A DNA stretch of 64,000 bases from contig JACAVV010000022.1 in NCBI GenBank assembly GCA_024648695.1, positions 15,001 through 79,000 of the forward strand, given 5' to 3'. The translations under genes and the position numbers were made by a program. Positions 1 through 64,000 of the stretch are shown piece by piece. This stretch comes from Nitrospina sp. (lineage in GTDB: Bacteria > Nitrospinota > Nitrospinia > Nitrospinales > JACRGP01). How positions within the stretch are numbered: position 1 is the stretch's first letter; each line of letters starts with the position of its first letter. The notes beneath the pieces were generated by a model. It saw only the letters and a program-made list of their open reading frames with translations. It had not been told where the DNA came from and ran no database searches.

Positions 1-815
<815 letters not shown>

Positions 816-829
816 TTTAAAATTATTAA

Positions 830-853
830 GGGAAACCTGTTCGCAGGTTTCCC
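830..853 (+). other. Perfect hairpin with TTCG tetraloop in the 23S-5S spacer
   Basis: A ten-base arm (830-839, GGGAAACCTG) pairs exactly with 844-853 around a TTCG tetraloop. It lies between the mature 23S and 5S ends and has no T-run, so a role in rRNA processing or folding is more likely than termination. Function is inferred. Confidence 0.7.
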
Positions 854-910
854 GACTCAGTTACTCAATCGAATTCAATTGAATCTATATAGTTTCGTTC
901 TTTCAGATTT

Positions 911-1028
911 TCCCGGTCTCGATAGCGAAAGGGCCACACCCGTTCCCATTCCGAACACGGTAGTTAAGACTTTCAGCGCCGATGGTACTGCACGGGTGAC
1001 TGTGTGGGAGAGTAGGTCGACGCCGGGT
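911..1028 (+). rRNA. rrf: 5S ribosomal RNA
   Basis: The sequence shows the 5S hallmarks: the CCCGTTCCCATTCCGAACACGG loop B/helix III region near 939-960, GATGGTACTGCA further on, and GGGAGAGTAGGTCG near the 3' end. The start (TCCCGGT) and end (GCCGGG) pair to form helix I. It lies about 95 bp after the 23S 3' end, as in an ordinary rrn operon, and is followed directly by a terminator. Confidence 0.95.
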
Positions 1029-1038
1029 TTAAAATTCT

Positions 1039-1070
1039 ACCCGCCTTAATTTAAGGCGGGTTTTTTTTTG
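1039..1070 (+). terminator. Rho-independent terminator of the rRNA operon
   Basis: CCCGCCTTAA at 1040-1049 pairs with TTAAGGCGGG at 1051-1060, giving an effective 8-bp stem with a 5-nt loop. Nine T residues follow at 1061-1069. It sits 11 bp after the 5S gene, so it ends the rrn transcript and separates it from the nuo operon. Confidence 0.93.
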
Positions 1071-1125
1071 CGCTCCTTTATCTGTTTTTAAATACAGTTT
1101 TTATCAATTATTAGAACGGTTTTCC

Positions 1126-1155
1126 TTGACAAAATTATTGCATTTAGAGTAGTAT
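1126..1155 (+). promoter_or_regulatory. Sigma-70-type promoter for the nuo operon
   Basis: A perfect -35 TTGACA (1126-1131) is followed by an 18-bp spacer and a -10-like TAGTAT (1150-1155). The start would be near 1162, leaving a leader of about 140 nt before nuoA. Inside that leader AAGGGTTT (1217-1224) can pair with AAACCCTT (1268-1275); any regulatory role of that pairing is unproven. Confidence 0.7.
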
Positions 1156-1303
1156 CCCCGCTTTACTTTAGCTATTTTGCTCGGGACATCGGATTCCTCC
1201 TAAAGGATTTTATTTTAAGGGTTTGTTTTTTTTAGCTTAATAAGAATTTTTTTGGATTAGCTCCTTAAAACCCTTATAAAGTAACTCATAATTAAGGTTC
1301 GTT

Positions 1304-1657
1304 ATGGAACAATATATTGGCGCTTCGTTGATGCTCTTGTTCGCTACCGGTATTGCCGGTGGAATGGTTTTGATGACTTCCCTTCTGGGTCCCAAAAAGA
1401 GCTTTGCCGATAAAGATGAGCCTTTCGAGTGTGGCGAATCCCAAATTGTTTCTCCCCACCAGCGTTTTTCCGTTAAATTTTATCTAGTTGCCGTCCTTTT
1501 CATCCTATTCGATATTGAAGCTGTTTTTCTTTTTCCGTGGGCTATCCTTTTTAAGAAATTGGGGATGTTTGGTTTTATTGAAATGTTTCTTTTCCTTCTC
1601 ATTTTGGGCGTCGGGTTACTTTATGTCTGGAAAAAGGGTGGGCTGGATTGGGAATAG
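1304..1657 (+). CDS. nuoA: NADH-quinone oxidoreductase subunit A
   Basis: This 117-residue membrane subunit of complex I helps form the quinone-site loop at the interface with the peripheral arm. Three hydrophobic helices are visible (about residues 5-28, 60-82 and 86-110). The conserved inter-helix loop carries PFECGESQ and then RFSVKFYLVAVLFILFDIE, the diagnostic NuoA signature. Length is normal. It is the first gene of the operon. nuoC follows after 43 bp, so the usual nuoB is missing here. Confidence 0.97.
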   Translation: MEQYIGASLMLLFATGIAGGMVLMTSLLGPKKSFADKDEPFECGESQIVSPHQRFSVKFYLVAVLFILFDIEAVFLFPWAILFKKLGMFGFIEMFLFLLILGVGLLYVWKKGGLDWE

Positions 1658-1700
1658 GGCTCTTCATTTACCAGGATTTCAATATTTAATTTAAATACTT

Positions 1701-2195
1701 ATGAGCGATTCCAACAATAAAGAAATTATCGAGAAGGTTAAAGCCGAATTTGGTGATTCGGTTCTTGAAGATCATAATTTCCGTAATGACCAAACGGTTA
1801 CCGTTAAAAAAGAGACCCTACGGGAGGTTTGTAAGTTTTTACGCGACACGCCTGGAATTAGCATGAAATTTTTAATGGATATTACTGCCGTTGATTACCA
1901 CAAGAAAAAACCTGTGCGTTTTGAGGTGGTTTACCATTTTTATTCGCTTGAGTTTAATTCTCGGTTTCGCCTGAAGGTTCCCGTTGGTGAAAAGGAATGT
2001 GAAATTGATTCCATTCACGATTTATGGAAAGCCTCGAATTGGTACGAACGTGAAATTTGGGATCTGTATGGAGTGAAGTTCCTGGGCCATCCCGATTTAC
2101 GAAGAATCCTGATGTATGAAGGGTTTAAAGGCCATCCCCTGAGAAAAGATTACCCAATCAATAAACGGCAACCGATGATTGGCCCATTAAACTAA
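1701..2195 (+). CDS. nuoC: NADH-quinone oxidoreductase subunit C (30-kDa subunit)
   Basis: NuoC is a peripheral-arm subunit of complex I and has no redox centre. The 164-residue protein has the typical C-terminal signature: NWYEREIWDLYGVKFLGHPDLRR, followed by GHPLRKDYP. It is a stand-alone NuoC; no NuoD is fused or adjacent. Only 15 bp separate it from nuoH, consistent with one transcript. The absence of nuoB before it and nuoD after it is the main oddity. Confidence 0.96.
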   Translation: MSDSNNKEIIEKVKAEFGDSVLEDHNFRNDQTVTVKKETLREVCKFLRDTPGISMKFLMDITAVDYHKKKPVRFEVVYHFYSLEFNSRFRLKVPVGEKECEIDSIHDLWKASNWYEREIWDLYGVKFLGHPDLRRILMYEGFKGHPLRKDYPINKRQPMIGPLN

Positions 2196-2210
2196 TTTTC
2201 TATAAATTCT

Positions 2211-3287
2211 ATGCTTGTCGATATACTCATCACTTTACTTAAAATTTTCTTTATCCTCGGTGTCACCGTTGGATTTTTTGCACCTATCCTTACTTGGGTA
2301 GAGCGAAAGCAAAGTGCCATCATGCAAGACCGTATTGGTGCTAATAGAGCAGATATTTTAGGGTTTCGGGCCCTTGGGTTGTTTCACTGTATCGCTGATG
2401 CCTTGAAAATGTTTACTAAAGAAGATTTTATCCCAAGAGGTGCCAATAAGATTTTGCACACTCTCAGTCCGATCGTTGCGGTGATTCCTGCTATTGTTAC
2501 CTTTGCAGTAGTTCCTTTTGGCGGAGAATACAATTTGTTTGGTAAGCAAGTAAATTTGGTGATTTCGGATCTCGATGTCGGCATTCTTTTCGTTTTTGCG
2601 GTTGCTTCATTGGCCACTTATGGATATGTGGTTGCGGGATGGAGTTCCAACAACAACTGGTCGCTTTTGGGCTCCATGCGTACTGCTTCCCAAATGGTTT
2701 CCTATGAAGTCACCATGGGTCTTACCATCATTGGAGTTTTGATGGTTTACGGTACCATGAGGCTCACGGAGATAGGGGCCGCCCAGGAAAACTTTTTTAA
2801 CTGGGGAATTTTTCTTCAGCCTCTAGGTTTTTTTATGTTTCTTACTGCGGCAATCGCTGAGAATAAGCGGATCCCGTTTGATAACCCGGAAGCTGAATCG
2901 GAATTGGTTGCGGGTTATTTTACAGAGTACAGTGGTTTGAAATTCGGCATGTTTTTTATGGCTGAGTTTATTGAAATGGTCACCATCGCCGCTTTGGTAA
3001 CGATATTGTTTTTCGGTGGCTGGCAAATACCGTTTGTTTCCACTGAATCGATAACTTCCTTATTTGATTTTCTCGGAACCACGGCATCCAATGCTATTGC
3101 AATGTTGATTCATGTCGGTGTGTTTTTTGGCAAGGTTGTGTTCTTCATTTGGTTTCAAATGACTATTCGCTGGACTTTGCCCAGGTTTCGATACGATCAA
3201 ATCATGAATCTGGGGTGGAAAATTCTGCTCCCGCTTTCTTTGATTAATGTTCTGGTAACGGGTGCCGTGATATTGGCCCGATCTTAA
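2211..3287 (+). CDS. nuoH: NADH-quinone oxidoreductase subunit H
   Basis: NuoH is the membrane subunit forming much of the quinone-binding cavity. The 358-residue protein has about eight hydrophobic helices. Visible signatures are WVERKQSAIMQDRIGANR near residue 30 (family WxERKxxxxxQxRxGPN) and AENKRIPFDNPEAESELVAGYFTEYSG, with the acidic residues of the quinone loop. The C-terminal WTLPRFRYDQIMNLGWK motif is also typical. It lies 15 bp after nuoC and 31 bp before nuoI. Confidence 0.97.
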   Translation: MLVDILITLLKIFFILGVTVGFFAPILTWVERKQSAIMQDRIGANRADILGFRALGLFHCIADALKMFTKEDFIPRGANKILHTLSPIVAVIPAIVTFAVVPFGGEYNLFGKQVNLVISDLDVGILFVFAVASLATYGYVVAGWSSNNNWSLLGSMRTASQMVSYEVTMGLTIIGVLMVYGTMRLTEIGAAQENFFNWGIFLQPLGFFMFLTAAIAENKRIPFDNPEAESELVAGYFTEYSGLKFGMFFMAEFIEMVTIAALVTILFFGGWQIPFVSTESITSLFDFLGTTASNAIAMLIHVGVFFGKVVFFIWFQMTIRWTLPRFRYDQIMNLGWKILLPLSLINVLVTGAVILARS

Positions 3288-3318
3288 GAGACGTTACCAG
3301 AAACAGGAGATATAGAGT

Positions 3319-3888
3319 ATGGCTTATTATGTAAACCGGAACATCAAATTGACTTGGTGGGAACGGATTTACATTCCTGAAATATTAAGAGGGATGTACA
3401 TAACCTCTCGCCATTTTTTCCTCAATCTATTCGGATTTATTCCCTACTTTCTTGGTAAGGCCAAGAATCGCACTATTTTTACGGTTTATTATCCGGAACA
3501 AATCGTTGAGTACCCGGTGGCTTATCGCGGAAGGCCGGTATTGGCGGTTAATGAAAATGACCGACTCAATTGTGTGGCCTGCGGTCTTTGTGAGGCGGCT
3601 TGCCCCGCTTATTGTATTGAAATTTTGCCTGCAGAAAATTCCGGCAAGCAAAATGAAGTGGAGCGATGGCCGAAAGAGTTCACTATTGATATGGCTATTT
3701 GCATCTTCTGCGGATTTTGCGAAGAGGCGTGTCCCGAGGAAGCAATTTTCATGAGCAATGAATGCGAGTTCGATATGCTGGATCGTAAACAAATGAAATA
3801 CGGTATCGATAAGCTTTCCAAAACCACGGAAGAGCTTAAGGACCGGATTGAATTCACAAGACAGATCACTGGAAAATGGAACTATTAA
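3319..3888 (+). CDS. nuoI: NADH-quinone oxidoreductase subunit I (two 4Fe-4S clusters)
   Basis: NuoI carries iron-sulfur clusters N6a and N6b, which pass electrons towards NuoB and quinone. Two ferredoxin-type motifs are intact: CVACGLCEAACP from about residue 85 and CIFCGFCEEACP from about residue 128. The start has an AGGAG ribosome-binding site at 3305-3310. Its 3' end overlaps nuoJ by 13 nt, which suggests translational coupling. With 189 residues it is of normal length. Its natural electron acceptor NuoB is not encoded in this cluster. Confidence 0.97.
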   Translation: MAYYVNRNIKLTWWERIYIPEILRGMYITSRHFFLNLFGFIPYFLGKAKNRTIFTVYYPEQIVEYPVAYRGRPVLAVNENDRLNCVACGLCEAACPAYCIEILPAENSGKQNEVERWPKEFTIDMAICIFCGFCEEACPEEAIFMSNECEFDMLDRKQMKYGIDKLSKTTEELKDRIEFTRQITGKWNY

Positions 3889-4385
3889 TTTTTTACCCCA
3901 TAGCGGCTCTGGCCGTAGTGTTGGCCTTGTTTGTAGTCTTTAATAAAAGCCCCATTGGCTCGGCCGTCAGTCTTATTGGATTGATGTTGTGCCTGGCGGG
4001 AGTTTTTATTGGCTTATCCGCCCATTTTGTGGCCATTTTGCAGGTCATTATTTATGCCGGAGCGATCATGGTTCTGTTTATGTTTGTGATCATGCTTCTC
4101 AATCTTAAAGATGATGACAATGTCATTTGGAAATCCCGTGAAGGCAATACGCTGTTGACCGTTTTAACTGGATTTTTAGTTCTGGGAATCCTTTATAAGA
4201 TCATTTCCATTACGCTCTCGGCGGATTCGTCCAAGCCGGCAAAAATTATGGAAAGTTTCGGGACCACTGCCGAAGTGGGAAAATCCTTGTTCACAACTTA
4301 TGTTTTGCCATTTGAAGTCGCATCCATCCTGCTTTTGGTAGCCATGGTGGGTGCTCTTGTTCTCGCAAAAACCAAAATCGATTGA
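3876..4385 (+). CDS. nuoJ: NADH-quinone oxidoreductase subunit J
   Basis: NuoJ is a small membrane subunit at the junction of the proton-pumping and quinone modules. The 169-residue sequence has five hydrophobic stretches and the conserved third helix reading FVAILQVIIYAGAIMVLFMFVIML, the hallmark of the ND6/NuoJ family. It begins inside the end of nuoI (13-nt overlap) and nuoK starts 3 bp after its stop. Confidence 0.95.
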   Translation: MELLIFYPIAALAVVLALFVVFNKSPIGSAVSLIGLMLCLAGVFIGLSAHFVAILQVIIYAGAIMVLFMFVIMLLNLKDDDNVIWKSREGNTLLTVLTGFLVLGILYKIISITLSADSSKPAKIMESFGTTAEVGKSLFTTYVLPFEVASILLLVAMVGALVLAKTKID

Positions 4386-4388
4386 TCC

Positions 4389-4691
4389 ATGGCCCCTTTA
4401 TCTCATTATTTAGTATTAAGCGGCATTCTCTTCACCATCGGAGTGATGGGTGTCTTAGTCAGAAGAAATGCCATTGTCGTTTTCATGTCTATTGAAATCA
4501 TGCTGAATGCTGTAAATATATCCCTGATAGCATTTGACCGTTATTTGGGCCAGCACGATGGGCAGATCTTCAGCTTTATGGTGATGGCTGTTGCGGCGGC
4601 GGAAGTTTCTGTGGGTTTGGCGATTGTAATCGCCATGTTCAGAAATAAACCCACTATCAATCTTGACGAATTTAATTTAATGAAGTGGTAA
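4389..4691 (+). CDS. nuoK: NADH-quinone oxidoreductase subunit K
   Basis: NuoK (100 residues) is the smallest antiporter-like membrane subunit, with three transmembrane helices. The helix containing [15 protein letters not shown] carries the conserved membrane glutamate. A second one appears in the [17 protein letters not shown] segment. Both are needed for proton transfer in characterised family members. It lies between nuoJ and nuoL with gaps of 3 and 12 bp. Confidence 0.97.
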
Positions 4692-4703
4692 GGAAGGATA
4701 CGC

Positions 4704-6671
4704 ATGCTTAGTTTAACCTGGCTGATTCCTATGTACCCGTTGGTGGGATCTATCATTTGTGGATTCTACGGCCTTAAAATAGGAAAAGATAAAGTTGCCA
4801 AAGTGGCCTGTGGCTCGGTGATTTTGTCTTTTTTAACAACCTTACTGGTTCTTGGTGGTTACGCCAATTTGCCGGAAGGGGAAAGCATTTATGAACAGGT
4901 GATGTTCACCTGGATAGCCGCCGGCAACCTTAATATTGAATGGGGTTACCAGATTGACGGGTTGTCTTTGGTGATGCTGATGGTGGTTTCTGGCGTCGGT
5001 TCCCTGATTCACATTTATGCGGTCGGGTATATGTACGAAGAGTACAGTTTCTATCGATTCTTTGCATACTTTAATCTCTTCGTTTTCGCCATGTTGATTT
5101 TGGTCATGGGAAACAATTTCCTGATGATGTTTATTGGTTGGGAAGGGGTGGGTTGTTGTTCCTATTTCCTTATAGGATATTACTTCGATAAAAAATCGGC
5201 TTGTGACGCCGGAACCAAAGCATTCGTGGTCAACCGTGTTGGTGACTTCGCGTTCCTTTTGGCAGTCATGTATATTTTCAAGTTGTTTGGTTCCATCGAT
5301 TTCAGCCATGTTATGGAACATGCCGCGACGACAGTGGTTTTCGAGAGTGAAGACATCACTATCATCACTATGTTGCTGTTTATCGGTGCTACCGGTAAAT
5401 CGGCTCAGATTCCGCTTTACACGTGGTTGCCAGACGCAATGGAAGGCCCGACTCCAGTTAGTGCATTGATCCACGCGGCTACTATGGTTACTGCGGGTGT
5501 GTATATGGTGGTTCGTTGTAACGCACTTTTTGTTATGGCACCCATTACGATGTGGATTGTCGCCTTGGTTGGCGGGGGCACTGCATTATTCGCCGCAACA
5601 ATTGGAACGGCACAATACGATATCAAAAGGGTCCTGGCTTATTCAACTGTCAGTCAAATTGGTTACATGTTTTTGGCTTGTGGAGTGGGCGCGTTTACAG
5701 CGGCAATCTTCCATCTTGTCACGCACGCATTTTTTAAAGCCTGCCTCTTTTTGGGTTCCGGAAGCGTGATCCATGGAGTGCATGGCGAGCAGGATATGCG
5801 CAAGATGGGTGGTTTGAAAAAGTATATGCCTAAAACCTATTGGACATTTGTAATATCTACTGCGGCCATAGCAGGAATAGTTCCGCTATCCGGTTTCTTC
5901 AGTAAAGATGAAATTTTGTATCACTCCCTGATGGATGGAAATATCATGTTCTGGGGAATGGGCGTCTGTGGTGCATTCATTACGGCATTTTACATGTCGC
6001 GCTTGGTAATCATGACCTTCCACGGGAAATATAATGTCGACCCGGAAGTTCATCCACATGAATCTCCTGCAATCATGACCAATGTCCTTATAGTTTTGGC
6101 TATTTTAGCCGCAATTGGTGGATTGCTTGGCATTCCAATTATGCATGGTGCACATTTTTTAAAACATGTGCTGGCACCTGTTCTGGAATTTGATTTGGCA
6201 ACCGCAATTGACCATTCGACTCATGTCTTGCATGAGCAGGGACGGCACGCTCCCCACTGGGGTCACCTCCTGGAACATCATGAGGAACACAATGTGCTTA
6301 CCGAAGTGCTGTTAATGGGATTTTCTTTATGTGTTGCTCTAGCAGGGATTGCGACCGCGTACCTTTTCTACATCAAATTCCCGAGTTGGCCCGAAAAAAT
6401 TATGCAGACTCAGGGTGGATTCGAACTGGTTCGTAACAAATATTATGTTGATGAGGTTTATGACGCAACATTCGTAAAACCGACCGTAGAAGGTTCCTAT
6501 ATCCTATGGAGACAAGCCGATGCAAAAGGCATCGATGGAACTGTTAACGGTGTGGCAAAAATAATCGGCTGGTTTAGTCAACAAGCCCGAGTGTTTCAAT
6601 CAGGATTTGTCAGGAACTATGCCTTGTTTATGGTCATGGGTTTCATTTTCTTTTTAATCGTCGCGTTCTAA
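4704..6671 (+). CDS. nuoL: NADH-quinone oxidoreductase subunit L (antiporter-like)
   Basis: NuoL is the distal antiporter-like proton-pumping subunit. The 655-residue protein shows the Mrp-type core (GWEGVGCCSYFLIGYY, then TGKSAQIPLYTWLPDAMEGPTPVSALIHAATMVTAG). A C-terminal extension corresponds to the lateral helix that spans the membrane arm. A histidine-rich soluble loop lies near residues 510-535 (HEQGRHAPHWGHLLEHHEEH). That loop is unusual but not disruptive. nuoM follows after 7 bp. Confidence 0.97.
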   Translation: MLSLTWLIPMYPLVGSIICGFYGLKIGKDKVAKVACGSVILSFLTTLLVLGGYANLPEGESIYEQVMFTWIAAGNLNIEWGYQIDGLSLVMLMVVSGVGSLIHIYAVGYMYEEYSFYRFFAYFNLFVFAMLILVMGNNFLMMFIGWEGVGCCSYFLIGYYFDKKSACDAGTKAFVVNRVGDFAFLLAVMYIFKLFGSIDFSHVMEHAATTVVFESEDITIITMLLFIGATGKSAQIPLYTWLPDAMEGPTPVSALIHAATMVTAGVYMVVRCNALFVMAPITMWIVALVGGGTALFAATIGTAQYDIKRVLAYSTVSQIGYMFLACGVGAFTAAIFHLVTHAFFKACLFLGSGSVIHGVHGEQDMRKMGGLKKYMPKTYWTFVISTAAIAGIVPLSGFFSKDEILYHSLMDGNIMFWGMGVCGAFITAFYMSRLVIMTFHGKYNVDPEVHPHESPAIMTNVLIVLAILAAIGGLLGIPIMHGAHFLKHVLAPVLEFDLATAIDHSTHVLHEQGRHAPHWGHLLEHHEEHNVLTEVLLMGFSLCVALAGIATAYLFYIKFPSWPEKIMQTQGGFELVRNKYYVDEVYDATFVKPTVEGSYILWRQADAKGIDGTVNGVAKIIGWFSQQARVFQSGFVRNYALFMVMGFIFFLIVAF

Positions 6672-6678
6672 GGATCGT

Positions 6679-8253
6679 ATGTTTCTTACATTTTTAACAT
6701 TTCTTCCTTTAGCTGGAGCCTTTGCTCTGGTTTTCATTCCAAGAGAGAATGAAAAAACCATCAAACAAACTGCATTGGGTGTTGCCCTGGCGGATTTCCT
6801 GCTATCGCTTTCGCTTTATGGAGAATTCGATACGACCACAGCGAAAATGCAATTTGAATACAGCACGCCCTGGATTGAATCCTGGGGCATCAATTACCAT
6901 GTAGGCCTGGATGGTATTTCCCTGCTGTTATTTATTTTGACGACTTTTTTGACGGCTTTTTCCATCCTGGCTTCATGGGAAGTAAAAAAATATCTAAAAG
7001 AATACATGATTGCCATGTTGGCCCTGGGAACAGGAATGCTGGGCGTCTTCATCGCCATGGATTTCTTCCTGTTTTATGTATTCTGGGAATTCCAGTTGAT
7101 TCCCATGTACCTGATTATTGGAGTCTGGGGCGGACCCCGTCGAATTTACGCGGCGGTAAAATTCTTTTTGTACACAGCGGTCGGTTCACTATTGATGCTG
7201 GTAGCCATTATCTGGATTTATTTTATTATATTCGAACAAACCGGCACACGAACCACGGATATCTTATACATCACAGAACATTTAAATGTGAATCTCAGTA
7301 CCCAAAAATGGTTGTTCATGGCCTTTTTCCTGGCATTTGCCATCAAGGTTCCCATGTTCCCATTCCATACCTGGTTACCGGACGCCCACGTTGAAGCACC
7401 TACAGCGGGAAGTATCATTCTTGCAGGTGTCTTGCTGAAGATGGGTACTTACGGTTTCCTCCGATTTAACCTTCCACTGTTTCCACATGCCTGTAATGAC
7501 CTTTTACCTTATATAGGCTGGTTATCTGTCATAGGTATTATTTATGGTGCGCTTGTGGCAATGGTTCAGGAAGATTTGAAAAAGCTGGTGGCTTATTCCA
7601 GTGTGAGTCATTTGGGATTCGTAATGCTGGGTATATTTGCTTTCAACGAATACGGATTGCAAGGTGCGCTTCTCCAAAACTTGAATCATGGGGTGAGTAC
7701 AAGCGCACTATTTTTGTTGGTTGGAATGATTTACGACAGGCGGCACACGCGTCTCATCAGCGAATTTGGGGGGCTATCGAAACCCATGCCTAAATATGCC
7801 ATATGTTTTATGATTATTGCTCTGTCATCAATAGGTTTGCCGGGAATGAACGGGTTTGTGGGTGAGTTCCTGGTTTTGATCGGAATGTTCCAAACGGATG
7901 CCATGCTGGCAACATTTGCGACCTCCGGCGTTATTCTGGCGGCTTGTTATATTTTGTGGATGTTTCAAAGGGTGATGTTCCTGGAATGCAAAAATCCCAA
8001 AAATGAAAACTTGAAAGATATGGATCTCAGGGAAACAGTTCTCATTGTTCCCATGATTATATTAGTGTTCTGGATCGGTATTTTCCCAAGAACTTTTACT
8101 AAAACCTTTGATGCCTCGGTGGCCCATTTGGCGTCCAAGGTGAACCCGGACAATTTCAGGCCCGGGGGACACAAAAAAGATGAGCATGGTGGACATTCAG
8201 AACACGCTGAATTACCGCAAGAAATAGTACAGATTGTACAATCTAAGAAGTAA
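6679..8253 (+). CDS. nuoM: NADH-quinone oxidoreductase subunit M (antiporter-like)
   Basis: NuoM is an antiporter-like proton-pumping subunit of the membrane arm. The 524-residue protein contains the expected WEFQLIPMYLIIG glutamate helix, the KVPMFPFHTWLPDAHVEAPTAGS loop with its lysine, and LKKLVAYSSVSHLGFVMLG. The C-terminus ends in a short histidine-rich tail (GGHKKDEHGGHSEH). Length and helix count fit the family. It lies 7 bp after nuoL and 24 bp before nuoN. Confidence 0.97.
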   Translation: MFLTFLTFLPLAGAFALVFIPRENEKTIKQTALGVALADFLLSLSLYGEFDTTTAKMQFEYSTPWIESWGINYHVGLDGISLLLFILTTFLTAFSILASWEVKKYLKEYMIAMLALGTGMLGVFIAMDFFLFYVFWEFQLIPMYLIIGVWGGPRRIYAAVKFFLYTAVGSLLMLVAIIWIYFIIFEQTGTRTTDILYITEHLNVNLSTQKWLFMAFFLAFAIKVPMFPFHTWLPDAHVEAPTAGSIILAGVLLKMGTYGFLRFNLPLFPHACNDLLPYIGWLSVIGIIYGALVAMVQEDLKKLVAYSSVSHLGFVMLGIFAFNEYGLQGALLQNLNHGVSTSALFLLVGMIYDRRHTRLISEFGGLSKPMPKYAICFMIIALSSIGLPGMNGFVGEFLVLIGMFQTDAMLATFATSGVILAACYILWMFQRVMFLECKNPKNENLKDMDLRETVLIVPMIILVFWIGIFPRTFTKTFDASVAHLASKVNPDNFRPGGHKKDEHGGHSEHAELPQEIVQIVQSKK

Positions 8254-8277
8254 ACCTAACTAAGAAAAGGAATCATT

Positions 8278-9720
8278 GTGGTCGACATGATACCCGCCCC
8301 AATTGTAGATTTAGTCAGTTTATCGCCCGTAATTGTACTCAGTTTATTCGCAATGGGTGTGCTGATCCTTGATCTGTTCATCGGAAAAGACAAAACCGTT
8401 TTGGTCTTTTTGAGTTTATTAGGCTTGTTTCTGGCCGCGGTCAGCTCGCTTGCCAAAGGGACGGGGCCCATTTATTCCTTTTCAAACAGTTATGTCGTCG
8501 ACACCTTTTCTATATTTCTGACCTTTGTTTTTGCAATCAGTTCGGCCTTGGCCATAATGTTGTCTGTTAGCTACAACAAAGAACAAGGGATTAAAATCGG
8601 CGAGTATTACAGTATTATTTTATTCTGTACTGTTGGCATGATCGTTCTGGCATCGTCAGCCGACCTGATCATGATCTTTTTGGGAATCGAAATCGTTTCC
8701 ATTTCCCTTTATATCCTGGCGGGTATCAGACGTACGGAAAAAAGATCCAACGAAGCCGCCCTCAAATATTTCTTGTTGGGGGCCTTTGCCAGTGGATTTC
8801 TGCTTTATGGAATGGCATTGGTTTATGGAGCTACTGGAACCACACATTTAAAAGATATAGCAAGCGTTTTGGCCTCAAGTGAATTTAAAACCAGTCCCAT
8901 TCTTTTAATGGGTGTAGTTCTTCTGGTGGTTGGTTTCGGTTTTAAAGTTGCTTCCGTTCCTTTTCATATGTGGGCTCCGGATGTCTACCAGGGATCGGCT
9001 ACTCCGGTTACAGCATTTATGTCTGTTGGACCCAAAGCCGCTGTATTCGCCGCTTTCTTCAGAATTTTTGTTGAAGGCATTCCCAATATTTCGGACTACT
9101 GGGACACCATCCTTTGTATTGTTGCCGTCATCACCATGTTTGTTGGTAATCTCGGGGCCATTATTCAGGACAACATGAAACGGCTTTTAGCCTATTCCAG
9201 TATTTCCCATGCCGGTTATATTCTGGTTGCTCTGATCGCCAAGAATTCCCTTGGAATGTCCAGTTTGCTTTTCTACATGCTGGCTTATGCCTTCATGTCA
9301 TTTGGCGCATTTGCCATTATCATTATTCTGGATAAACAAAATGGGGATAATCTGGAAGTTAAAGATTATGCGGGGCTTGGTTTCAAACATCCGGTCATTG
9401 CCGTGTGCATGAGCATATTCCTGTTATCATTAGGGGGATTGCCACCGTTCGCAGGATTTGTTGGCAAATTTTATATTTTCTCTGCCGCCGTAAAAGAAGG
9501 CTATATCACTCTTGTCGTTCTTGGTGTACTCAATTCAGCCATTTCCTTTTACTATTACCTGAGAGTGATCGTGTACATGTACATGAAGGAACCTGAAGGA
9601 GACTATCAGGTACAACCTTCTCTGGCTCCGTTCTCCCTGTTGGTCATAGGAATCGCCGTATTTGGGACCATTGAACTGGGTATCTTTCCAGGCCCGGTGA
9701 TTTCCTGGACCATGAATTAA
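8278..9720 (+). CDS. nuoN: NADH-quinone oxidoreductase subunit N (antiporter-like)
   Basis: NuoN is the third antiporter-like subunit and the last gene of this operon. The 480-residue protein has the conserved GIEIVSISLYILAG helix, FKVASVPFHMWAPDVYQGSATPVTAF, and MKRLLAYSSISHAGYIL. The GTG start at 8278 is chosen because AAAAGG lies 7 bp upstream; an ATG three codons later is possible. No clear terminator is visible after it. The next gene appears to have its own promoter. Confidence 0.96.
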   Translation: MVDMIPAPIVDLVSLSPVIVLSLFAMGVLILDLFIGKDKTVLVFLSLLGLFLAAVSSLAKGTGPIYSFSNSYVVDTFSIFLTFVFAISSALAIMLSVSYNKEQGIKIGEYYSIILFCTVGMIVLASSADLIMIFLGIEIVSISLYILAGIRRTEKRSNEAALKYFLLGAFASGFLLYGMALVYGATGTTHLKDIASVLASSEFKTSPILLMGVVLLVVGFGFKVASVPFHMWAPDVYQGSATPVTAFMSVGPKAAVFAAFFRIFVEGIPNISDYWDTILCIVAVITMFVGNLGAIIQDNMKRLLAYSSISHAGYILVALIAKNSLGMSSLLFYMLAYAFMSFGAFAIIIILDKQNGDNLEVKDYAGLGFKHPVIAVCMSIFLLSLGGLPPFAGFVGKFYIFSAAVKEGYITLVVLGVLNSAISFYYYLRVIVYMYMKEPEGDYQVQPSLAPFSLLVIGIAVFGTIELGIFPGPVISWTMN

Positions 9721-9758
9721 GAATTCGAAATTTTACCCGTCCTTTGGCCTAAAAGAGG

Positions 9759-9786
9759 TTGAAACCCGGCCTGCCTTCCCTATAAT
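9759..9786 (+). promoter_or_regulatory. Sigma-70-type promoter upstream of the 102-residue gene
   Basis: TTGAAA (9759-9764), a 16-bp spacer and a perfect TATAAT (9781-9786) lie about 60 bp before the next start codon. Transcription would begin near 9793. Confidence 0.7.
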
Positions 9787-9844
9787 AAAACCAATCGATT
9801 CTTAATCAGACTAATTTAGTTCACATATATTCAGAGGTGGTTTT

Positions 9845-10153
9845 ATGAAAATGAACCATTTGACCGAAGAAGACGTCCAGCAGATCATGGATAAAGTCAA
9901 ATATGTTTTAGAAAGCAAAGATTTTTCCACCGAGATCATGGATGAAATATTTAAACTTTCAAAGGTAGATGGGGAGAAATACCTGGAATGCAAAGGCATT
10001 CCCCCTCAGGCCAATAATGTCAATTTTGAATTGGACCCGGAGCAAGGCGTTCGGTTTTTCGATCCGTTCAACTTTTACACAGGAGGCATTTACAAAGATG
10101 TCGATGGCTGGTCACGCTGGACAATGGAGAATTTGAAAGAACCCTGGACTTGA
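9845..10153 (+). CDS. Hypothetical protein, 102 residues
   Basis: I do not recognise this protein. It is a soluble, acidic 102-residue protein without signal peptide or membrane segment. The N-terminal half looks helical (LTEEDVQQIMDKVKYVLESK). The C-terminal half is rich in aromatic residues (VRFFDPFNFYTGGIYKDVDGWSRW). A clear ribosome-binding site (GAGGTGG at 9833-9839), its own TATAAT promoter and a downstream terminator make it a credible single-gene unit. It follows nuoN, but the separate promoter argues against a complex I role. Confidence 0.8.
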   Translation: MKMNHLTEEDVQQIMDKVKYVLESKDFSTEIMDEIFKLSKVDGEKYLECKGIPPQANNVNFELDPEQGVRFFDPFNFYTGGIYKDVDGWSRWTMENLKEPWT

Positions 10154-10202
10154 TTTCGTCAATCTGACGCAAAAATATATCGAATTTTAACTGTTATTAG
10201 AC

Positions 10203-10244
10203 AAAAAAAACCCCATCTGCCCTTGGGACGGATGGGGTTTTTTT
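10203..10244. terminator. Bidirectional rho-independent terminator
   Basis: CCCCATC (10211-10217) pairs with GATGGGG (10231-10237). There is a T-run after it on the plus strand and an A-run before it, which is a T-run on the minus strand. It can therefore end both the 102-residue gene and the convergent tatA gene. Confidence 0.88.
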
Positions 10245-10254
10245 ACTTATAGGA

Positions 10255-10647
10255 CTAGCCGTTCTTTTCCGTATCTTTGGAAAAGTCGTAACTGCCTTTT
10301 CGGGGTAAGGATGCGGTGAAGGCATCTGCTTTGTCTTTCATTGCTCTATCTTTAGCTTCACCTTCGGCCTGGGCTTTTTCACGAGCCAGGCGTTCCTTTT
10401 CTTCATCGCTCAGTTCCTGTTCCTGGCCTTCGACTTGTTTGGTTTCACCCGCTTCACCTTCTGCAGAAGCCTCTGCCCCTTCTCCTTCCGCGACCTCTTC
10501 ACCTTCTTGAGCTTCCTTCATTGAGGACTTGAAGTTTTTAATACTTTTCCCGAAAGCCGACCCGATTTCCGGTAATTTTCCTGCTCCAAAAATAATCATA
10601 ATGATGACCAAAATGATCATCAATTCTGGAAAACCTATACCCATCAT
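10255..10647 (-). CDS. tatA: Sec-independent protein translocase TatA/E-type
   Basis: TatA forms the oligomeric pore element of the twin-arginine pathway. The N-terminus [29 protein letters not shown] has the short membrane helix and the [10 protein letters not shown] hinge, followed by the amphipathic helix [13 protein letters not shown]. The start at 10647 is chosen because GGAGG lies 9 nt upstream; a longer frame upstream has no such support. The rest is a long acidic tail rich in Glu and Ala, then a Lys/Asp-containing end. This gives about 130 residues, longer than a minimal TatA. TatB and TatC are not in the window. Confidence 0.9.
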
Positions 10648-10792
10648 AAGACAAATCCTCCACTCATTTCCTGAATAAAATCGGGTCAACCGGGTGGGGG
10701 ACGTCACCGGAATTCCCACATTATTTCGTTAAATTTCGAATTTAGTTAGTGTAACTGTTTTGAGAAGGCAAATACAACCTGAAATTTCCAAT

Positions 10793-11440
10793 TCAGGCAT
10801 CACGCAAATCCTGAATCGCTTTAGCGTAATCCTCACTCTTGAAAATAGCCGATCCTGCCACCAAAACATTGGCTCCGGAATTTTTAATTTTGCCTGCATT
10901 CTCCGGTTTCACCCCGCCATCGACCTGAAGGTCAATCTCATGCTCGAATTCGCTCAAGGTGTTTTTACACAATTTGATTTTGTCCAGAGAGCCGTCAATA
11001 AAACTTTGCCCACCAAAACCCGGATTGACCGACATCAGTAATATAAAATCCACCTCGGTTAAAACCTCGTCCAAAGTAAACAAGGCCGTTCCCGGATTCA
11101 GGACAACTCCCGCCCGGACATTATTATCCTTGATCAACTGAATGGAACGATGAAGGTGTGGACACGCCTCCACATGAATCGAAATTAAATCCGCACCTGC
11201 ATCTACGAACTCCGGAATGTACTTGTCTGCATTCTCAATCATAAGATGCACATCCAGAGGCAGTTTGGTGCATTTTCTGAGCGATTTTACAACATCCGGT
11301 CCAATGGTGATATTCGGGACAAAATGTCCGTCCATCACATCGACATGAATCCAGTCCGCTCCTGCTTCATCTACGGCTTTAACTTCATCGCCCAGGCAAC
11401 TGAAATCTGCCGCCAAAATTGAAGGTGCAATTTTAACCAT
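10793..11440 (-). CDS. rpe: Ribulose-phosphate 3-epimerase
   Basis: Rpe interconverts ribulose 5-phosphate and xylulose 5-phosphate in the pentose phosphate and Calvin cycles. The 215-residue TIM barrel shows all signatures: IAPSILAADFSCL, WIHVDVMDGHFVPNITIGP with the metal-binding His and Asp, LDVHLMI, MSVNPGFGGQSF and the C-terminal LQVDGGV and VAGSAIF. Two adjacent ATG codons exist. The second (11440) sits 5 nt from AGGAG, the first (11443) only 2 nt, so I use the second. tatA lies downstream on the same strand. Confidence 0.96.
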   Translation of the reverse strand: MVKIAPSILAADFSCLGDEVKAVDEAGADWIHVDVMDGHFVPNITIGPDVVKSLRKCTKLPLDVHLMIENADKYIPEFVDAGADLISIHVEACPHLHRSIQLIKDNNVRAGVVLNPGTALFTLDEVLTEVDFILLMSVNPGFGGQSFIDGSLDKIKLCKNTLSEFEHEIDLQVDGGVKPENAGKIKNSGANVLVAGSAIFKSEDYAKAIQDLRDA

Positions 11441-11597
11441 CATTTCTCCTGACTATCATCCAGAACCCTATACAATGCGCTACAATAAACCTTAACTCGC
11501 CCTGAAATCGTGTGAGAATAACACAAAACCTTGTTTATAAAAATTCCTTTTTTGCTTTTAAATTTCCTGCACAACCTTTTTACCGGATGACCGCTCA

Positions 11598-12635
11598 ATG
11601 AGTTTTAATATCCCAAACAGATCCATCAGTTTTGTCCTGTCCCTCATTCTTTCCTACTTTATATCAGGACAAGCCTGCGTTCTTTCTGACAAACCATTAC
11701 AAGTTCAAAGGACCCAGTTTCTTCTGGGAACTCTGGTTGAGATCACTGTGCGGGATAGTGAATCAACTCAGGCTCAAAGGGCTATCACTCGGGCCTTTCA
11801 GGAAATTCGCCGAATTGAATCCTTGATGAGTTCCTATCTCCCGGAATCGGAAGTCTCCCGCATTAATCGCCAGGCCGGAGGGGAATCGGTTACTGTGTCT
11901 CGAGAAGTGGTTGAAGTAATCCGATCCGGCATTCACTGGGGTGCCCGCAGTCAGGGGAGCCTGGACATCACCCTGGGACCCATTGTCGACCTCTGGAACT
12001 TTGATGAAGAGGTTTTAGAAATTCCAGACCCTGTGAAGGTAAAACAAAGTCTCCAATTGGTGGACTATAATAAAGTTGAAATCGATGGCCAAAGCATTCG
12101 CCTGCCGCAAAAAGGAATGGTCCTTCAATTAGGCTCCATCGCCAAGGGTTTTGCGGTGGATCGGGCTATCGAAACTTTAAAATCCAATGGCATTCAGCAA
12201 GCCCTCATCAACGCGGGCGGTGATTTACGGGTACTGGGCAATGGCGGCAACGGAACGCCATGGAAAATCGGGTTGCAACATCCTCGCAAGCTAGACGAAT
12301 TGACAGCCTCTTTTGAGTTGAATAATCAATCGGTCGCTACCTCCGGCGATTACCAAAAATTTTTCATGCATGGAGGCAAGCGCTACCACCACATCCTGAA
12401 TCCCGCAACAGGTCTGCCTGCCAGGGAATCGGTCTCGGCCACGGTGATCGGCCCCAACGCAATGGTGGCCGATGCACTTGCTACCGCTGTATTTGTTTTA
12501 GGTCCAAATAAGGGAATCGATTTATTAAATTCCCTGGAGGAATGGGAAGGCCTGGTTATTGGCAAAAATCAAAAACAATACCTGTCGAAGGGATTCGGCC
12601 ACCTGAAAGGCTTGAAAATGCGGAAGGAAAATTAA
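11598..12635 (+). CDS. apbE: FAD:protein FMN transferase, ApbE family, exported
   Basis: ApbE proteins attach FMN from FAD to threonine residues of membrane flavoproteins such as Nqr or Rnf subunits. The 345-residue protein starts with a hydrophobic signal segment ending in SGQAC, a possible but imperfect lipobox. The family core is present: LGTLVEITV, LDITLGPIVDLW, LGSIAKGFAVDRAI, INAGGDLRVLG, then HHILNPATGLPA and ADALATAVFVLG with the metal-binding Asp and Thr. The target protein is not identifiable here. Its stop codon abuts that of the convergent J-domain gene with no base between. Confidence 0.93.
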   Translation: MSFNIPNRSISFVLSLILSYFISGQACVLSDKPLQVQRTQFLLGTLVEITVRDSESTQAQRAITRAFQEIRRIESLMSSYLPESEVSRINRQAGGESVTVSREVVEVIRSGIHWGARSQGSLDITLGPIVDLWNFDEEVLEIPDPVKVKQSLQLVDYNKVEIDGQSIRLPQKGMVLQLGSIAKGFAVDRAIETLKSNGIQQALINAGGDLRVLGNGGNGTPWKIGLQHPRKLDELTASFELNNQSVATSGDYQKFFMHGGKRYHHILNPATGLPARESVSATVIGPNAMVADALATAVFVLGPNKGIDLLNSLEEWEGLVIGKNQKQYLSKGFGHLKGLKMRKEN

Positions 12636-13355
12636 TCAGCTTTCGTAATAGCCGTGTTTCCATTTCCCTTCCAGACGGGTTCCCCCAAAAGTGAAATGGG
12701 TTCCGGCCCCGTGAGGTTTCCCATTGAGGAATTCACCGATGTACTTGTCTCCATTGCTAAAGTAATAAACGCCTCTGCCCTTGATGTCCCCACGATCAAA
12801 AAGGCCTTCGTACTTGTCCCCATTGGCAAAGAAAAAAACACCTTTACCATGAGGCTGGCCCATATCAAAATCGCCAACATACCTATCTCCCTGGGCGAAT
12901 GAATAGGCACCCTGCCCATGAAACTGGTTGTCTTCCAAGTCCCCGATATACCGGTCGCCATTGGGAAGCTTAACGATTGGAACGTCATCCTCTTTGGTTT
13001 TGGTTTCGGAAACTGGCGACTCATTCTTCGCTTCTTTCGGGGGAGGAGGTTTATTATGCATCCAGGGATAGAAAGGTGCCTCAGGCTCGGTTTGCTTGGC
13101 TGGAGACGGTTGCCTTCGGACCTCAATGGTCACTCCAGGTTTATTTACTCCGTTCTTGCGGCGTAAATATTCCTGAACTTTTCCATAGGCCTCATTGATT
13201 TCAGCCAGGCGGTCATGAGCTTTTTTTTGCAGGCGGGGAGACTCCGGAGGAAAGCGGTCGGGATGCCAGAATTTTACCTGGTCACGATAAGCTTTTTTTG
13301 CGTCCTCTTCGGTGAACCCCGATTTTAACCTCAAAATCTTTAAATAATGTTCCAT
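12636..13355 (-). CDS. J-domain protein with C-terminal MORN repeats
   Basis: Residues 1-70 form a DnaJ-type J domain: EHYLKILRLKSGFTEEDAKKAYRDQ followed by the HPD motif in KFWHPDRFPP, which stimulates DnaK-type chaperones. A linker rich in Pro and Lys follows. From about residue 125 there are four to five MORN repeats of pattern YxGxFxxGxxHGxGxxxFxxGDKY. MORN arrays usually bind lipids or proteins. No classical DnaJ zinc-finger or C-terminal domain is present. It lies 8 bp downstream of copA on the same strand, suggesting co-transcription; a role in copper ATPase folding would be speculation. Confidence 0.88.
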   Translation of the reverse strand: MEHYLKILRLKSGFTEEDAKKAYRDQVKFWHPDRFPPESPRLQKKAHDRLAEINEAYGKVQEYLRRKNGVNKPGVTIEVRRQPSPAKQTEPEAPFYPWMHNKPPPPKEAKNESPVSETKTKEDDVPIVKLPNGDRYIGDLEDNQFHGQGAYSFAQGDRYVGDFDMGQPHGKGVFFFANGDKYEGLFDRGDIKGRGVYYFSNGDKYIGEFLNGKPHGAGTHFTFGGTRLEGKWKHGYYES

Positions 13356-13363
13356 ATTCGCGG

Positions 13364-15832
13364 TTACAAGGAGGCTTCAGACAGGGCTCGGTTGGATTTA
13401 AACCGTTTGAGCAAAAGAGAATTTAAAACGACGGAGACCGAGCTGAAAGACATGGCGGCGGCGGCAAACATGGGTTGCAACAAAATGCCATAGGCCGGAT
13501 AAAATACGCCGGCGGCCAAAGGAATTCCCAGACTATTATAAAAAAATGCCCAGAACAAGTTCTGCTTGATTTTTCCCAGGGTCTGTCTGCTCAGTTCAAT
13601 GGCATCAATAATCGAGGTCAAATCGCTGGATATCAAGGTCACATCGGAAGCTTCCATGGCAACATCGGTTCCGGAACCCAGGGCAATGCCAATATGAGCC
13701 TCAGCCAAAGCCGGGGAATCGTTAATGCCATCCCCCACCATGGCAACAAAGCGTTTTTCCTCCTTCAACTTTTTGATCACTTCTTGTTTTTGTTCAGGCA
13801 AAACCTCGGCATACACTTCCTGGATACCCACTTGCTGGGCAATGGCTTTTGCCGTTCCCGCATTATCACCTGTAAGTAAAACCACCTTAATCTCCATATC
13901 CTGCAACCGGGAGACTACAGTTTTAGCTTGCGGCTTTAAAGAGTCCGCCGCCGCGATCAGGCCCGCAGGACGATTTTCAATGAACACCAGCATGGCGGTT
14001 TTGCCTTTGTTGGAAAGTTCCTGAATTTGGTTCTCCCAATGGGAAAAATCAGCTTCATGCTGTTTGAGATGCGAGCTGTTGCCTAAAAGCATGTCCTTAC
14101 CATCGACCGTGCCCCTCACACCAAATCCCGGATGGGCCTGAAAATTTTCTACTTCAAGGGTTTTAACTTTTCTTTGTGCCGCTTCACGAACGATGGCTTG
14201 TCCCAGGGGATGCTCCGACCCTTTTTCCAGGGAGGCTGAAAATTTTAATAATTCCTCCACGCTGAGTTTGGAGTCGGGATGGATGAAAATATCCGTCACC
14301 TCAAACCGGCCTTGCGTCAGGGTTCCCGTTTTGTCAAATACCACCGTATCCAGGTTTTGCATTTGTTCCAGGGTGGATCCGCTTTTAATCAAAACACCCA
14401 ACTCCGCGCCTTTCCCGGTTCCTACCATGATTGCTGTGGGTGTGGCCAGGCCCAATGCGCAGGGACAGGCAATGATCATCACAGAAATAAATATCATTAG
14501 TGAAAACGAAAACGAACTGTCTTCCCCGGTAAGGAAAGAGGCACCACCAAAATACCAAAGGAAAAAGGCCAGGCTCGCGATAGCTATAACGGCTGGTACA
14601 AAAATTCCTGCTACCTTATCCGCCAATCGCTGAACCGGTGCCTTGGAACCCTGCGCCTGTTCAACCAGTTTAATGATCTGCGCCAATATGGAGTCCTGAC
14701 CCAGCCGGGTTGCCCGTACTTTGATAAACCCGGTTTTATTGATACTCGCACCGATCACAGGATCTCCTGCTTTTTTTTCCACTGGCAGGCTTTCTCCGGT
14801 AACCATCGATTCATCGACGGAGGTGGAATTCTCCGCAATGACTCCATCCACAGGAATGCGTTCCCCCGGTCGAACCAGCACGATATCCCCGGCACTTAAC
14901 TCTTCTATAGGAATTTCCTTTTCTTCACCATCCTGCTCCACTCGGGCAAGTCTGGGTTGCATTCCGATGAGCTTGTGAATAGCATCGGACGCTTGTCCCT
15001 TTGCCCGTGCTTCCAACAAGCGGCCTAACAAAACGAGGAAAATAATCATCGTGGACGTGTCGAAATACACCGCGTCCGCACTTTGAAAATAGTTTGGGAA
15101 AAAAGTTATCAGGGCGCTGTAAAAATAGGCGGATGAGGTGCCGATGGCTATCAGGGCATTCATGTCCGTGTAACCGTGGCTCATCGTTTTCCAGGTGCCG
15201 ACATAAAATTGCCAGCCACACCAGAACTGGACGGGAGTGGCAAGTACCAGTAGTACCCAATGCGGAAACTGAAAAGCCATACTGCCCAGCATGGTAGCGA
15301 TGCTCAAGGGCAGGGCGACCCAAAAGCGGGCTTTTAATGAATGTAATCCTTGATTTTGCGTTTTGGTGTCCTCTGAATTTGATACAGACTTTACCTCCTC
15401 TATGGAGAACCCGATTTCCTGTAATGCGGATTGAAATTCAGGCAAACCGGTCAGAGAAGGCAGGTACTCAATGTCCGCACGCTCAGTGGCCAAATTGACC
15501 TCTGCATGGGACACCCCATTCAGGCCTTTCAACCTTTTTTCAACCCGATTCACGCAAGAAGCGCAGGTCATTCCTGAGACCGCAAACTGTTTTTTCATCT
15601 GAGGAACTTCAAAGCCTAGTTTTTCAATGGTCTCGACCAGTACATTAGAAGAAACGATTTCAGGCTGAAACTGAACGTGAGCCGACTCTGCGGCGAAGTT
15701 CACATTTGCTTCCAGAACTCCTTCCTGGGAAAGCACCATTTTTTCGATTCGGGAAGCGCAACTGGCGCAACTCATACCTTTAACAGGTAGTGAGATTTCG
15801 GAATATCTGGAACTCAAAGTTGGGGAAGTCAT
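13364..15832 (-). CDS. copA: Copper-translocating P1B-type ATPase with two HMA domains
   Basis: CopA pumps Cu(I) out of the cytoplasm using ATP. The 822-residue protein has two heavy-metal-associated domains with CxxC motifs at about residues 22-25 (GMSCASC) and 90-93 (GMTCASC). Eight membrane helices follow, with the intramembrane [12 protein letters not shown] metal site. The catalytic DKTGTLTQG contains the phosphorylated Asp. The SEHPLG motif of the nucleotide domain, TGDN, and [12 protein letters not shown] complete the set. Everything needed for activity is present. Regulation is not evident; no CueR-type gene is adjacent. Confidence 0.96.
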
Positions 15833-15940
15833 TTTTTTTTATTGGATAATGTAATCGGTTTTCAGAACACTAGCGCATACAATTAGGGTACCAGCCCTGT
15901 TTAAACTTTGGTAGATTATTTAATACTGGAAGGAGTTCTC

Positions 15941-16744
15941 ATGAAACACATCGGAAGAAATTCAAAACAAGCAATCGGGTTGATTGGTTGGTTTATAATA
16001 ATCGGAATTCTATGGTGGCCACAAATCTCGACGGGGGAGAGTCGATTCATAGATTTATCTTATCCCTTCGATAAATCTACCATTTATTGGCCTACAAATA
16101 AAGCCTTTCATTTGGATCAGAAATTCCGTGGAAAAACCCCAAAAGGCTATTGGTACGAGTCCAACGATTTCAGCGCTTCCGAACACGGCGGCACTCATCT
16201 GGATGCCCCTTCTCATTTTGCAGAAGGTAAATGGACCGTGGACGAAATACCTCTGGAGCGGCTGATTGGCCATGGCATCAAGGTCGATGTTGGGTCTCAT
16301 GCCCAGGGAAACCCGGATTATCTGGTCACCAAGCAGGATTTTCTGGATTGGGAACGACGTAACGGTCCGTTTCCAAAAGGAGCCATCGTTTTGATTCAAA
16401 CGGGGTGGGGGGCTTTCTGGCCTGATAAAAAGCGATACCTGGGTAGCGATAAGAAAGGCGATACCCAAAACCTGCATTTTCCCGGTATCAGTGAAGAAGC
16501 CGCTCAATTTCTTGTTCAGGAAAGAACCGTTTCAGCAGTTGGACTGGATACCGCCAGTCTTGATTTCGGCCAATCCAGGGATTATCCCGCTCATCAAATT
16601 TTGGGATCTGCGAATGTCCCCGGATTCGAAAATTTACGAAACCTGGACAAGCTTCCCGCCAAGGGGTTCCGAGTGATTGCATTACCCATGCACATTGGTG
16701 GTGGAAGCGGCGCTCCATTAAGAATCGTTGCAGAATTGGAGTGA
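15941..16744 (+). CDS. Putative exported cyclase / metal-dependent hydrolase (kynurenine formamidase-like)
   Basis: This protein belongs to the cyclase/kynurenine formamidase superfamily (PF04199). The metal-binding motif HGGTHLDAPSHF is intact, and further family blocks (VLIQTGW, GLDTASLDFG, LPMHIGGGSGAPLRIVAEL) follow. The ATG at 15941 is chosen because AAGGAG lies about 5 bp upstream. It gives an N-terminal hydrophobic segment of about 20 residues after a basic start, so the enzyme is probably exported or membrane-anchored, unlike cytoplasmic KynB. The substrate cannot be told; no tryptophan-degradation genes are nearby. Confidence 0.85.
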   Translation: MKHIGRNSKQAIGLIGWFIIIGILWWPQISTGESRFIDLSYPFDKSTIYWPTNKAFHLDQKFRGKTPKGYWYESNDFSASEHGGTHLDAPSHFAEGKWTVDEIPLERLIGHGIKVDVGSHAQGNPDYLVTKQDFLDWERRNGPFPKGAIVLIQTGWGAFWPDKKRYLGSDKKGDTQNLHFPGISEEAAQFLVQERTVSAVGLDTASLDFGQSRDYPAHQILGSANVPGFENLRNLDKLPAKGFRVIALPMHIGGGSGAPLRIVAELE

Positions 16745-16942
16745 ACGATTCTGGAATCAACTCAGAGCAGAGGTTGGGAGCCCAAATTTGTTGAGAAAGA
16801 GCATACGAATGATAAATGTTCTACTATTTAAACGCAGTGAAGGATCTCTAGTAAACAATTTATCGCAAGAATGGTTTTTCTTCGACTGAACGACTGGTTT
16901 TTTGAGAAGATGAACTGGCAAAAAAATTTGGCTGGACGGCCC

Positions 16943-17344
16943 TTATTTTTTAGCAAGCAGAGTTTTGAGAGTGAAAAACCCGTAAGCAAAAAATAACACA
17001 GCGATCAGTCCATTGGAAAAGGAACTTTCCGCTACGGCCATCGTAAACACATAGACGCCAACCCCGGCTAGCACAATGCCCAACAGGAAATAACCGAGAT
17101 GACTAAAAAGGGAAGACTTTTTGGACTTCTTGAGATTTTCCCGCCTCTGTCTTAATTCCCAACGCCAGCGCAGGATATAATAGGTCTGGCGAAACCAGGA
17201 AAACAGGCCGGTATCTTCGACCAGGTTGGAATGGCAATAAATGCAAGAGGCATCGGTATTCCTGTTCGGAAAACCGCAATTCAGGCATAACTTGTAATCG
17301 CTGTTCTGGTTTAACAGGATTGGATCTTTTTTAGGTTTATCCAT
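16943..17344 (-). CDS. Zinc-ribbon membrane protein, hypothetical
   Basis: An N-terminal zinc ribbon with two CxxC pairs (CLNCGFPNRNTDASCIYC) is followed by a basic, aromatic stretch and two hydrophobic helices at the C-terminus. The architecture resembles small membrane proteins with a cytoplasmic zinc ribbon; I know no function. The start is uncertain. ATG at 17344 precedes the ribbon, but a frame with ATG at 17380 or GTG at 17395 would add up to 17 residues. None has a strong ribosome-binding site. Confidence 0.7.
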   Translation of the reverse strand: MDKPKKDPILLNQNSDYKLCLNCGFPNRNTDASCIYCHSNLVEDTGLFSWFRQTYYILRWRWELRQRRENLKKSKKSSLFSHLGYFLLGIVLAGVGVYVFTMAVAESSFSNGLIAVLFFAYGFFTLKTLLAKK

Positions 17345-17505
17345 AAGTAGCCATTTCCGAATACAGAAAACCCAATTCATGACCTTTGAAAACACAAGGG
17401 TCCCTGAATTGACACCGTTTTTTCTTTTGGGGATCTTATTTGGATTGTATTACGAAACCCGAATACTGTCAATAGGGACAAGCGCAACAAAATGAATGGT
17501 TTCCA

Positions 17506-18738
17506 TCACGTAACGGATGGGCTCGGATACAACAGCTTGTGAATTTTTTTTAGTTCCAGGATTGTGGGATCGATGTGGGTGCGCATTAGAAAATTTTCAA
17601 TGGCAATTAAAGGTATCTTGGTTTCATTTGCTATCGTCTTCAAGCGTTCCTTATCGGCTTCCAGGGCCACCATATCGAATACGGTACGAATAGAATAGGC
17701 GCGAAGGTGCTCCAGGTCCTCTTTAAAATAAACGAATAACAAGGCTTGCCCTTTCCAGTCCATCAAAGATTTGAACCTGAAAGGGGTTGCATTGAAAATT
17801 TTGAATATATCTACCTGTGCCAGATTTTGAGAGTTTAGAATACCCGCGTCCCGCATCCTCATTTTCTGAGAGGTGTTCATCCCATCGATCATGTCCAGTG
17901 AAGTATCATAGGTTTTCAAACTTTTGGTCGGGGTGAACGCACGTTCCAGTCCACGAAACGTGGTGGTGACCACATCCTCTACATAGACCAGGCTCCGTTC
18001 AGGGGTCATTCCCACAGCAAAAGCAAGGATAGGTAAAATATAAGCGACCCGTCCTTTCAAACTTCCAAACATATGCCGAATCACCAGAGCGACCACAACC
18101 ACCACAAGCAGTCGCACACTCAAATTGAAATACACATCCGGGTTCAGGTCCAGGGCTTCGAACCGATCAAAAATATTCTTCGCACCCCAGACATAAGCCC
18201 CCAGAAAACCGATCATAACAGCCGACATGCTGATTTGCTGATAGCGCACCGCTTCCTGCGGGTCCTCGGATTCATAATTATTTTTGGGGCCCAACAACAA
18301 AAAATTGGGCCGGGTTCCTAATTTAAACTCCTTGCCAAAAAAGAAAAAGGTGAACCCCAGGAAAGTGATCCCGCACAGGATTCCCACAGGGATACAATAA
18401 GGCGCGCTTTTTAACAGGCGTTGTTCAAACAACTCCACTTTGGAAGCCAAAACCCTGTCCCCCGATAAAGCCTGTTGGGTCTCAATCGCCTCCCGATCAA
18501 GGGCAGACAGGTAGTCAGGCTGATGATACAGGGTCACCGTTAAAGGGAAAAACGCCGTAAAGATAGCGACTCCCAGTAACTTCAACAATCGGGAATTGAA
18601 AGTCGCCTGGGAACCTCCGCCAAACAGCGCAACCAGTTTTTTCATGAGCCCTTCCTTTTGAGCAGAAGTTTTTATTGCTTCCGGCTGATCGGGTTTGGAC
18701 TCTTGCGTTCCCGTTTCCTTCTTTGAGAGGAACTTCAT
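17506..18738 (-). CDS. Hypothetical multi-pass membrane protein
   Basis: I do not recognise a family. The roughly 410-residue protein has a charged N-terminus rich in Lys, Glu and Gln (about 40 residues). About five to six hydrophobic helices follow to about residue 260. A soluble C-terminal part contains a segment (MRMRDAGILNSQNLAQVDIFKIFNATPF) that vaguely resembles helix-hairpin-helix repeats. The ATG at 18738 is preferred because GGAG lies 7 nt upstream; the ATG at 18750 lacks such a site. Single-gene unit between a zinc-ribbon gene and a divergent SUMF1-like gene. Confidence 0.75.
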   Translation of the reverse strand: MKFLSKKETGTQESKPDQPEAIKTSAQKEGLMKKLVALFGGGSQATFNSRLLKLLGVAIFTAFFPLTVTLYHQPDYLSALDREAIETQQALSGDRVLASKVELFEQRLLKSAPYCIPVGILCGITFLGFTFFFFGKEFKLGTRPNFLLLGPKNNYESEDPQEAVRYQQISMSAVMIGFLGAYVWGAKNIFDRFEALDLNPDVYFNLSVRLLVVVVVALVIRHMFGSLKGRVAYILPILAFAVGMTPERSLVYVEDVVTTTFRGLERAFTPTKSLKTYDTSLDMIDGMNTSQKMRMRDAGILNSQNLAQVDIFKIFNATPFRFKSLMDWKGQALLFVYFKEDLEHLRAYSIRTVFDMVALEADKERLKTIANETKIPLIAIENFLMRTHIDPTILELKKIHKLLYPSPSVT

Positions 18739-18927
18739 ACGTTTCTCCATTTTATAAATACAGGCACCATTTTGACCGTATATTGTAGAGTAAATATTAA
18801 AAAAGCCAGGAAGGCCCCCGGCAGGTCATTCTGAAGAACATTATCGACGAATAATCCAGGGACAGATTGCTATCATAAATCCTTTAAAAATATTCTTGTC
18901 TTTAGATAGCCAATGATTTTATAACAC

Positions 18928-18947
18928 ATTTCCGCAATTACGGAAAT
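18928..18947. promoter_or_regulatory. Palindrome upstream of the SUMF1-like gene, operator candidate
   Basis: ATTTCCG (18928-18934) and CGGAAAT (18941-18947) form a perfect inverted repeat with a 6-bp spacer. It lies about 40 bp before the -35 element of the next gene. No T-run follows, so a protein-binding site is likelier than a terminator. The regulator is unknown. Confidence 0.4.
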
Positions 18948-18985
18948 CACTCGCGGTCTTTGATTTTTGATAAATCCCCTGCAAG

Positions 18986-19013
18986 TTGATATATTGTATT
19001 TTCTCACTATAAT
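18986..19013 (+). promoter_or_regulatory. Sigma-70-type promoter for the secreted SUMF1-like gene
   Basis: TTGATA (18986-18991), a 16-bp spacer and a perfect TATAAT (19008-19013) lie about 55 bp upstream of the TTG start at 19070. Confidence 0.7.
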
Positions 19014-19069
19014 CGTATGAAAACCTCAATAAAATTTTTCAAACCCATTTTACCGTCTGGAGACCCGTT

Positions 19070-19918
19070 TTGACCAAAGCATTATTTCATTGCGTCCTGT
19101 TATGTCTTCTTGTTTTTAGCATTCCCGCATATGCTCACGAATCCCAAAACCCTTCGCATACGCCTCCCGAAAATATGGTCCTCATCCCGGAAGGCTCTTA
19201 TGAAATGGGAAGCCAGAAATCTCTCCGCGAATTCAATCCAAATGAAATATTTAATCCCGACCGCCATATGCTGGGACCGGAAGACCCGGCGCACACGGTT
19301 TGGATCTCAGCGTTTTATATCGATATTTATGAAGTCACCAATCAGGACTATAAAGAATACGTAGATGCAACGAAGGCAAAGGAACCCCGTTTCTGGGACA
19401 ACCCCGATTTTAACCAGCCCAGGCAACCGGTGGTGGGGGTCTCCTGGTATGAAGCCGCCGATTATTGCAAATGGAAAAACAAAAGGCTCCCGACGGAGGC
19501 CGAATGGGAAAAAGCGTCCCGCGGAAAACGTTCCATCATCTATCCCTGGGGCAACGAGGCACCTGATTCAAAAAAGCTGAACTTCAATAGTGAACATAAG
19601 AAAACCCTGCCGGTGGGTTCCTTCGAAGCGGGGAAATCCGACTATGGAGTGTACGATCTGTCGGGCAACGTAGCGGAATGGGTGTCCGATTGGCATATGG
19701 CTGACTTTTATGTGTTCTCGCCCGATAAAGATCCTACAGGACCCAAAAAGCGGCAATACAAAGTCGTGCGCGGCGGTCACTGGATGAGCACCCCCGATGT
19801 AGTGAACATGACCTACCGGAACGCCTCCATGCCAAAGTACCGGGGAAAACTGAATGGGTTCCGATGTGCCTTGGAAGCTGAAACCGAAGCTTCTGATAAT
19901 GAGAAGGACGTTCATTAA
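19070..19918 (+). CDS. Secreted SUMF1/FGE-like domain protein (non-catalytic type)
   Basis: The protein has a cleavable signal peptide (hydrophobic core LFHCVLLCLLVFSIPAYA) followed by a complete formylglycine-generating-enzyme-like C-type-lectin fold domain. Visible blocks are MVLIPEGSYEMGS, YEVTNQDYKEYV, PVVGVSWYEAADYCKWKNKRLPTEAEWEKASRG, YPWGNEAP, YDLSGNVAEWVSDW and a C-terminal GFRC. The catalytic cysteine pair of true FGE is absent: the GGHWMS block has Ser where the first Cys would be. It is therefore probably a binding or structural protein. The TTG start is chosen for GGAG 7 bp upstream and because it completes the signal peptide. Confidence 0.9.
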   Translation: MTKALFHCVLLCLLVFSIPAYAHESQNPSHTPPENMVLIPEGSYEMGSQKSLREFNPNEIFNPDRHMLGPEDPAHTVWISAFYIDIYEVTNQDYKEYVDATKAKEPRFWDNPDFNQPRQPVVGVSWYEAADYCKWKNKRLPTEAEWEKASRGKRSIIYPWGNEAPDSKKLNFNSEHKKTLPVGSFEAGKSDYGVYDLSGNVAEWVSDWHMADFYVFSPDKDPTGPKKRQYKVVRGGHWMSTPDVVNMTYRNASMPKYRGKLNGFRCALEAETEASDNEKDVH

Positions 19919-19923
19919 AAGAA

Positions 19924-19952
19924 GGGGTATCAATGAAATTATTTAATACCCC
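19924..19952. other. Hairpin between convergent genes, overlapping a TGTCCGGGG motif
   Basis: GGGGTAT (19924-19930) pairs with ATACCCC (19946-19952) around a 15-nt loop. No T-run follows, so termination is only possible. The right arm runs into CCGGACA, the same nine-base core that forms the ends of the MITE-like element at 20372-20654. Confidence 0.4.
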
Positions 19953-19959
19953 GGACACC

Positions 19960-20178
19960 TTATAGCAATAACATGGTTTGTTCGGTCATATAAAGGCTTT
20001 CCCTTAATTCTGCCCTGATTGCCAACTCATCATAAGCTTCAGGGATCAAGACAATGGCTTCGGTTTGGCCATTGATTGTGACGAAAAGAAGCCCGCCTGT
20101 CTCTTGCGTTTGACTCAAATATTTTTGAAGATTCTTGCGATATTTGGTAAAGCTGGTTATATCGGTAGTTTGTGCCAA
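19960..20178 (-). CDS. Phd/YefM-type antitoxin, orphan
   Basis: The 72-residue protein matches the Phd/YefM fold: ITSFTKYRKNLQKYLSQTQETGGLLFVTINGQTEAIVLIPEAYDEL is the typical N-terminal DNA-binding and dimerisation unit. The short C-terminus is where the toxin-binding tail would be. The TTG start at 20178 has AAGGAT 5-6 nt upstream. No RelE, Doc or other toxin frame is present on either side. It is therefore an orphan, next to mobile-element debris. It may still repress its own promoter. Confidence 0.75.
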   Translation of the reverse strand: MAQTTDITSFTKYRKNLQKYLSQTQETGGLLFVTINGQTEAIVLIPEAYDELAIRAELRESLYMTEQTMLLL

Positions 20179-20289
20179 AACGATCCTTGTTTATTTGCAA
20201 ACATAATTCACCCGAGTTACGGATAAAAAGGGGGAAACCCACAAAGTCGTTTAAATAGGTCAAAGAACTAATTGAGGGCTCTAAATTGT

Positions 20290-20360
20290 GTGCCTTCGGT
20301 CTCATTTATCCCTCTCACCCTAGTCCTCTCCCTCCTGGGAAATAAGGTGACTTTTTATCC
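20290..20360 (-). repeat. Composite interspersed repeat, copy A
   Basis: This is the reverse-complement orientation of the copy at 51628-51711. Shared blocks are GCCTTC, TAGTCCTCTCCCTCC, GGG, GGTG and TTTTATCC in the same order. It lies in non-coding DNA between the antitoxin and the MITE-like element. Confidence 0.65.
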
Positions 20361-20371
20361 ATAACCCGGTT

Positions 20372-20654
20372 TCACTACTGTCCGGGGAAATTTTTAACAT
20401 TGGGTTGATAGTCCAGTATTAAAAAATATTTCATTGTTTTTTAAGGAGTTACCTGTTTTCGATCCATGCTGTCCGGGAAAACCTGAATCTACATCCCCTG
20501 AAAGAGTTTTCTGAGATCGCTGAAAATCCTTATCAGTGTGGGAACAGGCATTTACAGCCATTTTAGGAGCTTATTCGTGCTGTCCGGTTAAAAAACAGCC
20601 CAATTAAGCCTCACGTTTTCAAAGAATATTTTGATTTTCCCCGGACACTAGTGA
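20372..20654. mobile_element. MITE-like non-autonomous element, 283 bp
   Basis: The left end (20372-20392) and the reverse complement of the right end (20634-20654) agree at 19 of 21 positions, sharing TCACTA and TGTCCGGGGAAA. The element is flanked by a direct repeat CCCGGTT (20365-20371 and 20655-20661), extendable to ACCCGGTTT if terminal bases are shared, as expected for a target-site duplication. Inside there is no open reading frame of useful size. The core TGTCCGG recurs at 20470 and 20581. The family of the parent insertion sequence is unknown to me. Confidence 0.75.
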
Positions 20655-20788
20655 CCCGGTTTAGTTAGGTGCATGTATACACTTTGGAAAAATCAGTCAA
20701 GTCGGGTTCCAAGGTTTGTTAATCTTTCAAAAATTCTGGTCTGCCTAAGAGGATTGAGTTCGGGAGCATGTTGATTTGCTTTTGAAAT

Positions 20789-22075
20789 TTAATAATGATT
20801 TTTTATTTGTTCTGCTATGGATTTTGCAAAAATATCATTCCCCTTTTGGTTGAAATGGCATATGTCGTAATAAAGTGTGTTTGCAGTATCCACGAAAATG
20901 TTCGTTAAATCTTTGTATAAAATTCCATAATCAACAAGTTCATTAGCTCTTGATTTAAATACTGGATATAGCTTGTGAACTCCTTGCGCCCAAATGTGGT
21001 TTTTAGAACCAATTAATTTGATTTCATCGGGGGTAAAATTTTTTAGGGAATCTGGGTCATGAGCGGTAGGTTGCAAAAAATGAAAGTATCTTATTCCTTT
21101 TTTAGAGGCAATGTCCTGCATAAGTTTTGAAGAATTGATCCAAATGTCCGCAATGCTCTTTAAACCAACATCATGCAATGGTCCTTGAGTTGAAACTTTG
21201 CTTGTCTTCATCGATAGCTCGGTCACCTTTTTTGTATAAGTGATTTCGTGCTTTTTCGCTTCAATATCCCAGTGGTCATAAAGTCTCGTGAATATAAAAG
21301 AGAGAATATGACTATATGTATGGGCCTCATATAATGAATAATAAAAATCTCTTTTTTTAATTGAATTTTGATGTTCCCCAATGGTCTCACTAATTTCGGG
21401 AGTTAACGTGTTGCCTTTTATCAACTGTGCCCAGTGATAAGAGGAAGGATAAATTGGAGATACCTCATTTATAAGATTATTGTATGATAGAGCCGCTTCA
21501 TTAAACCCATCAATATTAAGGACTATATCGGGAATTGTATGTGTGATTAATAAAAAGCTAAAAAGGTTTAGCTGTTGTGGTTGCTTATACCCACCGGTTG
21601 CCATATTAAGCAAAATGATATTTTTACTTCTTAAAAATTTATGTTGTTTTAATTGTTCTAAAAATTCTTTTTGTGATTGCAGGGCAAACCATCTGGCTAC
21701 TGAACCTCCAAGAACTAAAATCAGGAAATCATTGGGCTTTTTAATTAATGGGATATTGTATTTAGAAACAAAGCCCATATTATTGTTTGGGATATGGAGC
21801 CAGTAAGGGTTTTGATCATTTTCTGATTGTTTGTTTAACCTGCTTTGATCCAGAAATTCCGTTAAGTCTTTTCCTGGAGTTTCGATCCAACCTAAATAAG
21901 GACTTATTAAATGTTTTGGAAGTGTTTTGGTTGTCCCAAAAGTTTTTTTTGATTTTTCGGGGACTGTTAACGCACCTTTATAAGCAAACCCAAAAAATAG
22001 GTCCGCAATTACCAGGCAGAGCCCAAAAACTAAGAAATTAACGGTAATAAGTGAGAGTAGTTTTTTTACATTCAT
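20789..22075 (-). CDS. SGNH/GDSL hydrolase-like membrane-anchored protein
   Basis: A 428-residue protein with an N-terminal hydrophobic anchor (about residues 8-30) and SGNH-type blocks. The nucleophile motif appears as VLGGSVARW near residue 123, the third block as NIDGFNEA, and the last block as DICHFNQKGNDIFA with the Asp-x-x-His pair. Such proteins often act as esterases or acyltransferases on glycans. The coding sequence is visibly richer in A and T than its neighbours and lies next to a mobile element, so recent acquisition is plausible. The substrate is unknown, and the ribosome-binding site is weak. Confidence 0.72.
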   Translation of the reverse strand: MNVKKLLSLITVNFLVFGLCLVIADLFFGFAYKGALTVPEKSKKTFGTTKTLPKHLISPYLGWIETPGKDLTEFLDQSRLNKQSENDQNPYWLHIPNNNMGFVSKYNIPLIKKPNDFLILVLGGSVARWFALQSQKEFLEQLKQHKFLRSKNIILLNMATGGYKQPQQLNLFSFLLITHTIPDIVLNIDGFNEAALSYNNLINEVSPIYPSSYHWAQLIKGNTLTPEISETIGEHQNSIKKRDFYYSLYEAHTYSHILSFIFTRLYDHWDIEAKKHEITYTKKVTELSMKTSKVSTQGPLHDVGLKSIADIWINSSKLMQDIASKKGIRYFHFLQPTAHDPDSLKNFTPDEIKLIGSKNHIWAQGVHKLYPVFKSRANELVDYGILYKDLTNIFVDTANTLYYDICHFNQKGNDIFAKSIAEQIKNHY

Positions 22076-22177
22076 TTAGTTTGGAGATTTCTGGAGGAAA
22101 AGTGTCATTTCTGAATTTCAATTTTTATTGAATATAGTGAAATATTTTATTCGAGATTAATAAAGTTATTTTTTAGG

Positions 22178-23374
22178 TTAAATTAACACCTTTTCAATCC
22201 GCTCCAAAGCCCAATCGATCTCGTCCTTTTTGATGATTAATGGTGGCGCAAAGCGTATCACGTGCTGGTGGGTTTCTTTGCACAAGATGCCTTCGTTTCG
22301 CAGAGCTTCACAAAACTTGCGGGCTCCCCCGGCTTCCCGGTAAAGCTCGACGCCTATCATCAATCCGCGTCCGCGGACCTCTTTGATGTGAGGTGATTTG
22401 ATGGATTCCAGGCTTTTCAAAAAGTACGGGCCGAGTTCGGCGGCGTTTTCGATCATGCCTTCATCAATCAGGACTTTTAATGCCGTACGGGCGACGGCGC
22501 AAGCCAGGGGGTTGCCGCCAAAGGTACTGCCGTGGTCGCCGGGGCGAAACACGCCAAGGACTTCTTTGTTGGAGAGAACCGCTGAAATTGGGTAAAAGCC
22601 TCCTGACAGGGCTTTGCCGACCAGGGTGAGGTCGCTTTGAATGCCTTCGTGCTCTTCGGCGAATAATTTTCCCGTGCGTCCGAGTCCGGTTTGAATTTCG
22701 TCCAGGACCATCATCACATTATTCTCGTCGCATAGTTGGCGGGCCGATTTAAGATATTTGGCGGGCGGGATGATGACGCCGCCTTCTCCTTGAATGGGTT
22801 CCACGAGAAATCCAACGGTGTTGGGGTTGATGGCTTTGGCCAGCGCATCGATGTCGCCAAAGGGGACAATTTTGAATCCGGGAGTGAACGGTTCATAGCC
22901 TTCGCGGTATTGCGCTTCGGTGCTGAATCCTACAATAGTGAGGGTTCTGCCATGAAAGTTATTGGCGCAAACGATGATCTCGGCTTTGCCCGTTTCGACC
23001 CCTTTCACTTGGTAGCCCCATTTACGAACCGCTTTAATAGCCGTTTCGACAGCTTCTGCCCCGCTGTTCATGGGCAGAGCTGAATGGGATTGCGTGAGTT
23101 CGCAAATTTCCTTGTAAAACAGGCCTAACTGGTCGTTGCGAAACGCTCTGGAGACCAGAGTCAGGTTTTTCGCCTGCTGAATCATGGTGTCCAGAATTTT
23201 CGGGTGGCAATGGCCTTGATTGACTGCCGAATACGCCGACAGGCAATCCATGTAGCGGTTGCCTTCGATATCCCAGACCCAGATACCCTCTCCACGGCTG
23301 AGGACCACGTCCAAAGGCTTGTAATTCATAGCGCCGAATTGGGCCTCTAATTCGATGTACTCTTTTGTTTTCAT
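22178..23374 (-). CDS. rocD: Ornithine aminotransferase
   Basis: This PLP enzyme converts ornithine and 2-oxoglutarate to glutamate semialdehyde and glutamate. The 398-residue sequence follows class III aminotransferases of the RocD type. It shows the N-terminal [52 protein letters not shown] and [23 protein letters not shown] carries the cofactor Asp, and [16 protein letters not shown] the Schiff-base Lys. The GYEPFTPGF substrate-loop region also fits ornithine rather than acetylornithine enzymes. It stands alone, divergent from the chlorite-dismutase-like gene. Confidence 0.93.
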
Positions 23375-23490
23375 GACGATACCTCGATTGAAAATCTCTG
23401 GTAACCTCTATTTATTTTAACACAATGGGATTTCACTGGGAAAAGGATACGACCGGTCGACCATATCATTGATATAGGGTAACAATTTCG

Positions 23491-23518
23491 TTGATATTCG
23501 GGTTCAGTCAGGTATAAT
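23491..23518 (+). promoter_or_regulatory. Sigma-70-type promoter for the Cld-like gene
   Basis: TTGATA (23491-23496), a 16-bp spacer and TATAAT (23513-23518) lie about 38 bp upstream of the start codon at 23556. The -35 hexamer is preceded by a second TTGATAT about 23 bp upstream, a short direct repeat that could be a regulator site. Confidence 0.72.
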
Positions 23519-23555
23519 TGCGATACTATCAAAACCCTATCCCTAGAGACGAATT

Positions 23556-24515
23556 ATGGCAATAGATGACAAAGAATTGGAAGAATTAATGCCCCCGACA
23601 ACCCTGGACTGGACCGAGGACGCCATCGCGCGCATGAAAAATGTGCCCTTTTTCGTAAGAAAAAGTGTGGTGCGGGGAATTGAACAATATGCTAGCGATA
23701 AGGGCATCGCCCTCATCGATGATGAAGTGGTATCCCGTGCCCGGCAGGAGAGGGAAGGGGCCGCTATAGCCGATAGGCAAGCGCAAGCAAAGGCGGAAGC
23801 GGAAGCGGCTGAAAATGGTCAGGGCACGCGTCGGCAATTCGTTAACTTCTGTTTTTATAAGCTGGATCCTTCGTTTCGGCGTTTGCCCAAAGAAGAGCGC
23901 GATGCGGCGAAGAAAGAGTTCCTTGAAGTTCTGGAAGAATATGACTCCAGCAACAAAATGATCGTGTTGAGTTACTCGATGGTGGGTCTGCGCTCCGATG
24001 TCGACATCATGCTTTGGAGGATTTCCTACGAAGTGGAAGAGTTTCAAAAAATGACCACCCGCTTGTATCAGACCGGTTTGGGCGCTTATCTGACGATCTC
24101 CTCTAATTATTTATCGATGACGAAGCGTTCTATGTATCTCGATATGTTCAATCCGGAGCATGAAGAGGATCGTACCCACATCATTCCGGGCAAAGCCAAA
24201 TACCTGTTCATCTACCCCTTCACCAAAAAGCGTGAATGGTACCTGCTTACGAAATACACCCGGCAGGGAATCATGGACGAGCATATTTATGTCGGAAACA
24301 AGTATCCGTCGGTTAAGCTGAACACCACCTATTCTTTCGGTATTGACGATCACGAGTTTGTGGTCGCATTCGAAACCGATTATCCGCAGGATTTTCTGGA
24401 TTTGGTCATGGACCTGCGCGAGACGGAAGGTAGCCGGTTCACCGAAAACGATATTCCCATTTATACCTGTATAGCAATGTCTCTGGAAGATACTTTGAAT
24501 ACTTTGGGAATCTAG
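23556..24515 (+). CDS. PCP-reductase-like domain fused to a chlorite dismutase/HemQ-family domain
   Basis: Residues about 12-60 (LDWTEDAIARMKNVPFFVRKSVVRGIEQYASDKG and following) match the small PCP_red domain known from the C-terminus of protochlorophyllide reductase subunit ChlB. Residues about 92-319 are a chlorite dismutase/HemQ-like ferredoxin-type domain: FVNFCFYKLDP, IMLWRIS, YPFTKKREWY, then NTTYSFGIDDHEFVVAFETD. His243 in GIMDEHIYVG is at the position of the proximal heme ligand of actinobacterial and archaeal HemQ-type members. A coproheme decarboxylase or heme-dependent role is therefore likelier than chlorite breakdown, but this is inference. A nitrobindin-like gene follows. Confidence 0.85.
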   Translation: MAIDDKELEELMPPTTLDWTEDAIARMKNVPFFVRKSVVRGIEQYASDKGIALIDDEVVSRARQEREGAAIADRQAQAKAEAEAAENGQGTRRQFVNFCFYKLDPSFRRLPKEERDAAKKEFLEVLEEYDSSNKMIVLSYSMVGLRSDVDIMLWRISYEVEEFQKMTTRLYQTGLGAYLTISSNYLSMTKRSMYLDMFNPEHEEDRTHIIPGKAKYLFIYPFTKKREWYLLTKYTRQGIMDEHIYVGNKYPSVKLNTTYSFGIDDHEFVVAFETDYPQDFLDLVMDLRETEGSRFTENDIPIYTCIAMSLEDTLNTLGI

Positions 24516-24537
24516 TTTTAAACAATATTTTCAGTTC

Positions 24538-24573
24538 GCCCCCTTTCTATATTGGAAGGGGGCTTTTTTTTTT
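24538..24573 (+). terminator. Rho-independent terminator after the Cld-like gene
   Basis: GCCCCCTT (24538-24545) pairs with AAGGGGGC (24556-24563), followed by ten T residues (24564-24573). It lies 22 bp after the stop codon and 24 bp before the next start, so the nitrobindin-like gene depends on readthrough or a promoter embedded here. Confidence 0.93.
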
Positions 24574-24596
24574 GTAAAAAACGATTGGAGTGAGTC

Positions 24597-25166
24597 ATGA
24601 GCGATGAAGTGATAAAAAATCTGGGTCCCCTGGCCGCCCTGGCAGGAACCTGGGAAGGCGAAAAGGGAGACGATACGGCGCCGGATGAGGATCCGAGCCA
24701 GGCGGAGTCCAATAAATTCCGCGAACGTATGACATTTGAACCGATGGGTCCAGTTAGGAATCATGCTCAAGTTTTGTACGGATTGAGGTATTCCACAACA
24801 GCTTACCGTCTACCTGAGAACGTCGCCTTCCATGAAGAAGTGGGTTATTGGTTGTGGGATTCGGCAAATAAACAAACTATGCGGTGCTTTATTGTGCCTC
24901 GGGGAGTTTCCATAATTGCCGGCGGAACGGTGGAACCGGATGCCAAAGAATTTGAATTGATTGCAGACCTGGGATCTGAAACCTATGGCATTTGTTCTAA
25001 CAAGTTTTTGGATACGGAGTTTAAAACGGTTCGTTTTGAAATGAAGGTTGTTGTTCATAATGATGACAGCTTCAGTTATGAGCAGGACACCCAATTGCGG
25101 ATCAAGGGCCAGAGCGATTTATTTCATCACATTGATAAAAATACTTTGAGGCGAGTTTCGTCATAA
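24597..25166 (+). CDS. Nitrobindin-like heme-binding beta-barrel protein
   Basis: The 189-residue protein has the nitrobindin/THAP4-type signature. It begins LGPLAALAGTWEGEKGDD (family GxWxGxGxG), has the internal HEEVGYWLWD block and ends with HHIDKNTLRRV, where the proximal heme His of the family lies. Characterised members are small lipocalin-like barrels that bind ferric heme and NO. No signal peptide is present, so it is cytoplasmic. The adjacent heme-related Cld-family gene supports a shared heme or reactive-nitrogen theme, although a terminator separates them. Confidence 0.83.
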   Translation: MSDEVIKNLGPLAALAGTWEGEKGDDTAPDEDPSQAESNKFRERMTFEPMGPVRNHAQVLYGLRYSTTAYRLPENVAFHEEVGYWLWDSANKQTMRCFIVPRGVSIIAGGTVEPDAKEFELIADLGSETYGICSNKFLDTEFKTVRFEMKVVVHNDDSFSYEQDTQLRIKGQSDLFHHIDKNTLRRVSS

Positions 25167-25179
25167 AATAAATTTAGCC

Positions 25180-26046
25180 TCAATGGGCGATTTGTACTTT
25201 TACAAAGACGGAGCGGTTTTCCTGTCCTTGAACCTGGCCCGATTGAAACAATTGATTTCTGCTCTTGGACCCGCTTTGGAGCAATCCGCCGATTTCAATC
25301 CATTCCCCTAAGCGCCCGCTGACTGTGGTGACGACTTGTTGCGTTTGAATAGTGCCCGGTTGGACCCGGGACAATTGTGGTTGGATTTCCAAGGTCACCC
25401 GTTCTCCCGAAACACGCGGGACAACGTTCACTCCCGTGGTGGCTGATTGAAATTCCACAGTTTCAGTGTAAGTACGTCCCCTGTAATTTCTCTGAAACTG
25501 GCGGTTAACAATTGGAATCGATTGCGTGATTTGTATGAGGGCGGGTTTTCCATCCAGGGTCCGAACCTGTTGAGTGTTCATGGTGTTCTCCCTGTGTTGT
25601 CCTGACTGAATCCTGCCTCCAAATACCGAATTCCCCGCCGAACCGAATCCTTGCAATCCTCCTCTTTGGCCAGGACCGGGATTGGCTTCCAGGACGCCCT
25701 GATTACCCAGTTCGATGCGGCCATGAACCTCCGTTTCCAACGAATCAAGATCGCTCTTCAATCCTTGCTTGACGGTGATGATCAGGTTTTTTAGGGGACG
25801 GTCTATATTGGCAAGGATTTCTTTTAAGGTAGCCATGTTTTCCGGGTTGGTACGAATGATGATTTTTCCATTGATGCCAGAAAGACTACCGCCTGTATCC
25901 AGAAAGGGTTCCAATACAGAAATCACTTCCTCAACGTTGCCGTTATTCAGTGGAATGATCTCCAATACTTTTTCCGCGAAGGCCGGATGTGCTGAAATCA
26001 ATATATGAAATATAAAAGAGAATAAAAACGCTATTGACCGTTTCAT
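25180..26046 (-). CDS. Short secretin-like periplasmic protein
   Basis: After a signal peptide (ends PAFAEK), residues about 27-95 resemble the secretin N-domain: LEIIPLNNGNVEEVISVLEPFL, then IIIRTNPENMATLKEILANIDRP. A Gly/Gln/Asn-rich linker follows. The C-terminal half contains secretin-core homology (GKPALIQITQSIPI, GVNVVPRVSGERVTLEIQPQLS, TTVSGRLGEWIEIGGLLQSG). At 288 residues it is too short for a full GspD or PilQ pore. It begins 10 bp after the polA stop with GGAGG upstream, so the two genes are probably co-transcribed. The role is unknown. Confidence 0.82.
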   Translation of the reverse strand: MKRSIAFLFSFIFHILISAHPAFAEKVLEIIPLNNGNVEEVISVLEPFLDTGGSLSGINGKIIIRTNPENMATLKEILANIDRPLKNLIITVKQGLKSDLDSLETEVHGRIELGNQGVLEANPGPGQRGGLQGFGSAGNSVFGGRIQSGQHRENTMNTQQVRTLDGKPALIQITQSIPIVNRQFQRNYRGRTYTETVEFQSATTGVNVVPRVSGERVTLEIQPQLSRVQPGTIQTQQVVTTVSGRLGEWIEIGGLLQSGSKSRNQLFQSGQVQGQENRSVFVKVQIAH

Positions 26047-26056
26047 TCAAGCCTCC

Positions 26057-28744
26057 TCAATGGGCTTCATTCCAATTGTTTCCCCATCCCATATCGATTA
26101 CCAGGGGGACCTTTAATTTAAAAACACCTTCCATTTCTTTTTTAACCAGGGTCTCCATTTGTTTTTGTTCCGACTTTGGGCACTCAAACAGCAGTTCATC
26201 ATGAACCTGGAGGATCATGCGCGATTCTAACTTTAGTTCATGCAGTTGTTGGTGAATACGGATCATGGCCAGCTTGATCAAATCCGCCGCACTCCCCTGG
26301 ACTGGAGAATTGATGGCAATGCGCTCTGTTGCCGCCCGCACCTGCTTGTTACGGCTGTTGATGTCTGGCAGGTATCGGATCCGGTTCATCAGCGTCTTCG
26401 TGTAGCCCAACTCCGCGGCAGATTTAATGGTATCGTCCATAAACTGTTTTACGCCTTTGTACAAATCGAAATACTGTTCGATAAAGGTCTTAGCCTCTTT
26501 AGGCGATATTTTCAATTGGCGCGACAGGCCAAACGCGCTCAATCCGTAAACGATTCCAAAGTTGACCGCTTTTGCCATGCGTCGGTCACTTTCGGATACC
26601 TCCTTCAAGGCGACGCCAAAAATTTCAGCGGCTGTACGAGTGTGAATATCCTCGCCCTTTTTAAAGGCTTTGATCAAAAACTCATCTGAGGACAAATGTG
26701 CCAATATGCGCAACTCAATCTGAGAGTAGTCTGCGGATAGCAATTGATATCCCTTGGGTGCAATAAACGCTTTTCGAATTTCTTTTCCTAAATCCGATTT
26801 GATGGGAATGTTTTGCAAGTTGGGGTCACTACTGCTCAGCCTTCCGGTGGCGGCGATAGTTTGATTGAATGACGTGTGCACCCGACCGGTTTTCGGTACC
26901 GTCTCTTTGGGCAAGGCATCGACGTAAGTGGACTTAAGTTTTCCTCTCTGTCGATATGATACGATTTTCTCAGGAAGTTCATGATGTTGGGACAACTCTT
27001 CCAACACCGACATATCTGTTGATGGACCGGTTTTGGTTTTTTTGATGACGGGAAGTTTAAGCTTTTCAAACAGGATAACCGCAAGCTGTTTGGGCGAATT
27101 GATATTAAACTCTTCCCCTGCAAGTTCATGAATTTCCCGTTCGAAATTTCGTAAATCTTTCGCCATCATTTCCGAAAGTTTGGAGAGGTGATTGTTGTCG
27201 ATCAGTACGCCCTTTAATTCAATGTCTGCAAGCACTTCAATCAGCGGCATCTCCATGTTATTAAACAATTCCAGCGTTTCGCCTTTGAGACGCTGTTCCA
27301 GTGCTTTGGTGAGAAGAAGCGTTATGTCAGAATCCTCGGCGGCGTATTCGGTTGCTTTTTCGATTTCGACCTGATCGAACCCGATTTCCTTGGAGGCCGT
27401 GCCCACCACATCTTTATAGTGAATGGTTTGATGGTTTAAAATCTCCAGCGCCGCATCGTCCATGCCATGATTTCTTTTGGAAGGATCCAAAATGTAGGAA
27501 GCGATCATGGAGTCGAATGCGATGCCCACCATGTCAATGCTTTCATTTTTCAAAACTATCAAATCGTATTTGATATTATGTCCGAACTTTTTAAAGGACG
27601 GATCTTCCAGGATCGGTTTTAATTTCTTCAGGACCCAGGACTTCTCCAACTGATCCGGTACTCCAAGATAGCGATGGCTGACAGGAATATAAACCGCCGA
27701 ATGGTCCTTCCAGGCAAAGGAGATGCCCACCATTTCTGCGCGTACGGGATGTTTGCTGGTGGTTTCCAGGTCGAGGGCAAATTCACCTGCTTTTTTCAGG
27801 TCCTTGATTAGAGTTTCCAAATCCTCCTTTATTAAAATAGACCGATAGTCTTTCTGCGCCTTGGGAGAGGGTGTAGCTCCTTGATCGTTTTCACCTTCCG
27901 GTATCAAGGATGTGAAATTCAGCTCCGTAAAAAGTTTGACCGTTTTTTCTGTGTTTTTCTCGCGGATTTTAAAATCATCCAGCTTGAATGGAAGGTCCAT
28001 GCCTGTTTCAATCGTGACCAATTTATGGCTCAGGAACGCATTGTCTCTATCATTCGTCAGCTTTTCCACAAGCTTCTTTTTCTTAATTTCCTGAAGGTTT
28101 TCGTACAAGTCTTTTATGGAGCCGTAGGTTTGAATGAGTTCCGTTGCCGTTTTAGGTCCCACGCCGCCAACACCGGGAATGTTGTCGCTGGAATCGCCCA
28201 TGAGGCCCATCACTTCGATCACCTGATTTGGCGGAACTCCGAATTTTTCCAGCACCTCCGGTTCGCCAATCCACTTATTCTTCATGGTGTCCAGCATTTG
28301 AATGTTTGGAGTGATCAGTTGCATCATGTCCTTGTCGCCGCTGACAATCACCACTTTCAATCCCTTTTCTTCTCCCCGCCTGGCAAGGGTACCAATGATA
28401 TCGTCGGCTTCGAATCCTTCCTGTTTCAAACAGGGGATATTCAGAGCGTCGACAATCGGCTCGAAATAGGGAAATTGTTGTTTTAATTCTTCAGGAGGTT
28501 CCTGGCGGTTGGCTTTATATAAGGCATACATGTCATGACGAAACGTTTTCTCTTTGGTATCGAACACCATTGCCAGGTAATCCGGTTGCTCATCGCGGAT
28601 GACCTTTAACAGCATATTAGTGAATCCATAAAGCGCGTTGGTGGGCAAGCCTTTGGCATTGGAAAGGTTTTGCCGGATTGCGTAAAAGGCCCGAAAAATA
28701 TACGCCGATCCATCGATGAGATAAAAAGATTTTTGAGTGGTCAT
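26057..28744 (-). CDS. polA: DNA polymerase I
   Basis: The 895-residue enzyme replaces RNA primers and fills repair gaps. All three domains are present. The 5'-3' exonuclease (residues 1 to about 290) has YLIDGSAYIFRAFYA, VSGDKDMMQL and GDSSDNIPGVGGVGPKTA. The 3'-5' exonuclease (from about 310) has FALDLETTSKHP and YAAEDSDITLLL, so proofreading residues look intact. The polymerase domain has motif A DYSQIELRILAHLS, motif B RRMAKAVNFGIVYGLSAFGLSRQL and motif C LQVHDELLFE. The C-terminus is typical. Confidence 0.97.
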   Translation of the reverse strand: MTTQKSFYLIDGSAYIFRAFYAIRQNLSNAKGLPTNALYGFTNMLLKVIRDEQPDYLAMVFDTKEKTFRHDMYALYKANRQEPPEELKQQFPYFEPIVDALNIPCLKQEGFEADDIIGTLARRGEEKGLKVVIVSGDKDMMQLITPNIQMLDTMKNKWIGEPEVLEKFGVPPNQVIEVMGLMGDSSDNIPGVGGVGPKTATELIQTYGSIKDLYENLQEIKKKKLVEKLTNDRDNAFLSHKLVTIETGMDLPFKLDDFKIREKNTEKTVKLFTELNFTSLIPEGENDQGATPSPKAQKDYRSILIKEDLETLIKDLKKAGEFALDLETTSKHPVRAEMVGISFAWKDHSAVYIPVSHRYLGVPDQLEKSWVLKKLKPILEDPSFKKFGHNIKYDLIVLKNESIDMVGIAFDSMIASYILDPSKRNHGMDDAALEILNHQTIHYKDVVGTASKEIGFDQVEIEKATEYAAEDSDITLLLTKALEQRLKGETLELFNNMEMPLIEVLADIELKGVLIDNNHLSKLSEMMAKDLRNFEREIHELAGEEFNINSPKQLAVILFEKLKLPVIKKTKTGPSTDMSVLEELSQHHELPEKIVSYRQRGKLKSTYVDALPKETVPKTGRVHTSFNQTIAATGRLSSSDPNLQNIPIKSDLGKEIRKAFIAPKGYQLLSADYSQIELRILAHLSSDEFLIKAFKKGEDIHTRTAAEIFGVALKEVSESDRRMAKAVNFGIVYGLSAFGLSRQLKISPKEAKTFIEQYFDLYKGVKQFMDDTIKSAAELGYTKTLMNRIRYLPDINSRNKQVRAATERIAINSPVQGSAADLIKLAMIRIHQQLHELKLESRMILQVHDELLFECPKSEQKQMETLVKKEMEGVFKLKVPLVIDMGWGNNWNEAH

Positions 28745-28779
28745 ATAAGCTGGTTCAATCTTATAGAATCGGAACCCGG

Positions 28780-30858
28780 TTATTTGCCCAGATTCCGAAT
28801 GATTTTAGTGATGCGCTGGCATTCTGAAAAAACAACCTGCAGATAGGGGGTTAAACCCGGCGTCAACAGATTTTCCTGTTCAATTTTTTGAAGAAAACTT
28901 TTGATCAAAAGGAATGAATGGTCCAGGTCTTTAATCTCTTGATGGTGATCACCTAAGGAAGAACTGAAGGTTCCCATTAAAGGGTCTTCTTCGAAACTTC
29001 CCGCGTATTTTTCCGGTTGGTTATAAGGGTCTTCAATGATTCTTTTTTCAGATGGATTGTCTTTGGAGGACCTTCTGGCCTCCTGAAAATTCCGGAATAA
29101 TTGATCAAAGTCTTCAATATCACTGTCCTGCAGAGGATCCGCTGAGGTCAGCAAAGGATTTTCAATGATCTGTTGAGTGTATTCCAATTGGGATGTAAAT
29201 TCATCCAGTTGTTGAAGAACATTTTTGCGGCCCAGGTATCCTCCAATGATACTTGTCGCCGTTTGCAAGAGAGCCCTTGTTTCCTTGTCCCAGTCCCGAT
29301 GTTCTACACATTCGTCCAGGCCGAGGAAACCATACCAGAGTTTTCCAACGAAAATAGGGAGGACGAGGATACTAACTATCTTTTGTTCCTTTAAAAGCTT
29401 TTTTTCCAGTTCAGGAAAAGAGGGAATATCGCCCTTGATTTCGCGGCCTATAGACAGGGTTTCTGCCCACCGTTGAAATCCCGCGTTTTCATAAGACATT
29501 TGGGAGAGCCAATCGTTTTCTATGTGGGGTTCAATTCGCTTTTGACATGACTCGGCTATTTGACGAAAACACAATCCTTCTGAGAAATGATGGAAATTTT
29601 CAAAAATATATACACGTGAGACTCCCGAAATTGATAACAAATGCTCCAAAGATTTCTGTAAGGTTCTTTCGTCAGAAGAGGAACCGGAAAATAAATTTTG
29701 TGTGAATAAAGAAAGGCCATCTGCCAGTTTTTGATGCGCCGCATAGGCTTCTTGCTTAACCTTGTTTTCGTGTGCCAGGGCCTCCAGATTTTCTGAAAGG
29801 GATGTCCATTCATTGGTGGTTGAATTGGAGGCTGAATTTTTATTGATAAACTTAAGAGACTCAGCAACTCGGATCAACCTTCTTAGCGGCCGGGTCAGAA
29901 GCCTGGACAGAAGAAAAGAAACCACCAGAGAGACCAGGGTTAAAACGATCAGAGAGGAAACGATCCGGTTTCGCAAATCGTTAATGGGTGTTAAAGCCCG
30001 GGAATAAGGGTATTGAACCAGGAGCGTCCAATCGTTACCGGGAAACTCCGAATATCCACGGTCCTTGCTGTAAGCCACAATAAACTTTTGATTATTCTTC
30101 GGGTGCTCATGCAGGAAACTCCCAAAAGGTTTATCACCGGAGGTTCTTTTAAGAATTTCCCTTTTTGTGTAATTTTCCATTAACACTTTTGCGGGAAACT
30201 TGTTTGAATAAATCAGCCAACCCTTGTGATTGATCAGGTCGATTTGGCGAAAACGGTCTCCGGGTCCGATAGAAGTTTGCGGGAGGACAAGGGTTTCAAA
30301 ATGCTCCATCGGAATGCGAAGCACCAGGACGCGAAATGGTTTGCCTTTTTTATTTTTGACCCGGACTGAAAAATGGAGTTTCGCATTTTTGGGAGAAGAT
30401 CGGTTTTCGATAAATTTGCCAAGGGACGGGTTTCCCTCAATCACGTTATGCCAATAGTCAGGTAAAGTAGTGAACTTCGCGTCAGAAAAATCCGGGCTTG
30501 CGGCCAGTTGGTTGCCCTTGAGGTCGTACAGGGTCAGGGTCGATTGAAGCGACAGGGTTTGGCGGAGTTCCTTTAATCTTTTGTTTAATTGCCCTTTAGT
30601 ATGGATGGTGGAAAACAGGATTGGGTCGTGTGCAATTAACCTCAGTGTTAAAAGCCGTTCAAAGAACATCAACCCGATTTGATCATGAATCTGGGTGGCT
30701 TCTTTAATCAGTTGCGATTGAAGCTCCTTTTGAAAAATACGTTTCTGGGAATTAAAAATCAGAAAAGAAGAGACACCAGCCACTCCCACCATGACGACAA
30801 ATAAAAGAAGTGTCAATTGGGTGGATAGCTTCACGGTATTTGGTGGGAGAGTTCCCAA
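28780..30858 (-). CDS. Cache-HAMP-GAF membrane sensor without kinase catalytic domain
   Basis: A 692-residue sensor-like protein. It has an N-terminal membrane helix (about 12-34), a large periplasmic Cache-type region (DLINHKGWLIYSN, FPGNDWTLLVQYPYSRAL) and a second helix (about 300-320). A HAMP segment (LLTRPLRRLIRVAESL) and a GAF domain (about 390-560, VSRVYIFENFH, ILVLPIFVGKLWYGFLGLDE) follow. The C-terminus ends with LTPYLQVVFSECQRITKIIRNLGK, which resembles the second helix of a histidine kinase dimerisation domain. However, no proper H-box and no ATPase domain are present. The TTG start at 30858 is uncertain. The CheX-like gene lies upstream on the same strand. Confidence 0.8.
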   Translation of the reverse strand: MGTLPPNTVKLSTQLTLLLFVVMVGVAGVSSFLIFNSQKRIFQKELQSQLIKEATQIHDQIGLMFFERLLTLRLIAHDPILFSTIHTKGQLNKRLKELRQTLSLQSTLTLYDLKGNQLAASPDFSDAKFTTLPDYWHNVIEGNPSLGKFIENRSSPKNAKLHFSVRVKNKKGKPFRVLVLRIPMEHFETLVLPQTSIGPGDRFRQIDLINHKGWLIYSNKFPAKVLMENYTKREILKRTSGDKPFGSFLHEHPKNNQKFIVAYSKDRGYSEFPGNDWTLLVQYPYSRALTPINDLRNRIVSSLIVLTLVSLVVSFLLSRLLTRPLRRLIRVAESLKFINKNSASNSTTNEWTSLSENLEALAHENKVKQEAYAAHQKLADGLSLFTQNLFSGSSSDERTLQKSLEHLLSISGVSRVYIFENFHHFSEGLCFRQIAESCQKRIEPHIENDWLSQMSYENAGFQRWAETLSIGREIKGDIPSFPELEKKLLKEQKIVSILVLPIFVGKLWYGFLGLDECVEHRDWDKETRALLQTATSIIGGYLGRKNVLQQLDEFTSQLEYTQQIIENPLLTSADPLQDSDIEDFDQLFRNFQEARRSSKDNPSEKRIIEDPYNQPEKYAGSFEEDPLMGTFSSSLGDHHQEIKDLDHSFLLIKSFLQKIEQENLLTPGLTPYLQVVFSECQRITKIIRNLGK

Positions 30859-31024
30859 AAAGGGGTTTTTTAATATACGGTCTGGTATCTATAGCACGTG
30901 TTAAAATTTTATACCAGTGAAGAATAGCATAAAGTCCCTCCATTTGCGATTTGGAGATAAAGAAATTGTTTCATTGTTTTGATCGGTCAATATTAAAGCA
31001 ACTTGAACCGCACGGTCATTTTCC

Positions 31025-32020
31025 TTAGGAGATAGGTTGAAACTCAACCAGTAAATGAATGGTTTCATCAAATGTTTTAAATGGAACGATAAGGTTTGCT
31101 CCATTTTCCTCGCTTGCCTCAGCTTGGGAATCCGACCCGCTTTTGGATTGTGGGAGCCCTAATTGGAATTTTAAATGAGGTTCCCCCGCATCTTCCCAGA
31201 TTTTTCCTTTTTGGGCCAGTTCGAAAAACTCTTTATGAAAGTCGTCAATTTTTGGCTTGATAATGCCTCCCACAATGTTTGCCAACTCTTCAACCACACC
31301 ACAGACCTGATCCATATCAATGGCACCAAAAATTCCTTCATATACTTTGCAGGCGGCTTTTTCAGGAAAACCAAGGGTCAATACCAGACGAATTTTGCTG
31401 TTTTCATCGGTTAAGTCAACGGATGCCATAAAATCCCCTGTAATGGAATTTCCTTCCTGCGGAGAACCCGGTTCGGCAACCGCCATGTATTGTCCAAAAG
31501 CTTCCATGGTGGTATCGATGAAAATTTTCACAATATTTGAATGAATATTGCCTGCAGGCTCCTGACTGAGGGCAGGGCTGTCTCCGTTTTCCGGAAGTGC
31601 CGATCCACCATTGGCGGAACTTTCCAAACCTAAAACCTGTTGCAATGTGTTTTCCAATCCCTGGGGCGAAAACGGTTTGCGCAGATAGGCAAAAGGTTCC
31701 TGAGTCGGTAAATCGTCAGGAAAACAGGATTTGTCCTCCGCCGATATTAAAACAAAAGGGGTCGATTTGGCGGTTTCATTACCATTGTTTCTTAATTGTT
31801 TAAGCAGGGTAAACCCATCCTTCAATTTTAAATGAACCGAAGACGTTATCAGGTTGAACTCCTGAAGTTCCGTAAGCAGGATAGCTTGATTTCCATCGTT
31901 GGCAGTCCATATGTTTTCGTCCTGAAACCCGAATTTGGTCAAGGACTTTTTGATCAGGCGCGCCATGAAAGGTGAATTGTCAACGACAAGCACGTTATGG
32001 TTTTGAAGATCGCAACTCAT
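31025..32020 (-). CDS. Degenerate receiver domain fused to CheX-like domain
   Basis: Residues 1-130 form a CheY-like receiver fold (NVLVVDNSPFMARLIKKSL; Lys115 in YLRKPFSP). The phosphoacceptor position is Ser61, because SSVHLKLKDG replaces the usual D-x-x-M-P-x-x-DG. One of the two acidic residues is also Asn15. Residues about 165-331 resemble CheX, the CheY-P phosphatase family, with the ExxN signature at Glu245-Asn248 (VVEELANIVGGIIK). The protein may bind partners independently of phosphorylation. It sits upstream of the Cache-HAMP-GAF gene; together they suggest a signalling pair. Confidence 0.8.
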   Translation of the reverse strand: MSCDLQNHNVLVVDNSPFMARLIKKSLTKFGFQDENIWTANDGNQAILLTELQEFNLITSSVHLKLKDGFTLLKQLRNNGNETAKSTPFVLISAEDKSCFPDDLPTQEPFAYLRKPFSPQGLENTLQQVLGLESSANGGSALPENGDSPALSQEPAGNIHSNIVKIFIDTTMEAFGQYMAVAEPGSPQEGNSITGDFMASVDLTDENSKIRLVLTLGFPEKAACKVYEGIFGAIDMDQVCGVVEELANIVGGIIKPKIDDFHKEFFELAQKGKIWEDAGEPHLKFQLGLPQSKSGSDSQAEASEENGANLIVPFKTFDETIHLLVEFQPIS

Positions 32021-32194
32021 TGTGTTTTCCTGAATTTTAATTAATGTGACAATTGAAATTTAAGGATTTTACCCCCAGCTTCATACAACAATTCTCTTTA
32101 TTATACTATATTTCATTAAAAGTAAAAGTAAATTATTATGACGCTCTTTAATATTTGGAGGTTTTTACATAATTTAGATGCTACTGGGGAAGTA

Positions 32195-32920
32195 TTAGGG
32201 GGTTTTTACGCAACGAAAGCCAATGTTACTATTCCGAATGTTTGGTTCCGACCAGTATCGCGTGACGGTTTGCAGGTGGCGGGTGCTGGAATACCAGGAT
32301 CCGCCTCTTATCACGCGTTCTTCTCCGCTTTCGGGACCTTTTGGGTTCCGTTTCGGACTTTCTTCATAATAATGTTTGCCGTACCAATCGGAAGTCCATT
32401 CCCAAACATTTCCTGAAATATCATACAAACCGAAACTATTAGGTTTCTTTAATCCTACTGGATGGGTGTGGTCCTCAGAGTTTTCATCATACCAGGCAAA
32501 GGTTTCAGGTTGGTTGTCTCCCCAAAAGAAATTGGAGGTGGAGTGTCCGCGTGCGGCCTTTTCCCATTCGGCCTCGGTCGGAAGTCGTTTTCCAAGTTTA
32601 TTGCAATAGGCGTTGGCTTCGAACCAGGTAACCTGTTCAACGGGGTGATCCGAGGCCACGAATTTGGAAGGATTAAAATTCCTTAATTCTTCAAAGTTCT
32701 TTTGATTCACTTCGTAACGGTCAATATAGTATTCGTCCAGGAAAACGGTGTGAGGCGTTTTGTTGCTGGCTCCTTCTGTTCCCATAATAAATTCACCGGC
32801 TTTGATAGCAACCATATCTTCAGAGACTTCAGCGAAAGTAGAATTAGCGGTAATGAAAAAGAGTGCCAGCGCTATAAGAAGTAATATTTGGATTTTGAAA
32901 AATTTAACACCGGTATTCAT
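32195..32920 (-). CDS. Secreted SUMF1/FGE-like domain protein (second copy)
   Basis: A signal peptide (hydrophobic core ILLLIALALFFITANSTFA) precedes an FGE-like domain: MVAIKAGEFIMGT, YYIDRYEVNQKNFEEL, PVEQVTWFEANAYCNKLGKRLPTEAEWEKAARG, YDISGNVWEWTSDWYG and a C-terminal NIGFRC. As in the gene at 19070, the first catalytic Cys of true FGE is replaced (GGSWYSS), so enzymatic activity is unlikely. The ATG at 32920 is chosen because GGAGG lies 4-5 nt upstream and the signal peptide starts there. A longer upstream frame is not supported. Confidence 0.9.
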   Translation of the reverse strand: MNTGVKFFKIQILLLIALALFFITANSTFAEVSEDMVAIKAGEFIMGTEGASNKTPHTVFLDEYYIDRYEVNQKNFEELRNFNPSKFVASDHPVEQVTWFEANAYCNKLGKRLPTEAEWEKAARGHSTSNFFWGDNQPETFAWYDENSEDHTHPVGLKKPNSFGLYDISGNVWEWTSDWYGKHYYEESPKRNPKGPESGEERVIRGGSWYSSTRHLQTVTRYWSEPNIRNSNIGFRCVKTP

Positions 32921-33082
32921 TCGACCTCCAATGGGGGGATGATTGATTTGGGGGATATAACTATTACATTTTAGCAAAAATAAAGCCGGAAGAACCACTA
33001 TTTAGAATTCAAATACTGAATTAAAAAAGGAGGGGAGGGATTCAATACATCCCTTAAACGAAAGGACTTATTTTTAAAATGT

Positions 33083-33514
33083 TCAACCGGATTGTTTCGA
33101 GCGTTCTTTAATAAGGTTCTCAATTCCCTGTTTAAAGGATTCGCTTTTTTCCACCAGATTCTGAAAACTGCTTTTAAACAGCATGAAACAAACTGTGTCT
33201 TCTTCAGCCACTATGGTGGCCGCACGGGGACGGTTGCTGACCAGGGCCATTTCGCCAAAAAAATCTTCCGGGTGAAGGGTGCCTACTTTTTCTGTCCGAA
33301 ACATCCATTTTTTGACGGAGACACTGACAGTTCCCTTATAGACCACGAAAAACCATTCGCCCTGGTCCCCTTCGGTAATGATGGTTTCACCCTTGGCATA
33401 ATTTGCCCGTTCCATATGGTCGATCAATTCGCCAAGTTCAGTGTCGGAAAAGCCCGAGAAGAAATTGGATTTCTTAAAAACTCTCAAAAGCCATTCAGTA
33501 TCAGAAGGATTCAT
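33083..33514 (-). CDS. Cyclic-nucleotide-binding domain protein
   Basis: The 143-residue protein is essentially one CNB (CAP-type) domain. FSGFSDTELGELIDHMERANYAKGETIITEGDQGEWFFVVYKGTVSV gives the barrel, and FFGEMALVSNRPRAATIVAEEDTVC is the phosphate-binding cassette with its Glu and Arg. No DNA-binding helix-turn-helix follows, so it is not a CRP-type regulator. It is a stand-alone effector or partner protein. The ligand (cAMP, cGMP or none) cannot be told. It is downstream of the parCE pair on the same strand. Confidence 0.87.
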   Translation of the reverse strand: MNPSDTEWLLRVFKKSNFFSGFSDTELGELIDHMERANYAKGETIITEGDQGEWFFVVYKGTVSVSVKKWMFRTEKVGTLHPEDFFGEMALVSNRPRAATIVAEEDTVCFMLFKSSFQNLVEKSESFKQGIENLIKERSKQSG

Positions 33515-33593
33515 TGCCTTAAAAAATAAAAATTAGCACTATTAGGTTGATTATATACCCAGATATGAGTACGAAAGTATAATTAGATCAAAT

Positions 33594-35483
33594 TCAAACA
33601 TCAAGCGTTTCTTGGGCAAATACGGCTTTTTCCTTAATAAAATGAAACCGAGGTTGCGAATCTTTCCCCATCAATTGATCGAAGGTTGAGTGTGTGTCCT
33701 GTGGGTTCACTATTTCTACTCGGATTAATGAGCGTTTTGCTTTATCCATAGTTGTATTCCTTAAGTCCGCGACCGGCATTTCCCCCAACCCTTTAAATCG
33801 GCCAATTTCGTATTTAGCTCCATTGAGTTTGTTTATGACCTTGTCTTTTTCATTTTCATCCAGAGCATAATAGTTGTTTTTTCCCGAATCGATGCGAAAA
33901 AGGGGCGGTTGCGCTATGTACAGATGACCCTTTTCAATCAATTCAGGAAGGTGCCGGTAAAAAAATGTCAGCAGTAAGGAACAAATATGCGCGCCGTCGA
34001 CATCGGCATCGGTCATGATGATCACTTTACCGTATCTCAATTTGGAATAATCGAATTTGGGTCCCATCCCGGTTCCCAGCGCGGAGATGATATTTTTGAT
34101 CTCCGTGTTGGCCAGAATTTTTTCCATCGTGGCGGTTTCGACGTTCAGAATCTTTCCGCGGATGGGCAGGATTGCCTGGGTTTTTCGGTCTCGTGCCTGC
34201 TTACTGGACCCTCCTGCTGAATCGCCTTCGCAAATAAACAGTTCGGACTCGTCTCTTTGAGTGGAAGAGCAATCTGACAGTTTGCCGGGCAGATTCAACC
34301 GATGAGAGATATTCGTTTTGCGGTGCACCGCTTCTTTGGCTTGACGGGAAGCGATGCGGGCCTGCGCTGATAATAGAATGCGATTGGCCAGGGTATCCCC
34401 TAAGGTCGTGTGCTCAAACAAGGTGTGTTCCAGAGAATGTTTTACAAAAGATTCCATTTGAGACGTGATTTCGGAATTGAGTCGCCCTTTTGTTTGACCC
34501 TGAAACTCGACTTCTCCGGACAGATAAATGTTGATGATGGCAATCAAGCCTTCGCGGGCGTCCTCCGAGGTGATGCTGGTGATGCCTTTAGGAAGCAGTT
34601 TTCTTTTATCGATGTAGTCTTTAAGTGCCCGGGTGATTCCATTTCGAAAGCCGTTTTCATGAGTGCCCCCATCAATGGTGCGGATCGAATTGGCGTAAGA
34701 ATGGATTTCCGTTGTCGTCTGGCTGGTCCAGATGAAGGCGGTCTCTATTTTGAGATTGGGATCTTCCTTTTCATAATAAAACGGTTGCTCCATAAGGGTA
34801 GGACGGTTTTGGATAATTTTTTGAATATAATCCTTGATGCCCTCAGGGTACAAAAAGGAATGGGTCTCTTTGTTCGCCTTGACCAGAATTTTCAGGCCAC
34901 GATTGAGAAAGGCCTTGGACTCGGCTCGTTCGAGAATCCACTTGAGGTTGAAGTTGGTCTTTGGGAATATTTTAGGGTCCGGCTTGAAACTGACCGTTGT
35001 GCCATAGCGTTTGGAAGCTTTACCCTTTTTTAATTTGGAAGTGGCTTGCCCACGGGAATAAGTTTGCGTCCATTCAAAACCATCGCGGCTGGAGGTCGCG
35101 ATTAAAGATTCCGAAAGCGCACACACTACAGCCATGCCGACCCCGTGCAGTCCTCCGGAAACCTTGTAGGTGTCGTTATCGAATTTACCTCCCGAGTGAA
35201 GCGTGGTGAATAGCACTTCCATCGCGCTTTTTTTGGTGTTCTTGAACGTGTCAACAGGAATTCCGCGTCCGTTGTCCTTGACGGTCACTTCTCCCTGTTC
35301 GTCAAGGGTGATTTCTATAGCGTTGCAATGGCCGTTAATAGCTTCGTCCACGCAATTGTCCAGAATTTCCCAAACCAGATGGTGGAGTCCTGTGGCGGAG
35401 GTGGAGCCAATATACATACCGGGCCGGCGCCTAACCGGCTCAAGCCCTTCCAGAACCTGAATGTCTTTGGCTTTATAACTCAT
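33594..35483 (-). CDS. parE: DNA topoisomerase IV subunit B
   Basis: ParE is the ATPase subunit that powers decatenation of daughter chromosomes. The 629-residue protein has the GHKL ATPase (LEGLEPVRRRPGMYIGS, EILDNCVDEAINGHC, VKDNGRGIPVD, GGLHGVGMAVV), the transducer domain and the TOPRIM region (LFICEGDSAGGSSKQARDRKTQAILPIRGKILNVE, VIIMTDADVDGAHI). It is encoded 6 bp downstream of parC. Distinction from gyrB rests on the pairing with parC and the short length; a second gyrAB pair elsewhere would confirm it. Confidence 0.85.
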   Translation of the reverse strand: MSYKAKDIQVLEGLEPVRRRPGMYIGSTSATGLHHLVWEILDNCVDEAINGHCNAIEITLDEQGEVTVKDNGRGIPVDTFKNTKKSAMEVLFTTLHSGGKFDNDTYKVSGGLHGVGMAVVCALSESLIATSSRDGFEWTQTYSRGQATSKLKKGKASKRYGTTVSFKPDPKIFPKTNFNLKWILERAESKAFLNRGLKILVKANKETHSFLYPEGIKDYIQKIIQNRPTLMEQPFYYEKEDPNLKIETAFIWTSQTTTEIHSYANSIRTIDGGTHENGFRNGITRALKDYIDKRKLLPKGITSITSEDAREGLIAIINIYLSGEVEFQGQTKGRLNSEITSQMESFVKHSLEHTLFEHTTLGDTLANRILLSAQARIASRQAKEAVHRKTNISHRLNLPGKLSDCSSTQRDESELFICEGDSAGGSSKQARDRKTQAILPIRGKILNVETATMEKILANTEIKNIISALGTGMGPKFDYSKLRYGKVIIMTDADVDGAHICSLLLTFFYRHLPELIEKGHLYIAQPPLFRIDSGKNNYYALDENEKDKVINKLNGAKYEIGRFKGLGEMPVADLRNTTMDKAKRSLIRVEIVNPQDTHSTFDQLMGKDSQPRFHFIKEKAVFAQETLDV

Positions 35484-35489
35484 GATTTC

Positions 35490-37772
35490 TTATTGGACGG
35501 TTTTAATTTTTTTTCGTTTTGAAAGAATGACACCCTGGCTTCCACGGTTGTAAACGGGAACCGATTTCATTGCCATATTCTTTTGACTGCCGTCTTCAAA
35601 ACAAAGCGTGGCTTTTTGCGAGAGTTCAACAAATTTGAACCCGGCCAAAGCGTCGTCGTCGGCTAGTTTCATCAGTTTAACCCCCATACCCCTGCCACTA
35701 AGCAAGGTGACTTGATCCAGGGGCAGGATGAACCCTTTGCCGTTTACTGAAGCCAGAAAAATATCTTCGGTCGAAGCTTTAGCGACACCGATCATGCGGT
35801 CCTCACCTTTAAGGCTCATGATTTTCTTTCCACTGCGAGTCGTCTCGGTCAAGCTGGAGTGATCAAAGCGGAACCCATAACCCTGGGCACTCGCCACCAT
35901 CACCTCTTTGGAGGGGGAAGGGGTGGACTCGAATTCAAAACTTGCCTGCTTGGACGCATCATCGCTTGCAGGGTCTGCCTCCTGTTCCGTGTTACCGGAA
36001 GGAATGTTGAATGCGCAAACCACTTTTTCTCCATCTTTGAAATTGAAAATGTTTTGAATGGGATCGCCAAATCCGCTGCGCGTGTAAGTAAAGTTCAACG
36101 CCCGATGCACGTAAACCATTCCAAAGGAGGTGAAAATCGCCAGCAAATCGCGGGTATTGGACGGGATCACAGCGAGCAGACCATCGTTGTCCTTGAACTT
36201 TAAGGTCCCTGGATCGGTCAGGTTCTTGAATTTTCTAATCCACCCGTTTCTGCTGAGTACCAAATGAACGTTTTCATGTTGAATGAAATCGTCTTCATTG
36301 AAATCCACCGTTTCAAGTGACTTGATTTTGGTCTTCCGCTTATCCTTATAGGCATTATCAATTTCATCCAACTCCGACTTGATCTCCTCGCGGATTTTTT
36401 TGGGTGATTTCAACAAAGTTTCCAGCCGCTTGCGTTCTTTGATTTTTTCCTTTTGTTCCTTGAGCAGTTTATCGATTTCCAGAGAGACCAGGCGGTACAA
36501 TGGAATTTCCAGGATGGCGTTGCTTTGTTCTTCGTCCAGGCTGAAGGCATTCATCAGCTTTTCCTGCGCCTCTTTCCTCGATTTGGACGATCGAATCAGT
36601 TTCAGGGCCTTGTCCAGGTTGTTGAAGACGATGACAAAGGCTTCCAATATATGCAAACGCTTGAGAATGAGATCGAGTTCGTATTGGGTCCTGCGAGTAA
36701 TGACCTCCACCCGAAATTCCAGAAAGTATTGGCATATCTCAAGTAACGTGAGCCTGTCCGGTTCGCCATTGGGTTTCAAGCAATTGAAGTTCATCTGGAA
36801 ATTGGTTTCCAGTTCCGTATGCTTGAACAGATAGGCCATTATTTTTTCCGGCTCGCTCCCCGGTTTGGTTTCCAGGACCACCCGTATCTTTTCATCGCTT
36901 TCGTCCCGGACATCCAGAAGGGGAGGCAGTTTTTTGTTGATGATGATCTCGGCAGTTTTCTCGATCAGGCGCGCCTTGTTGACACCATAAGGAATCGACT
37001 CCACAATGATCTGCACCTTTCCCCTCGGCAAATTTTCCAGACTCCATTCGCCACGCATTTTTATCGTTCCCAGACCCTCTTCATAAGCTTTGCGAATCTC
37101 GGTTTTAGAAGTCAAAATGATGCCTGCAGAGGGGAAATCCGGACCCTTGATATGCTTCATCAATTGCGCCACCGTTTGATCCGGGGAATCGATCAGTGAT
37201 TTCAGGCCTGCCACGACCTCAGAAAGGTTATGGCTGGGAAAGGAACATGCCATCCCCACAGCGATTCCCGAAGAACCGTTGAGCAACAGATTGGGAACTC
37301 TGGACGGCAAAACCACCGGTTCCTTGAGCGTGTTGTCATAATTGGGCCGGAAATCGACCGTGTCCTTTTTTATATCGTTTAGAATGTAAGCAGTGATGGC
37401 CGTTAATCGTCCTTCTGTATAACGGTAGGCCGCAGGGGCATCCCCGTCGATGGAACCATAGTTGCCCTTGCCATCCACCAATGGGTAACGCATGGAGAAA
37501 TCCTGGGCCATGCGCACCATGGAATCGTAGGTCGAGCCATCGCCGTGGGGATGGTATTTACCCAAAACCTCCCCGATGATTTTTGCAGATTTGACGTGTT
37601 TGGAGGCGCTGGTCAGGCCAATGTTATCCATCGCATATAGAATTCTGCGGTGAATGGGTTTCAAACCGTCCCTCACATCCGGTAAAGAACGTGAAACGAT
37701 GGTGGAGAGGGCATAGGTCAGGAACCTGTTTTGTAACTCTTCACGAATGTCGGACGCGACTTCCTGGGACAT
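35490..37772 (-). CDS. parC: DNA topoisomerase IV subunit A
   Basis: The 760-residue subunit cuts and rejoins DNA. The winged-helix region GKYHPHGDGSTYDSMVRMAQDF precedes the catalytic Tyr in AAYRYTEGRLTAI. A coiled-coil gate follows (KLLKEQKEKIKERKRLETLLKS). The C-terminal beta-pinwheel lacks a clear gyrase box (QRRGGKG-like), which favours ParC over GyrA. At the position of E. coli GyrA Ser83 this protein has Gly, a residue relevant to quinolone binding in the family. parE follows after 6 bp, so the two form an operon. Confidence 0.85.
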   Translation of the reverse strand: MSQEVASDIREELQNRFLTYALSTIVSRSLPDVRDGLKPIHRRILYAMDNIGLTSASKHVKSAKIIGEVLGKYHPHGDGSTYDSMVRMAQDFSMRYPLVDGKGNYGSIDGDAPAAYRYTEGRLTAITAYILNDIKKDTVDFRPNYDNTLKEPVVLPSRVPNLLLNGSSGIAVGMACSFPSHNLSEVVAGLKSLIDSPDQTVAQLMKHIKGPDFPSAGIILTSKTEIRKAYEEGLGTIKMRGEWSLENLPRGKVQIIVESIPYGVNKARLIEKTAEIIINKKLPPLLDVRDESDEKIRVVLETKPGSEPEKIMAYLFKHTELETNFQMNFNCLKPNGEPDRLTLLEICQYFLEFRVEVITRRTQYELDLILKRLHILEAFVIVFNNLDKALKLIRSSKSRKEAQEKLMNAFSLDEEQSNAILEIPLYRLVSLEIDKLLKEQKEKIKERKRLETLLKSPKKIREEIKSELDEIDNAYKDKRKTKIKSLETVDFNEDDFIQHENVHLVLSRNGWIRKFKNLTDPGTLKFKDNDGLLAVIPSNTRDLLAIFTSFGMVYVHRALNFTYTRSGFGDPIQNIFNFKDGEKVVCAFNIPSGNTEQEADPASDDASKQASFEFESTPSPSKEVMVASAQGYGFRFDHSSLTETTRSGKKIMSLKGEDRMIGVAKASTEDIFLASVNGKGFILPLDQVTLLSGRGMGVKLMKLADDDALAGFKFVELSQKATLCFEDGSQKNMAMKSVPVYNRGSQGVILSKRKKIKTVQ

Positions 37773-38161
37773 ATATCAGGGGATCAAATTGGGTAAGAAA
37801 AATTGAAAAAAAACAATAAAATCAGGTTTTTTACAACTGTTTGAGATGCTTTGGGGCAATTAATTGATTAAAATGCCAGGGATCAACTTGACGCCCTCCG
37901 GTTCAAGTCTTATATGGAAAGGAGAGCTTATTGGTTTTCTTTGATAAATTGAGTTGGAAGAGGGGCTCACAGGGAAAATCCTGCAAGATTTTTTTTCTCC
38001 ACCTTATGTTTATATATAACAGATTGAAAAGTAATTCAAAACCTTTATTTATATTTGTGCCAGCGGAGTGTCTTTGTAGATCTCGGGAATCATAAATCTT
38101 TTTCCGCCGTTTGCCATCCAATACTACATTATTGATACCAGCTTTAATTAGGAGCTTTTTC
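37773..38161. other. Intergenic region between divergent parC and mrp
   Basis: About 390 bp of AT-rich DNA must hold the divergent promoters of parC and mrp. I see no convincing -35/-10 pair, tRNA, repeat or conserved frame. The only defined signal is GGAG at 38151-38154, the ribosome-binding site of mrp. Confidence 0.5.
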
Positions 38162-39259
38162 ATGACTGACCAGGCTTTAGAAAATAAAATCATTGAGGCG
38201 TTAAAGACCGTCATGGATCCCGATTTGCATAAAAATATTGTGAGCTTGGGATTTGTCAAAAATATCAAGATCGACTCCGGAAAAGTGAGTTTCGATGTCG
38301 AGTTGACCACCCCTGCCTGTCCAGTTAAGGAACAGCTAAAGCGGGAATGTGAGGAGAAGGTGGGGACAATTGATGGTGTCAACGCGGTGGAAGTAAATAT
38401 GACTGCGCAAGTTCGTGCTTCCGAACACAACCAGCCTATTTTGACGGGAGTCAAAAATATTATCGCTGTAGCAAGTGGCAAGGGGGGCGTAGGGAAATCT
38501 ACTGTCAGCACCAATCTGGCTATTGCTTTGAGCCAAACCGGCGCCAAAGTGGGTATTATGGATGCAGATATCTACGGTCCGAGCATCCCAAAAATGTTAG
38601 GGATTCCTATCACTCCCCCCAAAAGCAGTACGGAAAATCGATTTTTTCCGCACGAAAATCATGGCATGAAAGTCGTTTCGGCGGCGTTCTTGACTAAAGA
38701 AGGTCAGCCGCTGATGCTGAGAGGGCCTATGCTGGGCGGAATCATTCAGCAGTTTCTCACCAATGTGGAATGGGGAGATCTGGATTACCTGGTCATCGAC
38801 CTGCCTCCAGGAACCGGCGACGTTCAATTGACATTGACCCAAAGAGCTCCCTTGTCCGGTGGCGTGATTGTCACGACGCCACAGGAAGTCAGTTTGATCG
38901 ACGCTGAAAAAGGCGTCAAAATGTTTCAGCAGGTGAAAGTGCCTGTTTTGGGTGTGGTAGAAAATATGAGTTATTTCATTCCGCCGGATGCCCCGGACAA
39001 AAAGTATTTCATCTTCAAGCAGGGTGGGGGAAAGAAACTTGCAGAACAATTTGACGCTCCGTTTTTGGGAGAAATTCCCATCGAGGGTGAAGTGGTTGAG
39101 GGAGGCGATTCTGGAATGCCAGTTACCTTGAGTCACCCCGATTCAGCGGCAAGTAAAGCGTATAAAGCGCTCGCAGGGCAGGTCGCGGCGCAAATCAGTA
39201 TCAATCAAGCCAAGAGCGAAAAGTCCGATGCTAGCTTTGAGTTAGCCTGGAAAAGTTAA
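38162..39259 (+). CDS. mrp: Mrp/ApbC-type P-loop iron-sulfur carrier
   Basis: Mrp proteins bind and deliver Fe-S clusters to apoproteins. The 365-residue protein has an N-terminal MIP18/DUF59 domain (VMDPDLHKNIVSLGFV, TTPACPVKEQLKRECEE). A deviant Walker A P-loop follows (VASGKGGVGKST at about residue 103), then MDADIYGPSIPKMLG, VIDLPPGTGDVQL and ENMSYF. The usual CxxC after ENMSYF is missing; the sequence reads IPPDAPDKKYF. The ATG at 38162 is set by GGAG 7 bp upstream, giving a shorter protein than the longest frame. A DUF971 gene follows, a common pairing. Confidence 0.9.
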   Translation: MTDQALENKIIEALKTVMDPDLHKNIVSLGFVKNIKIDSGKVSFDVELTTPACPVKEQLKRECEEKVGTIDGVNAVEVNMTAQVRASEHNQPILTGVKNIIAVASGKGGVGKSTVSTNLAIALSQTGAKVGIMDADIYGPSIPKMLGIPITPPKSSTENRFFPHENHGMKVVSAAFLTKEGQPLMLRGPMLGGIIQQFLTNVEWGDLDYLVIDLPPGTGDVQLTLTQRAPLSGGVIVTTPQEVSLIDAEKGVKMFQQVKVPVLGVVENMSYFIPPDAPDKKYFIFKQGGGKKLAEQFDAPFLGEIPIEGEVVEGGDSGMPVTLSHPDSAASKAYKALAGQVAAQISINQAKSEKSDASFELAWKS

Positions 39260-39290
39260 GGTCTTACTTTAGGTTTTTTTTGTAAAAACA

Positions 39291-39401
39291 AACCCACCTC
39301 TCCCCTTGCGGGAGAGTGAGGGTAGAGACCATGGAAAATGTAGCAAATATTTAAAGGATGGTCAGGGGTAAATAAGGCCAAAGGCCCGCCTCTCATCTTC
39401 C
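39291..39401 (+). repeat. Composite interspersed repeat, copy B
   Basis: CTCTCCC (39298-39304) and GGGAGAG (39310-39316) form a hairpin. Further on, GGGGTAAATAAGGCCAAAGGCCCGC matches the AATAAGGCTGAAGGCCTGC block of the copy at 51628-51711. It lies between mrp and the DUF971 gene, with an insertion of about 30 bp relative to the other copies. Confidence 0.6.
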
Positions 39402-39441
39402 AATAAACTTCTAATCGGTAGCAAGTAACAAGGAGTAATGA

Positions 39442-39765
39442 ATGGGAGTCTCGGTGGACAATTCAAGCAGTCCGTCTCCAAAAAAGGTCCATCAGATTGA
39501 CGAAACGACCTTGGGAATTACTTGGACAGATGGTATGGAGTCCAAAATTAACGTAAAAACCCTGCGCGAGAAGTGCCCCTGCGCCCACTGCGTGGACGAA
39601 TGGACCGGTGAACGTCGGATCAAGGAAGGCCAGATTCCGGATACCATCCGCCCCACCAAGCTCCAAAACGTCGGCCTGTACGCGATCCAGATCTTCTGGA
39701 ATGACGGCCACGACACCGGACTGTATTCCCACGAATACCTCCGCGGCCTTGGGGAAGAAGCTTGA
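39442..39765 (+). CDS. DUF971 domain protein
   Basis: The 107-residue protein matches DUF971, the N-terminal fold of gamma-butyrobetaine hydroxylase: TLGITWTDGMESKINVKTLREKCPCAHCVDEWTGER, then VGLYAIQIFWNDGHDTGLYSHEYLR. The CPCAHC cluster and conserved His suggest metal or Fe-S binding. DUF971 genes often neighbour mrp, as here, pointing to a shared Fe-S role (inference). AAGGAG lies 6 bp before the ATG at 39442; an ATG 4 bp upstream is out of frame. Confidence 0.9.
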   Translation: MGVSVDNSSSPSPKKVHQIDETTLGITWTDGMESKINVKTLREKCPCAHCVDEWTGERRIKEGQIPDTIRPTKLQNVGLYAIQIFWNDGHDTGLYSHEYLRGLGEEA

Positions 39766-40116
39766 AGTTTTATGCTTTAGAGGGTTGAATTTAAAAGAAA
39801 AATAATACTATGATTTTTTGATCCCAAGCTTGTAAATATCTGCAGGGGTTTGAGATATATTGTCATTATTGGGACTATTTCTGCAGAACTGAATAATGAT
39901 GAAGTAAATACTTGTACCTTTAAATTCCCCCAAATAAATTCGCCTTCCACCTGAAAAACGATTTTAGTTCGTAATCCTCCAAAACAGAAAATACTCCTAC
40001 AAAAACCACGACACCCTGAATAAGGGGTTTGACCCGTATTTCAGGTGTGTTTTGCTGGTCAATAAGAAAAGCGAAATCAGTTCGTAGTTTTTAACTAAAA
40101 GCGAACCATTTTAACC
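39766..40116. other. Non-coding region before the recombinase pseudogene
   Basis: About 350 bp, AT-rich, with many stops in all frames. I find no gene, hairpin or repeat that I can support. It may contain the eroded N-terminal part of the recombinase described next, but no residues are recognisable. Confidence 0.4.
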
Positions 40117-40617
40117 ATGGCCTATCAATGCACCCGTGAATCCTTAACATCTGAAGAAGCCGACCAACTTTTCAATGTTTGCGCGGACGTAAAGTAAAAC
40201 CTTATCATTTGGACTTTACTCAACATTAGCATTTGTATAGCCTAATGTTCTCTTGCAACAAAAGTCTCCGCGGATCAACGGCAACAGCGGACCCTACGGG
40301 AAGAAAAGTAAGAAACGAATTGTCTTCATGTTGAAAAGAGTCCAAACTTTTTTGGAATCGTGTTTCGCTCTTCACGACAAATGATTTGCCGGTGATCGGC
40401 AAGCACAAAGGATCGTGGAGAAAGTTGCCAACCGCATGAAGAAAACCAAAACCGTCACACCTCATGTTTTTCGCCACACCTTTGCAATACTCGCATTACA
40501 AAAAAAATTTCCTTTGCCGCAGTCCAGAAAATGCTCGGTCATGACCGAATAGCCACAACTGAAATTTTTCTCAACCCCACGGAAAGTCATGCCATCGAGG
40601 AGTTTCAGAATAAATAG
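40117..40617 (+). pseudogene. Decayed tyrosine recombinase (phage-type integrase)
   Basis: Fragments of an XerC/D-like integrase can be read in several frames. MAYQCTRESLTSEEADQLFN comes first (from 40117). A part with RINGNSGPYGKKSKKRIV follows, then QAQRIVEKVANRMKKTKTVTPHVFRHTFAILALQ with the His-x-x-Arg of the active site. After a frameshift near 40500-40530, KMLGHDRIATTEIFLNPTESHAIEEFQNK ends at 40617. Stops and frameshifts separate these pieces, and the catalytic Tyr position reads Phe (TEIFLN). The gene is dead and marks an old integration or cassette event. Confidence 0.82.
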
Positions 40618-40669
40618 TAAGTCTATTCCGAATAAACTATAGAAATAGCAAGGAAGTTCCATTCAGGTA

Positions 40670-40915
40670 ATGAAAATTATTATGGAAATGACAATAATTG
40701 TTAAGGGTCAGGTTGTATTACCAAAAACTTTAAGAGATTCTCTGCACTTAAAAACAGGAGACAAAATTGTTTTTGAAAAGTTAAAAAACGGCTCTTGTTT
40801 ATTAAGACCCAAAACGCTTGAGGTTCAAACACTGAAAGTGTGTGTTCGCTATAAGGGAGCGGCTAAAACTCTGGATGATATGGATAACGCTATTTCTGAA
40901 AACGCGGGACGCTGA
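40670..40915 (+). CDS. AbrB/MazE-type antitoxin
   Basis: An 81-residue swapped-hairpin AbrB-type protein: IIVKGQVVLPKTLRDSLHLKTGDKIVFEKLKNGSCLLRP is the DNA-binding beta-barrel, and the rest is the toxin-binding tail. The start could also be one of two ATGs within seven codons, since the ribosome-binding site is not decisive. The broken PIN-domain toxin frame begins 3 bp after its stop, so this is a VapBC-like pair. The antitoxin itself appears intact. Confidence 0.85.
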   Translation: MKIIMEMTIIVKGQVVLPKTLRDSLHLKTGDKIVFEKLKNGSCLLRPKTLEVQTLKVCVRYKGAAKTLDDMDNAISENAGR

Positions 40916-40918
40916 TTT

Positions 40919-41310
40919 ATGATCGTATTGGATACCAATATTTTAGTGCGTTACATCGTCCAGGATAATAAAGCCCAAGCCAAAAAGCAACAAAGGCTAT
41001 TGAAGCCTTAACGCCTGAAATGCCAGCGTTTATTTCCTGTATTGTCTTGTGCGAAATCAGCTGGGTCTTAAAGAGCGTCTATAAAATTTCCAAAAAAGAC
41101 CGTATTAAAACATTGCAAAATATTTTATCCGTTGCGGTATTCAACATTGAACAAATTGAATGCTGTTTAAAAGCATTGAAACTTTATGAAGCCGGAACAG
41201 CAGATTTTTCCGATTATCTCATTCAACAAATTGCGTGGATGCAAGGTTACAAAACAGTCCTCACTTTTGAAAAAAACGCGCTCAAAACCTCTGGGTTTAA
41301 AAACCCATAA
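40919..41310 (+). pseudogene. PIN-domain (VapC-type) toxin, frameshifted
   Basis: The start reads MIVLDTNILVRYIVQDNKAQAKK with the first catalytic Asp, then runs into a stop. In the next frame ATKAIEALTPEMPAFISCIVLCEISWVL continues with the catalytic Glu. Further on YEAGTADFSDYLIQQIAWMQG holds the later acidic residues, up to 41310. Both parts join if one A is added to the run of five A at 40982-40986. A loss-of-function mutation is the simplest reading; a sequencing error or programmed slippage at the A-run cannot be excluded. Confidence 0.85.
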
Positions 41311-41390
41311 ATGGGAGAGAAGTGCTGGCACATTGGACCTTTGAGCCTGTGAACTGAAGGTTAAGGTTTTTATCTTAACGATATTCAAAT

Positions 41391-41425
41391 AAAAAACCCC
41401 GGATGGAATTACCATCCGGGGTTTT
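41391..41425. terminator. Rho-independent terminator, mainly for the porin gene
   Basis: A 10-bp perfect stem (CCCCGGATGG 41397-41406, CCATCCGGGG 41412-41421) has a 5-nt loop. On the minus strand six T residues follow it, just after the porin stop at 41451. On the plus strand a shorter T-run exists, so it may also end the toxin-antitoxin transcript. Confidence 0.92.
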
Positions 41426-41450
41426 GGTATTTCTGGACTACATAAAGCTT

Positions 41451-42650
41451 TTAAAAATAGAACATGCCGTTGATGGCGATGGTGTCCTGGGAGTCTTCAT
41501 CCAGAACGGCGTCATCGCTATCGAAGGAATTGCGATTGGATTCGTCGTGCCTGTACTCGGCGCGAATCACCAGGTTGCGATTGATCCTGAACTCAGGCGT
41601 GATAGAAATTTCCCACAACTCTTCTGAAACGGGATTAGCAAGAACCGAGTTCAACGGAGTTTTGGTTCCATCCATATCATCAAAAAATTCGCCGCGAATG
41701 TTCAGCGCGAACCACTTGGTGAAGTCGTAACGTGCCAGGGCTTCGAAACCCCAGTATTGGGAATCATTCCCGGGACTCACTGCGGAATTACTTTCTTCCA
41801 CTGCGTACGAGACATCGAGAATGAGAGACAATTTGTCGGTCACACCCACACTGACGATCCAGTCGAAAATATTTCTCCAGTCATCATCGTTACCCGCATC
41901 ACCAGCTTGGGCTTCCGGTCCGCCAGCCCAGTTGAAGAGCAGGCTGACGTTATTCCAGGGTGAATAAGCCAATTGCAAGCCGAGAGTCTTGCCATCATTG
42001 TTATCGATGGTGGAATCCCAGCCATTGGCCGCCATACCCATGACGCTGAATTTGTCCGAGAAGGTGTACGCCGCTCGGATACCGGTATGCGTAAAGGGTT
42101 GGCCGAGGCCGTACAAAAAGGAACGGGAATAGTTCCAGTTCCAGTCGTCGTAACCTTCAAAGACTTCCAGCCCCACATGAGTGGTGAATTTACCGAAATC
42201 CACGACGATACCATTCGCAATCGGAATGTTCCATGAAACATAACCCTGTTGCAGGTCAAAATCGTCTTCCGCTACGTCGAAAGGAGAGCCAATCGCCGCC
42301 AATTGGGGAATACCCACATTGGGTCCGGGAGAAGCTTTAGCGCCCCGGGGCAGACTGAATCCATAGGTGATATCGGTACGAAACCCGATGTCGCCTTTAT
42401 TTGGAACTTCTTTCAGCAGAACCAGCTCACCCACGTCGAATTTAAAGGAATTTTCGTCGGTGTCAAAGATCCGATTGTTATTGAAACTGGAAGTAGGATT
42501 ATTAAAGTTCACGTTGTAAGACGATGACGCGAATCCATGGACTTCAATATCTTTCAGCAACTTCAGTTCGTCAAGATCCGCGCTGGCAAGTCCAGGAAGC
42601 AAGCAAACGGCCCCTGAAATCAAGCAGGACATCCATTTAGATGGTTTCAT
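41451..42650 (-). CDS. Outer-membrane beta-barrel porin (OmpL-like type)
   Basis: The 399-residue precursor has a signal peptide (cleavage after GLASA). Alternating beta-strand sequence rich in Gly, Asp, Asn, Trp and Tyr runs through to a C-terminal Phe (INGMFYF), the usual outer-membrane insertion signal. Features such as IEVHGFASSSYNVNFNNP, GKFTTHVGLEVFEGYDDWNWNYSRSFLYGLGQPFTHTGIRA and the closing barrel strands fit the OmpL-like beta-barrel porin-2 family. An AGGAGG site precedes the start. It has its own promoter and lies 116 bp downstream of the amtB stop. Substrate unknown; the pairing hints at nitrogen-compound uptake. Confidence 0.88.
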   Translation of the reverse strand: MKPSKWMSCLISGAVCLLPGLASADLDELKLLKDIEVHGFASSSYNVNFNNPTSSFNNNRIFDTDENSFKFDVGELVLLKEVPNKGDIGFRTDITYGFSLPRGAKASPGPNVGIPQLAAIGSPFDVAEDDFDLQQGYVSWNIPIANGIVVDFGKFTTHVGLEVFEGYDDWNWNYSRSFLYGLGQPFTHTGIRAAYTFSDKFSVMGMAANGWDSTIDNNDGKTLGLQLAYSPWNNVSLLFNWAGGPEAQAGDAGNDDDWRNIFDWIVSVGVTDKLSLILDVSYAVEESNSAVSPGNDSQYWGFEALARYDFTKWFALNIRGEFFDDMDGTKTPLNSVLANPVSEELWEISITPEFRINRNLVIRAEYRHDESNRNSFDSDDAVLDEDSQDTIAINGMFYF

Positions 42651-42708
42651 AAATACTTTTCTCCTCCTAAAGAAAATTATTTAACCCCTATTTTTTCAAT
42701 GTTATACA

Positions 42709-42737
42709 GGTATATACCTTTAGGGTTATTGTGTCAA
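42709..42737 (-). promoter_or_regulatory. Porin promoter overlapped by a palindromic operator candidate
   Basis: Read on the minus strand, TTGACA (42737-42732), a 17-bp spacer and TATACC (42714-42709) lie about 60 bp before the porin start. The 12-bp perfect palindrome AGGTATATACCT (42708-42719) covers the -10 element, a position where a repressor would block transcription. The regulator is unknown. Confidence 0.6.
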
Positions 42738-42766
42738 TAACTGATTGCGTAAATCTTAGAATTAGA

Positions 42767-44053
42767 TTAGACCATGTTGTAACCGGATTCCCCATGCTGG
42801 GTTGTATCCAGACCCATTTCTTCGTCTTCATCATTCACCCGAAAGCCCATAGTTTTTTCGATCACAGTAACGAGTATCCAGGTAATGACGAAAGAGTAAA
42901 GGGCCGCGGCCAGAACTCCGACGATTTGAATCAAGACCTGTTTGATGTTACCGGCAAGCAGTCCCGTGCCACCCACGGTCACAAACAAACCGGTAGCCAC
43001 AGCACCCCAGGCGCCACCGACGCCGTGAATGCCGAAAACATCGAGGGAATCATCATACCCTAATTGAATTTTGAGAATCACAGCGCGATAGCAGAGAATG
43101 CCTGCGATAAATCCTATGACCAATGCCCATAGCGGCTCCACAAACCCTGCCGCGGGAGTGATTGCAACGAGTCCCGCAACCACACCCGATGCGGCGCCTA
43201 AAGCACTGGCTTTACCGGACTTGATATATTCTGCCGCCAACCAGCCCAGCATACCTGCTCCTGTGGCCACTTGCGTATTCGTGAAAGCCAAAACCGCCGT
43301 TTCATCTGCCGCCAGGGCACTTCCTGCATTAAACCCGAACCAGCCGAACCAAAGCAGTCCCGCACCTAATAGCGTGAAAGGAAGGTTATGAGGAATCATC
43401 AAGGTTCCCGGAAACCCTCTGCGTTTTTTAAGAACAAGGGCGGCGGCAAGGGCACCCGCGCCTGAGGAGATATGGACCACGGTCCCACCGGCGAAGTCTA
43501 GTGCGCCGATACTTCCGAGCCAACCGCCTCCCCATACCCAATGGCAAAGGGGATCATACACCAAGGTGGACCAGGCAAGAATAAATACAATATATGCCTT
43601 GAAGTCAACGCGCTCCGCTATTCCGCCGCTGATCAAGGCCGCGGTAATGATAGCGAACATCAATTGGAACATGGCAAACAAAAAGTCCGGTATGGTGCCA
43701 TTGATATCTTTAAAGGACACCCCATGAAAAAAGGCCTTGTCCAAACCTCCAATCAGTTGGCCTATGTCACTTCCAAACGACAAGGTATAGCCTATAAAAA
43801 CCCATTGAACGGTAATCACACCGAGAGGGATAAAGCTATGCATTAATGTGCTCAATACATTCTTTCGCCGCACCATCCCCCCATAAAACAAGGCCAGACC
43901 AGGAAGCATCAGCATCACAAGGGCAGAGGAAACCAAAATCCAGGCAGTATCCGCTCCATTGATTTTTGCTTCCTCTTCAGCCCAGGCCAGGGAGCTTGCA
44001 ATGAGAACCATTGAACAACTCAGCAGGCAACTTTTAAAAAATTTTCGATTCAT
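42767..44053 (-). CDS. amtB: Ammonium transporter Amt/AmtB
   Basis: The roughly 428-residue precursor has a signal peptide (cleavage near SSLAWAEEE), as in E. coli AmtB, followed by about eleven membrane helices. Diagnostic blocks are MLPGLALFYGGMVRRKNVLSTLMHS, PLCHWVWGGGWL with the first pore His, FAGGTVVHISSGAGALAAALVLKKR, WFGWFGFNAGSA, and DVFGIHGVGGAWGAVATGLF with the second pore His. The ATG at 44053 has AGGAG 7 nt upstream; the longer frame upstream is unsupported. No glnK gene is adjacent, which is unusual for amtB. Confidence 0.95.
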   Translation of the reverse strand: MNRKFFKSCLLSCSMVLIASSLAWAEEEAKINGADTAWILVSSALVMLMLPGLALFYGGMVRRKNVLSTLMHSFIPLGVITVQWVFIGYTLSFGSDIGQLIGGLDKAFFHGVSFKDINGTIPDFLFAMFQLMFAIITAALISGGIAERVDFKAYIVFILAWSTLVYDPLCHWVWGGGWLGSIGALDFAGGTVVHISSGAGALAAALVLKKRRGFPGTLMIPHNLPFTLLGAGLLWFGWFGFNAGSALAADETAVLAFTNTQVATGAGMLGWLAAEYIKSGKASALGAASGVVAGLVAITPAAGFVEPLWALVIGFIAGILCYRAVILKIQLGYDDSLDVFGIHGVGGAWGAVATGLFVTVGGTGLLAGNIKQVLIQIVGVLAAALYSFVITWILVTVIEKTMGFRVNDEDEEMGLDTTQHGESGYNMV

Positions 44054-44489
44054 CAACTTTCTCCTCAGTTTTTTACACAAAAATTGATCGCTCCCACGGT
44101 GTTTGAGGGAATAACTTATCCAGGCAACCAATAGATACTTAACAAATACCGTACCAAGTGCGGAGAAATGATTTGAGAATGCAGGTTTAATTTTGTAAGC
44201 TATTGATAAGTAAGTAAAAAATCATTATACGTTTAACAATTCGCAAGGGTTTGAAGTCAGGGGCACTCAAGGTTTCTTGCTTATTTAATGGGCATGTTGA
44301 ATAGGCAGTGCATTAAAAATAAACAAAATGACCTGGATATTTTTAAAGGATTTCATAAAGCTATTATGTTTATGCGAATCTGGAAACGTTACTGGAGTCA
44401 ATTTATTGACTTTGAGTGTAAAGTGGGTTAACTCCTTATTTTTTAATGGATTATGTGAAATATGAGTGCCTTGGGCAAGCTGTTTCTTT

Positions 44490-44505
44490 TGGCATAAGGC
44501 TTGCT
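44490..44505 (+). promoter_or_regulatory. Sigma-54 promoter upstream of fliL
   Basis: TGGCAT-N5-TTGCT (44490-44505) has the invariant GG and GC dinucleotides at correct spacing for RpoN. Transcription would start near 44517, about 115 bp before fliL. Sigma-54 control is common for middle flagellar genes. The rest of the 44054-44632 intergenic region (579 bp, AT-rich) must also contain the divergent amtB promoter, for which I see no clear match. Confidence 0.72.
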
Positions 44506-44632
44506 TAAATAGATTTGACAGGAAACGTGTCTTGACGAACTGAATCTTCCTGGAATGGGGTTTATATTCAGTAGATTACAACCACACGATAAATTATCCG
44601 GCGATAATAGTAGCAAATTGGAGTTTTGAATC

Positions 44633-45151
44633 ATGGCCGAAGAACAGGAAGCGGTAGCTCCGGTTGAAGGGGAACCGCAGGTTCAAAAAAAATTGTCCAT
44701 TGGGAAGCTTTTGCTGTTTGTCATTCTCCTTGGAGTGTTAGGCGGTGGGGGCTATTTTGCCTATATGAAATTTGTCGTCGAGGCTCAAAAGGCAGAACAA
44801 ACGGAAGCTGAAGGACAGAGGCAAGAGGGAGAAACGAAAGAAGAAGACTTGGGTCTGATGTTTTCCATGGAACCCTTTTTGGTAAATCTGGCTGGGACCA
44901 AGGGCAAGCGCTTTTTAAAAGTGACGGTTTCTCTTGAAATGAATGCTCCCGAAGTGCGATTGGAAGTCCAGGAAAACCTGCAAAAAATCACGGACTCCAT
45001 TCTGATTTTGTTGAGTAGTAAAACTTTTGAGGATGTATACTCGGTCCAGGGCAAATTCAAATTAAAAGATGAAGTGACCACGCGGGTCAACCGGTTCCTT
45101 TTATTGGGCCATATTAAAGACGTGTATTTTACTGAATTCGTGATCCAATGA
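44633..45151 (+). CDS. fliL: Flagellar basal body-associated protein FliL
   Basis: FliL is an inner-membrane protein that surrounds the stator and supports motor function. The 172-residue sequence has a short cytoplasmic N-terminus and one membrane helix (about residues 25-46, GKLLLFVILLGVLGGGGYFAYM). A charged linker and the periplasmic domain follow (FSMEPFLVNLAGTKGKRFLKVTVSLEM, and DSILILLSSKTFEDV) with the family's stomatin-like fold. It is the first gene of the cluster, behind the sigma-54 promoter, and fliM follows after 44 bp. Confidence 0.93.
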   Translation: MAEEQEAVAPVEGEPQVQKKLSIGKLLLFVILLGVLGGGGYFAYMKFVVEAQKAEQTEAEGQRQEGETKEEDLGLMFSMEPFLVNLAGTKGKRFLKVTVSLEMNAPEVRLEVQENLQKITDSILILLSSKTFEDVYSVQGKFKLKDEVTTRVNRFLLLGHIKDVYFTEFVIQ

Positions 45152-45195
45152 TTTATAATAATATGTTAAGACGGATTCAAGAAAGTTAATCCCAT

Positions 45196-46176
45196 ATGAG
45201 CCAGGTCTTATCTCAAAATGAAGTAGACGCCTTATTACGCGGAGTCAGCGAAGGCGCCATCGAAACGGAAGCGGAAGCGCCCGAAGAGGTTTCCGGTGTT
45301 GTTCCCTATGACCTGACCAGTCAGGACAAGATCATTAGGGGCCGATTACCCACTCTGGATATTATAAACCAGATGTTTTCGCGCCTGTTCCGAACCTCGT
45401 TTTCCACTTTAATGAGGAAATCTGCAGACGTTAGCACCGTGTCGACGGATACCGTAAAGTTTGGTGAGTTCTTGCGTTCGCTTCCGGTTCCTTCCAGTTT
45501 GCATGTATTTAAAATGGAGCCTTTGCGAGGGTTCGGGTTGATGGTGGTGGAAAGCCGATTGGTGTTTTCCCTGGTCGATACCTTTTTTGGTGGCACCGGA
45601 ACTTCGGAGTATAAGGTGACCGGGCGCGACTTCAGTTCCATCGAAATTCGTATGACCAAGAATGTGGTGCTGACCGCCTTGCAGGACCTGGAAAAAGCCT
45701 GGAAGCAGGTGCATCCCATCACGACCAGTTACGTTCGCTCAGAGGTCAATCCGCAATTTGCGGCCATCGTTCCTCCCACTGATGTTGTGTTGGTCATCCT
45801 GTTTGATATCGAAATGGAGGGCTCGTCTGGGACGATGACCTTGTGTATTCCCTACGCCGCGATCGAGCCCATATTGCCCAAACTGAAAGCACAGTTCCAG
45901 AGTGAACAAATGGAGGTCGACCAGGTTTGGGTGAAACGCTTGCGTCAGGAACTCATGCACACGGAAGTGGAAGTTTTGGTCGAATTGGGAAAAACTGACA
46001 TCACTCCATCCACGCTTTTGAGTTTAAAAGTGGGTGATACCGTGATGTTAGGAAATGACGTGTCCGATCCCCTGGTGATGAAGGTACAAGGGATCCCTAA
46101 ATACACAGTGTTTCCCGGAGTGTCGCGTGGGACCAAGGCGGCGCAGGTTTCGGGAATTTTAAAAAAGGAAATGTGA
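45196..46176 (+). CDS. fliM: Flagellar motor switch protein FliM
   Basis: FliM forms the C-ring and binds phosphorylated CheY. The N-terminus SQVLSQNEVDALLRGVSEG is the CheY-P binding peptide. The middle CheC-like domain (DIINQMFSRLFRTSFSTLMRKSADVS, GLMVVESRLVFSLVDTFFGG) and the C-terminal SpoA domain (LMHTEVEVLVELGKTDITPSTLLSLKVGD) follow. The 326-residue length is normal. The stop codon overlaps the region just before fliN, so the two are tightly coupled. Confidence 0.97.
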   Translation: MSQVLSQNEVDALLRGVSEGAIETEAEAPEEVSGVVPYDLTSQDKIIRGRLPTLDIINQMFSRLFRTSFSTLMRKSADVSTVSTDTVKFGEFLRSLPVPSSLHVFKMEPLRGFGLMVVESRLVFSLVDTFFGGTGTSEYKVTGRDFSSIEIRMTKNVVLTALQDLEKAWKQVHPITTSYVRSEVNPQFAAIVPPTDVVLVILFDIEMEGSSGTMTLCIPYAAIEPILPKLKAQFQSEQMEVDQVWVKRLRQELMHTEVEVLVELGKTDITPSTLLSLKVGDTVMLGNDVSDPLVMKVQGIPKYTVFPGVSRGTKAAQVSGILKKEM

Positions 46177-46181
46177 CCGTT

Positions 46182-46559
46182 ATGGCTGAAAATGCAAAAG
46201 GCGATGATTTTGAATCATTGGACGATTTAGGCGATTTACAGGAAACCCAATCTCCCGACGATATGATGGGAGAGGATGAAGACGGCCAGCTTCTTGATGC
46301 GAAAAACCTGGACCTGATCCTTGATATTCCGCTCACCGTTACGGTCGAACTTGGCCGTAGCAAAATGCTGATCAACGATCTCCTTCAATTGAGTCAGGGT
46401 TCCGTTGTGGAACTTACGAAACTTGTGGGGGAACCTTTGGAGGTGTTGGTCAACCAGAAGCTCGTGGCGCGTGGAGAGGTTGTTGTGGTCAATGAGAAAT
46501 TTGGCGTCCGTCTGACCGATATCGTATCGCCCATGGAACGCGTGCAGTCCCTGTCCTGA
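46182..46559 (+). CDS. fliN: Flagellar motor switch protein FliN
   Basis: FliN builds the lower C-ring with FliM. After an acidic N-terminal segment of about 40 residues, the SpoA domain is clear: NLDLILDIPLTVTVELGRSKMLINDLLQLSQGSVVEL, then PLEVLVNQKLVARGEVVVVNEKFGVRLTDIVSP. The ATG at 46182 is preferred. A GTG at 46173 would be only 2 nt from the GGAA site and overlaps the fliM stop. The next expected gene, fliO, is displaced by about 1.9 kb through an inserted hrgA-like cassette. Confidence 0.94.
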   Translation: MAENAKGDDFESLDDLGDLQETQSPDDMMGEDEDGQLLDAKNLDLILDIPLTVTVELGRSKMLINDLLQLSQGSVVELTKLVGEPLEVLVNQKLVARGEVVVVNEKFGVRLTDIVSPMERVQSLS

Positions 46560-46828
46560 TCGATTCGATTCCCACCGGTATAAGCCAGCCTAAAGGCGAA
46601 AGAGGCGGTACAAGTTGTAAGTTGAATACAATTTTTACCATCAAGCTATACCTAGGTACGGTGTAGATTCCCAGAACAGCATATCTCACAATGAAGGAAT
46701 TATCCACCGGTGTCCAGATCTTTTGGGGGAACCCTATACTTGGTACAACACTTTTCTTAACCTTTTTGGTTTGGAAATATTGTTTGTAATTAAAAAGCGA
46801 CCTTGATTAAATATGGCCAATAATATAC

Positions 46829-46846
46829 CTGACTTCATTAAGTCAG
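46829..46846. other. Palindrome abutting the left inverted repeat of the hrgA cassette
   Basis: CTGACTT (46829-46835) and AAGTCAG (46840-46846) are a perfect inverted repeat with a CATT spacer. It directly precedes the left 22-bp repeat at 46847, so it may be an operator for the hrgA-like gene or part of a recombination site. Confidence 0.45.
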
Positions 46847-46868
46847 TAATGTACTTGACACCTTTATA
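46847..46868 (+). repeat. Left 22-bp inverted repeat of the hrgA cassette
   Basis: This sequence, with core TTGACACCTTTATA, recurs in reverse complement at 47935-47956 with 21 of 22 positions equal. It contains a TTGACA that could serve as a -35 element for the hrgA-like gene; the matching -10 is weak. The only mismatch is C to T at the eighth position. Confidence 0.75.
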
Positions 46869-46915
46869 AACAGGCCGAAGTTTTATCGAATGCGTGGACA
46901 AAGTAGGAAGAGGTT

Positions 46916-47833
46916 ATGAAACTTAATTTAAGCAATACGGTTACAGATTTTCTAAAAAGCAATGCTGAGAAAAAATATACCGCACGAGAAATTGCTAAAT
47001 GGGTATTTGAAACATACCCTGATGAGTGCAGTGCAAAACAAAAGCGCTCCGAGGCAACAAAAAACCCTTTGGATTCTGATGCGGCACTATTGCAACAGAT
47101 TATTCGTGAAATCAGTGCTCAAAGACCTCGTCTTCAAAAAAACAATGGAAATATAAAAACGACAGAAGGCCGTCCGCGTAAATATTATTACACAGAGCAA
47201 AGCGATGCGGATGAAGTTGAGGAAATTGAAGAAAAGAGCGCTGTCACTCAAGCAATCCCTCTTGAGCATTCCCTTTACCCAATGTTGATAGAATATCTCA
47301 ATACAGAGCATGGCTTGCATGCAAAACGAATTGATGAAAAGAGGTCAACAAATAATCGTGGCCCAAAAGGAAATGAGTGGCTGTATCCCGATTTGGCAGC
47401 ACTGGAAGATTTGGCCTCTGAATGGTCAGGTAAAGTTACCGAATGCGCTAAACAATATGGTGATAAAAAAGCCAAGCTGTGGAGCTTTGAAGTTAAGCGC
47501 TTGATCAATATCTCAAATGTGCGCAGTACATTTTTTCAAGCCGTAAGTAATTCCAGCTGGGCAAATTTTGGATATTTGGTAGCCGCAGAGCTTGAGGAAA
47601 GGGCAAAAAAAGAACTACGCATGCTTTCAAGTTTGCATGGCATCGGTTTTATCCTGCTGGACACAGAAACCCCATCAGAAAGCCAAGTCATGATCCCAGC
47701 CAGAGAGCGTCACGACCTTGATTGGGAATCCATTAATCGCCTTACAGAAGCAAACAAAGATTTCTCTGATTATATCGATGAAATCAGTGATTTTTGCTTA
47801 ACTGGTAAAACGAAGAAGCAGGATTGGGATTAA
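46916..47833 (+). CDS. HrgA-like protein (COG2958)
   Basis: The 305-residue protein matches the HrgA/COG2958 family. It has an N-terminal winged-helix-like domain (TVTDFLKSNAEKKYTAREIAKWVFE). The C-terminal conserved part includes KGNEWLYPDLAALE, LWSFEVKRLINISNVRSTFFQAVSNSSWANFGYLVAAEL and GFILLDTETP. Members are often found near restriction-modification genes; the first was named for replacing a restriction gene in Helicobacter. Here no methylase or nuclease is adjacent. The gene is richer in A and T than the surrounding flagellar genes and is framed by inverted repeats, so horizontal insertion is likely. Biochemical function is unknown. Confidence 0.8.
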   Translation: MKLNLSNTVTDFLKSNAEKKYTAREIAKWVFETYPDECSAKQKRSEATKNPLDSDAALLQQIIREISAQRPRLQKNNGNIKTTEGRPRKYYYTEQSDADEVEEIEEKSAVTQAIPLEHSLYPMLIEYLNTEHGLHAKRIDEKRSTNNRGPKGNEWLYPDLAALEDLASEWSGKVTECAKQYGDKKAKLWSFEVKRLINISNVRSTFFQAVSNSSWANFGYLVAAELEERAKKELRMLSSLHGIGFILLDTETPSESQVMIPARERHDLDWESINRLTEANKDFSDYIDEISDFCLTGKTKKQDWD

Positions 47834-47867
47834 AGTGAAAGCTGAAAAATGAGGAAATCTATTTCTT

Positions 47868-47939
47868 ATGGCTTGGAAGAAAGACGATGAAGGACGCGAT
47901 GTCTATCAGCAAATCAATAAGGTTTTGAGTGATGTATAA
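47868..47939 (+). CDS. Short frame (23 residues) after the hrgA-like gene
   Basis: MAWKKDDEGRDVYQQINKVL continues for three residues and stops inside the right inverted repeat. It could be the truncated start of a second cassette gene cut by the repeat boundary, or chance. Only a weak AGGAAA lies upstream. No family is recognisable. Confidence 0.3.
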   Translation: MAWKKDDEGRDVYQQINKVLSDV

Positions 47940-47956
47940 AGGTGTCAAATACATTA
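47935..47956 (-). repeat. Right 22-bp inverted repeat of the hrgA cassette
   Basis: Reverse complement of 46847-46868 with one mismatch. The two arms enclose 46869-47934, which holds the hrgA-like gene and the 23-residue frame. No direct target duplication is obvious outside the arms. Confidence 0.75.
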
Positions 47957-48136
47957 TTAGCTAAAAATCAGCTTCAAAAATCAAATATCTATTTCGAGTG
48001 GTTTATTGATTATAAGTTCGAATCAAAATTTTCAAAAGCTTTTCGAAAGATTTGTTGGTGCTGGCCTTATGCTTGGTAATAAAGTGTATCCATGGGAAAG
48101 GTTGGATTTTGCTCTAATTCGAAATTAGCTTAAAAG

Positions 48137-48240
48137 GACACTATTAATGTAGGCCTTCTGCCTTATTATTTCACCTCACCTCACCTCACCTCACCTCACC
48201 TCACTCCTCTCTACTGAGGAGAGGGGGTCCCGTTATCCAT
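48137..48240 (-). repeat. Composite interspersed repeat, copy C
   Basis: The reverse complement reads GGATAACGGGACCCCCTCTCC, a hairpin, an expanded GGTGA run, AATAATAAGGCAGAAGGCCTAC and GTGTCC. This is the same order of blocks as copy D at 51628. It lies between the hrgA cassette and fliO. The rest of 47957-48438 is non-coding and I see no other gene there. Confidence 0.65.
48171..48205 (+). repeat. Pentanucleotide microsatellite (TCACC)6-TCACT
   Basis: Six perfect TCACC units are followed by one TCACT, inside copy C of the composite repeat. Slippage-prone, but about 235 bp upstream of the fliO start and not in a coding frame. Confidence 0.9.
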
Positions 48241-48438
48241 ATCTGAGGTTGATTAAATTCAATCCTACCATTGTTTTTAACTCTATCGTTCCGGTTCTCC
48301 ATATAATCTCAGAAATTCTGCCGGCATAATCCGATTTAAAACCCTGATCTCCACAAAGGTACAGCCTTTGCATTTGTCATTATTGCATAGAAATGTGCCG
48401 GAAAATTGACGCTTTGGAACTTTTGGGAAGGACGGGTT

Positions 48439-49791
48439 ATGGGTGCTTTAAGAGTTATGGGGATGACCTTATTTTTCGTTTTATCAAGTGTTTTGATAGG
48501 GCAGGCTTCTACAGACCGTTTGCATTTGTTGAACAAGCTGGAATCGGTTCAGGTGAAAAACGGTTCCGAGCAAATGAAGTTTCTCTTGAAGTTCAGGAAA
48601 AATCTGACGGAATATCCCGAACCGATGTTCTTCGACCACTCCATTCAACTGGAGTTTTCAAATGCCTGGACGCATCCCGCCAAACAATCCATTGATACCG
48701 GTCAAACCTTCATTTCCGAGGTTTTTTTAGCGCAGTTCAATCCGGAAACCTTGCGGGTTCGGCTCATCTTCGGTGATTCCCCGCTGGTTTTTGACGACAA
48801 CTTCCACATGGAAATTTATGGGAAAACGCTGGAAGTTCGTCTTGATAAGCAGTCCTGGGCACAACCCAATTCACCAAACAGGTTCCAAAAGGCCAGTCGA
48901 TCAGAGCCAACGCAGGAAGTGTTGCCCGAGGATTCCATACCCGATCTCGATACCTTTCTGGCGAAAATGAATGAGGGGGTTGATTCCGTTGAAACCTATG
49001 AAAAAGCAGAAACCGAGCCCTTACGGATTGAGATGGAGGATGAAGATCAATCTATTAATCGTTCAACGGTTGACGATATCCCGGAAGAGCAATCAAAGCC
49101 TGTTTCAATAAGAGCCGGTTTGGAAGATTCCCGCGGTTCATCTGATACAAATCAATCCGGTTTTACCGGTGATCCCTCTACAAACAAACCCAAGTTACTG
49201 TTTCAACGTGATGGAGAGGAAGCGGGTTCTGCTTCTTCAGGTTTGGCCGGATCCGGATTGAAAATGTTTTACGGCTTGTTCCTGGTTCTCGGCATGATGT
49301 TCATCGTTTTCCATATTTTAAAGAAGACCATTTTTAAAGGATCCTTCATGGGAAGCAAGAGCAATCTGGTCACCGTGCTGGGCACCGGCTATCTTGGACC
49401 TAAAAAAATGGTGATGATGACCGAAGTGGCGGGTGAAATTCTGGTTCTTGGTGTTTCGGGCGACTCCATTACCATGCTCACAAAGATCACCGATCCCGAA
49501 AAGGTGCGGCGCATCAAACAGAACGGAGTTGAAAAGCCGATTAAAAGAGTCATGAAGAAAGTGGCTGAACAACAGGCCAAACCTAAACCGGAAAAGTTCA
49601 AACAGGCACAGACCAAACAGGCGACAGAAAAGGTTGATTCCAAAGTAAACAATGCGAACTTCCAAAAATATCTCAAACAGCAAAAACAGGCAGGAGAGGA
49701 GGCAAACGAAGCGGAAGAGGATGTGCAATCTGTTGAGGATGTTACGAAACTGATCCGTCGCAACCTGGATAAAATTCAAAGGGCCTCATGA
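48439..49791 (+). CDS. fliO: Flagellar biosynthesis protein FliO with large N-terminal extension
   Basis: The C-terminal half (from about residue 270) has a membrane helix (LKMFYGLFLVLGMMFIVFHIL) followed by the FliO core NLVTVLGTGYLGPKKMVMMTEVAGEILVLGVSGDSITMLTKI and a Lys/Gln-rich tail. FliO helps assemble the FliPQR export gate. The N-terminal 250 residues have a signal-like segment and a periplasmic region (LHLLNKLESVQVKNGSEQMKFLLKF, TLRVRLIFGDSP) that resembles an AMIN-type domain. Typical FliO is far shorter. The ATG at 48439 has AAGGA 6 nt upstream; it overlaps fliP by 4 nt at the end. Confidence 0.85.
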   Translation: MGALRVMGMTLFFVLSSVLIGQASTDRLHLLNKLESVQVKNGSEQMKFLLKFRKNLTEYPEPMFFDHSIQLEFSNAWTHPAKQSIDTGQTFISEVFLAQFNPETLRVRLIFGDSPLVFDDNFHMEIYGKTLEVRLDKQSWAQPNSPNRFQKASRSEPTQEVLPEDSIPDLDTFLAKMNEGVDSVETYEKAETEPLRIEMEDEDQSINRSTVDDIPEEQSKPVSIRAGLEDSRGSSDTNQSGFTGDPSTNKPKLLFQRDGEEAGSASSGLAGSGLKMFYGLFLVLGMMFIVFHILKKTIFKGSFMGSKSNLVTVLGTGYLGPKKMVMMTEVAGEILVLGVSGDSITMLTKITDPEKVRRIKQNGVEKPIKRVMKKVAEQQAKPKPEKFKQAQTKQATEKVDSKVNNANFQKYLKQQKQAGEEANEAEEDVQSVEDVTKLIRRNLDKIQRAS

Positions 49792-50549
49792 ACCACCTGA
49801 AAAAATTTCTGATCCTTTTGGGAATACCCGCCGTGTTGATAGGGATTCTCTGGGTGCTTCCCGGTTCAGCCGCCACAGTTCCTTCGGTGCAGATTGATTT
49901 TGGGGGATCGGATGAGCCGGAACAACTGTCAGCGGCATTGAAGGTACTCCTTCTATTAACCGTCCTGACCCTTGCGCCTTCCATCCTGATTATGATGACT
50001 TCCTTTTCCAGGATCATCATCGTTTTGTCTTTTTTACGGCAGGCCATGGGTACCCAGCAAACGCCTCCCACGCAGGTATTAATTGGGCTGTCCTTGTTCC
50101 TGACCATGTATGTGATGGGTCCTGTTTTTAACGAAATCAATAACAAGGCAGTGCAACCTTTTCTGGATGAAAGGATCTCGCAGATGGAGGCCTTGGAACT
50201 GGCGCAGGGTCCGTTGAAAAATTTTATGCTTCGTCAGGTTCGTGAAAAAGACCTGGCGCTGTTTGTCAATTTGAGCGAAGGACCTAAACCGGAAACCCGG
50301 GAAGAAGTCGGCATTCAGGCAATCATCCCGGCTTTTATTATCAGCGAACTGAAAACAGCGTTCCAGATCGGGTTCATGATTTACATTCCGTTTTTGATTC
50401 TGGATATGGTAGTCGCCAGTGTTCTTTTATCAATGGGTATGTTGATGTTGCCACCGGTCCTGATTTCTCTTCCGTTCAAACTGATGTTGTTCGTCATGGT
50501 GGATGGGTGGTACCTGACTGTTGGATCTTTAATGAAAAGTTTCGCTTAA
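49788..50549 (+). CDS. fliP: Flagellar type III export protein FliP
   Basis: FliP is the pentameric core of the export gate. The 253-residue precursor has a signal-type N-terminus and the family blocks LTLAPSILIMMTSFSRIIIVLSFLRQAMGTQQTPPTQVLIGLSLFLT, then IIPAFIISELKTAFQIGFMIYIPFLILDMVVASVLLSMGMLMLPP and PFKLMLFVMVDGW. It starts within the fliO stop region (4-nt overlap) and is followed by fliQ after 17 bp. Confidence 0.97.
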   Translation: MNHLKKFLILLGIPAVLIGILWVLPGSAATVPSVQIDFGGSDEPEQLSAALKVLLLLTVLTLAPSILIMMTSFSRIIIVLSFLRQAMGTQQTPPTQVLIGLSLFLTMYVMGPVFNEINNKAVQPFLDERISQMEALELAQGPLKNFMLRQVREKDLALFVNLSEGPKPETREEVGIQAIIPAFIISELKTAFQIGFMIYIPFLILDMVVASVLLSMGMLMLPPVLISLPFKLMLFVMVDGWYLTVGSLMKSFA

Positions 50550-50566
50550 AGGAGGCAAGGCCGTTT

Positions 50567-50836
50567 ATGAATCAGCAGTTCATTGTGGATTTCGCACTGG
50601 AAAGCATAAAAACCACTTTATTGCTTTCAGCACCGATGCTGGGATTCGGCCTGGCTTCCGGATTGCTGGTTTCTATTTTTCAAGCAGTGACCTCTATTCA
50701 GGAACTGACCTTGACTTTCATACCAAAAATTCTTTCAGTATTTTTAGCGATGATCCTGTTTCTACCCTGGTTGCTTCAAGTCATGCTGTCTTTCACCTCC
50801 AGGATATTAATGGGTTTCCCTGAATTCATAAAATAA
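50567..50836 (+). CDS. fliQ: Flagellar type III export protein FliQ
   Basis: An 89-residue two-helix membrane protein that completes the export gate. The conserved LLSAPMLGFGLASGLLVSIFQAVTSIQELTLTFIPKIL stretch identifies it. The ATG at 50567 is chosen to match the family length; AAGG lies 6 bp upstream and a stronger AGGAGG further out. Its stop shares a base with the fliR start. Confidence 0.95.
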   Translation: MNQQFIVDFALESIKTTLLLSAPMLGFGLASGLLVSIFQAVTSIQELTLTFIPKILSVFLAMILFLPWLLQVMLSFTSRILMGFPEFIK

Positions 50837-51612
50837 TGGGAATCATAGACATTGATTTTGGAAGGTTTCAGGATTTTTTATTCATTTTTTCCCGCATTGC
50901 CGCGCTATATATTTTCATTCCGGTAATGGGCAGTCCGCTCATTCCGTCCCGTCTCAAAATCGGTTTAATCTTTGCCACCTCACTTTTGATCATGCCTTTG
51001 CTAAAGGGACTCCCTCTGCCACAGCCCAACAATTTGTTTGAACTCAGCATGTACCTGATTTTCGAGGCTATGGTGGGCTGGACCATTGCATACACCGCGC
51101 GGCTGATTTTTTCAGCGGTGCAGATCGCAGGAACCGTGGTGGATTTTCAGATGGGATTCGGTGTGGTCAACGTTATCGATCCGCAAACCAATTCGCAAGT
51201 TTCTGTGACCGCACAGTTTCAAAACATCCTGGCGATTTTATTGTTCTTTGCGACCGATGCGCATCACCTGATGATTCAGGCGATCATAGACAGTTTTTTT
51301 CTTATCAATCCCACAGAACTGAGCCTGCATGATAGTACAGTGGAGTTTATTTTGCTTTTGTTTACAGGGACATTTGTGACGGCCACCAAGATAGCCGCCC
51401 CCGTGATGGCGATCCTGTTTTTTCTCAGTGTGGGATTGGGTCTGGTGGCCCGAACTGTTCCGCAGATGAATGTGTTTATTGTGGGTTTTCCTCTTCAAAT
51501 TGGAGTGGGCCTACTGATGATTGGCTTGTCCATGAACTTTTTTGGAACCCTGGTTGCCAACGAGTTTCACGATTTGCCAGGGAAACTGATTGGAATGATG
51601 CGAACCTTTTAA
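50836..51612 (+). CDS. fliR: Flagellar type III export protein FliR
   Basis: FliR is the third gate component, related to the C-terminal part of the FliP/Q assembly. The 258-residue protein has about six helices and family motifs such as RIAALYIFIPVMGSPLIPSRLKIGLIFATSLLIMPLL, GFGVVNVIDPQTNSQVSV and FLSVGLGLVARTVPQMNVFIVGFPLQIGVGL. It overlaps the fliQ stop by one base. A non-coding stretch of 211 bp with a composite repeat follows before flhB. Confidence 0.95.
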   Translation: MGIIDIDFGRFQDFLFIFSRIAALYIFIPVMGSPLIPSRLKIGLIFATSLLIMPLLKGLPLPQPNNLFELSMYLIFEAMVGWTIAYTARLIFSAVQIAGTVVDFQMGFGVVNVIDPQTNSQVSVTAQFQNILAILLFFATDAHHLMIQAIIDSFFLINPTELSLHDSTVEFILLLFTGTFVTATKIAAPVMAILFFLSVGLGLVARTVPQMNVFIVGFPLQIGVGLLMIGLSMNFFGTLVANEFHDLPGKLIGMMRTF

Positions 51613-51627
51613 CCTTTTTCAAATCAT

Positions 51628-51711
51628 GGATAAAAGGACACCCTCTGCCCTGGAGGGAGAGGACTAAGGTTAAGGGGAATAATAAGGCTGAAGGCCTGCA
51701 TTTTATTATCC
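51628..51711 (+). repeat. Composite interspersed repeat, copy D
   Basis: The best-preserved copy. It reads GGATAAAAGGACACCCTCTG, a CCCTC/GAGGG hairpin, GGACTAAGGTTAAGGGG, AATAATAAGGCTGAAGGCC, then TGCATTTTATTATCC. It lies between fliR and flhB and has no coding potential. The two ends, GGATAAAA and TTTATTATCC, are near inverted repeats of each other. Confidence 0.7.
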
Positions 51712-51823
51712 TGGGTAAGAGGTTTGGTCAATTTAAACTTGTTTTTGGTTTCGCACCTCTTATCCATAATTCGGATTACACCAAAGTCCTTCTGATTTTT
51801 TTATTTGGGACGGGAGTGCGAAA

Positions 51824-52897
51824 GTGGCTGAAGAAAATAAAGATCAAAAGACAGAAGACGCGTCGTCGAAACGGGTTCGCGAGACTGAAGAACGTGGCCA
51901 GTTTACCAATAGCCGGGAACTGACTTCAGCGTTCATTCTTCTTGCCGGGGTTATCGCGTTTTCCATTGCCGGAAGGGCCTCCACCAAAAAGGTGATGGCC
52001 ACCTGGAGCACTCTCATCAGTCAGTCCTATGCGTTCAATATAAATGCCGAGGATCTCCGCTTGTTGATGATGTGGATTCTGGGAAAAATGGGCCTGATTC
52101 TTGCGCCGATCCTGTTCACCGTAATGATTTCAGGTTTGGTTGCCAATTTAATCCAGACCCGGGGGCTCAAGTTTTCTCTCCATCCCTTAAAGCCCAATTG
52201 GGGAAAGCTGAACCCTTTGAAAGGATTTGGCCGGATTTTTTCAAAACATGGTTTGGCCGAATTGATCAAATCCTTGTTCAAAATCGGAATCGTGTCGGTG
52301 ATTGTTTATTTCACCATCAAAAGCCGGTTCAAGGAAATTCCCATTTTAATGGAATTATCCGTGGGCCAGGTTTTATTGTACATGGGCCAGGTTGGACTGG
52401 AGATCATGATCAAGGTCCTTTTGGTGATGGTGATTCTAGCGGCTTTGGACTACTCGTTTCAGCGTTTTCAATATCTTGATAATTTAAAAATGACCAAGCA
52501 AGAGGTTAAAGATGAAAGAAAGGAAACCGACGGAAATCCCATAGTGAAACAGCGCATCCGGAGTGCCCAACTGCAAATGGCGCGCAGGCGAATGATGGCC
52601 GCGGTTCCGGAAGCGGATGTGGTGGTGACCAATCCAACGCATATTGCCGTTGCAATTAAATACGACAACACGCGGCACGAAGCGCCGGTAGTGGTGGCTA
52701 AAGGTGAAAACCTGATGGCCGGAAAAATTCGTGAAGTCGCCCGGGAGAACGATGTTCCTATTGTTGAAGACAAACCCCTGGCGCGTGCCCTGAATAAAAA
52801 CGTCGAGATTGGCCAGTACATCCCGGCAAATCTGTTCAAGGCAGTGGCAGAAATTCTGGCATACGTCTACCGTCTGAAGGGAAGAACAATGGTATAG
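51824..52897 (+). CDS. flhB: Flagellar export switch protein FlhB
   Basis: FlhB controls the switch of export substrates from hook to filament. The 357-residue protein begins AEENKDQKTEDASSKRVRETEERGQF, has four membrane helices and ends with the cytoplasmic domain. Its autocleavage motif NPTH is intact (VVVTNPTHIAVAIKYD), as is PLARALNKNVEIGQYIP. The GTG start at 51824 is preceded by GGGAG. It is transcribed with the cluster but flanked on both sides by composite repeats. Confidence 0.97.
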   Translation: MAEENKDQKTEDASSKRVRETEERGQFTNSRELTSAFILLAGVIAFSIAGRASTKKVMATWSTLISQSYAFNINAEDLRLLMMWILGKMGLILAPILFTVMISGLVANLIQTRGLKFSLHPLKPNWGKLNPLKGFGRIFSKHGLAELIKSLFKIGIVSVIVYFTIKSRFKEIPILMELSVGQVLLYMGQVGLEIMIKVLLVMVILAALDYSFQRFQYLDNLKMTKQEVKDERKETDGNPIVKQRIRSAQLQMARRRMMAAVPEADVVVTNPTHIAVAIKYDNTRHEAPVVVAKGENLMAGKIREVARENDVPIVEDKPLARALNKNVEIGQYIPANLFKAVAEILAYVYRLKGRTMV

Positions 52898-52973
52898 TGA
52901 TTGCATTAAATTGTTATTTGGCCCTTTATCGAAGGAGTTTTGACGGCGAAGGGTTGTGGTATTGCGATTCATG

Positions 52974-53000
52974 ATTAAGGAATAATAAGGCCGAAAGCTA
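52974..53000 (+). repeat. Composite interspersed repeat, partial copy E
   Basis: ATTAAGGAATAATAAGGCCGAAAGC matches the central block of copy D (GTTAAGGGGAATAATAAGGCTGAAGGC). The hairpin and the outer parts are missing or diverged. It lies between flhB and flhA. Confidence 0.55.
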
Positions 53001-53083
53001 CCTTGATTTATTTTGGATCTTGAAGGAGATTCAACTTGTGGATTAATAATTTCAATTTACTAATTATTTAAGAATATTATTTT

Positions 53084-55171
53084 ATGGCCCAGGCAGGATT
53101 CAACCTTGCGATGATGAAGCGTCCCAATGAAATTTTGGTGGCTTTGGGAGTATTGACTATCCTTGTGGTGATGGTTATCCCTATTCCCTCGTTCATGCTG
53201 GATATCCTGCTGTCCTTCAGCATTACATTCTCGCTGATCATATTGCTGGTGTCCGTATTCATGCTGGCGCCTCTGGAGTTTTCTGTATTTCCTTCCCTCC
53301 TGCTTATCGTCACCTTATTACGCTTATCCTTAAACGTTGCATCAACGCGAATCATTCTCCTGCATGGCAGTGAAGGACCCGATGCCGCGGGCAAGGTGAT
53401 TGAATCGTTCGGAACCTTTGTCGTCGGGGGCAACTACGTGGTGGGTGCTGTGGTGTTCCTGATTCTTGTATTGATCAACTTCATCGTAATCACAAAAGGT
53501 TCGGTCCGAACTTCGGAAGTGGCCGCTCGCTTTACTTTGGATGCGATACCCGGAAAGCAGATGAGTATTGATGCCGACCTGAATGCCGGAATCATCACCG
53601 AACAGGATGCGCGCAACCGACGCCAGAATTTGGAGCGGGAAGCGGATTTTTACGGTGCGATGGACGGTGCGATCCGCTTCGTGCGGGGAGATGCCATCGC
53701 GGGTATTTTGATCACCCTGATCAATATTCTGGGGGGATTCTCCATCGGCGTATTTCAGCAGGATCTGCAGGTAGCCGAATCGGCCAAGATTTATACCTTA
53801 TTGACCATCGGTGATGGGCTGGTATCCCAAATGCCCGCACTGGTGGTTTCCACAGCCGCCGGTATGGTGGTGACTCGTGCCGTTTCGGACAAAAATTTGC
53901 CGGCACAGTTGATCTCGCAAATTTTGAATCAACCCAACGCATTTATTATCGCTTCCGGTGCCTTGTTTCTGTTTGCCATGATTCCTGGATTGCCCCATTT
54001 CCCGTTCTTTTTACTTGCGGGGCTTACTGGGTGGGTCGCTTACAACAAGATTCAGGATAATAAGAAGCAAGCTTTGATGGAACGCAAACGGGTTGATGAT
54101 GAGGCCAAAGCTCCGGTTCCCGAAAAAGTAGAATCCATATTACCGCTCGACATGATGGAACTGGAAGTGGGTTACGAACTGATTCCTTTGGTGGATGCTG
54201 AAAGAAACGGAGAACTTCTCGATCGGATTAAATCCATTCGCCGGCAGTTTGCGCTGGAAATGGGATTTATCGTGCCTCCTTTGCACATCCGCGACAATTT
54301 GCAATTGAAGCCGAATGAGTATGGTGTGCTTATTAAAGGCGTCCGTGTGGCGCAGGGTTCGGTTATGATTGGCCGCTTCCTGGCGATGAATCCGGGCAAC
54401 GTGGAACGGGAAATCGAAGGGATTCAAACCAGGGAACCGACTTACGGCCTTCCTGCGGTGTGGATCTCTACCAACGCCAAACAGGAAGCCCAAGTGGCGG
54501 GTTACACCGTGGTGGATCCGGCAACGGTGGTGACGACCCACCTTAAAGAAATCATCAAACGTCATGCTCATGAGCTTCTGGGTCGACAGGAAACCCAGGG
54601 TCTGATGGACAAGTTCAAAGAAACGAATCCCAAAGTGATTGAGGAATTGATTCCCACTCTGCTACCTCTCGGTAAAGTTCAACGGGTCCTGCAGAACTTG
54701 TTGAGAGAAGGAATTTCAATCCGCGACTTAAGAACCATTCTGGAGCAATTGGCGGACTACTCCTCTATGACCAAGGACCCCGATGTGCTTACGGAATATG
54801 TTCGCCAATCCCTGGCGCGGCCCATCACCAAGCAGTATCAGGCGGGCGATGGAAGTATGTCGGTCCTGACGCTGGATCAGGGTATTGAAGAGATGATTCA
54901 GGGATCTGTGCAAAAAACGGAGACCACGTCCTATCTGGCGCTGGAGCCGACAGTGGCGGAAAAATTTATCAGCCGATTGAAAGAGTCGGTAGACAGGGTT
55001 ACTCCTTTACTGGAGACTCAGCCGGTTCTTTTGGTGTCGCCGGCTATAAGAATGTATGTGCGTAAACTGCTGGAACGGTTCATGCCGGACCTGGCCGTTT
55101 TATCGCACAGCGAAATCATTCCGACAGTGCAAATCAAAACATTGCGAGTGATCAATCTCAATGCGAATTAA
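53084..55171 (+). CDS. flhA: Flagellar export protein FlhA
   Basis: FlhA is the large export-gate subunit that couples proton flow and docks chaperone-substrate complexes. The 695-residue protein has eight N-terminal helices. The conserved cytoplasmic loop AARFTLDAIPGKQMSIDADLNAGIITEQDARNRR lies between them, and GAMDGAIRFVRGDAIAGI follows. The C-terminal soluble domain shows GYTVVDPATVVTTHLKEIIKRHAHELLGRQE. Length and motifs are normal. flhF follows after 63 bp. Confidence 0.97.
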   Translation: MAQAGFNLAMMKRPNEILVALGVLTILVVMVIPIPSFMLDILLSFSITFSLIILLVSVFMLAPLEFSVFPSLLLIVTLLRLSLNVASTRIILLHGSEGPDAAGKVIESFGTFVVGGNYVVGAVVFLILVLINFIVITKGSVRTSEVAARFTLDAIPGKQMSIDADLNAGIITEQDARNRRQNLEREADFYGAMDGAIRFVRGDAIAGILITLINILGGFSIGVFQQDLQVAESAKIYTLLTIGDGLVSQMPALVVSTAAGMVVTRAVSDKNLPAQLISQILNQPNAFIIASGALFLFAMIPGLPHFPFFLLAGLTGWVAYNKIQDNKKQALMERKRVDDEAKAPVPEKVESILPLDMMELEVGYELIPLVDAERNGELLDRIKSIRRQFALEMGFIVPPLHIRDNLQLKPNEYGVLIKGVRVAQGSVMIGRFLAMNPGNVEREIEGIQTREPTYGLPAVWISTNAKQEAQVAGYTVVDPATVVTTHLKEIIKRHAHELLGRQETQGLMDKFKETNPKVIEELIPTLLPLGKVQRVLQNLLREGISIRDLRTILEQLADYSSMTKDPDVLTEYVRQSLARPITKQYQAGDGSMSVLTLDQGIEEMIQGSVQKTETTSYLALEPTVAEKFISRLKESVDRVTPLLETQPVLLVSPAIRMYVRKLLERFMPDLAVLSHSEIIPTVQIKTLRVINLNAN

Positions 55172-55234
55172 AAACGGTGCGTCTGAATCGACCCATCGCC
55201 TATTTTTCTAAACCTTTGATAGCGGTAATCTCAA

Positions 55235-56341
55235 ATGCCAATTAAAAAATTTACAGCGAATAGCTATGCAAGGGCGTTGAATCTGGTGAAAAAGGAATTG
55301 GGAGAACATGCCCTGATTTTGAACACACGGACATTGAGTCCTGCGGAGCAAATGTTGACTGACAATCCGCAAGCCAGAGTAGAAATCACGGCGGCAGTCG
55401 ATTTTTCATCGGATGCGATTCAGAATAGTGCCCCTTTAGACACTCAAGAGGAATTCAATCAGGAGACGCCTATTCAAGACTCTGCGCTGAAAGAAGAGGA
55501 AGGCGAATTGAAATCGCTCATTTTGTCCTTGTTGACCCTGACCGAAAAAGGTCGCAGTATGGATTTAAAAACCGGACAGATGGATCTGTTTCAGAAGTTG
55601 TCGGACAATGGGGTTAATGAAAAATTGCTGATCAAATTATTTGAGCGGTTGAATTCTGATACGCAGGGGGAAGTCCATGGGGCTCCGGGAAAACCGGAAG
55701 TTTCACAAATCATGCAACGTATGCTACCGGTGAGTGGAACCATTACTCTGGAGCCCGGAGCCACCAAAAAGGTCGCTTTGGTGGGGCCAACAGGAATGGG
55801 TAAAACCACTACCATTGCCAAGCTGGCCGCATTGTTTGCCCTCAAGCAAAAGAAAAAAGTGGCACTGGTCACACTGGACACCTACCGGATTGCGGCCGTC
55901 GATCAACTCAAGGTGTATGGAAATATCATGGGTCTGCCGGTGGAAGTGGCTGATAATCCGGACGATTTTCAAACAATTATTGCAAATCATGCCGACAAAG
56001 ATCTCGTTCTGATCGATACCGTTGGAAAGAGCCATACGGACCTTGGTTATGGTCAGACTCTGAAGTCCTACTTTGGGCGGGTGGGTGAGGTCGAAACCCA
56101 TTTATTGCTCAGTGTTGCCGCCCAGGAAGCCTTATTTACAGCGACTTTAAAGCAATTTGATGTTTTAAAAATTGACCGTTTATTGTTTTCTAAACTGGAC
56201 GAAGGCATTCATTTTGGCGCTCTGTTCAACTTTTCTTTGCGAACAAGAATCCCCATGTCCTATTTCACCACCGGCCAGAGAGTGCCGCAAGATATTGAAT
56301 CTGCTGATGCAAACAAGGTAATTCGTTTGATTTTTAACTAA
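55235..56341 (+). CDS. flhF: Flagellar SRP-like GTPase FlhF
   Basis: FlhF determines flagellar position and number in polar flagellates. The 368-residue protein begins MPIKKFTANSYARALNLVKKELGEHALILNTR, typical of the family's basic N-domain. The SRP-type GTPase core follows: VALVGPTGMGKTTTIAKLAALF near residue 185, VTLDTYRIAAVDQLK, VLIDTVGKS and SKLDEG. With flhG next to it, the number and placement of flagella are probably controlled as in polar systems. Confidence 0.95.
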   Translation: MPIKKFTANSYARALNLVKKELGEHALILNTRTLSPAEQMLTDNPQARVEITAAVDFSSDAIQNSAPLDTQEEFNQETPIQDSALKEEEGELKSLILSLLTLTEKGRSMDLKTGQMDLFQKLSDNGVNEKLLIKLFERLNSDTQGEVHGAPGKPEVSQIMQRMLPVSGTITLEPGATKKVALVGPTGMGKTTTIAKLAALFALKQKKKVALVTLDTYRIAAVDQLKVYGNIMGLPVEVADNPDDFQTIIANHADKDLVLIDTVGKSHTDLGYGQTLKSYFGRVGEVETHLLLSVAAQEALFTATLKQFDVLKIDRLLFSKLDEGIHFGALFNFSLRTRIPMSYFTTGQRVPQDIESADANKVIRLIFN

Positions 56342-56376
56342 AATACGGATAAATTACATAAAATAAGGTAGTTAAC

Positions 56377-57237
56377 ATGAACCCCAAGCACCAGGCGGCA
56401 ACGTTGTCAAAAATGGTTTCTCAGGGAAAAAAAGGTTCCATAAGAGTTTTGGCTGTCAGTAGTGGCAAAGGGGGCGTCGGAAAAACCAATGTCGTGACCA
56501 ATCTGGCGTATGCGCTTTCCAGAAAAGGGAAACGGGTTCTTATTTTTGATGCCGATATGGGCTTGGCAAATATTCATATTTTGTTAGGCCTTGCGCCCAA
56601 GTACACATTGGAACATGTTCTTGCCGGAGAGAAAACGGTTGATGAGATTATGGTGGACGGCCCCGCCGGAATTAAAATTCTTCCTGCAGGAGAGGGCGTG
56701 GAGGAATTGACTCAACTCAATCCCGAAAAACGCCAGCGGTTATTGGAAGAGTTTGATGGGGTGCGGGACGATTTCGATTTTCTCATTTTTGATACCGGAG
56801 CCGGGATATCCCACAATGTCACGTTTTTTTGTTCTATTGCCCATGAAATTATTATAGTTGCTTCCACAGAACCGACTTCGTTAACAGATGCTTATGCTCT
56901 CATAAAAGTTTTATTCAAGAATCATAATCAAACCCATTTTCGTTTGCTTGTAAATTTTGTGAAAACTGAAAACGAGGCATTGCAGGTATACCAAAACCTT
57001 TCGGCGGTGGTCGACCGATTTCTGGTTTATGTGTCTCTTGAGTACCTGGGGTATATTGAATCGGATCCCAACGTGCCCAAAGCTGTTCGACGGCAACGGG
57101 CTTTTATGGAAGTGTTTCCCTATTCGAAATTCAGTCTTTGCATTCAGAACATTTGCGACAAGCTGATCGTCTCTGCGATGAGTGAAACACCGGGTACCGA
57201 AAATTCATTTTTGTGGAGCGATGTCTTTCCCGCTTGA
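56377..57237 (+). CDS. flhG: MinD-like ATPase FlhG/FleN
   Basis: FlhG limits flagellar number and works with FlhF. The 286-residue protein has the deviant Walker A motif AVSSGKGGVGKTNVVTNLAYALS near residue 27, then LIFDADMGLANIHILLG and FLIFDTGAGISHNV. A C-terminal helix (SLCIQNICDKLIV) corresponds to the membrane-targeting region. It lies 36 bp after flhF. Confidence 0.93.
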   Translation: MNPKHQAATLSKMVSQGKKGSIRVLAVSSGKGGVGKTNVVTNLAYALSRKGKRVLIFDADMGLANIHILLGLAPKYTLEHVLAGEKTVDEIMVDGPAGIKILPAGEGVEELTQLNPEKRQRLLEEFDGVRDDFDFLIFDTGAGISHNVTFFCSIAHEIIIVASTEPTSLTDAYALIKVLFKNHNQTHFRLLVNFVKTENEALQVYQNLSAVVDRFLVYVSLEYLGYIESDPNVPKAVRRQRAFMEVFPYSKFSLCIQNICDKLIVSAMSETPGTENSFLWSDVFPA

Positions 57238-57246
57238 GGAAATCTT

Positions 57247-57495
57247 ATGGTAGCCAAAAAAATGGGTGTAGCGTTCGGGATGATCGCCTTTGCCTTTCTT
57301 TGTTTCGGGAGTCTGATTTTTGGGGCGCGAATATTGACCTCTTTGATCAGGGGATTCGAAGGCGCATTGATATTCGGAGGAATTGCCTGGATTTTGGGTA
57401 AAGTTTTAGTTGGGGATGATACTGATTTTCAAACTCCGACGGCGGCAATGGGTCCTGAACCTCAAAAGGGAACCAATCTGGATCAAACTGTTTAG
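57247..57495 (+). CDS. Small membrane protein between flhG and fliA, hypothetical
   Basis: An 82-residue protein with two hydrophobic helices (about residues 7-30 and 38-53) and a short hydrophilic tail. GAGGAA lies about 6 bp before the ATG and it starts 9 bp after flhG, so it is a real operon member. I know no family. Its position suggests a link to flagellar placement or to sigma-28 control, but nothing in the sequence proves it. Confidence 0.75.
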   Translation: MVAKKMGVAFGMIAFAFLCFGSLIFGARILTSLIRGFEGALIFGGIAWILGKVLVGDDTDFQTPTAAMGPEPQKGTNLDQTV

Positions 57496-57594
57496 GAAAT
57501 TGATCCGCACTTAAGGAAGTGGACTGGAGATTTGCAGATAAACCTTCATGAATGCGTGGCGCCTCAGGGAACTGAATCGCGGTAGGGTTGAGAT

Positions 57595-58356
57595 ATGACT
57601 GAAAAATCTGTACCTCTGGAAGGTATAGATATTAAAGAAGAAAACAAGGACCAGATCATCCTGGATTATGCTCCGATGATCAAATATGTGGCCAATCGGA
57701 TAGCCTTGCGCCTGCCGCCCCATGTGGAAGTTGACGATTTGATCAGCGTCGGTGTGCTTGGCTTGATTGATGCCATTGAAAAGTTTGATCCCGGCCGCGG
57801 TGCCAAGTTTAAAACCTATGCCGAGTTTCGGGTCAGGGGGGCTATTCTGGATGAACTCCGGTCTATGGATTGGGTTCCGAGGTCTGTTCGGCAGAAGGCG
57901 TCCAATCTGGACTCTGTGGTGGAAAAATTACAAGCCAAGCTGGGCCGTCCTCCTGAAGATGAAGAAGTGGCCGAGGAGATGGGGCTCAGCCTGGATGAAT
58001 TTTTTGAGACCCTTCAGCAGACTCAGAACATGCCGGTGCTCAGTTTGGAGGACCTTGGGATTTCCAAAGAATCGGGCGAACAGCAAAGCCTTCTCGATTG
58101 CCTCGCCGGAAAAGGAGACTCCGACCCGCAAACGCAACTCAGGCTCAACGAGTTGAAAGAGATCATCGCCAAAGCTATCGATACCCTTCCTGAAAAAGAG
58201 CGTTTGATGATTTCGCTGTATTATTATGAAGAGTTGACCATGAAAGAAATCGGGGAAGTTTTGGGGATCACCGAATCCCGGGTTTCACAAATCCATTCCA
58301 AAGCTGTGTTCCGCCTGCGCTCCAAACTGAAATCCTTGATTGCCGAAGAGTATTGA
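57595..58356 (+). CDS. fliA: Flagellar RNA polymerase sigma factor FliA (sigma-28)
   Basis: FliA directs transcription of late flagellar genes. The 253-residue protein has region 2 (ILDYAPMIKYVANRIALRLPPHVEVDDLISVGVLGLIDAIEKFDP, KFKTYAEFRVRGAILDELRSMDWVPRSVR), region 3 and region 4 (LPEKERLMISLYYYEELTMKEIGEVLGITESRVSQIHSKAVFRLR). All match the sigma-28 subfamily. It closes the flagellar cluster; the next gene is convergent. Confidence 0.97.
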   Translation: MTEKSVPLEGIDIKEENKDQIILDYAPMIKYVANRIALRLPPHVEVDDLISVGVLGLIDAIEKFDPGRGAKFKTYAEFRVRGAILDELRSMDWVPRSVRQKASNLDSVVEKLQAKLGRPPEDEEVAEEMGLSLDEFFETLQQTQNMPVLSLEDLGISKESGEQQSLLDCLAGKGDSDPQTQLRLNELKEIIAKAIDTLPEKERLMISLYYYEELTMKEIGEVLGITESRVSQIHSKAVFRLRSKLKSLIAEEY

Positions 58357-58357
58357 C

Positions 58358-58373
58358 TCAGGTTAATACCTGA
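58358..58373. other. Hairpin between convergent fliA and lpxL
   Basis: TCAGGT (58358-58363) and ACCTGA (58368-58373) pair with a TAAT loop in the 31-bp gap between the two stop codons. No T-run follows, so it is at best a weak terminator. Confidence 0.35.
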
Positions 58374-58387
58374 AACAGCAAAAACTC

Positions 58388-59323
58388 TCAGGCAGAATAA
58401 ACACCCCTCCCATTTTCTGATTCCGGCCGGGTTTTCCACCGTCGATGACCCCACATCCAGGGTTCCGGATACCGTTGAATCTCCGATTCTATATACTTTT
58501 CGCAAGCGACTGTCCAGTTGTGAATGTCCTGTTTTTTGTCGCCGGTCTTTTCCAGTTTCAGTTCGGGACCATATTTGATTTTATAAGTTCCATCCGCGCA
58601 GGGGTAAGAAAACAGGGGAACGATGGGTGCACCGGTCAGGTAACTCAGGGTGGCTATGGAGCGTGTGGTTGCGGCAGGCTTTCCAAAAAAGTCCACGAAG
58701 ATTCCGCCATGAACGGTATTTTGATCCATCATGATGGCCACGCATTGATTTTCTTTCAAGACGCGAATCACGTTCCGGGGTGATTCGTCCCGGTAAAAAA
58801 TCCCGTTGCCTGATACGGTCCTCAGATTGAGTGCCACCTTTTCCAGATACGGGTTATCGAGCTTTCGCGCGATGGAATTCAATTGGGCATTTTTCATGAA
58901 GCCGTGGTACACCCCCATGATTTCCCAATTGCCATAATGGGCGGTCAGAAAAAACACGCCTTTGTTTTTTTCAAGGCAGGACTTTAAATCGTCCAATCCT
59001 TCCGGAGGGGAGGGAATGAGTTCATGAACGCGTTTTTCAGGGTTGGGAAGGCACCAAAGGCATTGCAAGCCGGAGGTGACCAGCATGGTGAACGACCTTT
59101 CAATAATCTTTTCCTTTTCCCAATTGCTTTTGGAATCGCCAAACGCGATATCCAGGTTGGTTTTGGCAATGCGCCTTCTTTTGGAAAGAAACTGGTGGCC
59201 AAATTTACCCACGAATCGTCCAATATGATATATGGTTTTCGCAGACATTAGCTGGACCCAGGGAGACAACAGAAGGAAGGCCAAGTATTCCAGACGAAAA
59301 CGAATGCGTTTGCCAGAATTCAT
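58388..59323 (-). CDS. lpxL: Lysophospholipid/lipid A acyltransferase (LpxL/HtrB family)
   Basis: The 311-residue inner-membrane enzyme adds a secondary acyl chain to lipid A precursors. It has an N-terminal membrane segment, the catalytic HX4E motif in TAHYGNWEIMG, and the family blocks VAIMMDQNTVHGGIFVDFFGKPAATTRSIATLSYLTGAPIVP and YPEPWMWGHRRWKTRP. Its presence supports an LPS-bearing envelope. It is the last gene of a tsaC-acpS-lpxL series on the minus strand. Confidence 0.92.
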   Translation of the reverse strand: MNSGKRIRFRLEYLAFLLLSPWVQLMSAKTIYHIGRFVGKFGHQFLSKRRRIAKTNLDIAFGDSKSNWEKEKIIERSFTMLVTSGLQCLWCLPNPEKRVHELIPSPPEGLDDLKSCLEKNKGVFFLTAHYGNWEIMGVYHGFMKNAQLNSIARKLDNPYLEKVALNLRTVSGNGIFYRDESPRNVIRVLKENQCVAIMMDQNTVHGGIFVDFFGKPAATTRSIATLSYLTGAPIVPLFSYPCADGTYKIKYGPELKLEKTGDKKQDIHNWTVACEKYIESEIQRYPEPWMWGHRRWKTRPESENGRGVYSA

Positions 59324-59417
59324 AAGAGGTTCAACAAGAAATTTTTAAGCCGGAAAAAACAAACACTGGATACAGGACTGTTTTCGCAATGTGTTCCGTA
59401 TTGGACGTGAAATGGTT

Positions 59418-59798
59418 TCATTGTTCTGCAATGGCCTGTGCGATGGCATAGCCTTTTTCGTGCGAAAGGGAAATGTGAATTGCTTTGAGGCCTTGTTCTT
59501 CAAACAAAGTTAAAAGTTTTCCCCGTATTTCCAATACCGGCTTTCCAAGGTCCGGACAATGACCGATTTCCATATCCCGCCAGGAGATACCCTGGCTCAT
59601 TCCCGTGCCCATGGATTTGAGCACCGCTTCTTTGGCGGCAAACCGTGCCGCAAAATGAATCGCGGGTTCGGGTCGCGACCGGCAATATCCGATCTCTTTG
59701 GTGGTGAATACTTTTTCCTCAAACCGTTCCGAGTATTTTTCCAAAGAGTTTCGGATCCGATCAATCTCTATTATGTCAATCCCGGTACCAAAAATCAT
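59418..59798 (-). CDS. acpS: Holo-[acyl-carrier-protein] synthase
   Basis: AcpS transfers the 4'-phosphopantetheine of CoA to apo-ACP. The 126-residue protein has both signatures: GTGIDIIEIDRIRNSLEKYSERF with the metal-binding Asp, and FAARFAAKEAVLKSMGTG with the catalytic Glu and Lys. The C-terminal ISLSHEKGYAIAQAIAE is typical. It lies 29 bp downstream of the tsaC-type gene and upstream of lpxL. Confidence 0.95.
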   Translation of the reverse strand: MIFGTGIDIIEIDRIRNSLEKYSERFEEKVFTTKEIGYCRSRPEPAIHFAARFAAKEAVLKSMGTGMSQGISWRDMEIGHCPDLGKPVLEIRGKLLTLFEEQGLKAIHISLSHEKGYAIAQAIAEQ

Positions 59799-59827
59799 TA
59801 TAAATTGGGTTTCTCAAAACCAACATT

Positions 59828-60484
59828 TCAGGGTGATGCTAAAGGTGAATTTAGAACTGACTCCATTTCCGTTTTTGTTACAAGTCCTTCGCGAAGTAGT
59901 ATTGGCGGGAAAACTGTGGTGTCTACCAGAGTGGAAGCCTGGTTGGTGAAACTTGGGCCTCCATCAACAATGTAGGGAACGAGTGAGCCAAGAGACGCAT
60001 TGACCTCGAGGGCAGTGCGTCCTGTTTCTTCTCCACTAATATTAGCACTGGGGGCTGTGAGCGGGTGGCCCAATGCGGCGATCAATTGCCGGCAAAACTC
60101 ATTGCCGGGTAAACGGATACCCAATTTCCAGGAGTCTGCCGTCAACTTCGCTGGTAAGTGGGGTTGCGCCTTGCAAATGATTGTCAAAGGCCCCGGCCAA
60201 AAATGGTCCATCAATGTTTCTGCTTCGGTGGATGGTGTTTCTACCAATGCATTCAATTGATCCCGATCCGAAAGAAGCACCAGCAAAGGCTTGTCTGGCG
60301 GTCGGTTTTTAATTCGAAAAATATTTTCAATCGCTCCGGATTTAAAAGGATTAGTTCCCAACCCATATAAAGTATCGGTGGGGAATACAATAGCTTTCTC
60401 CTGCTCCAAAGAACCTTTTAAAAGACTTAATACTTCCTGAGCCGACTCAGGGCAGGTGAAATCAATTTTAAGAATTTTTGCCAT
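59828..60484 (-). CDS. tsaC: L-threonylcarbamoyladenylate synthase (Sua5/YciO/YrdC family)
   Basis: The enzyme makes threonylcarbamoyl-AMP for the t6A modification of tRNAs reading ANN codons. The 218-residue YrdC domain shows KAIVFPTDTLYGLGTNPF (residues 34-51), FRIKNRPPDKPLLVLL, FWPGPLTII, GIRLPGNEF and LGHPLTAPSANISGEET, with the basic residues that bind ATP and bicarbonate. There is no C-terminal Sua5 domain. Sequence alone separates TsaC from YciO only partly. Confidence 0.9.
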   Translation of the reverse strand: MAKILKIDFTCPESAQEVLSLLKGSLEQEKAIVFPTDTLYGLGTNPFKSGAIENIFRIKNRPPDKPLLVLLSDRDQLNALVETPSTEAETLMDHFWPGPLTIICKAQPHLPAKLTADSWKLGIRLPGNEFCRQLIAALGHPLTAPSANISGEETGRTALEVNASLGSLVPYIVDGGPSFTNQASTLVDTTVFPPILLREGLVTKTEMESVLNSPLASP

Positions 60485-60705
60485 GGGCCGCTTGAAGTTT
60501 ATTGCTCATCTCCTCCATAGCTTTAGTTGTCTCCAGTTTGTATCGATTCAGTTGAGTGGCCAGTTTTGAATCGCTTAGATCCCAAAACAATTCCAAAAAG
60601 TGGTTTTTCCAAATTATCGTCGTGAAGTGTTGAAAAATTCAGCTAAAGTAGAAAATTTATATCAACTTTTGATGGGCAGTTCAAGATGTGGTTTTAAATG
60701 CTCAG

Positions 60706-63594
60706 CTAAAGCGCTGGGTTTTGTTCTGCCACCAGCCGGAATCCAATGAAGCTGGCACAGTAGTTTTCGGGATAACATTGCCTTTTCCAGGTAGCCAATT
60801 GTTCTGCATGGCAGATGAAACTTCCTCCTTTAATGACAACGGCTTTGGACTTTGAACCGGGTTGGCCTGGAATCGAATTCAGGTCTTGGTCCACCCACTC
60901 ATAAGTATTGCCAAACAGATCCTGCACTCCGCCGAAGCGATTCGTTTCAGGAAAATGATGAACCGGGACTGTACCACCCAAATGCGATTCCTCGATATTG
61001 AATCGTTTGGCAACCTCTTCTCCCTGGAAACTCTTGTTATCTACATCCTTTCCAAAGTTTTGAGCCAGGTACTCCCATTCCGCTTCCGTTGGCAGTCGAA
61101 ATGTCACGCCGACCTTTTCACTTTTCCACTGGCAAAACGCTTTGGCATCGCGCCAGGTGATTTGAGTGACCGGGTGATCGGGCTTTTCCAAAATGGAATC
61201 TAACATCCCGTTTGGATGGTACCAACTGGCGTTGCGGTCACTTTCCAAAGCTTGCCGTGAGTACATTTCGACCTGCTTTCCGGAAACGGTTTCTTTCAAG
61301 GCCTCTCCTTTATGAAACACGATTGGAACCACTCCCAATTCGGCTTCTGTGCGGTAGCCGGTATCCTGAACGAACAGGAAAAACTCAAGGTTGGTGACAG
61401 GGTATTTTTTGACATAAAAACTGGTGTCGATAATCATTTCCTGGTAGGGGAGGGCCGATTGCGATTCCGAATGTCCTATCCAAAAGTTACCTTTGGGAAC
61501 CTGAACCCATTGGTTCCACTGATTTTCTCGTGATTCCAGGATACCTTTTTGAATCTCCTGACCCTTCAAGTTGCCACAGGAATCGATAAGGGTTCGAATG
61601 GCGCTTTTCCAATCCTGGAGGAAAACTTCATCTTCCGTCATTCCCTTATCTCCAATGGGTTGAGATAAAAGGGAGGCGGCGACATTTGCGCTCTCAGCTT
61701 GCTCCTGCACCCAATGGCTTAATTGGTCAAAAGCGGATCCGAGGTGGGACAATTGTTCCTCAAAGGACTCCAGGTTTTGCGACAGCTCCAACTGCCTGCC
61801 GTGATCGGCATGAACCGCGTTTTCTTTTAAGTCCATTAGCTCGTCCATTTGACGTTGATATTGGTTCAGGCGATTTCGCAGGTCACTTTCCAGAGCTTCC
61901 ATTACGTTTTGTTTTGAACCAGAACTGGATGTGGTTTGCTTTGATTCGGGACCCAAGGTGTGTCGATTTTTCAATTCAATTTTCAGCGTGTTCAATTCAT
62001 CCTTTATTTCCTGGATCCGCAGAGTCAAATCATTTAGCGTGTTTTCTTTATCAGTATCTTTTTGTTCAAGTGAACCTAAAAGTTCGGAAAACAAACCAAG
62101 GATTTTTTGTTTGCTGGAAGAAACTTCCTTCGAATATTCTAATATGGAATCGGGTTGATTGATTCCTAGCGACGTCTTTTCTTTAAAAGATTGAAGAAGG
62201 TTTTGTTCTTGAACGCAGTGATCTTTCAATTCCTGTAGTTGATCCTGGTAGTCCTTTAATATCTCGTGGCGCGCCTCTTCCAACTCAATGGTTTTTTCGA
62301 TGTTATCGACTTCCAGAGTATTTTTGAAATCCTCAAAGTCCTGGTTTAGACGCTGAATTTCATCATTTTCCCTGTCCAGCAATTTCATTTCTTTGGATTT
62401 CAGACGCTGATAAATTGTTTTAATGGAATCCCGTTCTTCTTTTATTCGTTCCATTAGCGATAGGGATTGTTTATCATCCTTATCGAATGCCGGGAAAATA
62501 GGCCGTTGCAATTCTTTTAGATCACTTTCCAGGTTTTCCAAAACGGATACCCGGCGCTCGTTGATTTTCTTTTGTTCCTCAATCAGGACTTTCAATTGTT
62601 CCAGAGAAAACTTGCCACCACGTGGAGGAACCAACCGGGAGGCCAGGTTTTCCTTATCATAAGCTAAAGTTTCTTCAAGTTGGGCCAACTGACTCTCCCT
62701 TAACTTTAGCTCTTGCTCACGGTGTGAAATCAGTTCCTGTTTCTTTTTGAAATGGTTGTCAGCTTTTTTCTGTAAATCCGTTTTGATCTTCTGCTCCTTC
62801 GCGAACAGGGCTTCTTTCTGAGCAAGGACCCATTCGAAATCCTTTTCCTGCTCCTCCAGCCGGCGATGGTGGAAGGTTAGCTTTCGATTAAAATCGGTTT
62901 CAAGTTCCTTTCGCTTTGCTTCGTATTGTTGTTCAAGTTCCTGGTTGAATTGTTCTCGGTTTTCTTTCAACAGGCTCGTTTGTTTATTGAGCGTGTCCGA
63001 TCGCTTTTTATGAAGCTCGGACAGTTCCTCCAGTTTGCTTTGCTGGGATTGTAATTTCTGAAGTTCCTTTTGACGCATTTGAGTGAGCGCCTGCTTTTCC
63101 TTTTGCAGAGAATCAATCCAGGTGCACAACTCACTAAATTTGTCACTCAGCCATTGTTCCTTTTGAATATATTGACGTTCGCGATCGGCATGATTTTTTT
63201 CACTTTCCAGGCCGCTTTCAAGGTTTTTTTGTTTTAACTGAACAGACTCTAATTTTAAAGAGTCAATGGTTCCCTTCAACTTCTGGATTTCACTGTTAGC
63301 CGACTGCAATTGAGTTTGGTACTCCTTTTCAATTGCATCTACTCTGGCTTGCATTTCCTTCCGAAACTCGGAATGGCTTTGCTCCAAAGTGACTCGGTTC
63401 GACTCCAGAGCCTTTTCTTTTTGAATGAGAAAAAGTGACTTTTCGGTGGCAGAATCCTGAAGGATCTGGGCCTTTTGAAGGTTAATCTTTAAAGCGGACT
63501 GAATATTGGGCTTTAGATTCTTGTAGGTCTGCTTGGGATTAAAGATTAGATTTTTGGGAGCGTCACCTTTTTCGGCATTTGAATCCGAAGTCAT
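60706..63594 (-). CDS. Large coiled-coil protein with C-terminal SUMF1/FGE-like domain
   Basis: The 962-residue protein has no signal peptide. Residues about 30-690 are almost entirely charged heptad-type coiled coil (long runs of Glu, Lys, Gln, Leu). Residues 693-962 form an FGE-like domain: WVQVPKGNFWIGHSE, YPVTNLEFFLFVQDTGY, PVTQITWRDAKAFCQWK, FRLPTEAEWEYLAQNFG, GVQDLFGNTYEWVDQDL and GGSFICH. Cys928 matches the first FGE cysteine, but the second position is Leu933, so normal copper-dependent formylglycine formation is doubtful. It is cytoplasmic and possibly filament-forming; no family with this architecture is known to me. Confidence 0.88.
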   Translation of the reverse strand: MTSDSNAEKGDAPKNLIFNPKQTYKNLKPNIQSALKINLQKAQILQDSATEKSLFLIQKEKALESNRVTLEQSHSEFRKEMQARVDAIEKEYQTQLQSANSEIQKLKGTIDSLKLESVQLKQKNLESGLESEKNHADRERQYIQKEQWLSDKFSELCTWIDSLQKEKQALTQMRQKELQKLQSQQSKLEELSELHKKRSDTLNKQTSLLKENREQFNQELEQQYEAKRKELETDFNRKLTFHHRRLEEQEKDFEWVLAQKEALFAKEQKIKTDLQKKADNHFKKKQELISHREQELKLRESQLAQLEETLAYDKENLASRLVPPRGGKFSLEQLKVLIEEQKKINERRVSVLENLESDLKELQRPIFPAFDKDDKQSLSLMERIKEERDSIKTIYQRLKSKEMKLLDRENDEIQRLNQDFEDFKNTLEVDNIEKTIELEEARHEILKDYQDQLQELKDHCVQEQNLLQSFKEKTSLGINQPDSILEYSKEVSSSKQKILGLFSELLGSLEQKDTDKENTLNDLTLRIQEIKDELNTLKIELKNRHTLGPESKQTTSSSGSKQNVMEALESDLRNRLNQYQRQMDELMDLKENAVHADHGRQLELSQNLESFEEQLSHLGSAFDQLSHWVQEQAESANVAASLLSQPIGDKGMTEDEVFLQDWKSAIRTLIDSCGNLKGQEIQKGILESRENQWNQWVQVPKGNFWIGHSESQSALPYQEMIIDTSFYVKKYPVTNLEFFLFVQDTGYRTEAELGVVPIVFHKGEALKETVSGKQVEMYSRQALESDRNASWYHPNGMLDSILEKPDHPVTQITWRDAKAFCQWKSEKVGVTFRLPTEAEWEYLAQNFGKDVDNKSFQGEEVAKRFNIEESHLGGTVPVHHFPETNRFGGVQDLFGNTYEWVDQDLNSIPGQPGSKSKAVVIKGGSFICHAEQLATWKRQCYPENYCASFIGFRLVAEQNPAL

Positions 63595-63669
63595 ACCCGA
63601 AACCTTAAAAGAAAAATGGAAAGTAATCTAAGCGGTTTTCGCAATTCATTATACCAAATGACTGCGAGC

Positions 63670-64000
63670 TCACAAGGTTTTGGGAACCAGCCTTTCCTGG
63701 GCGTGCTTGATTTCCGGGATTAGCATGACGGATGCTATGATCATCATGAAAAAGGAAAGGAAACCGATCTGGATCGGACCGATCAGGCCCACCATCCAGA
63801 ATCCCATAGCAGGGCCAAACGTTCCGCGAATGCCTGTCAAACAAACGTGAACCGACATGTACGCGGCGGCTTTTCCCGGCGGCGCGAATTTGGTGACCCA
63901 AAGGGTCCACGCGATGCTTCCTCCTGCATAGGCCGCTCCAATCAAGGCCGCGCCCGAACCGATGATCCAGGGATTCTCGGATACAAAGTAAAGGGCGATT
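63670..64000 (-). CDS. Major facilitator superfamily transporter, C-terminal part
   Basis: The frame is open to the window edge; its N-terminus lies outside. The visible 109 residues hold about three to four hydrophobic helices (IIGSGAALIGAAYAGGSIAWTLW, GFWMVGLIGPIQIGFLSFFMMIIASVML) and the loop FAPPGKAAAYMSVHVCLTGIRGTFGP, which is typical of MFS permeases of the EmrB/AraJ-like type. The substrate cannot be told. It lies about 75 bp upstream of the coiled-coil/SUMF1 gene on the same strand. Confidence 0.75.
   Translation of the reverse strand, partial: IALYFVSENPWIIGSGAALIGAAYAGGSIAWTLWVTKFAPPGKAAAYMSVHVCLTGIRGTFGPAMGFWMVGLIGPIQIGFLSFFMMIIASVMLIPEIKHAQERLVPKTL

Follow-up and report, generated by a model that had tools for sequence, protein, structure and literature searches.

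Outward-facing ends of a Y1/HUH transposase family flank a foreign hrgA gene between fliN and fliO in a Nitrospina genome

Composite transposons are built from two elements that bracket a passenger, and elements of the IS200/IS605 type are moved by single-strand HUH/Y1 chemistry. One little-studied group of single-strand transposons, the TIRtrons or TIRYT group, was described with the TIR motif GGGGWSAS (Di Nocera et al. 2013, PMC3733652) and corresponds to the TnpAY1 subclass 2.1 / 2.1.2 of Quentin et al. (2018, PMC6006769), a paper whose available text places no REPs near subclass 2.1 genes. The accessible parts of the literature using the TIRYT name describe these transposases as genes with flanking repeats only, and cargo goes unmentioned there. 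Here we describe a locus in a 64,000-nucleotide stretch of Nitrospina sp. DNA (the window), which we read, with a probability of roughly 60%, as the remains of a composite insertion in which two TIRYT-family elements surround a foreign hrgA passenger. The features of the locus, in window coordinates, are:

46173..46559, plus strand: fliN, the upstream flank (FliMN_C, 6.9e-25)
46560..46846, no strand: left flanking DNA, GC 0.39
46847..46868, minus strand: left arm, a TIRYT-family TIR, reading outward on the minus strand as TATAAAGGTGTCAAGTACATTA
46916..47833, plus strand: hrgA-like gene, 305 aa, intact (predicted protein domains: winged-helix-like, residues ~1-95; PD-(D/E)XK-like nuclease, residues ~115-300)
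47868..47939, plus strand: 23-codon open reading frame, with its stop codon within the right arm
47935..47956, plus strand: right arm, a TIRYT-family TIR, reading outward as TATAAAGGTGTCAAATACATTA, its internal hairpin decayed
48002..48090, minus strand: 3'-terminal remnant of a TIRYT (Y1/HUH) transposase gene, recognised against the C18 copy
48358..48372, plus strand: sigma54-like promoter motif GGTACAGCCTTTGCA (GG-N10-GC) preceding fliO, assigned on its motif
48439..49791, plus strand: fliO, the downstream flank (PF04347, 4.4e-10), with its ATG at 48439

The two arms are inverted copies with one mismatch in 22 positions, just as a first-pass annotation of this DNA had described them, they lie ~1.07 kb apart and the match can be extended to 31 nt at 84%. 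No other 22-nt inverted pair with one mismatch or fewer within 2 kb occurs in the whole window, none of 20 shuffled windows held such a pair, and the arm pattern with up to three mismatches is found at two places in the window, which are the arms themselves (expected 0.00). A 7-bp DNA hairpin, CTGACTTAATGAAGTCAG, lies outward of the left arm and is stable on folding. The same annotation had proposed searching for the arm sequence in this genome and its relatives, and that search led to the TIRs of a Y1 transposase family: within the genome the arm sequence recurs in a cluster on contig C18 and beside a gene relic on C9, and repeats of related form border copies of the family in relatives. Weak matches on C25, C12, C9 (position 36808), C20, C23 and C56 were discarded as apparent chance hits or coding sequence. 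The C18 cluster contains the only Y1_Tnp match of the genome, a protein of 321 aa that also carries Bac_DnaA_C (Y1_Tnp 1.3e-13, Bac_DnaA_C 3.2e-11) and reads ..NHYHLLV..YIHLNP..; in the window, such a transposase survives as a C-terminal relic only. Its ends bear the arm motif, as TAAAGGTGTCAAGTCTTTTATTGAC 5' of the start codon and as a degenerate copy 3' of the stop; the related transposase genes of other genomes (11 examined, all of the same order) are likewise flanked by inverted repeats, of the form TAAAGGGGTCAAGTCTTTTCTTGAC, which mostly lie ~50 nt upstream of the ATG and no more than ~60 nt downstream of the stop codon. The clearest of the copies have ends able to fold into a 5-6 bp DNA hairpin (GTCAAG...CTTGAC) beside a G-rich stretch, with modest folding z-scores. 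The transposase family to which the arms belong as TIRs is of the Y1/HUH kind, has a DnaA-like C-terminus and matches the TIRYT/TIRtron group. At several elements (L225, L228, L163 and L166) the outer end of the TIR is doubled, with TAAAGGGGTCA repeated within 8-17 nt, which suggests that insertion happened more than once at, or next to, TIRs already in place.

The arms do not face as the ends of a single element would. Intact copies have the TAAAGG end outermost and the hairpin directed inward to the transposase, whereas in the window the TAAAGG ends point toward hrgA and the TIRs run outward, both arms leading away from the gene. hrgA therefore lies between two transposon ends and not inside one element, and the outward direction relative to the intact relatives identifies the arms as inner ends, one from each of two flanking elements. 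The small mobile cassette originally proposed survives in that the arms are indeed mobile-element ends, but a self-contained cassette whose outer ends are the arms was rejected as the main reading because intact element copies show them facing the opposite way. The nature of the right-hand element is given by the relic beside the right arm, which matches the 3' end of the intact C18 transposase gene at 74% DNA identity over 89 nt (E 9e-12), the relic frame reading WIHFITKHKASTNKSFEKLLKILIRTYNQ before its stop and the C18 transposase VIHFKTKEKAGIDKSFGRLLKKMSRK before its own. The supposed lack of a transposase thus holds for an intact gene at the locus, but a decayed 3' end is present and an intact relative resides on C18. 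Left of hrgA no transposase relic is recognisable and the element there is known by its TIR alone; the left flanking DNA, for which a search for relatives detected none, is probably a decayed element or insertion debris together with some native gap. GGTGTCC at 46709 was also weighed as the boundary of a left-side element, and as an outer end it proved too weak; on both sides, outer TIRs amount to weak candidates (46709 and ~48137-48147), none of them convincing. The 23-codon reading frame may be the start of a gene that the right arm truncated, and no parent or relative of it was found among the fetched loci, plasmids and phages. Further right, window positions 48169-48206 carry short tandem CTCAC units followed by GAGGAGAGGG, and the wider stretch around them has further matches within this genome, on contigs C1 and C9.

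Comparison of the fliN-fliO junction with that of ~20 relatives, also proposed in the first-pass annotation, shows it to be much shorter there. In nearly all of them the gap carries GGTACrrCcTTTGCA ~60-90 nt before the fliO ATG, and the distance from the fliN stop to this sigma54-like motif is ~0.1-0.3 kb, against 1.8 kb in the window, leaving ~1.5-1.7 kb of extra DNA, which exceeds the 1.07 kb arm spacing; the insertion is larger than the arm-to-arm stretch by ~0.5 kb. Across nearly all relatives of the order, a conserved TTTTTTGACGC stretch follows the GG-N10-GC motif before fliO. The hrgA-like gene and the 23-codon frame do lie between fliN and fliO, on which the reading frames and flanking domain matches agree, but the two genes are not normally directly adjacent as had been assumed, since in relatives 0.1-0.3 kb separates them and includes a conserved promoter-like motif. 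Nor does the insertion split a flagellar operon: the sigma54-like site before fliO is conserved and kept, and as the insertion lies upstream of it, the operon should stay uncut. The gap between fliN and the sigma54-like fliO promoter would be a permissive landing site for foreign DNA, one that spares the flagellar genes.

The passenger is a horizontally acquired, restriction-associated gene and a foreign singleton in its phylum, present in 1 of 77 phylum genomes and absent from the 76 others, which bears out the foreign origin first suggested for it; its AT-richness is mild only (GC 0.41, against 0.45 for the window and 0.50 for fliM). We found homologues of HrgA at 80 loci, at 41-68% identity and nearly all full-length, mostly in Proteobacteria and also on some plasmids, under the RefSeq name 'HrgA protein'. 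An HsdR-like protein cluster lies upstream of the homologue in 31 of these 80 loci, and HsdS- and HsdM-like clusters also occur, which makes type I restriction genes the customary company of these homologues; all three clusters are named by sequence appearance and position, not by family search. Here, hrgA stands outside any R-M operon and the sole HSDR_N match of the genome is on a different contig. A short frame just before hrgA (KQAEVLSNAWTK, then a stop) was considered as a possible C-terminal remnant of an upstream R-M gene and rejected, as it showed no match to the upstream proteins of the homologues. The model of full HrgA reached pLDDT 85.8 and that of the C-domain pLDDT 88 and pTM 0.86; the best PDB match of this domain was NucC (E 6e-4, probability 0.95, at a low TM-score), followed by NucS/EndoMS, BsoBI and PspGI, likewise at low TM-scores. 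The C-domain alone was more informative than the whole protein, for which the fold search returned nothing below 1e-3. P158-D159 and E192-x-K194 are invariant in an alignment of 30 HrgA members. The resemblance of the N-terminal part to a winged helix in the fold search is weak; a link between HrgA-type N-termini and the HARE-HTH domain has been proposed. The likeliest function of HrgA would be that of a restriction-tied nuclease, and we infer that it may cut DNA. A putative defence role is plausible; as a known defence system the locus was rejected, PADLOC holding no matching model.

The outward layout is not confined to this locus. On C18, ~10 nt separate the intact element's TIR from the beginning of a truncated Na/H exchanger gene (Pfam 1.6e-22), and another outward TIR bounds that gene on its far side. 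One relative (L225) carries a 2.4 kb passenger flanked by the 5' ends of two divergent transposase genes, and in another three outward pairs surround Rhs gene clusters (L222, L223 and L230). A census of neighbouring TIR sites within 10 kb in 13 genomes, made with one search pattern plus the sites of this genome, gave 10 outward pairs, some of which adjoin intact elements, one inward pair lacking a transposase, four intact elements and 13 tandem pairs. The excess of outward over inward (10 vs. 1) has a one-sided binomial p of 0.006, which supports but does not prove capture, since the census is small and rests on one pattern, and outward pairs are expected between adjacent complete elements. 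The relative with the Rhs clusters (G006; L229 1261-10978, L222, L223 and L230) has TIRYT TIRs that border Rhs/YD-repeat clusters and immediately precede orphan tip-like reading frames, one with a PIN domain (9e-6), and has six TIRs on one strand in ~10 kb. In the Nitrospina genome itself, a 160-bp MITE-like inward TIR pair (L018:6612-6773) lies between a truncated Na/H exchanger and an Rhs gene.

In the reading that we prefer, two TIRYT elements would have bracketed a foreign, probably proteobacterial, DNA fragment carrying hrgA, and the whole composite would have landed in the space that separates fliN from the fliO promoter, leaving the inner TIRs of both flanking elements as the arms of today. 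The outer halves would have decayed or been deleted, with the right element's transposase gene reduced to its final ~29 codons. Excision and insertion may have been single-stranded and carried out by a transposase acting in trans, a mechanism consistent with the ends of the intact family, which can fold as short hairpins after a G-rich guide (GGGG/GGTG followed by GTCAAG...CTTGAC). The composite is probably immobile now, and the still intact hrgA probably codes for a DNA-binding nuclease that partners, or replaces, a restriction enzyme. That the arm pair moved together as one unit is our tentative inference: the locus shows neither convincing outer TIRs nor a target-site signature, and the genome no second copy of the arm-hrgA-arm unit. 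The missing recognisable outer ends are the weakest link of the composite reading. What had first been observed at this locus is confirmed, and its interpretation is supported in part.

The outer ends also weigh in the rival readings. We consider it unlikely, although less so than the other alternatives, that hrgA arrived by another route (homologous or illegitimate recombination) and that two short TIRYT-derived MITE-like elements inserted later on either side of it. The permissive intergenic gap would allow such later insertions, this genome has solo TIRs besides its MITE-like pair, tandem solo TIRs are common in relatives and outer TIRs at the locus are not proven; however, an outward pair within 1.1 kb would arise among seven randomly placed sites in this genome with p ~0.003, and the outward layout recurs around other passengers. 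That the transposase instead recognises the outward TIR pair and moves the DNA between them, as an inside-out cassette in line with the first-pass annotation's proposal, we hold to be improbable: every intact transposase-bearing copy is oriented the opposite way, inward, and no cassette with the same passenger was seen at two places, even though passenger DNA tends to begin at the TAAA end of the TIR and the pattern used reveals no obvious outer TIRs for the outward pairs of relatives at L222, L223, L224, L226 and L230. The stable hairpin after the left arm would also suit a transcription feature with no tie to transposition, such as a long-range or bidirectional terminator or attenuator, but at other places in the genome the arms have matches among transposase-linked TIRs, one of the arms has a transposase relic beside it, their spacing is over a kilobase and an Rfam search of the locus gave no match, which together make this reading barely credible.

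In several genomes of a single order, TIRYT ends enclose foreign genes, which points to cargo movement by single-strand transposases. Beyond the composite reading of this one locus, and as a speculative suggestion that we would ourselves bet against, outward TIRYT pairs might be a general route by which stray DNA is captured and spread in this order, whether in the form of composites or of inside-out cassettes that one resident HUH transposase mobilises in trans; the DNA so captured might, just as tentatively, include restriction-associated genes, Rhs toxin-tip clusters and others.

Like a composite transposon, the locus has a TIR to either side of its passenger, joined on the right by the remnant of a transposase gene; it differs from IS200/IS605 elements and composite transposons in that its ends are near-perfect inverted repeats, its outer ends are not identifiable and its movement is putative. 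With the TIRYT/TIRtron group, as far as the available text of its descriptions goes (PMC3733652; PMC6006769), the family shares a probable Y1/HUH transposase with a Bac_DnaA_C C-terminus, flanking TIRs in place of GTAG REPs and TIRs that are also scattered through genomes; the published motif GGGGWSAS is matched at 7/8 positions by GGGGTCAA of the relatives and at 6/8 by GGTGTCAA of this genome. Unlike members of that group, the window locus lacks an intact transposase and has outward ends with a foreign passenger between them, and since its repeats flank hrgA facing outward it is not itself a TIRtron. HrgA is homologous to the RefSeq HrgA proteins and shares the association with R-M loci of the HrgA family (Ando et al. 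2002, cited in PMC4615327), yet in contrast to that family, as portrayed in the available part of the citing paper, the window hrgA is an orphan outside any R-M operon. Its predicted fold and PD...ExK residues are those of the PD-(D/E)XK nucleases.
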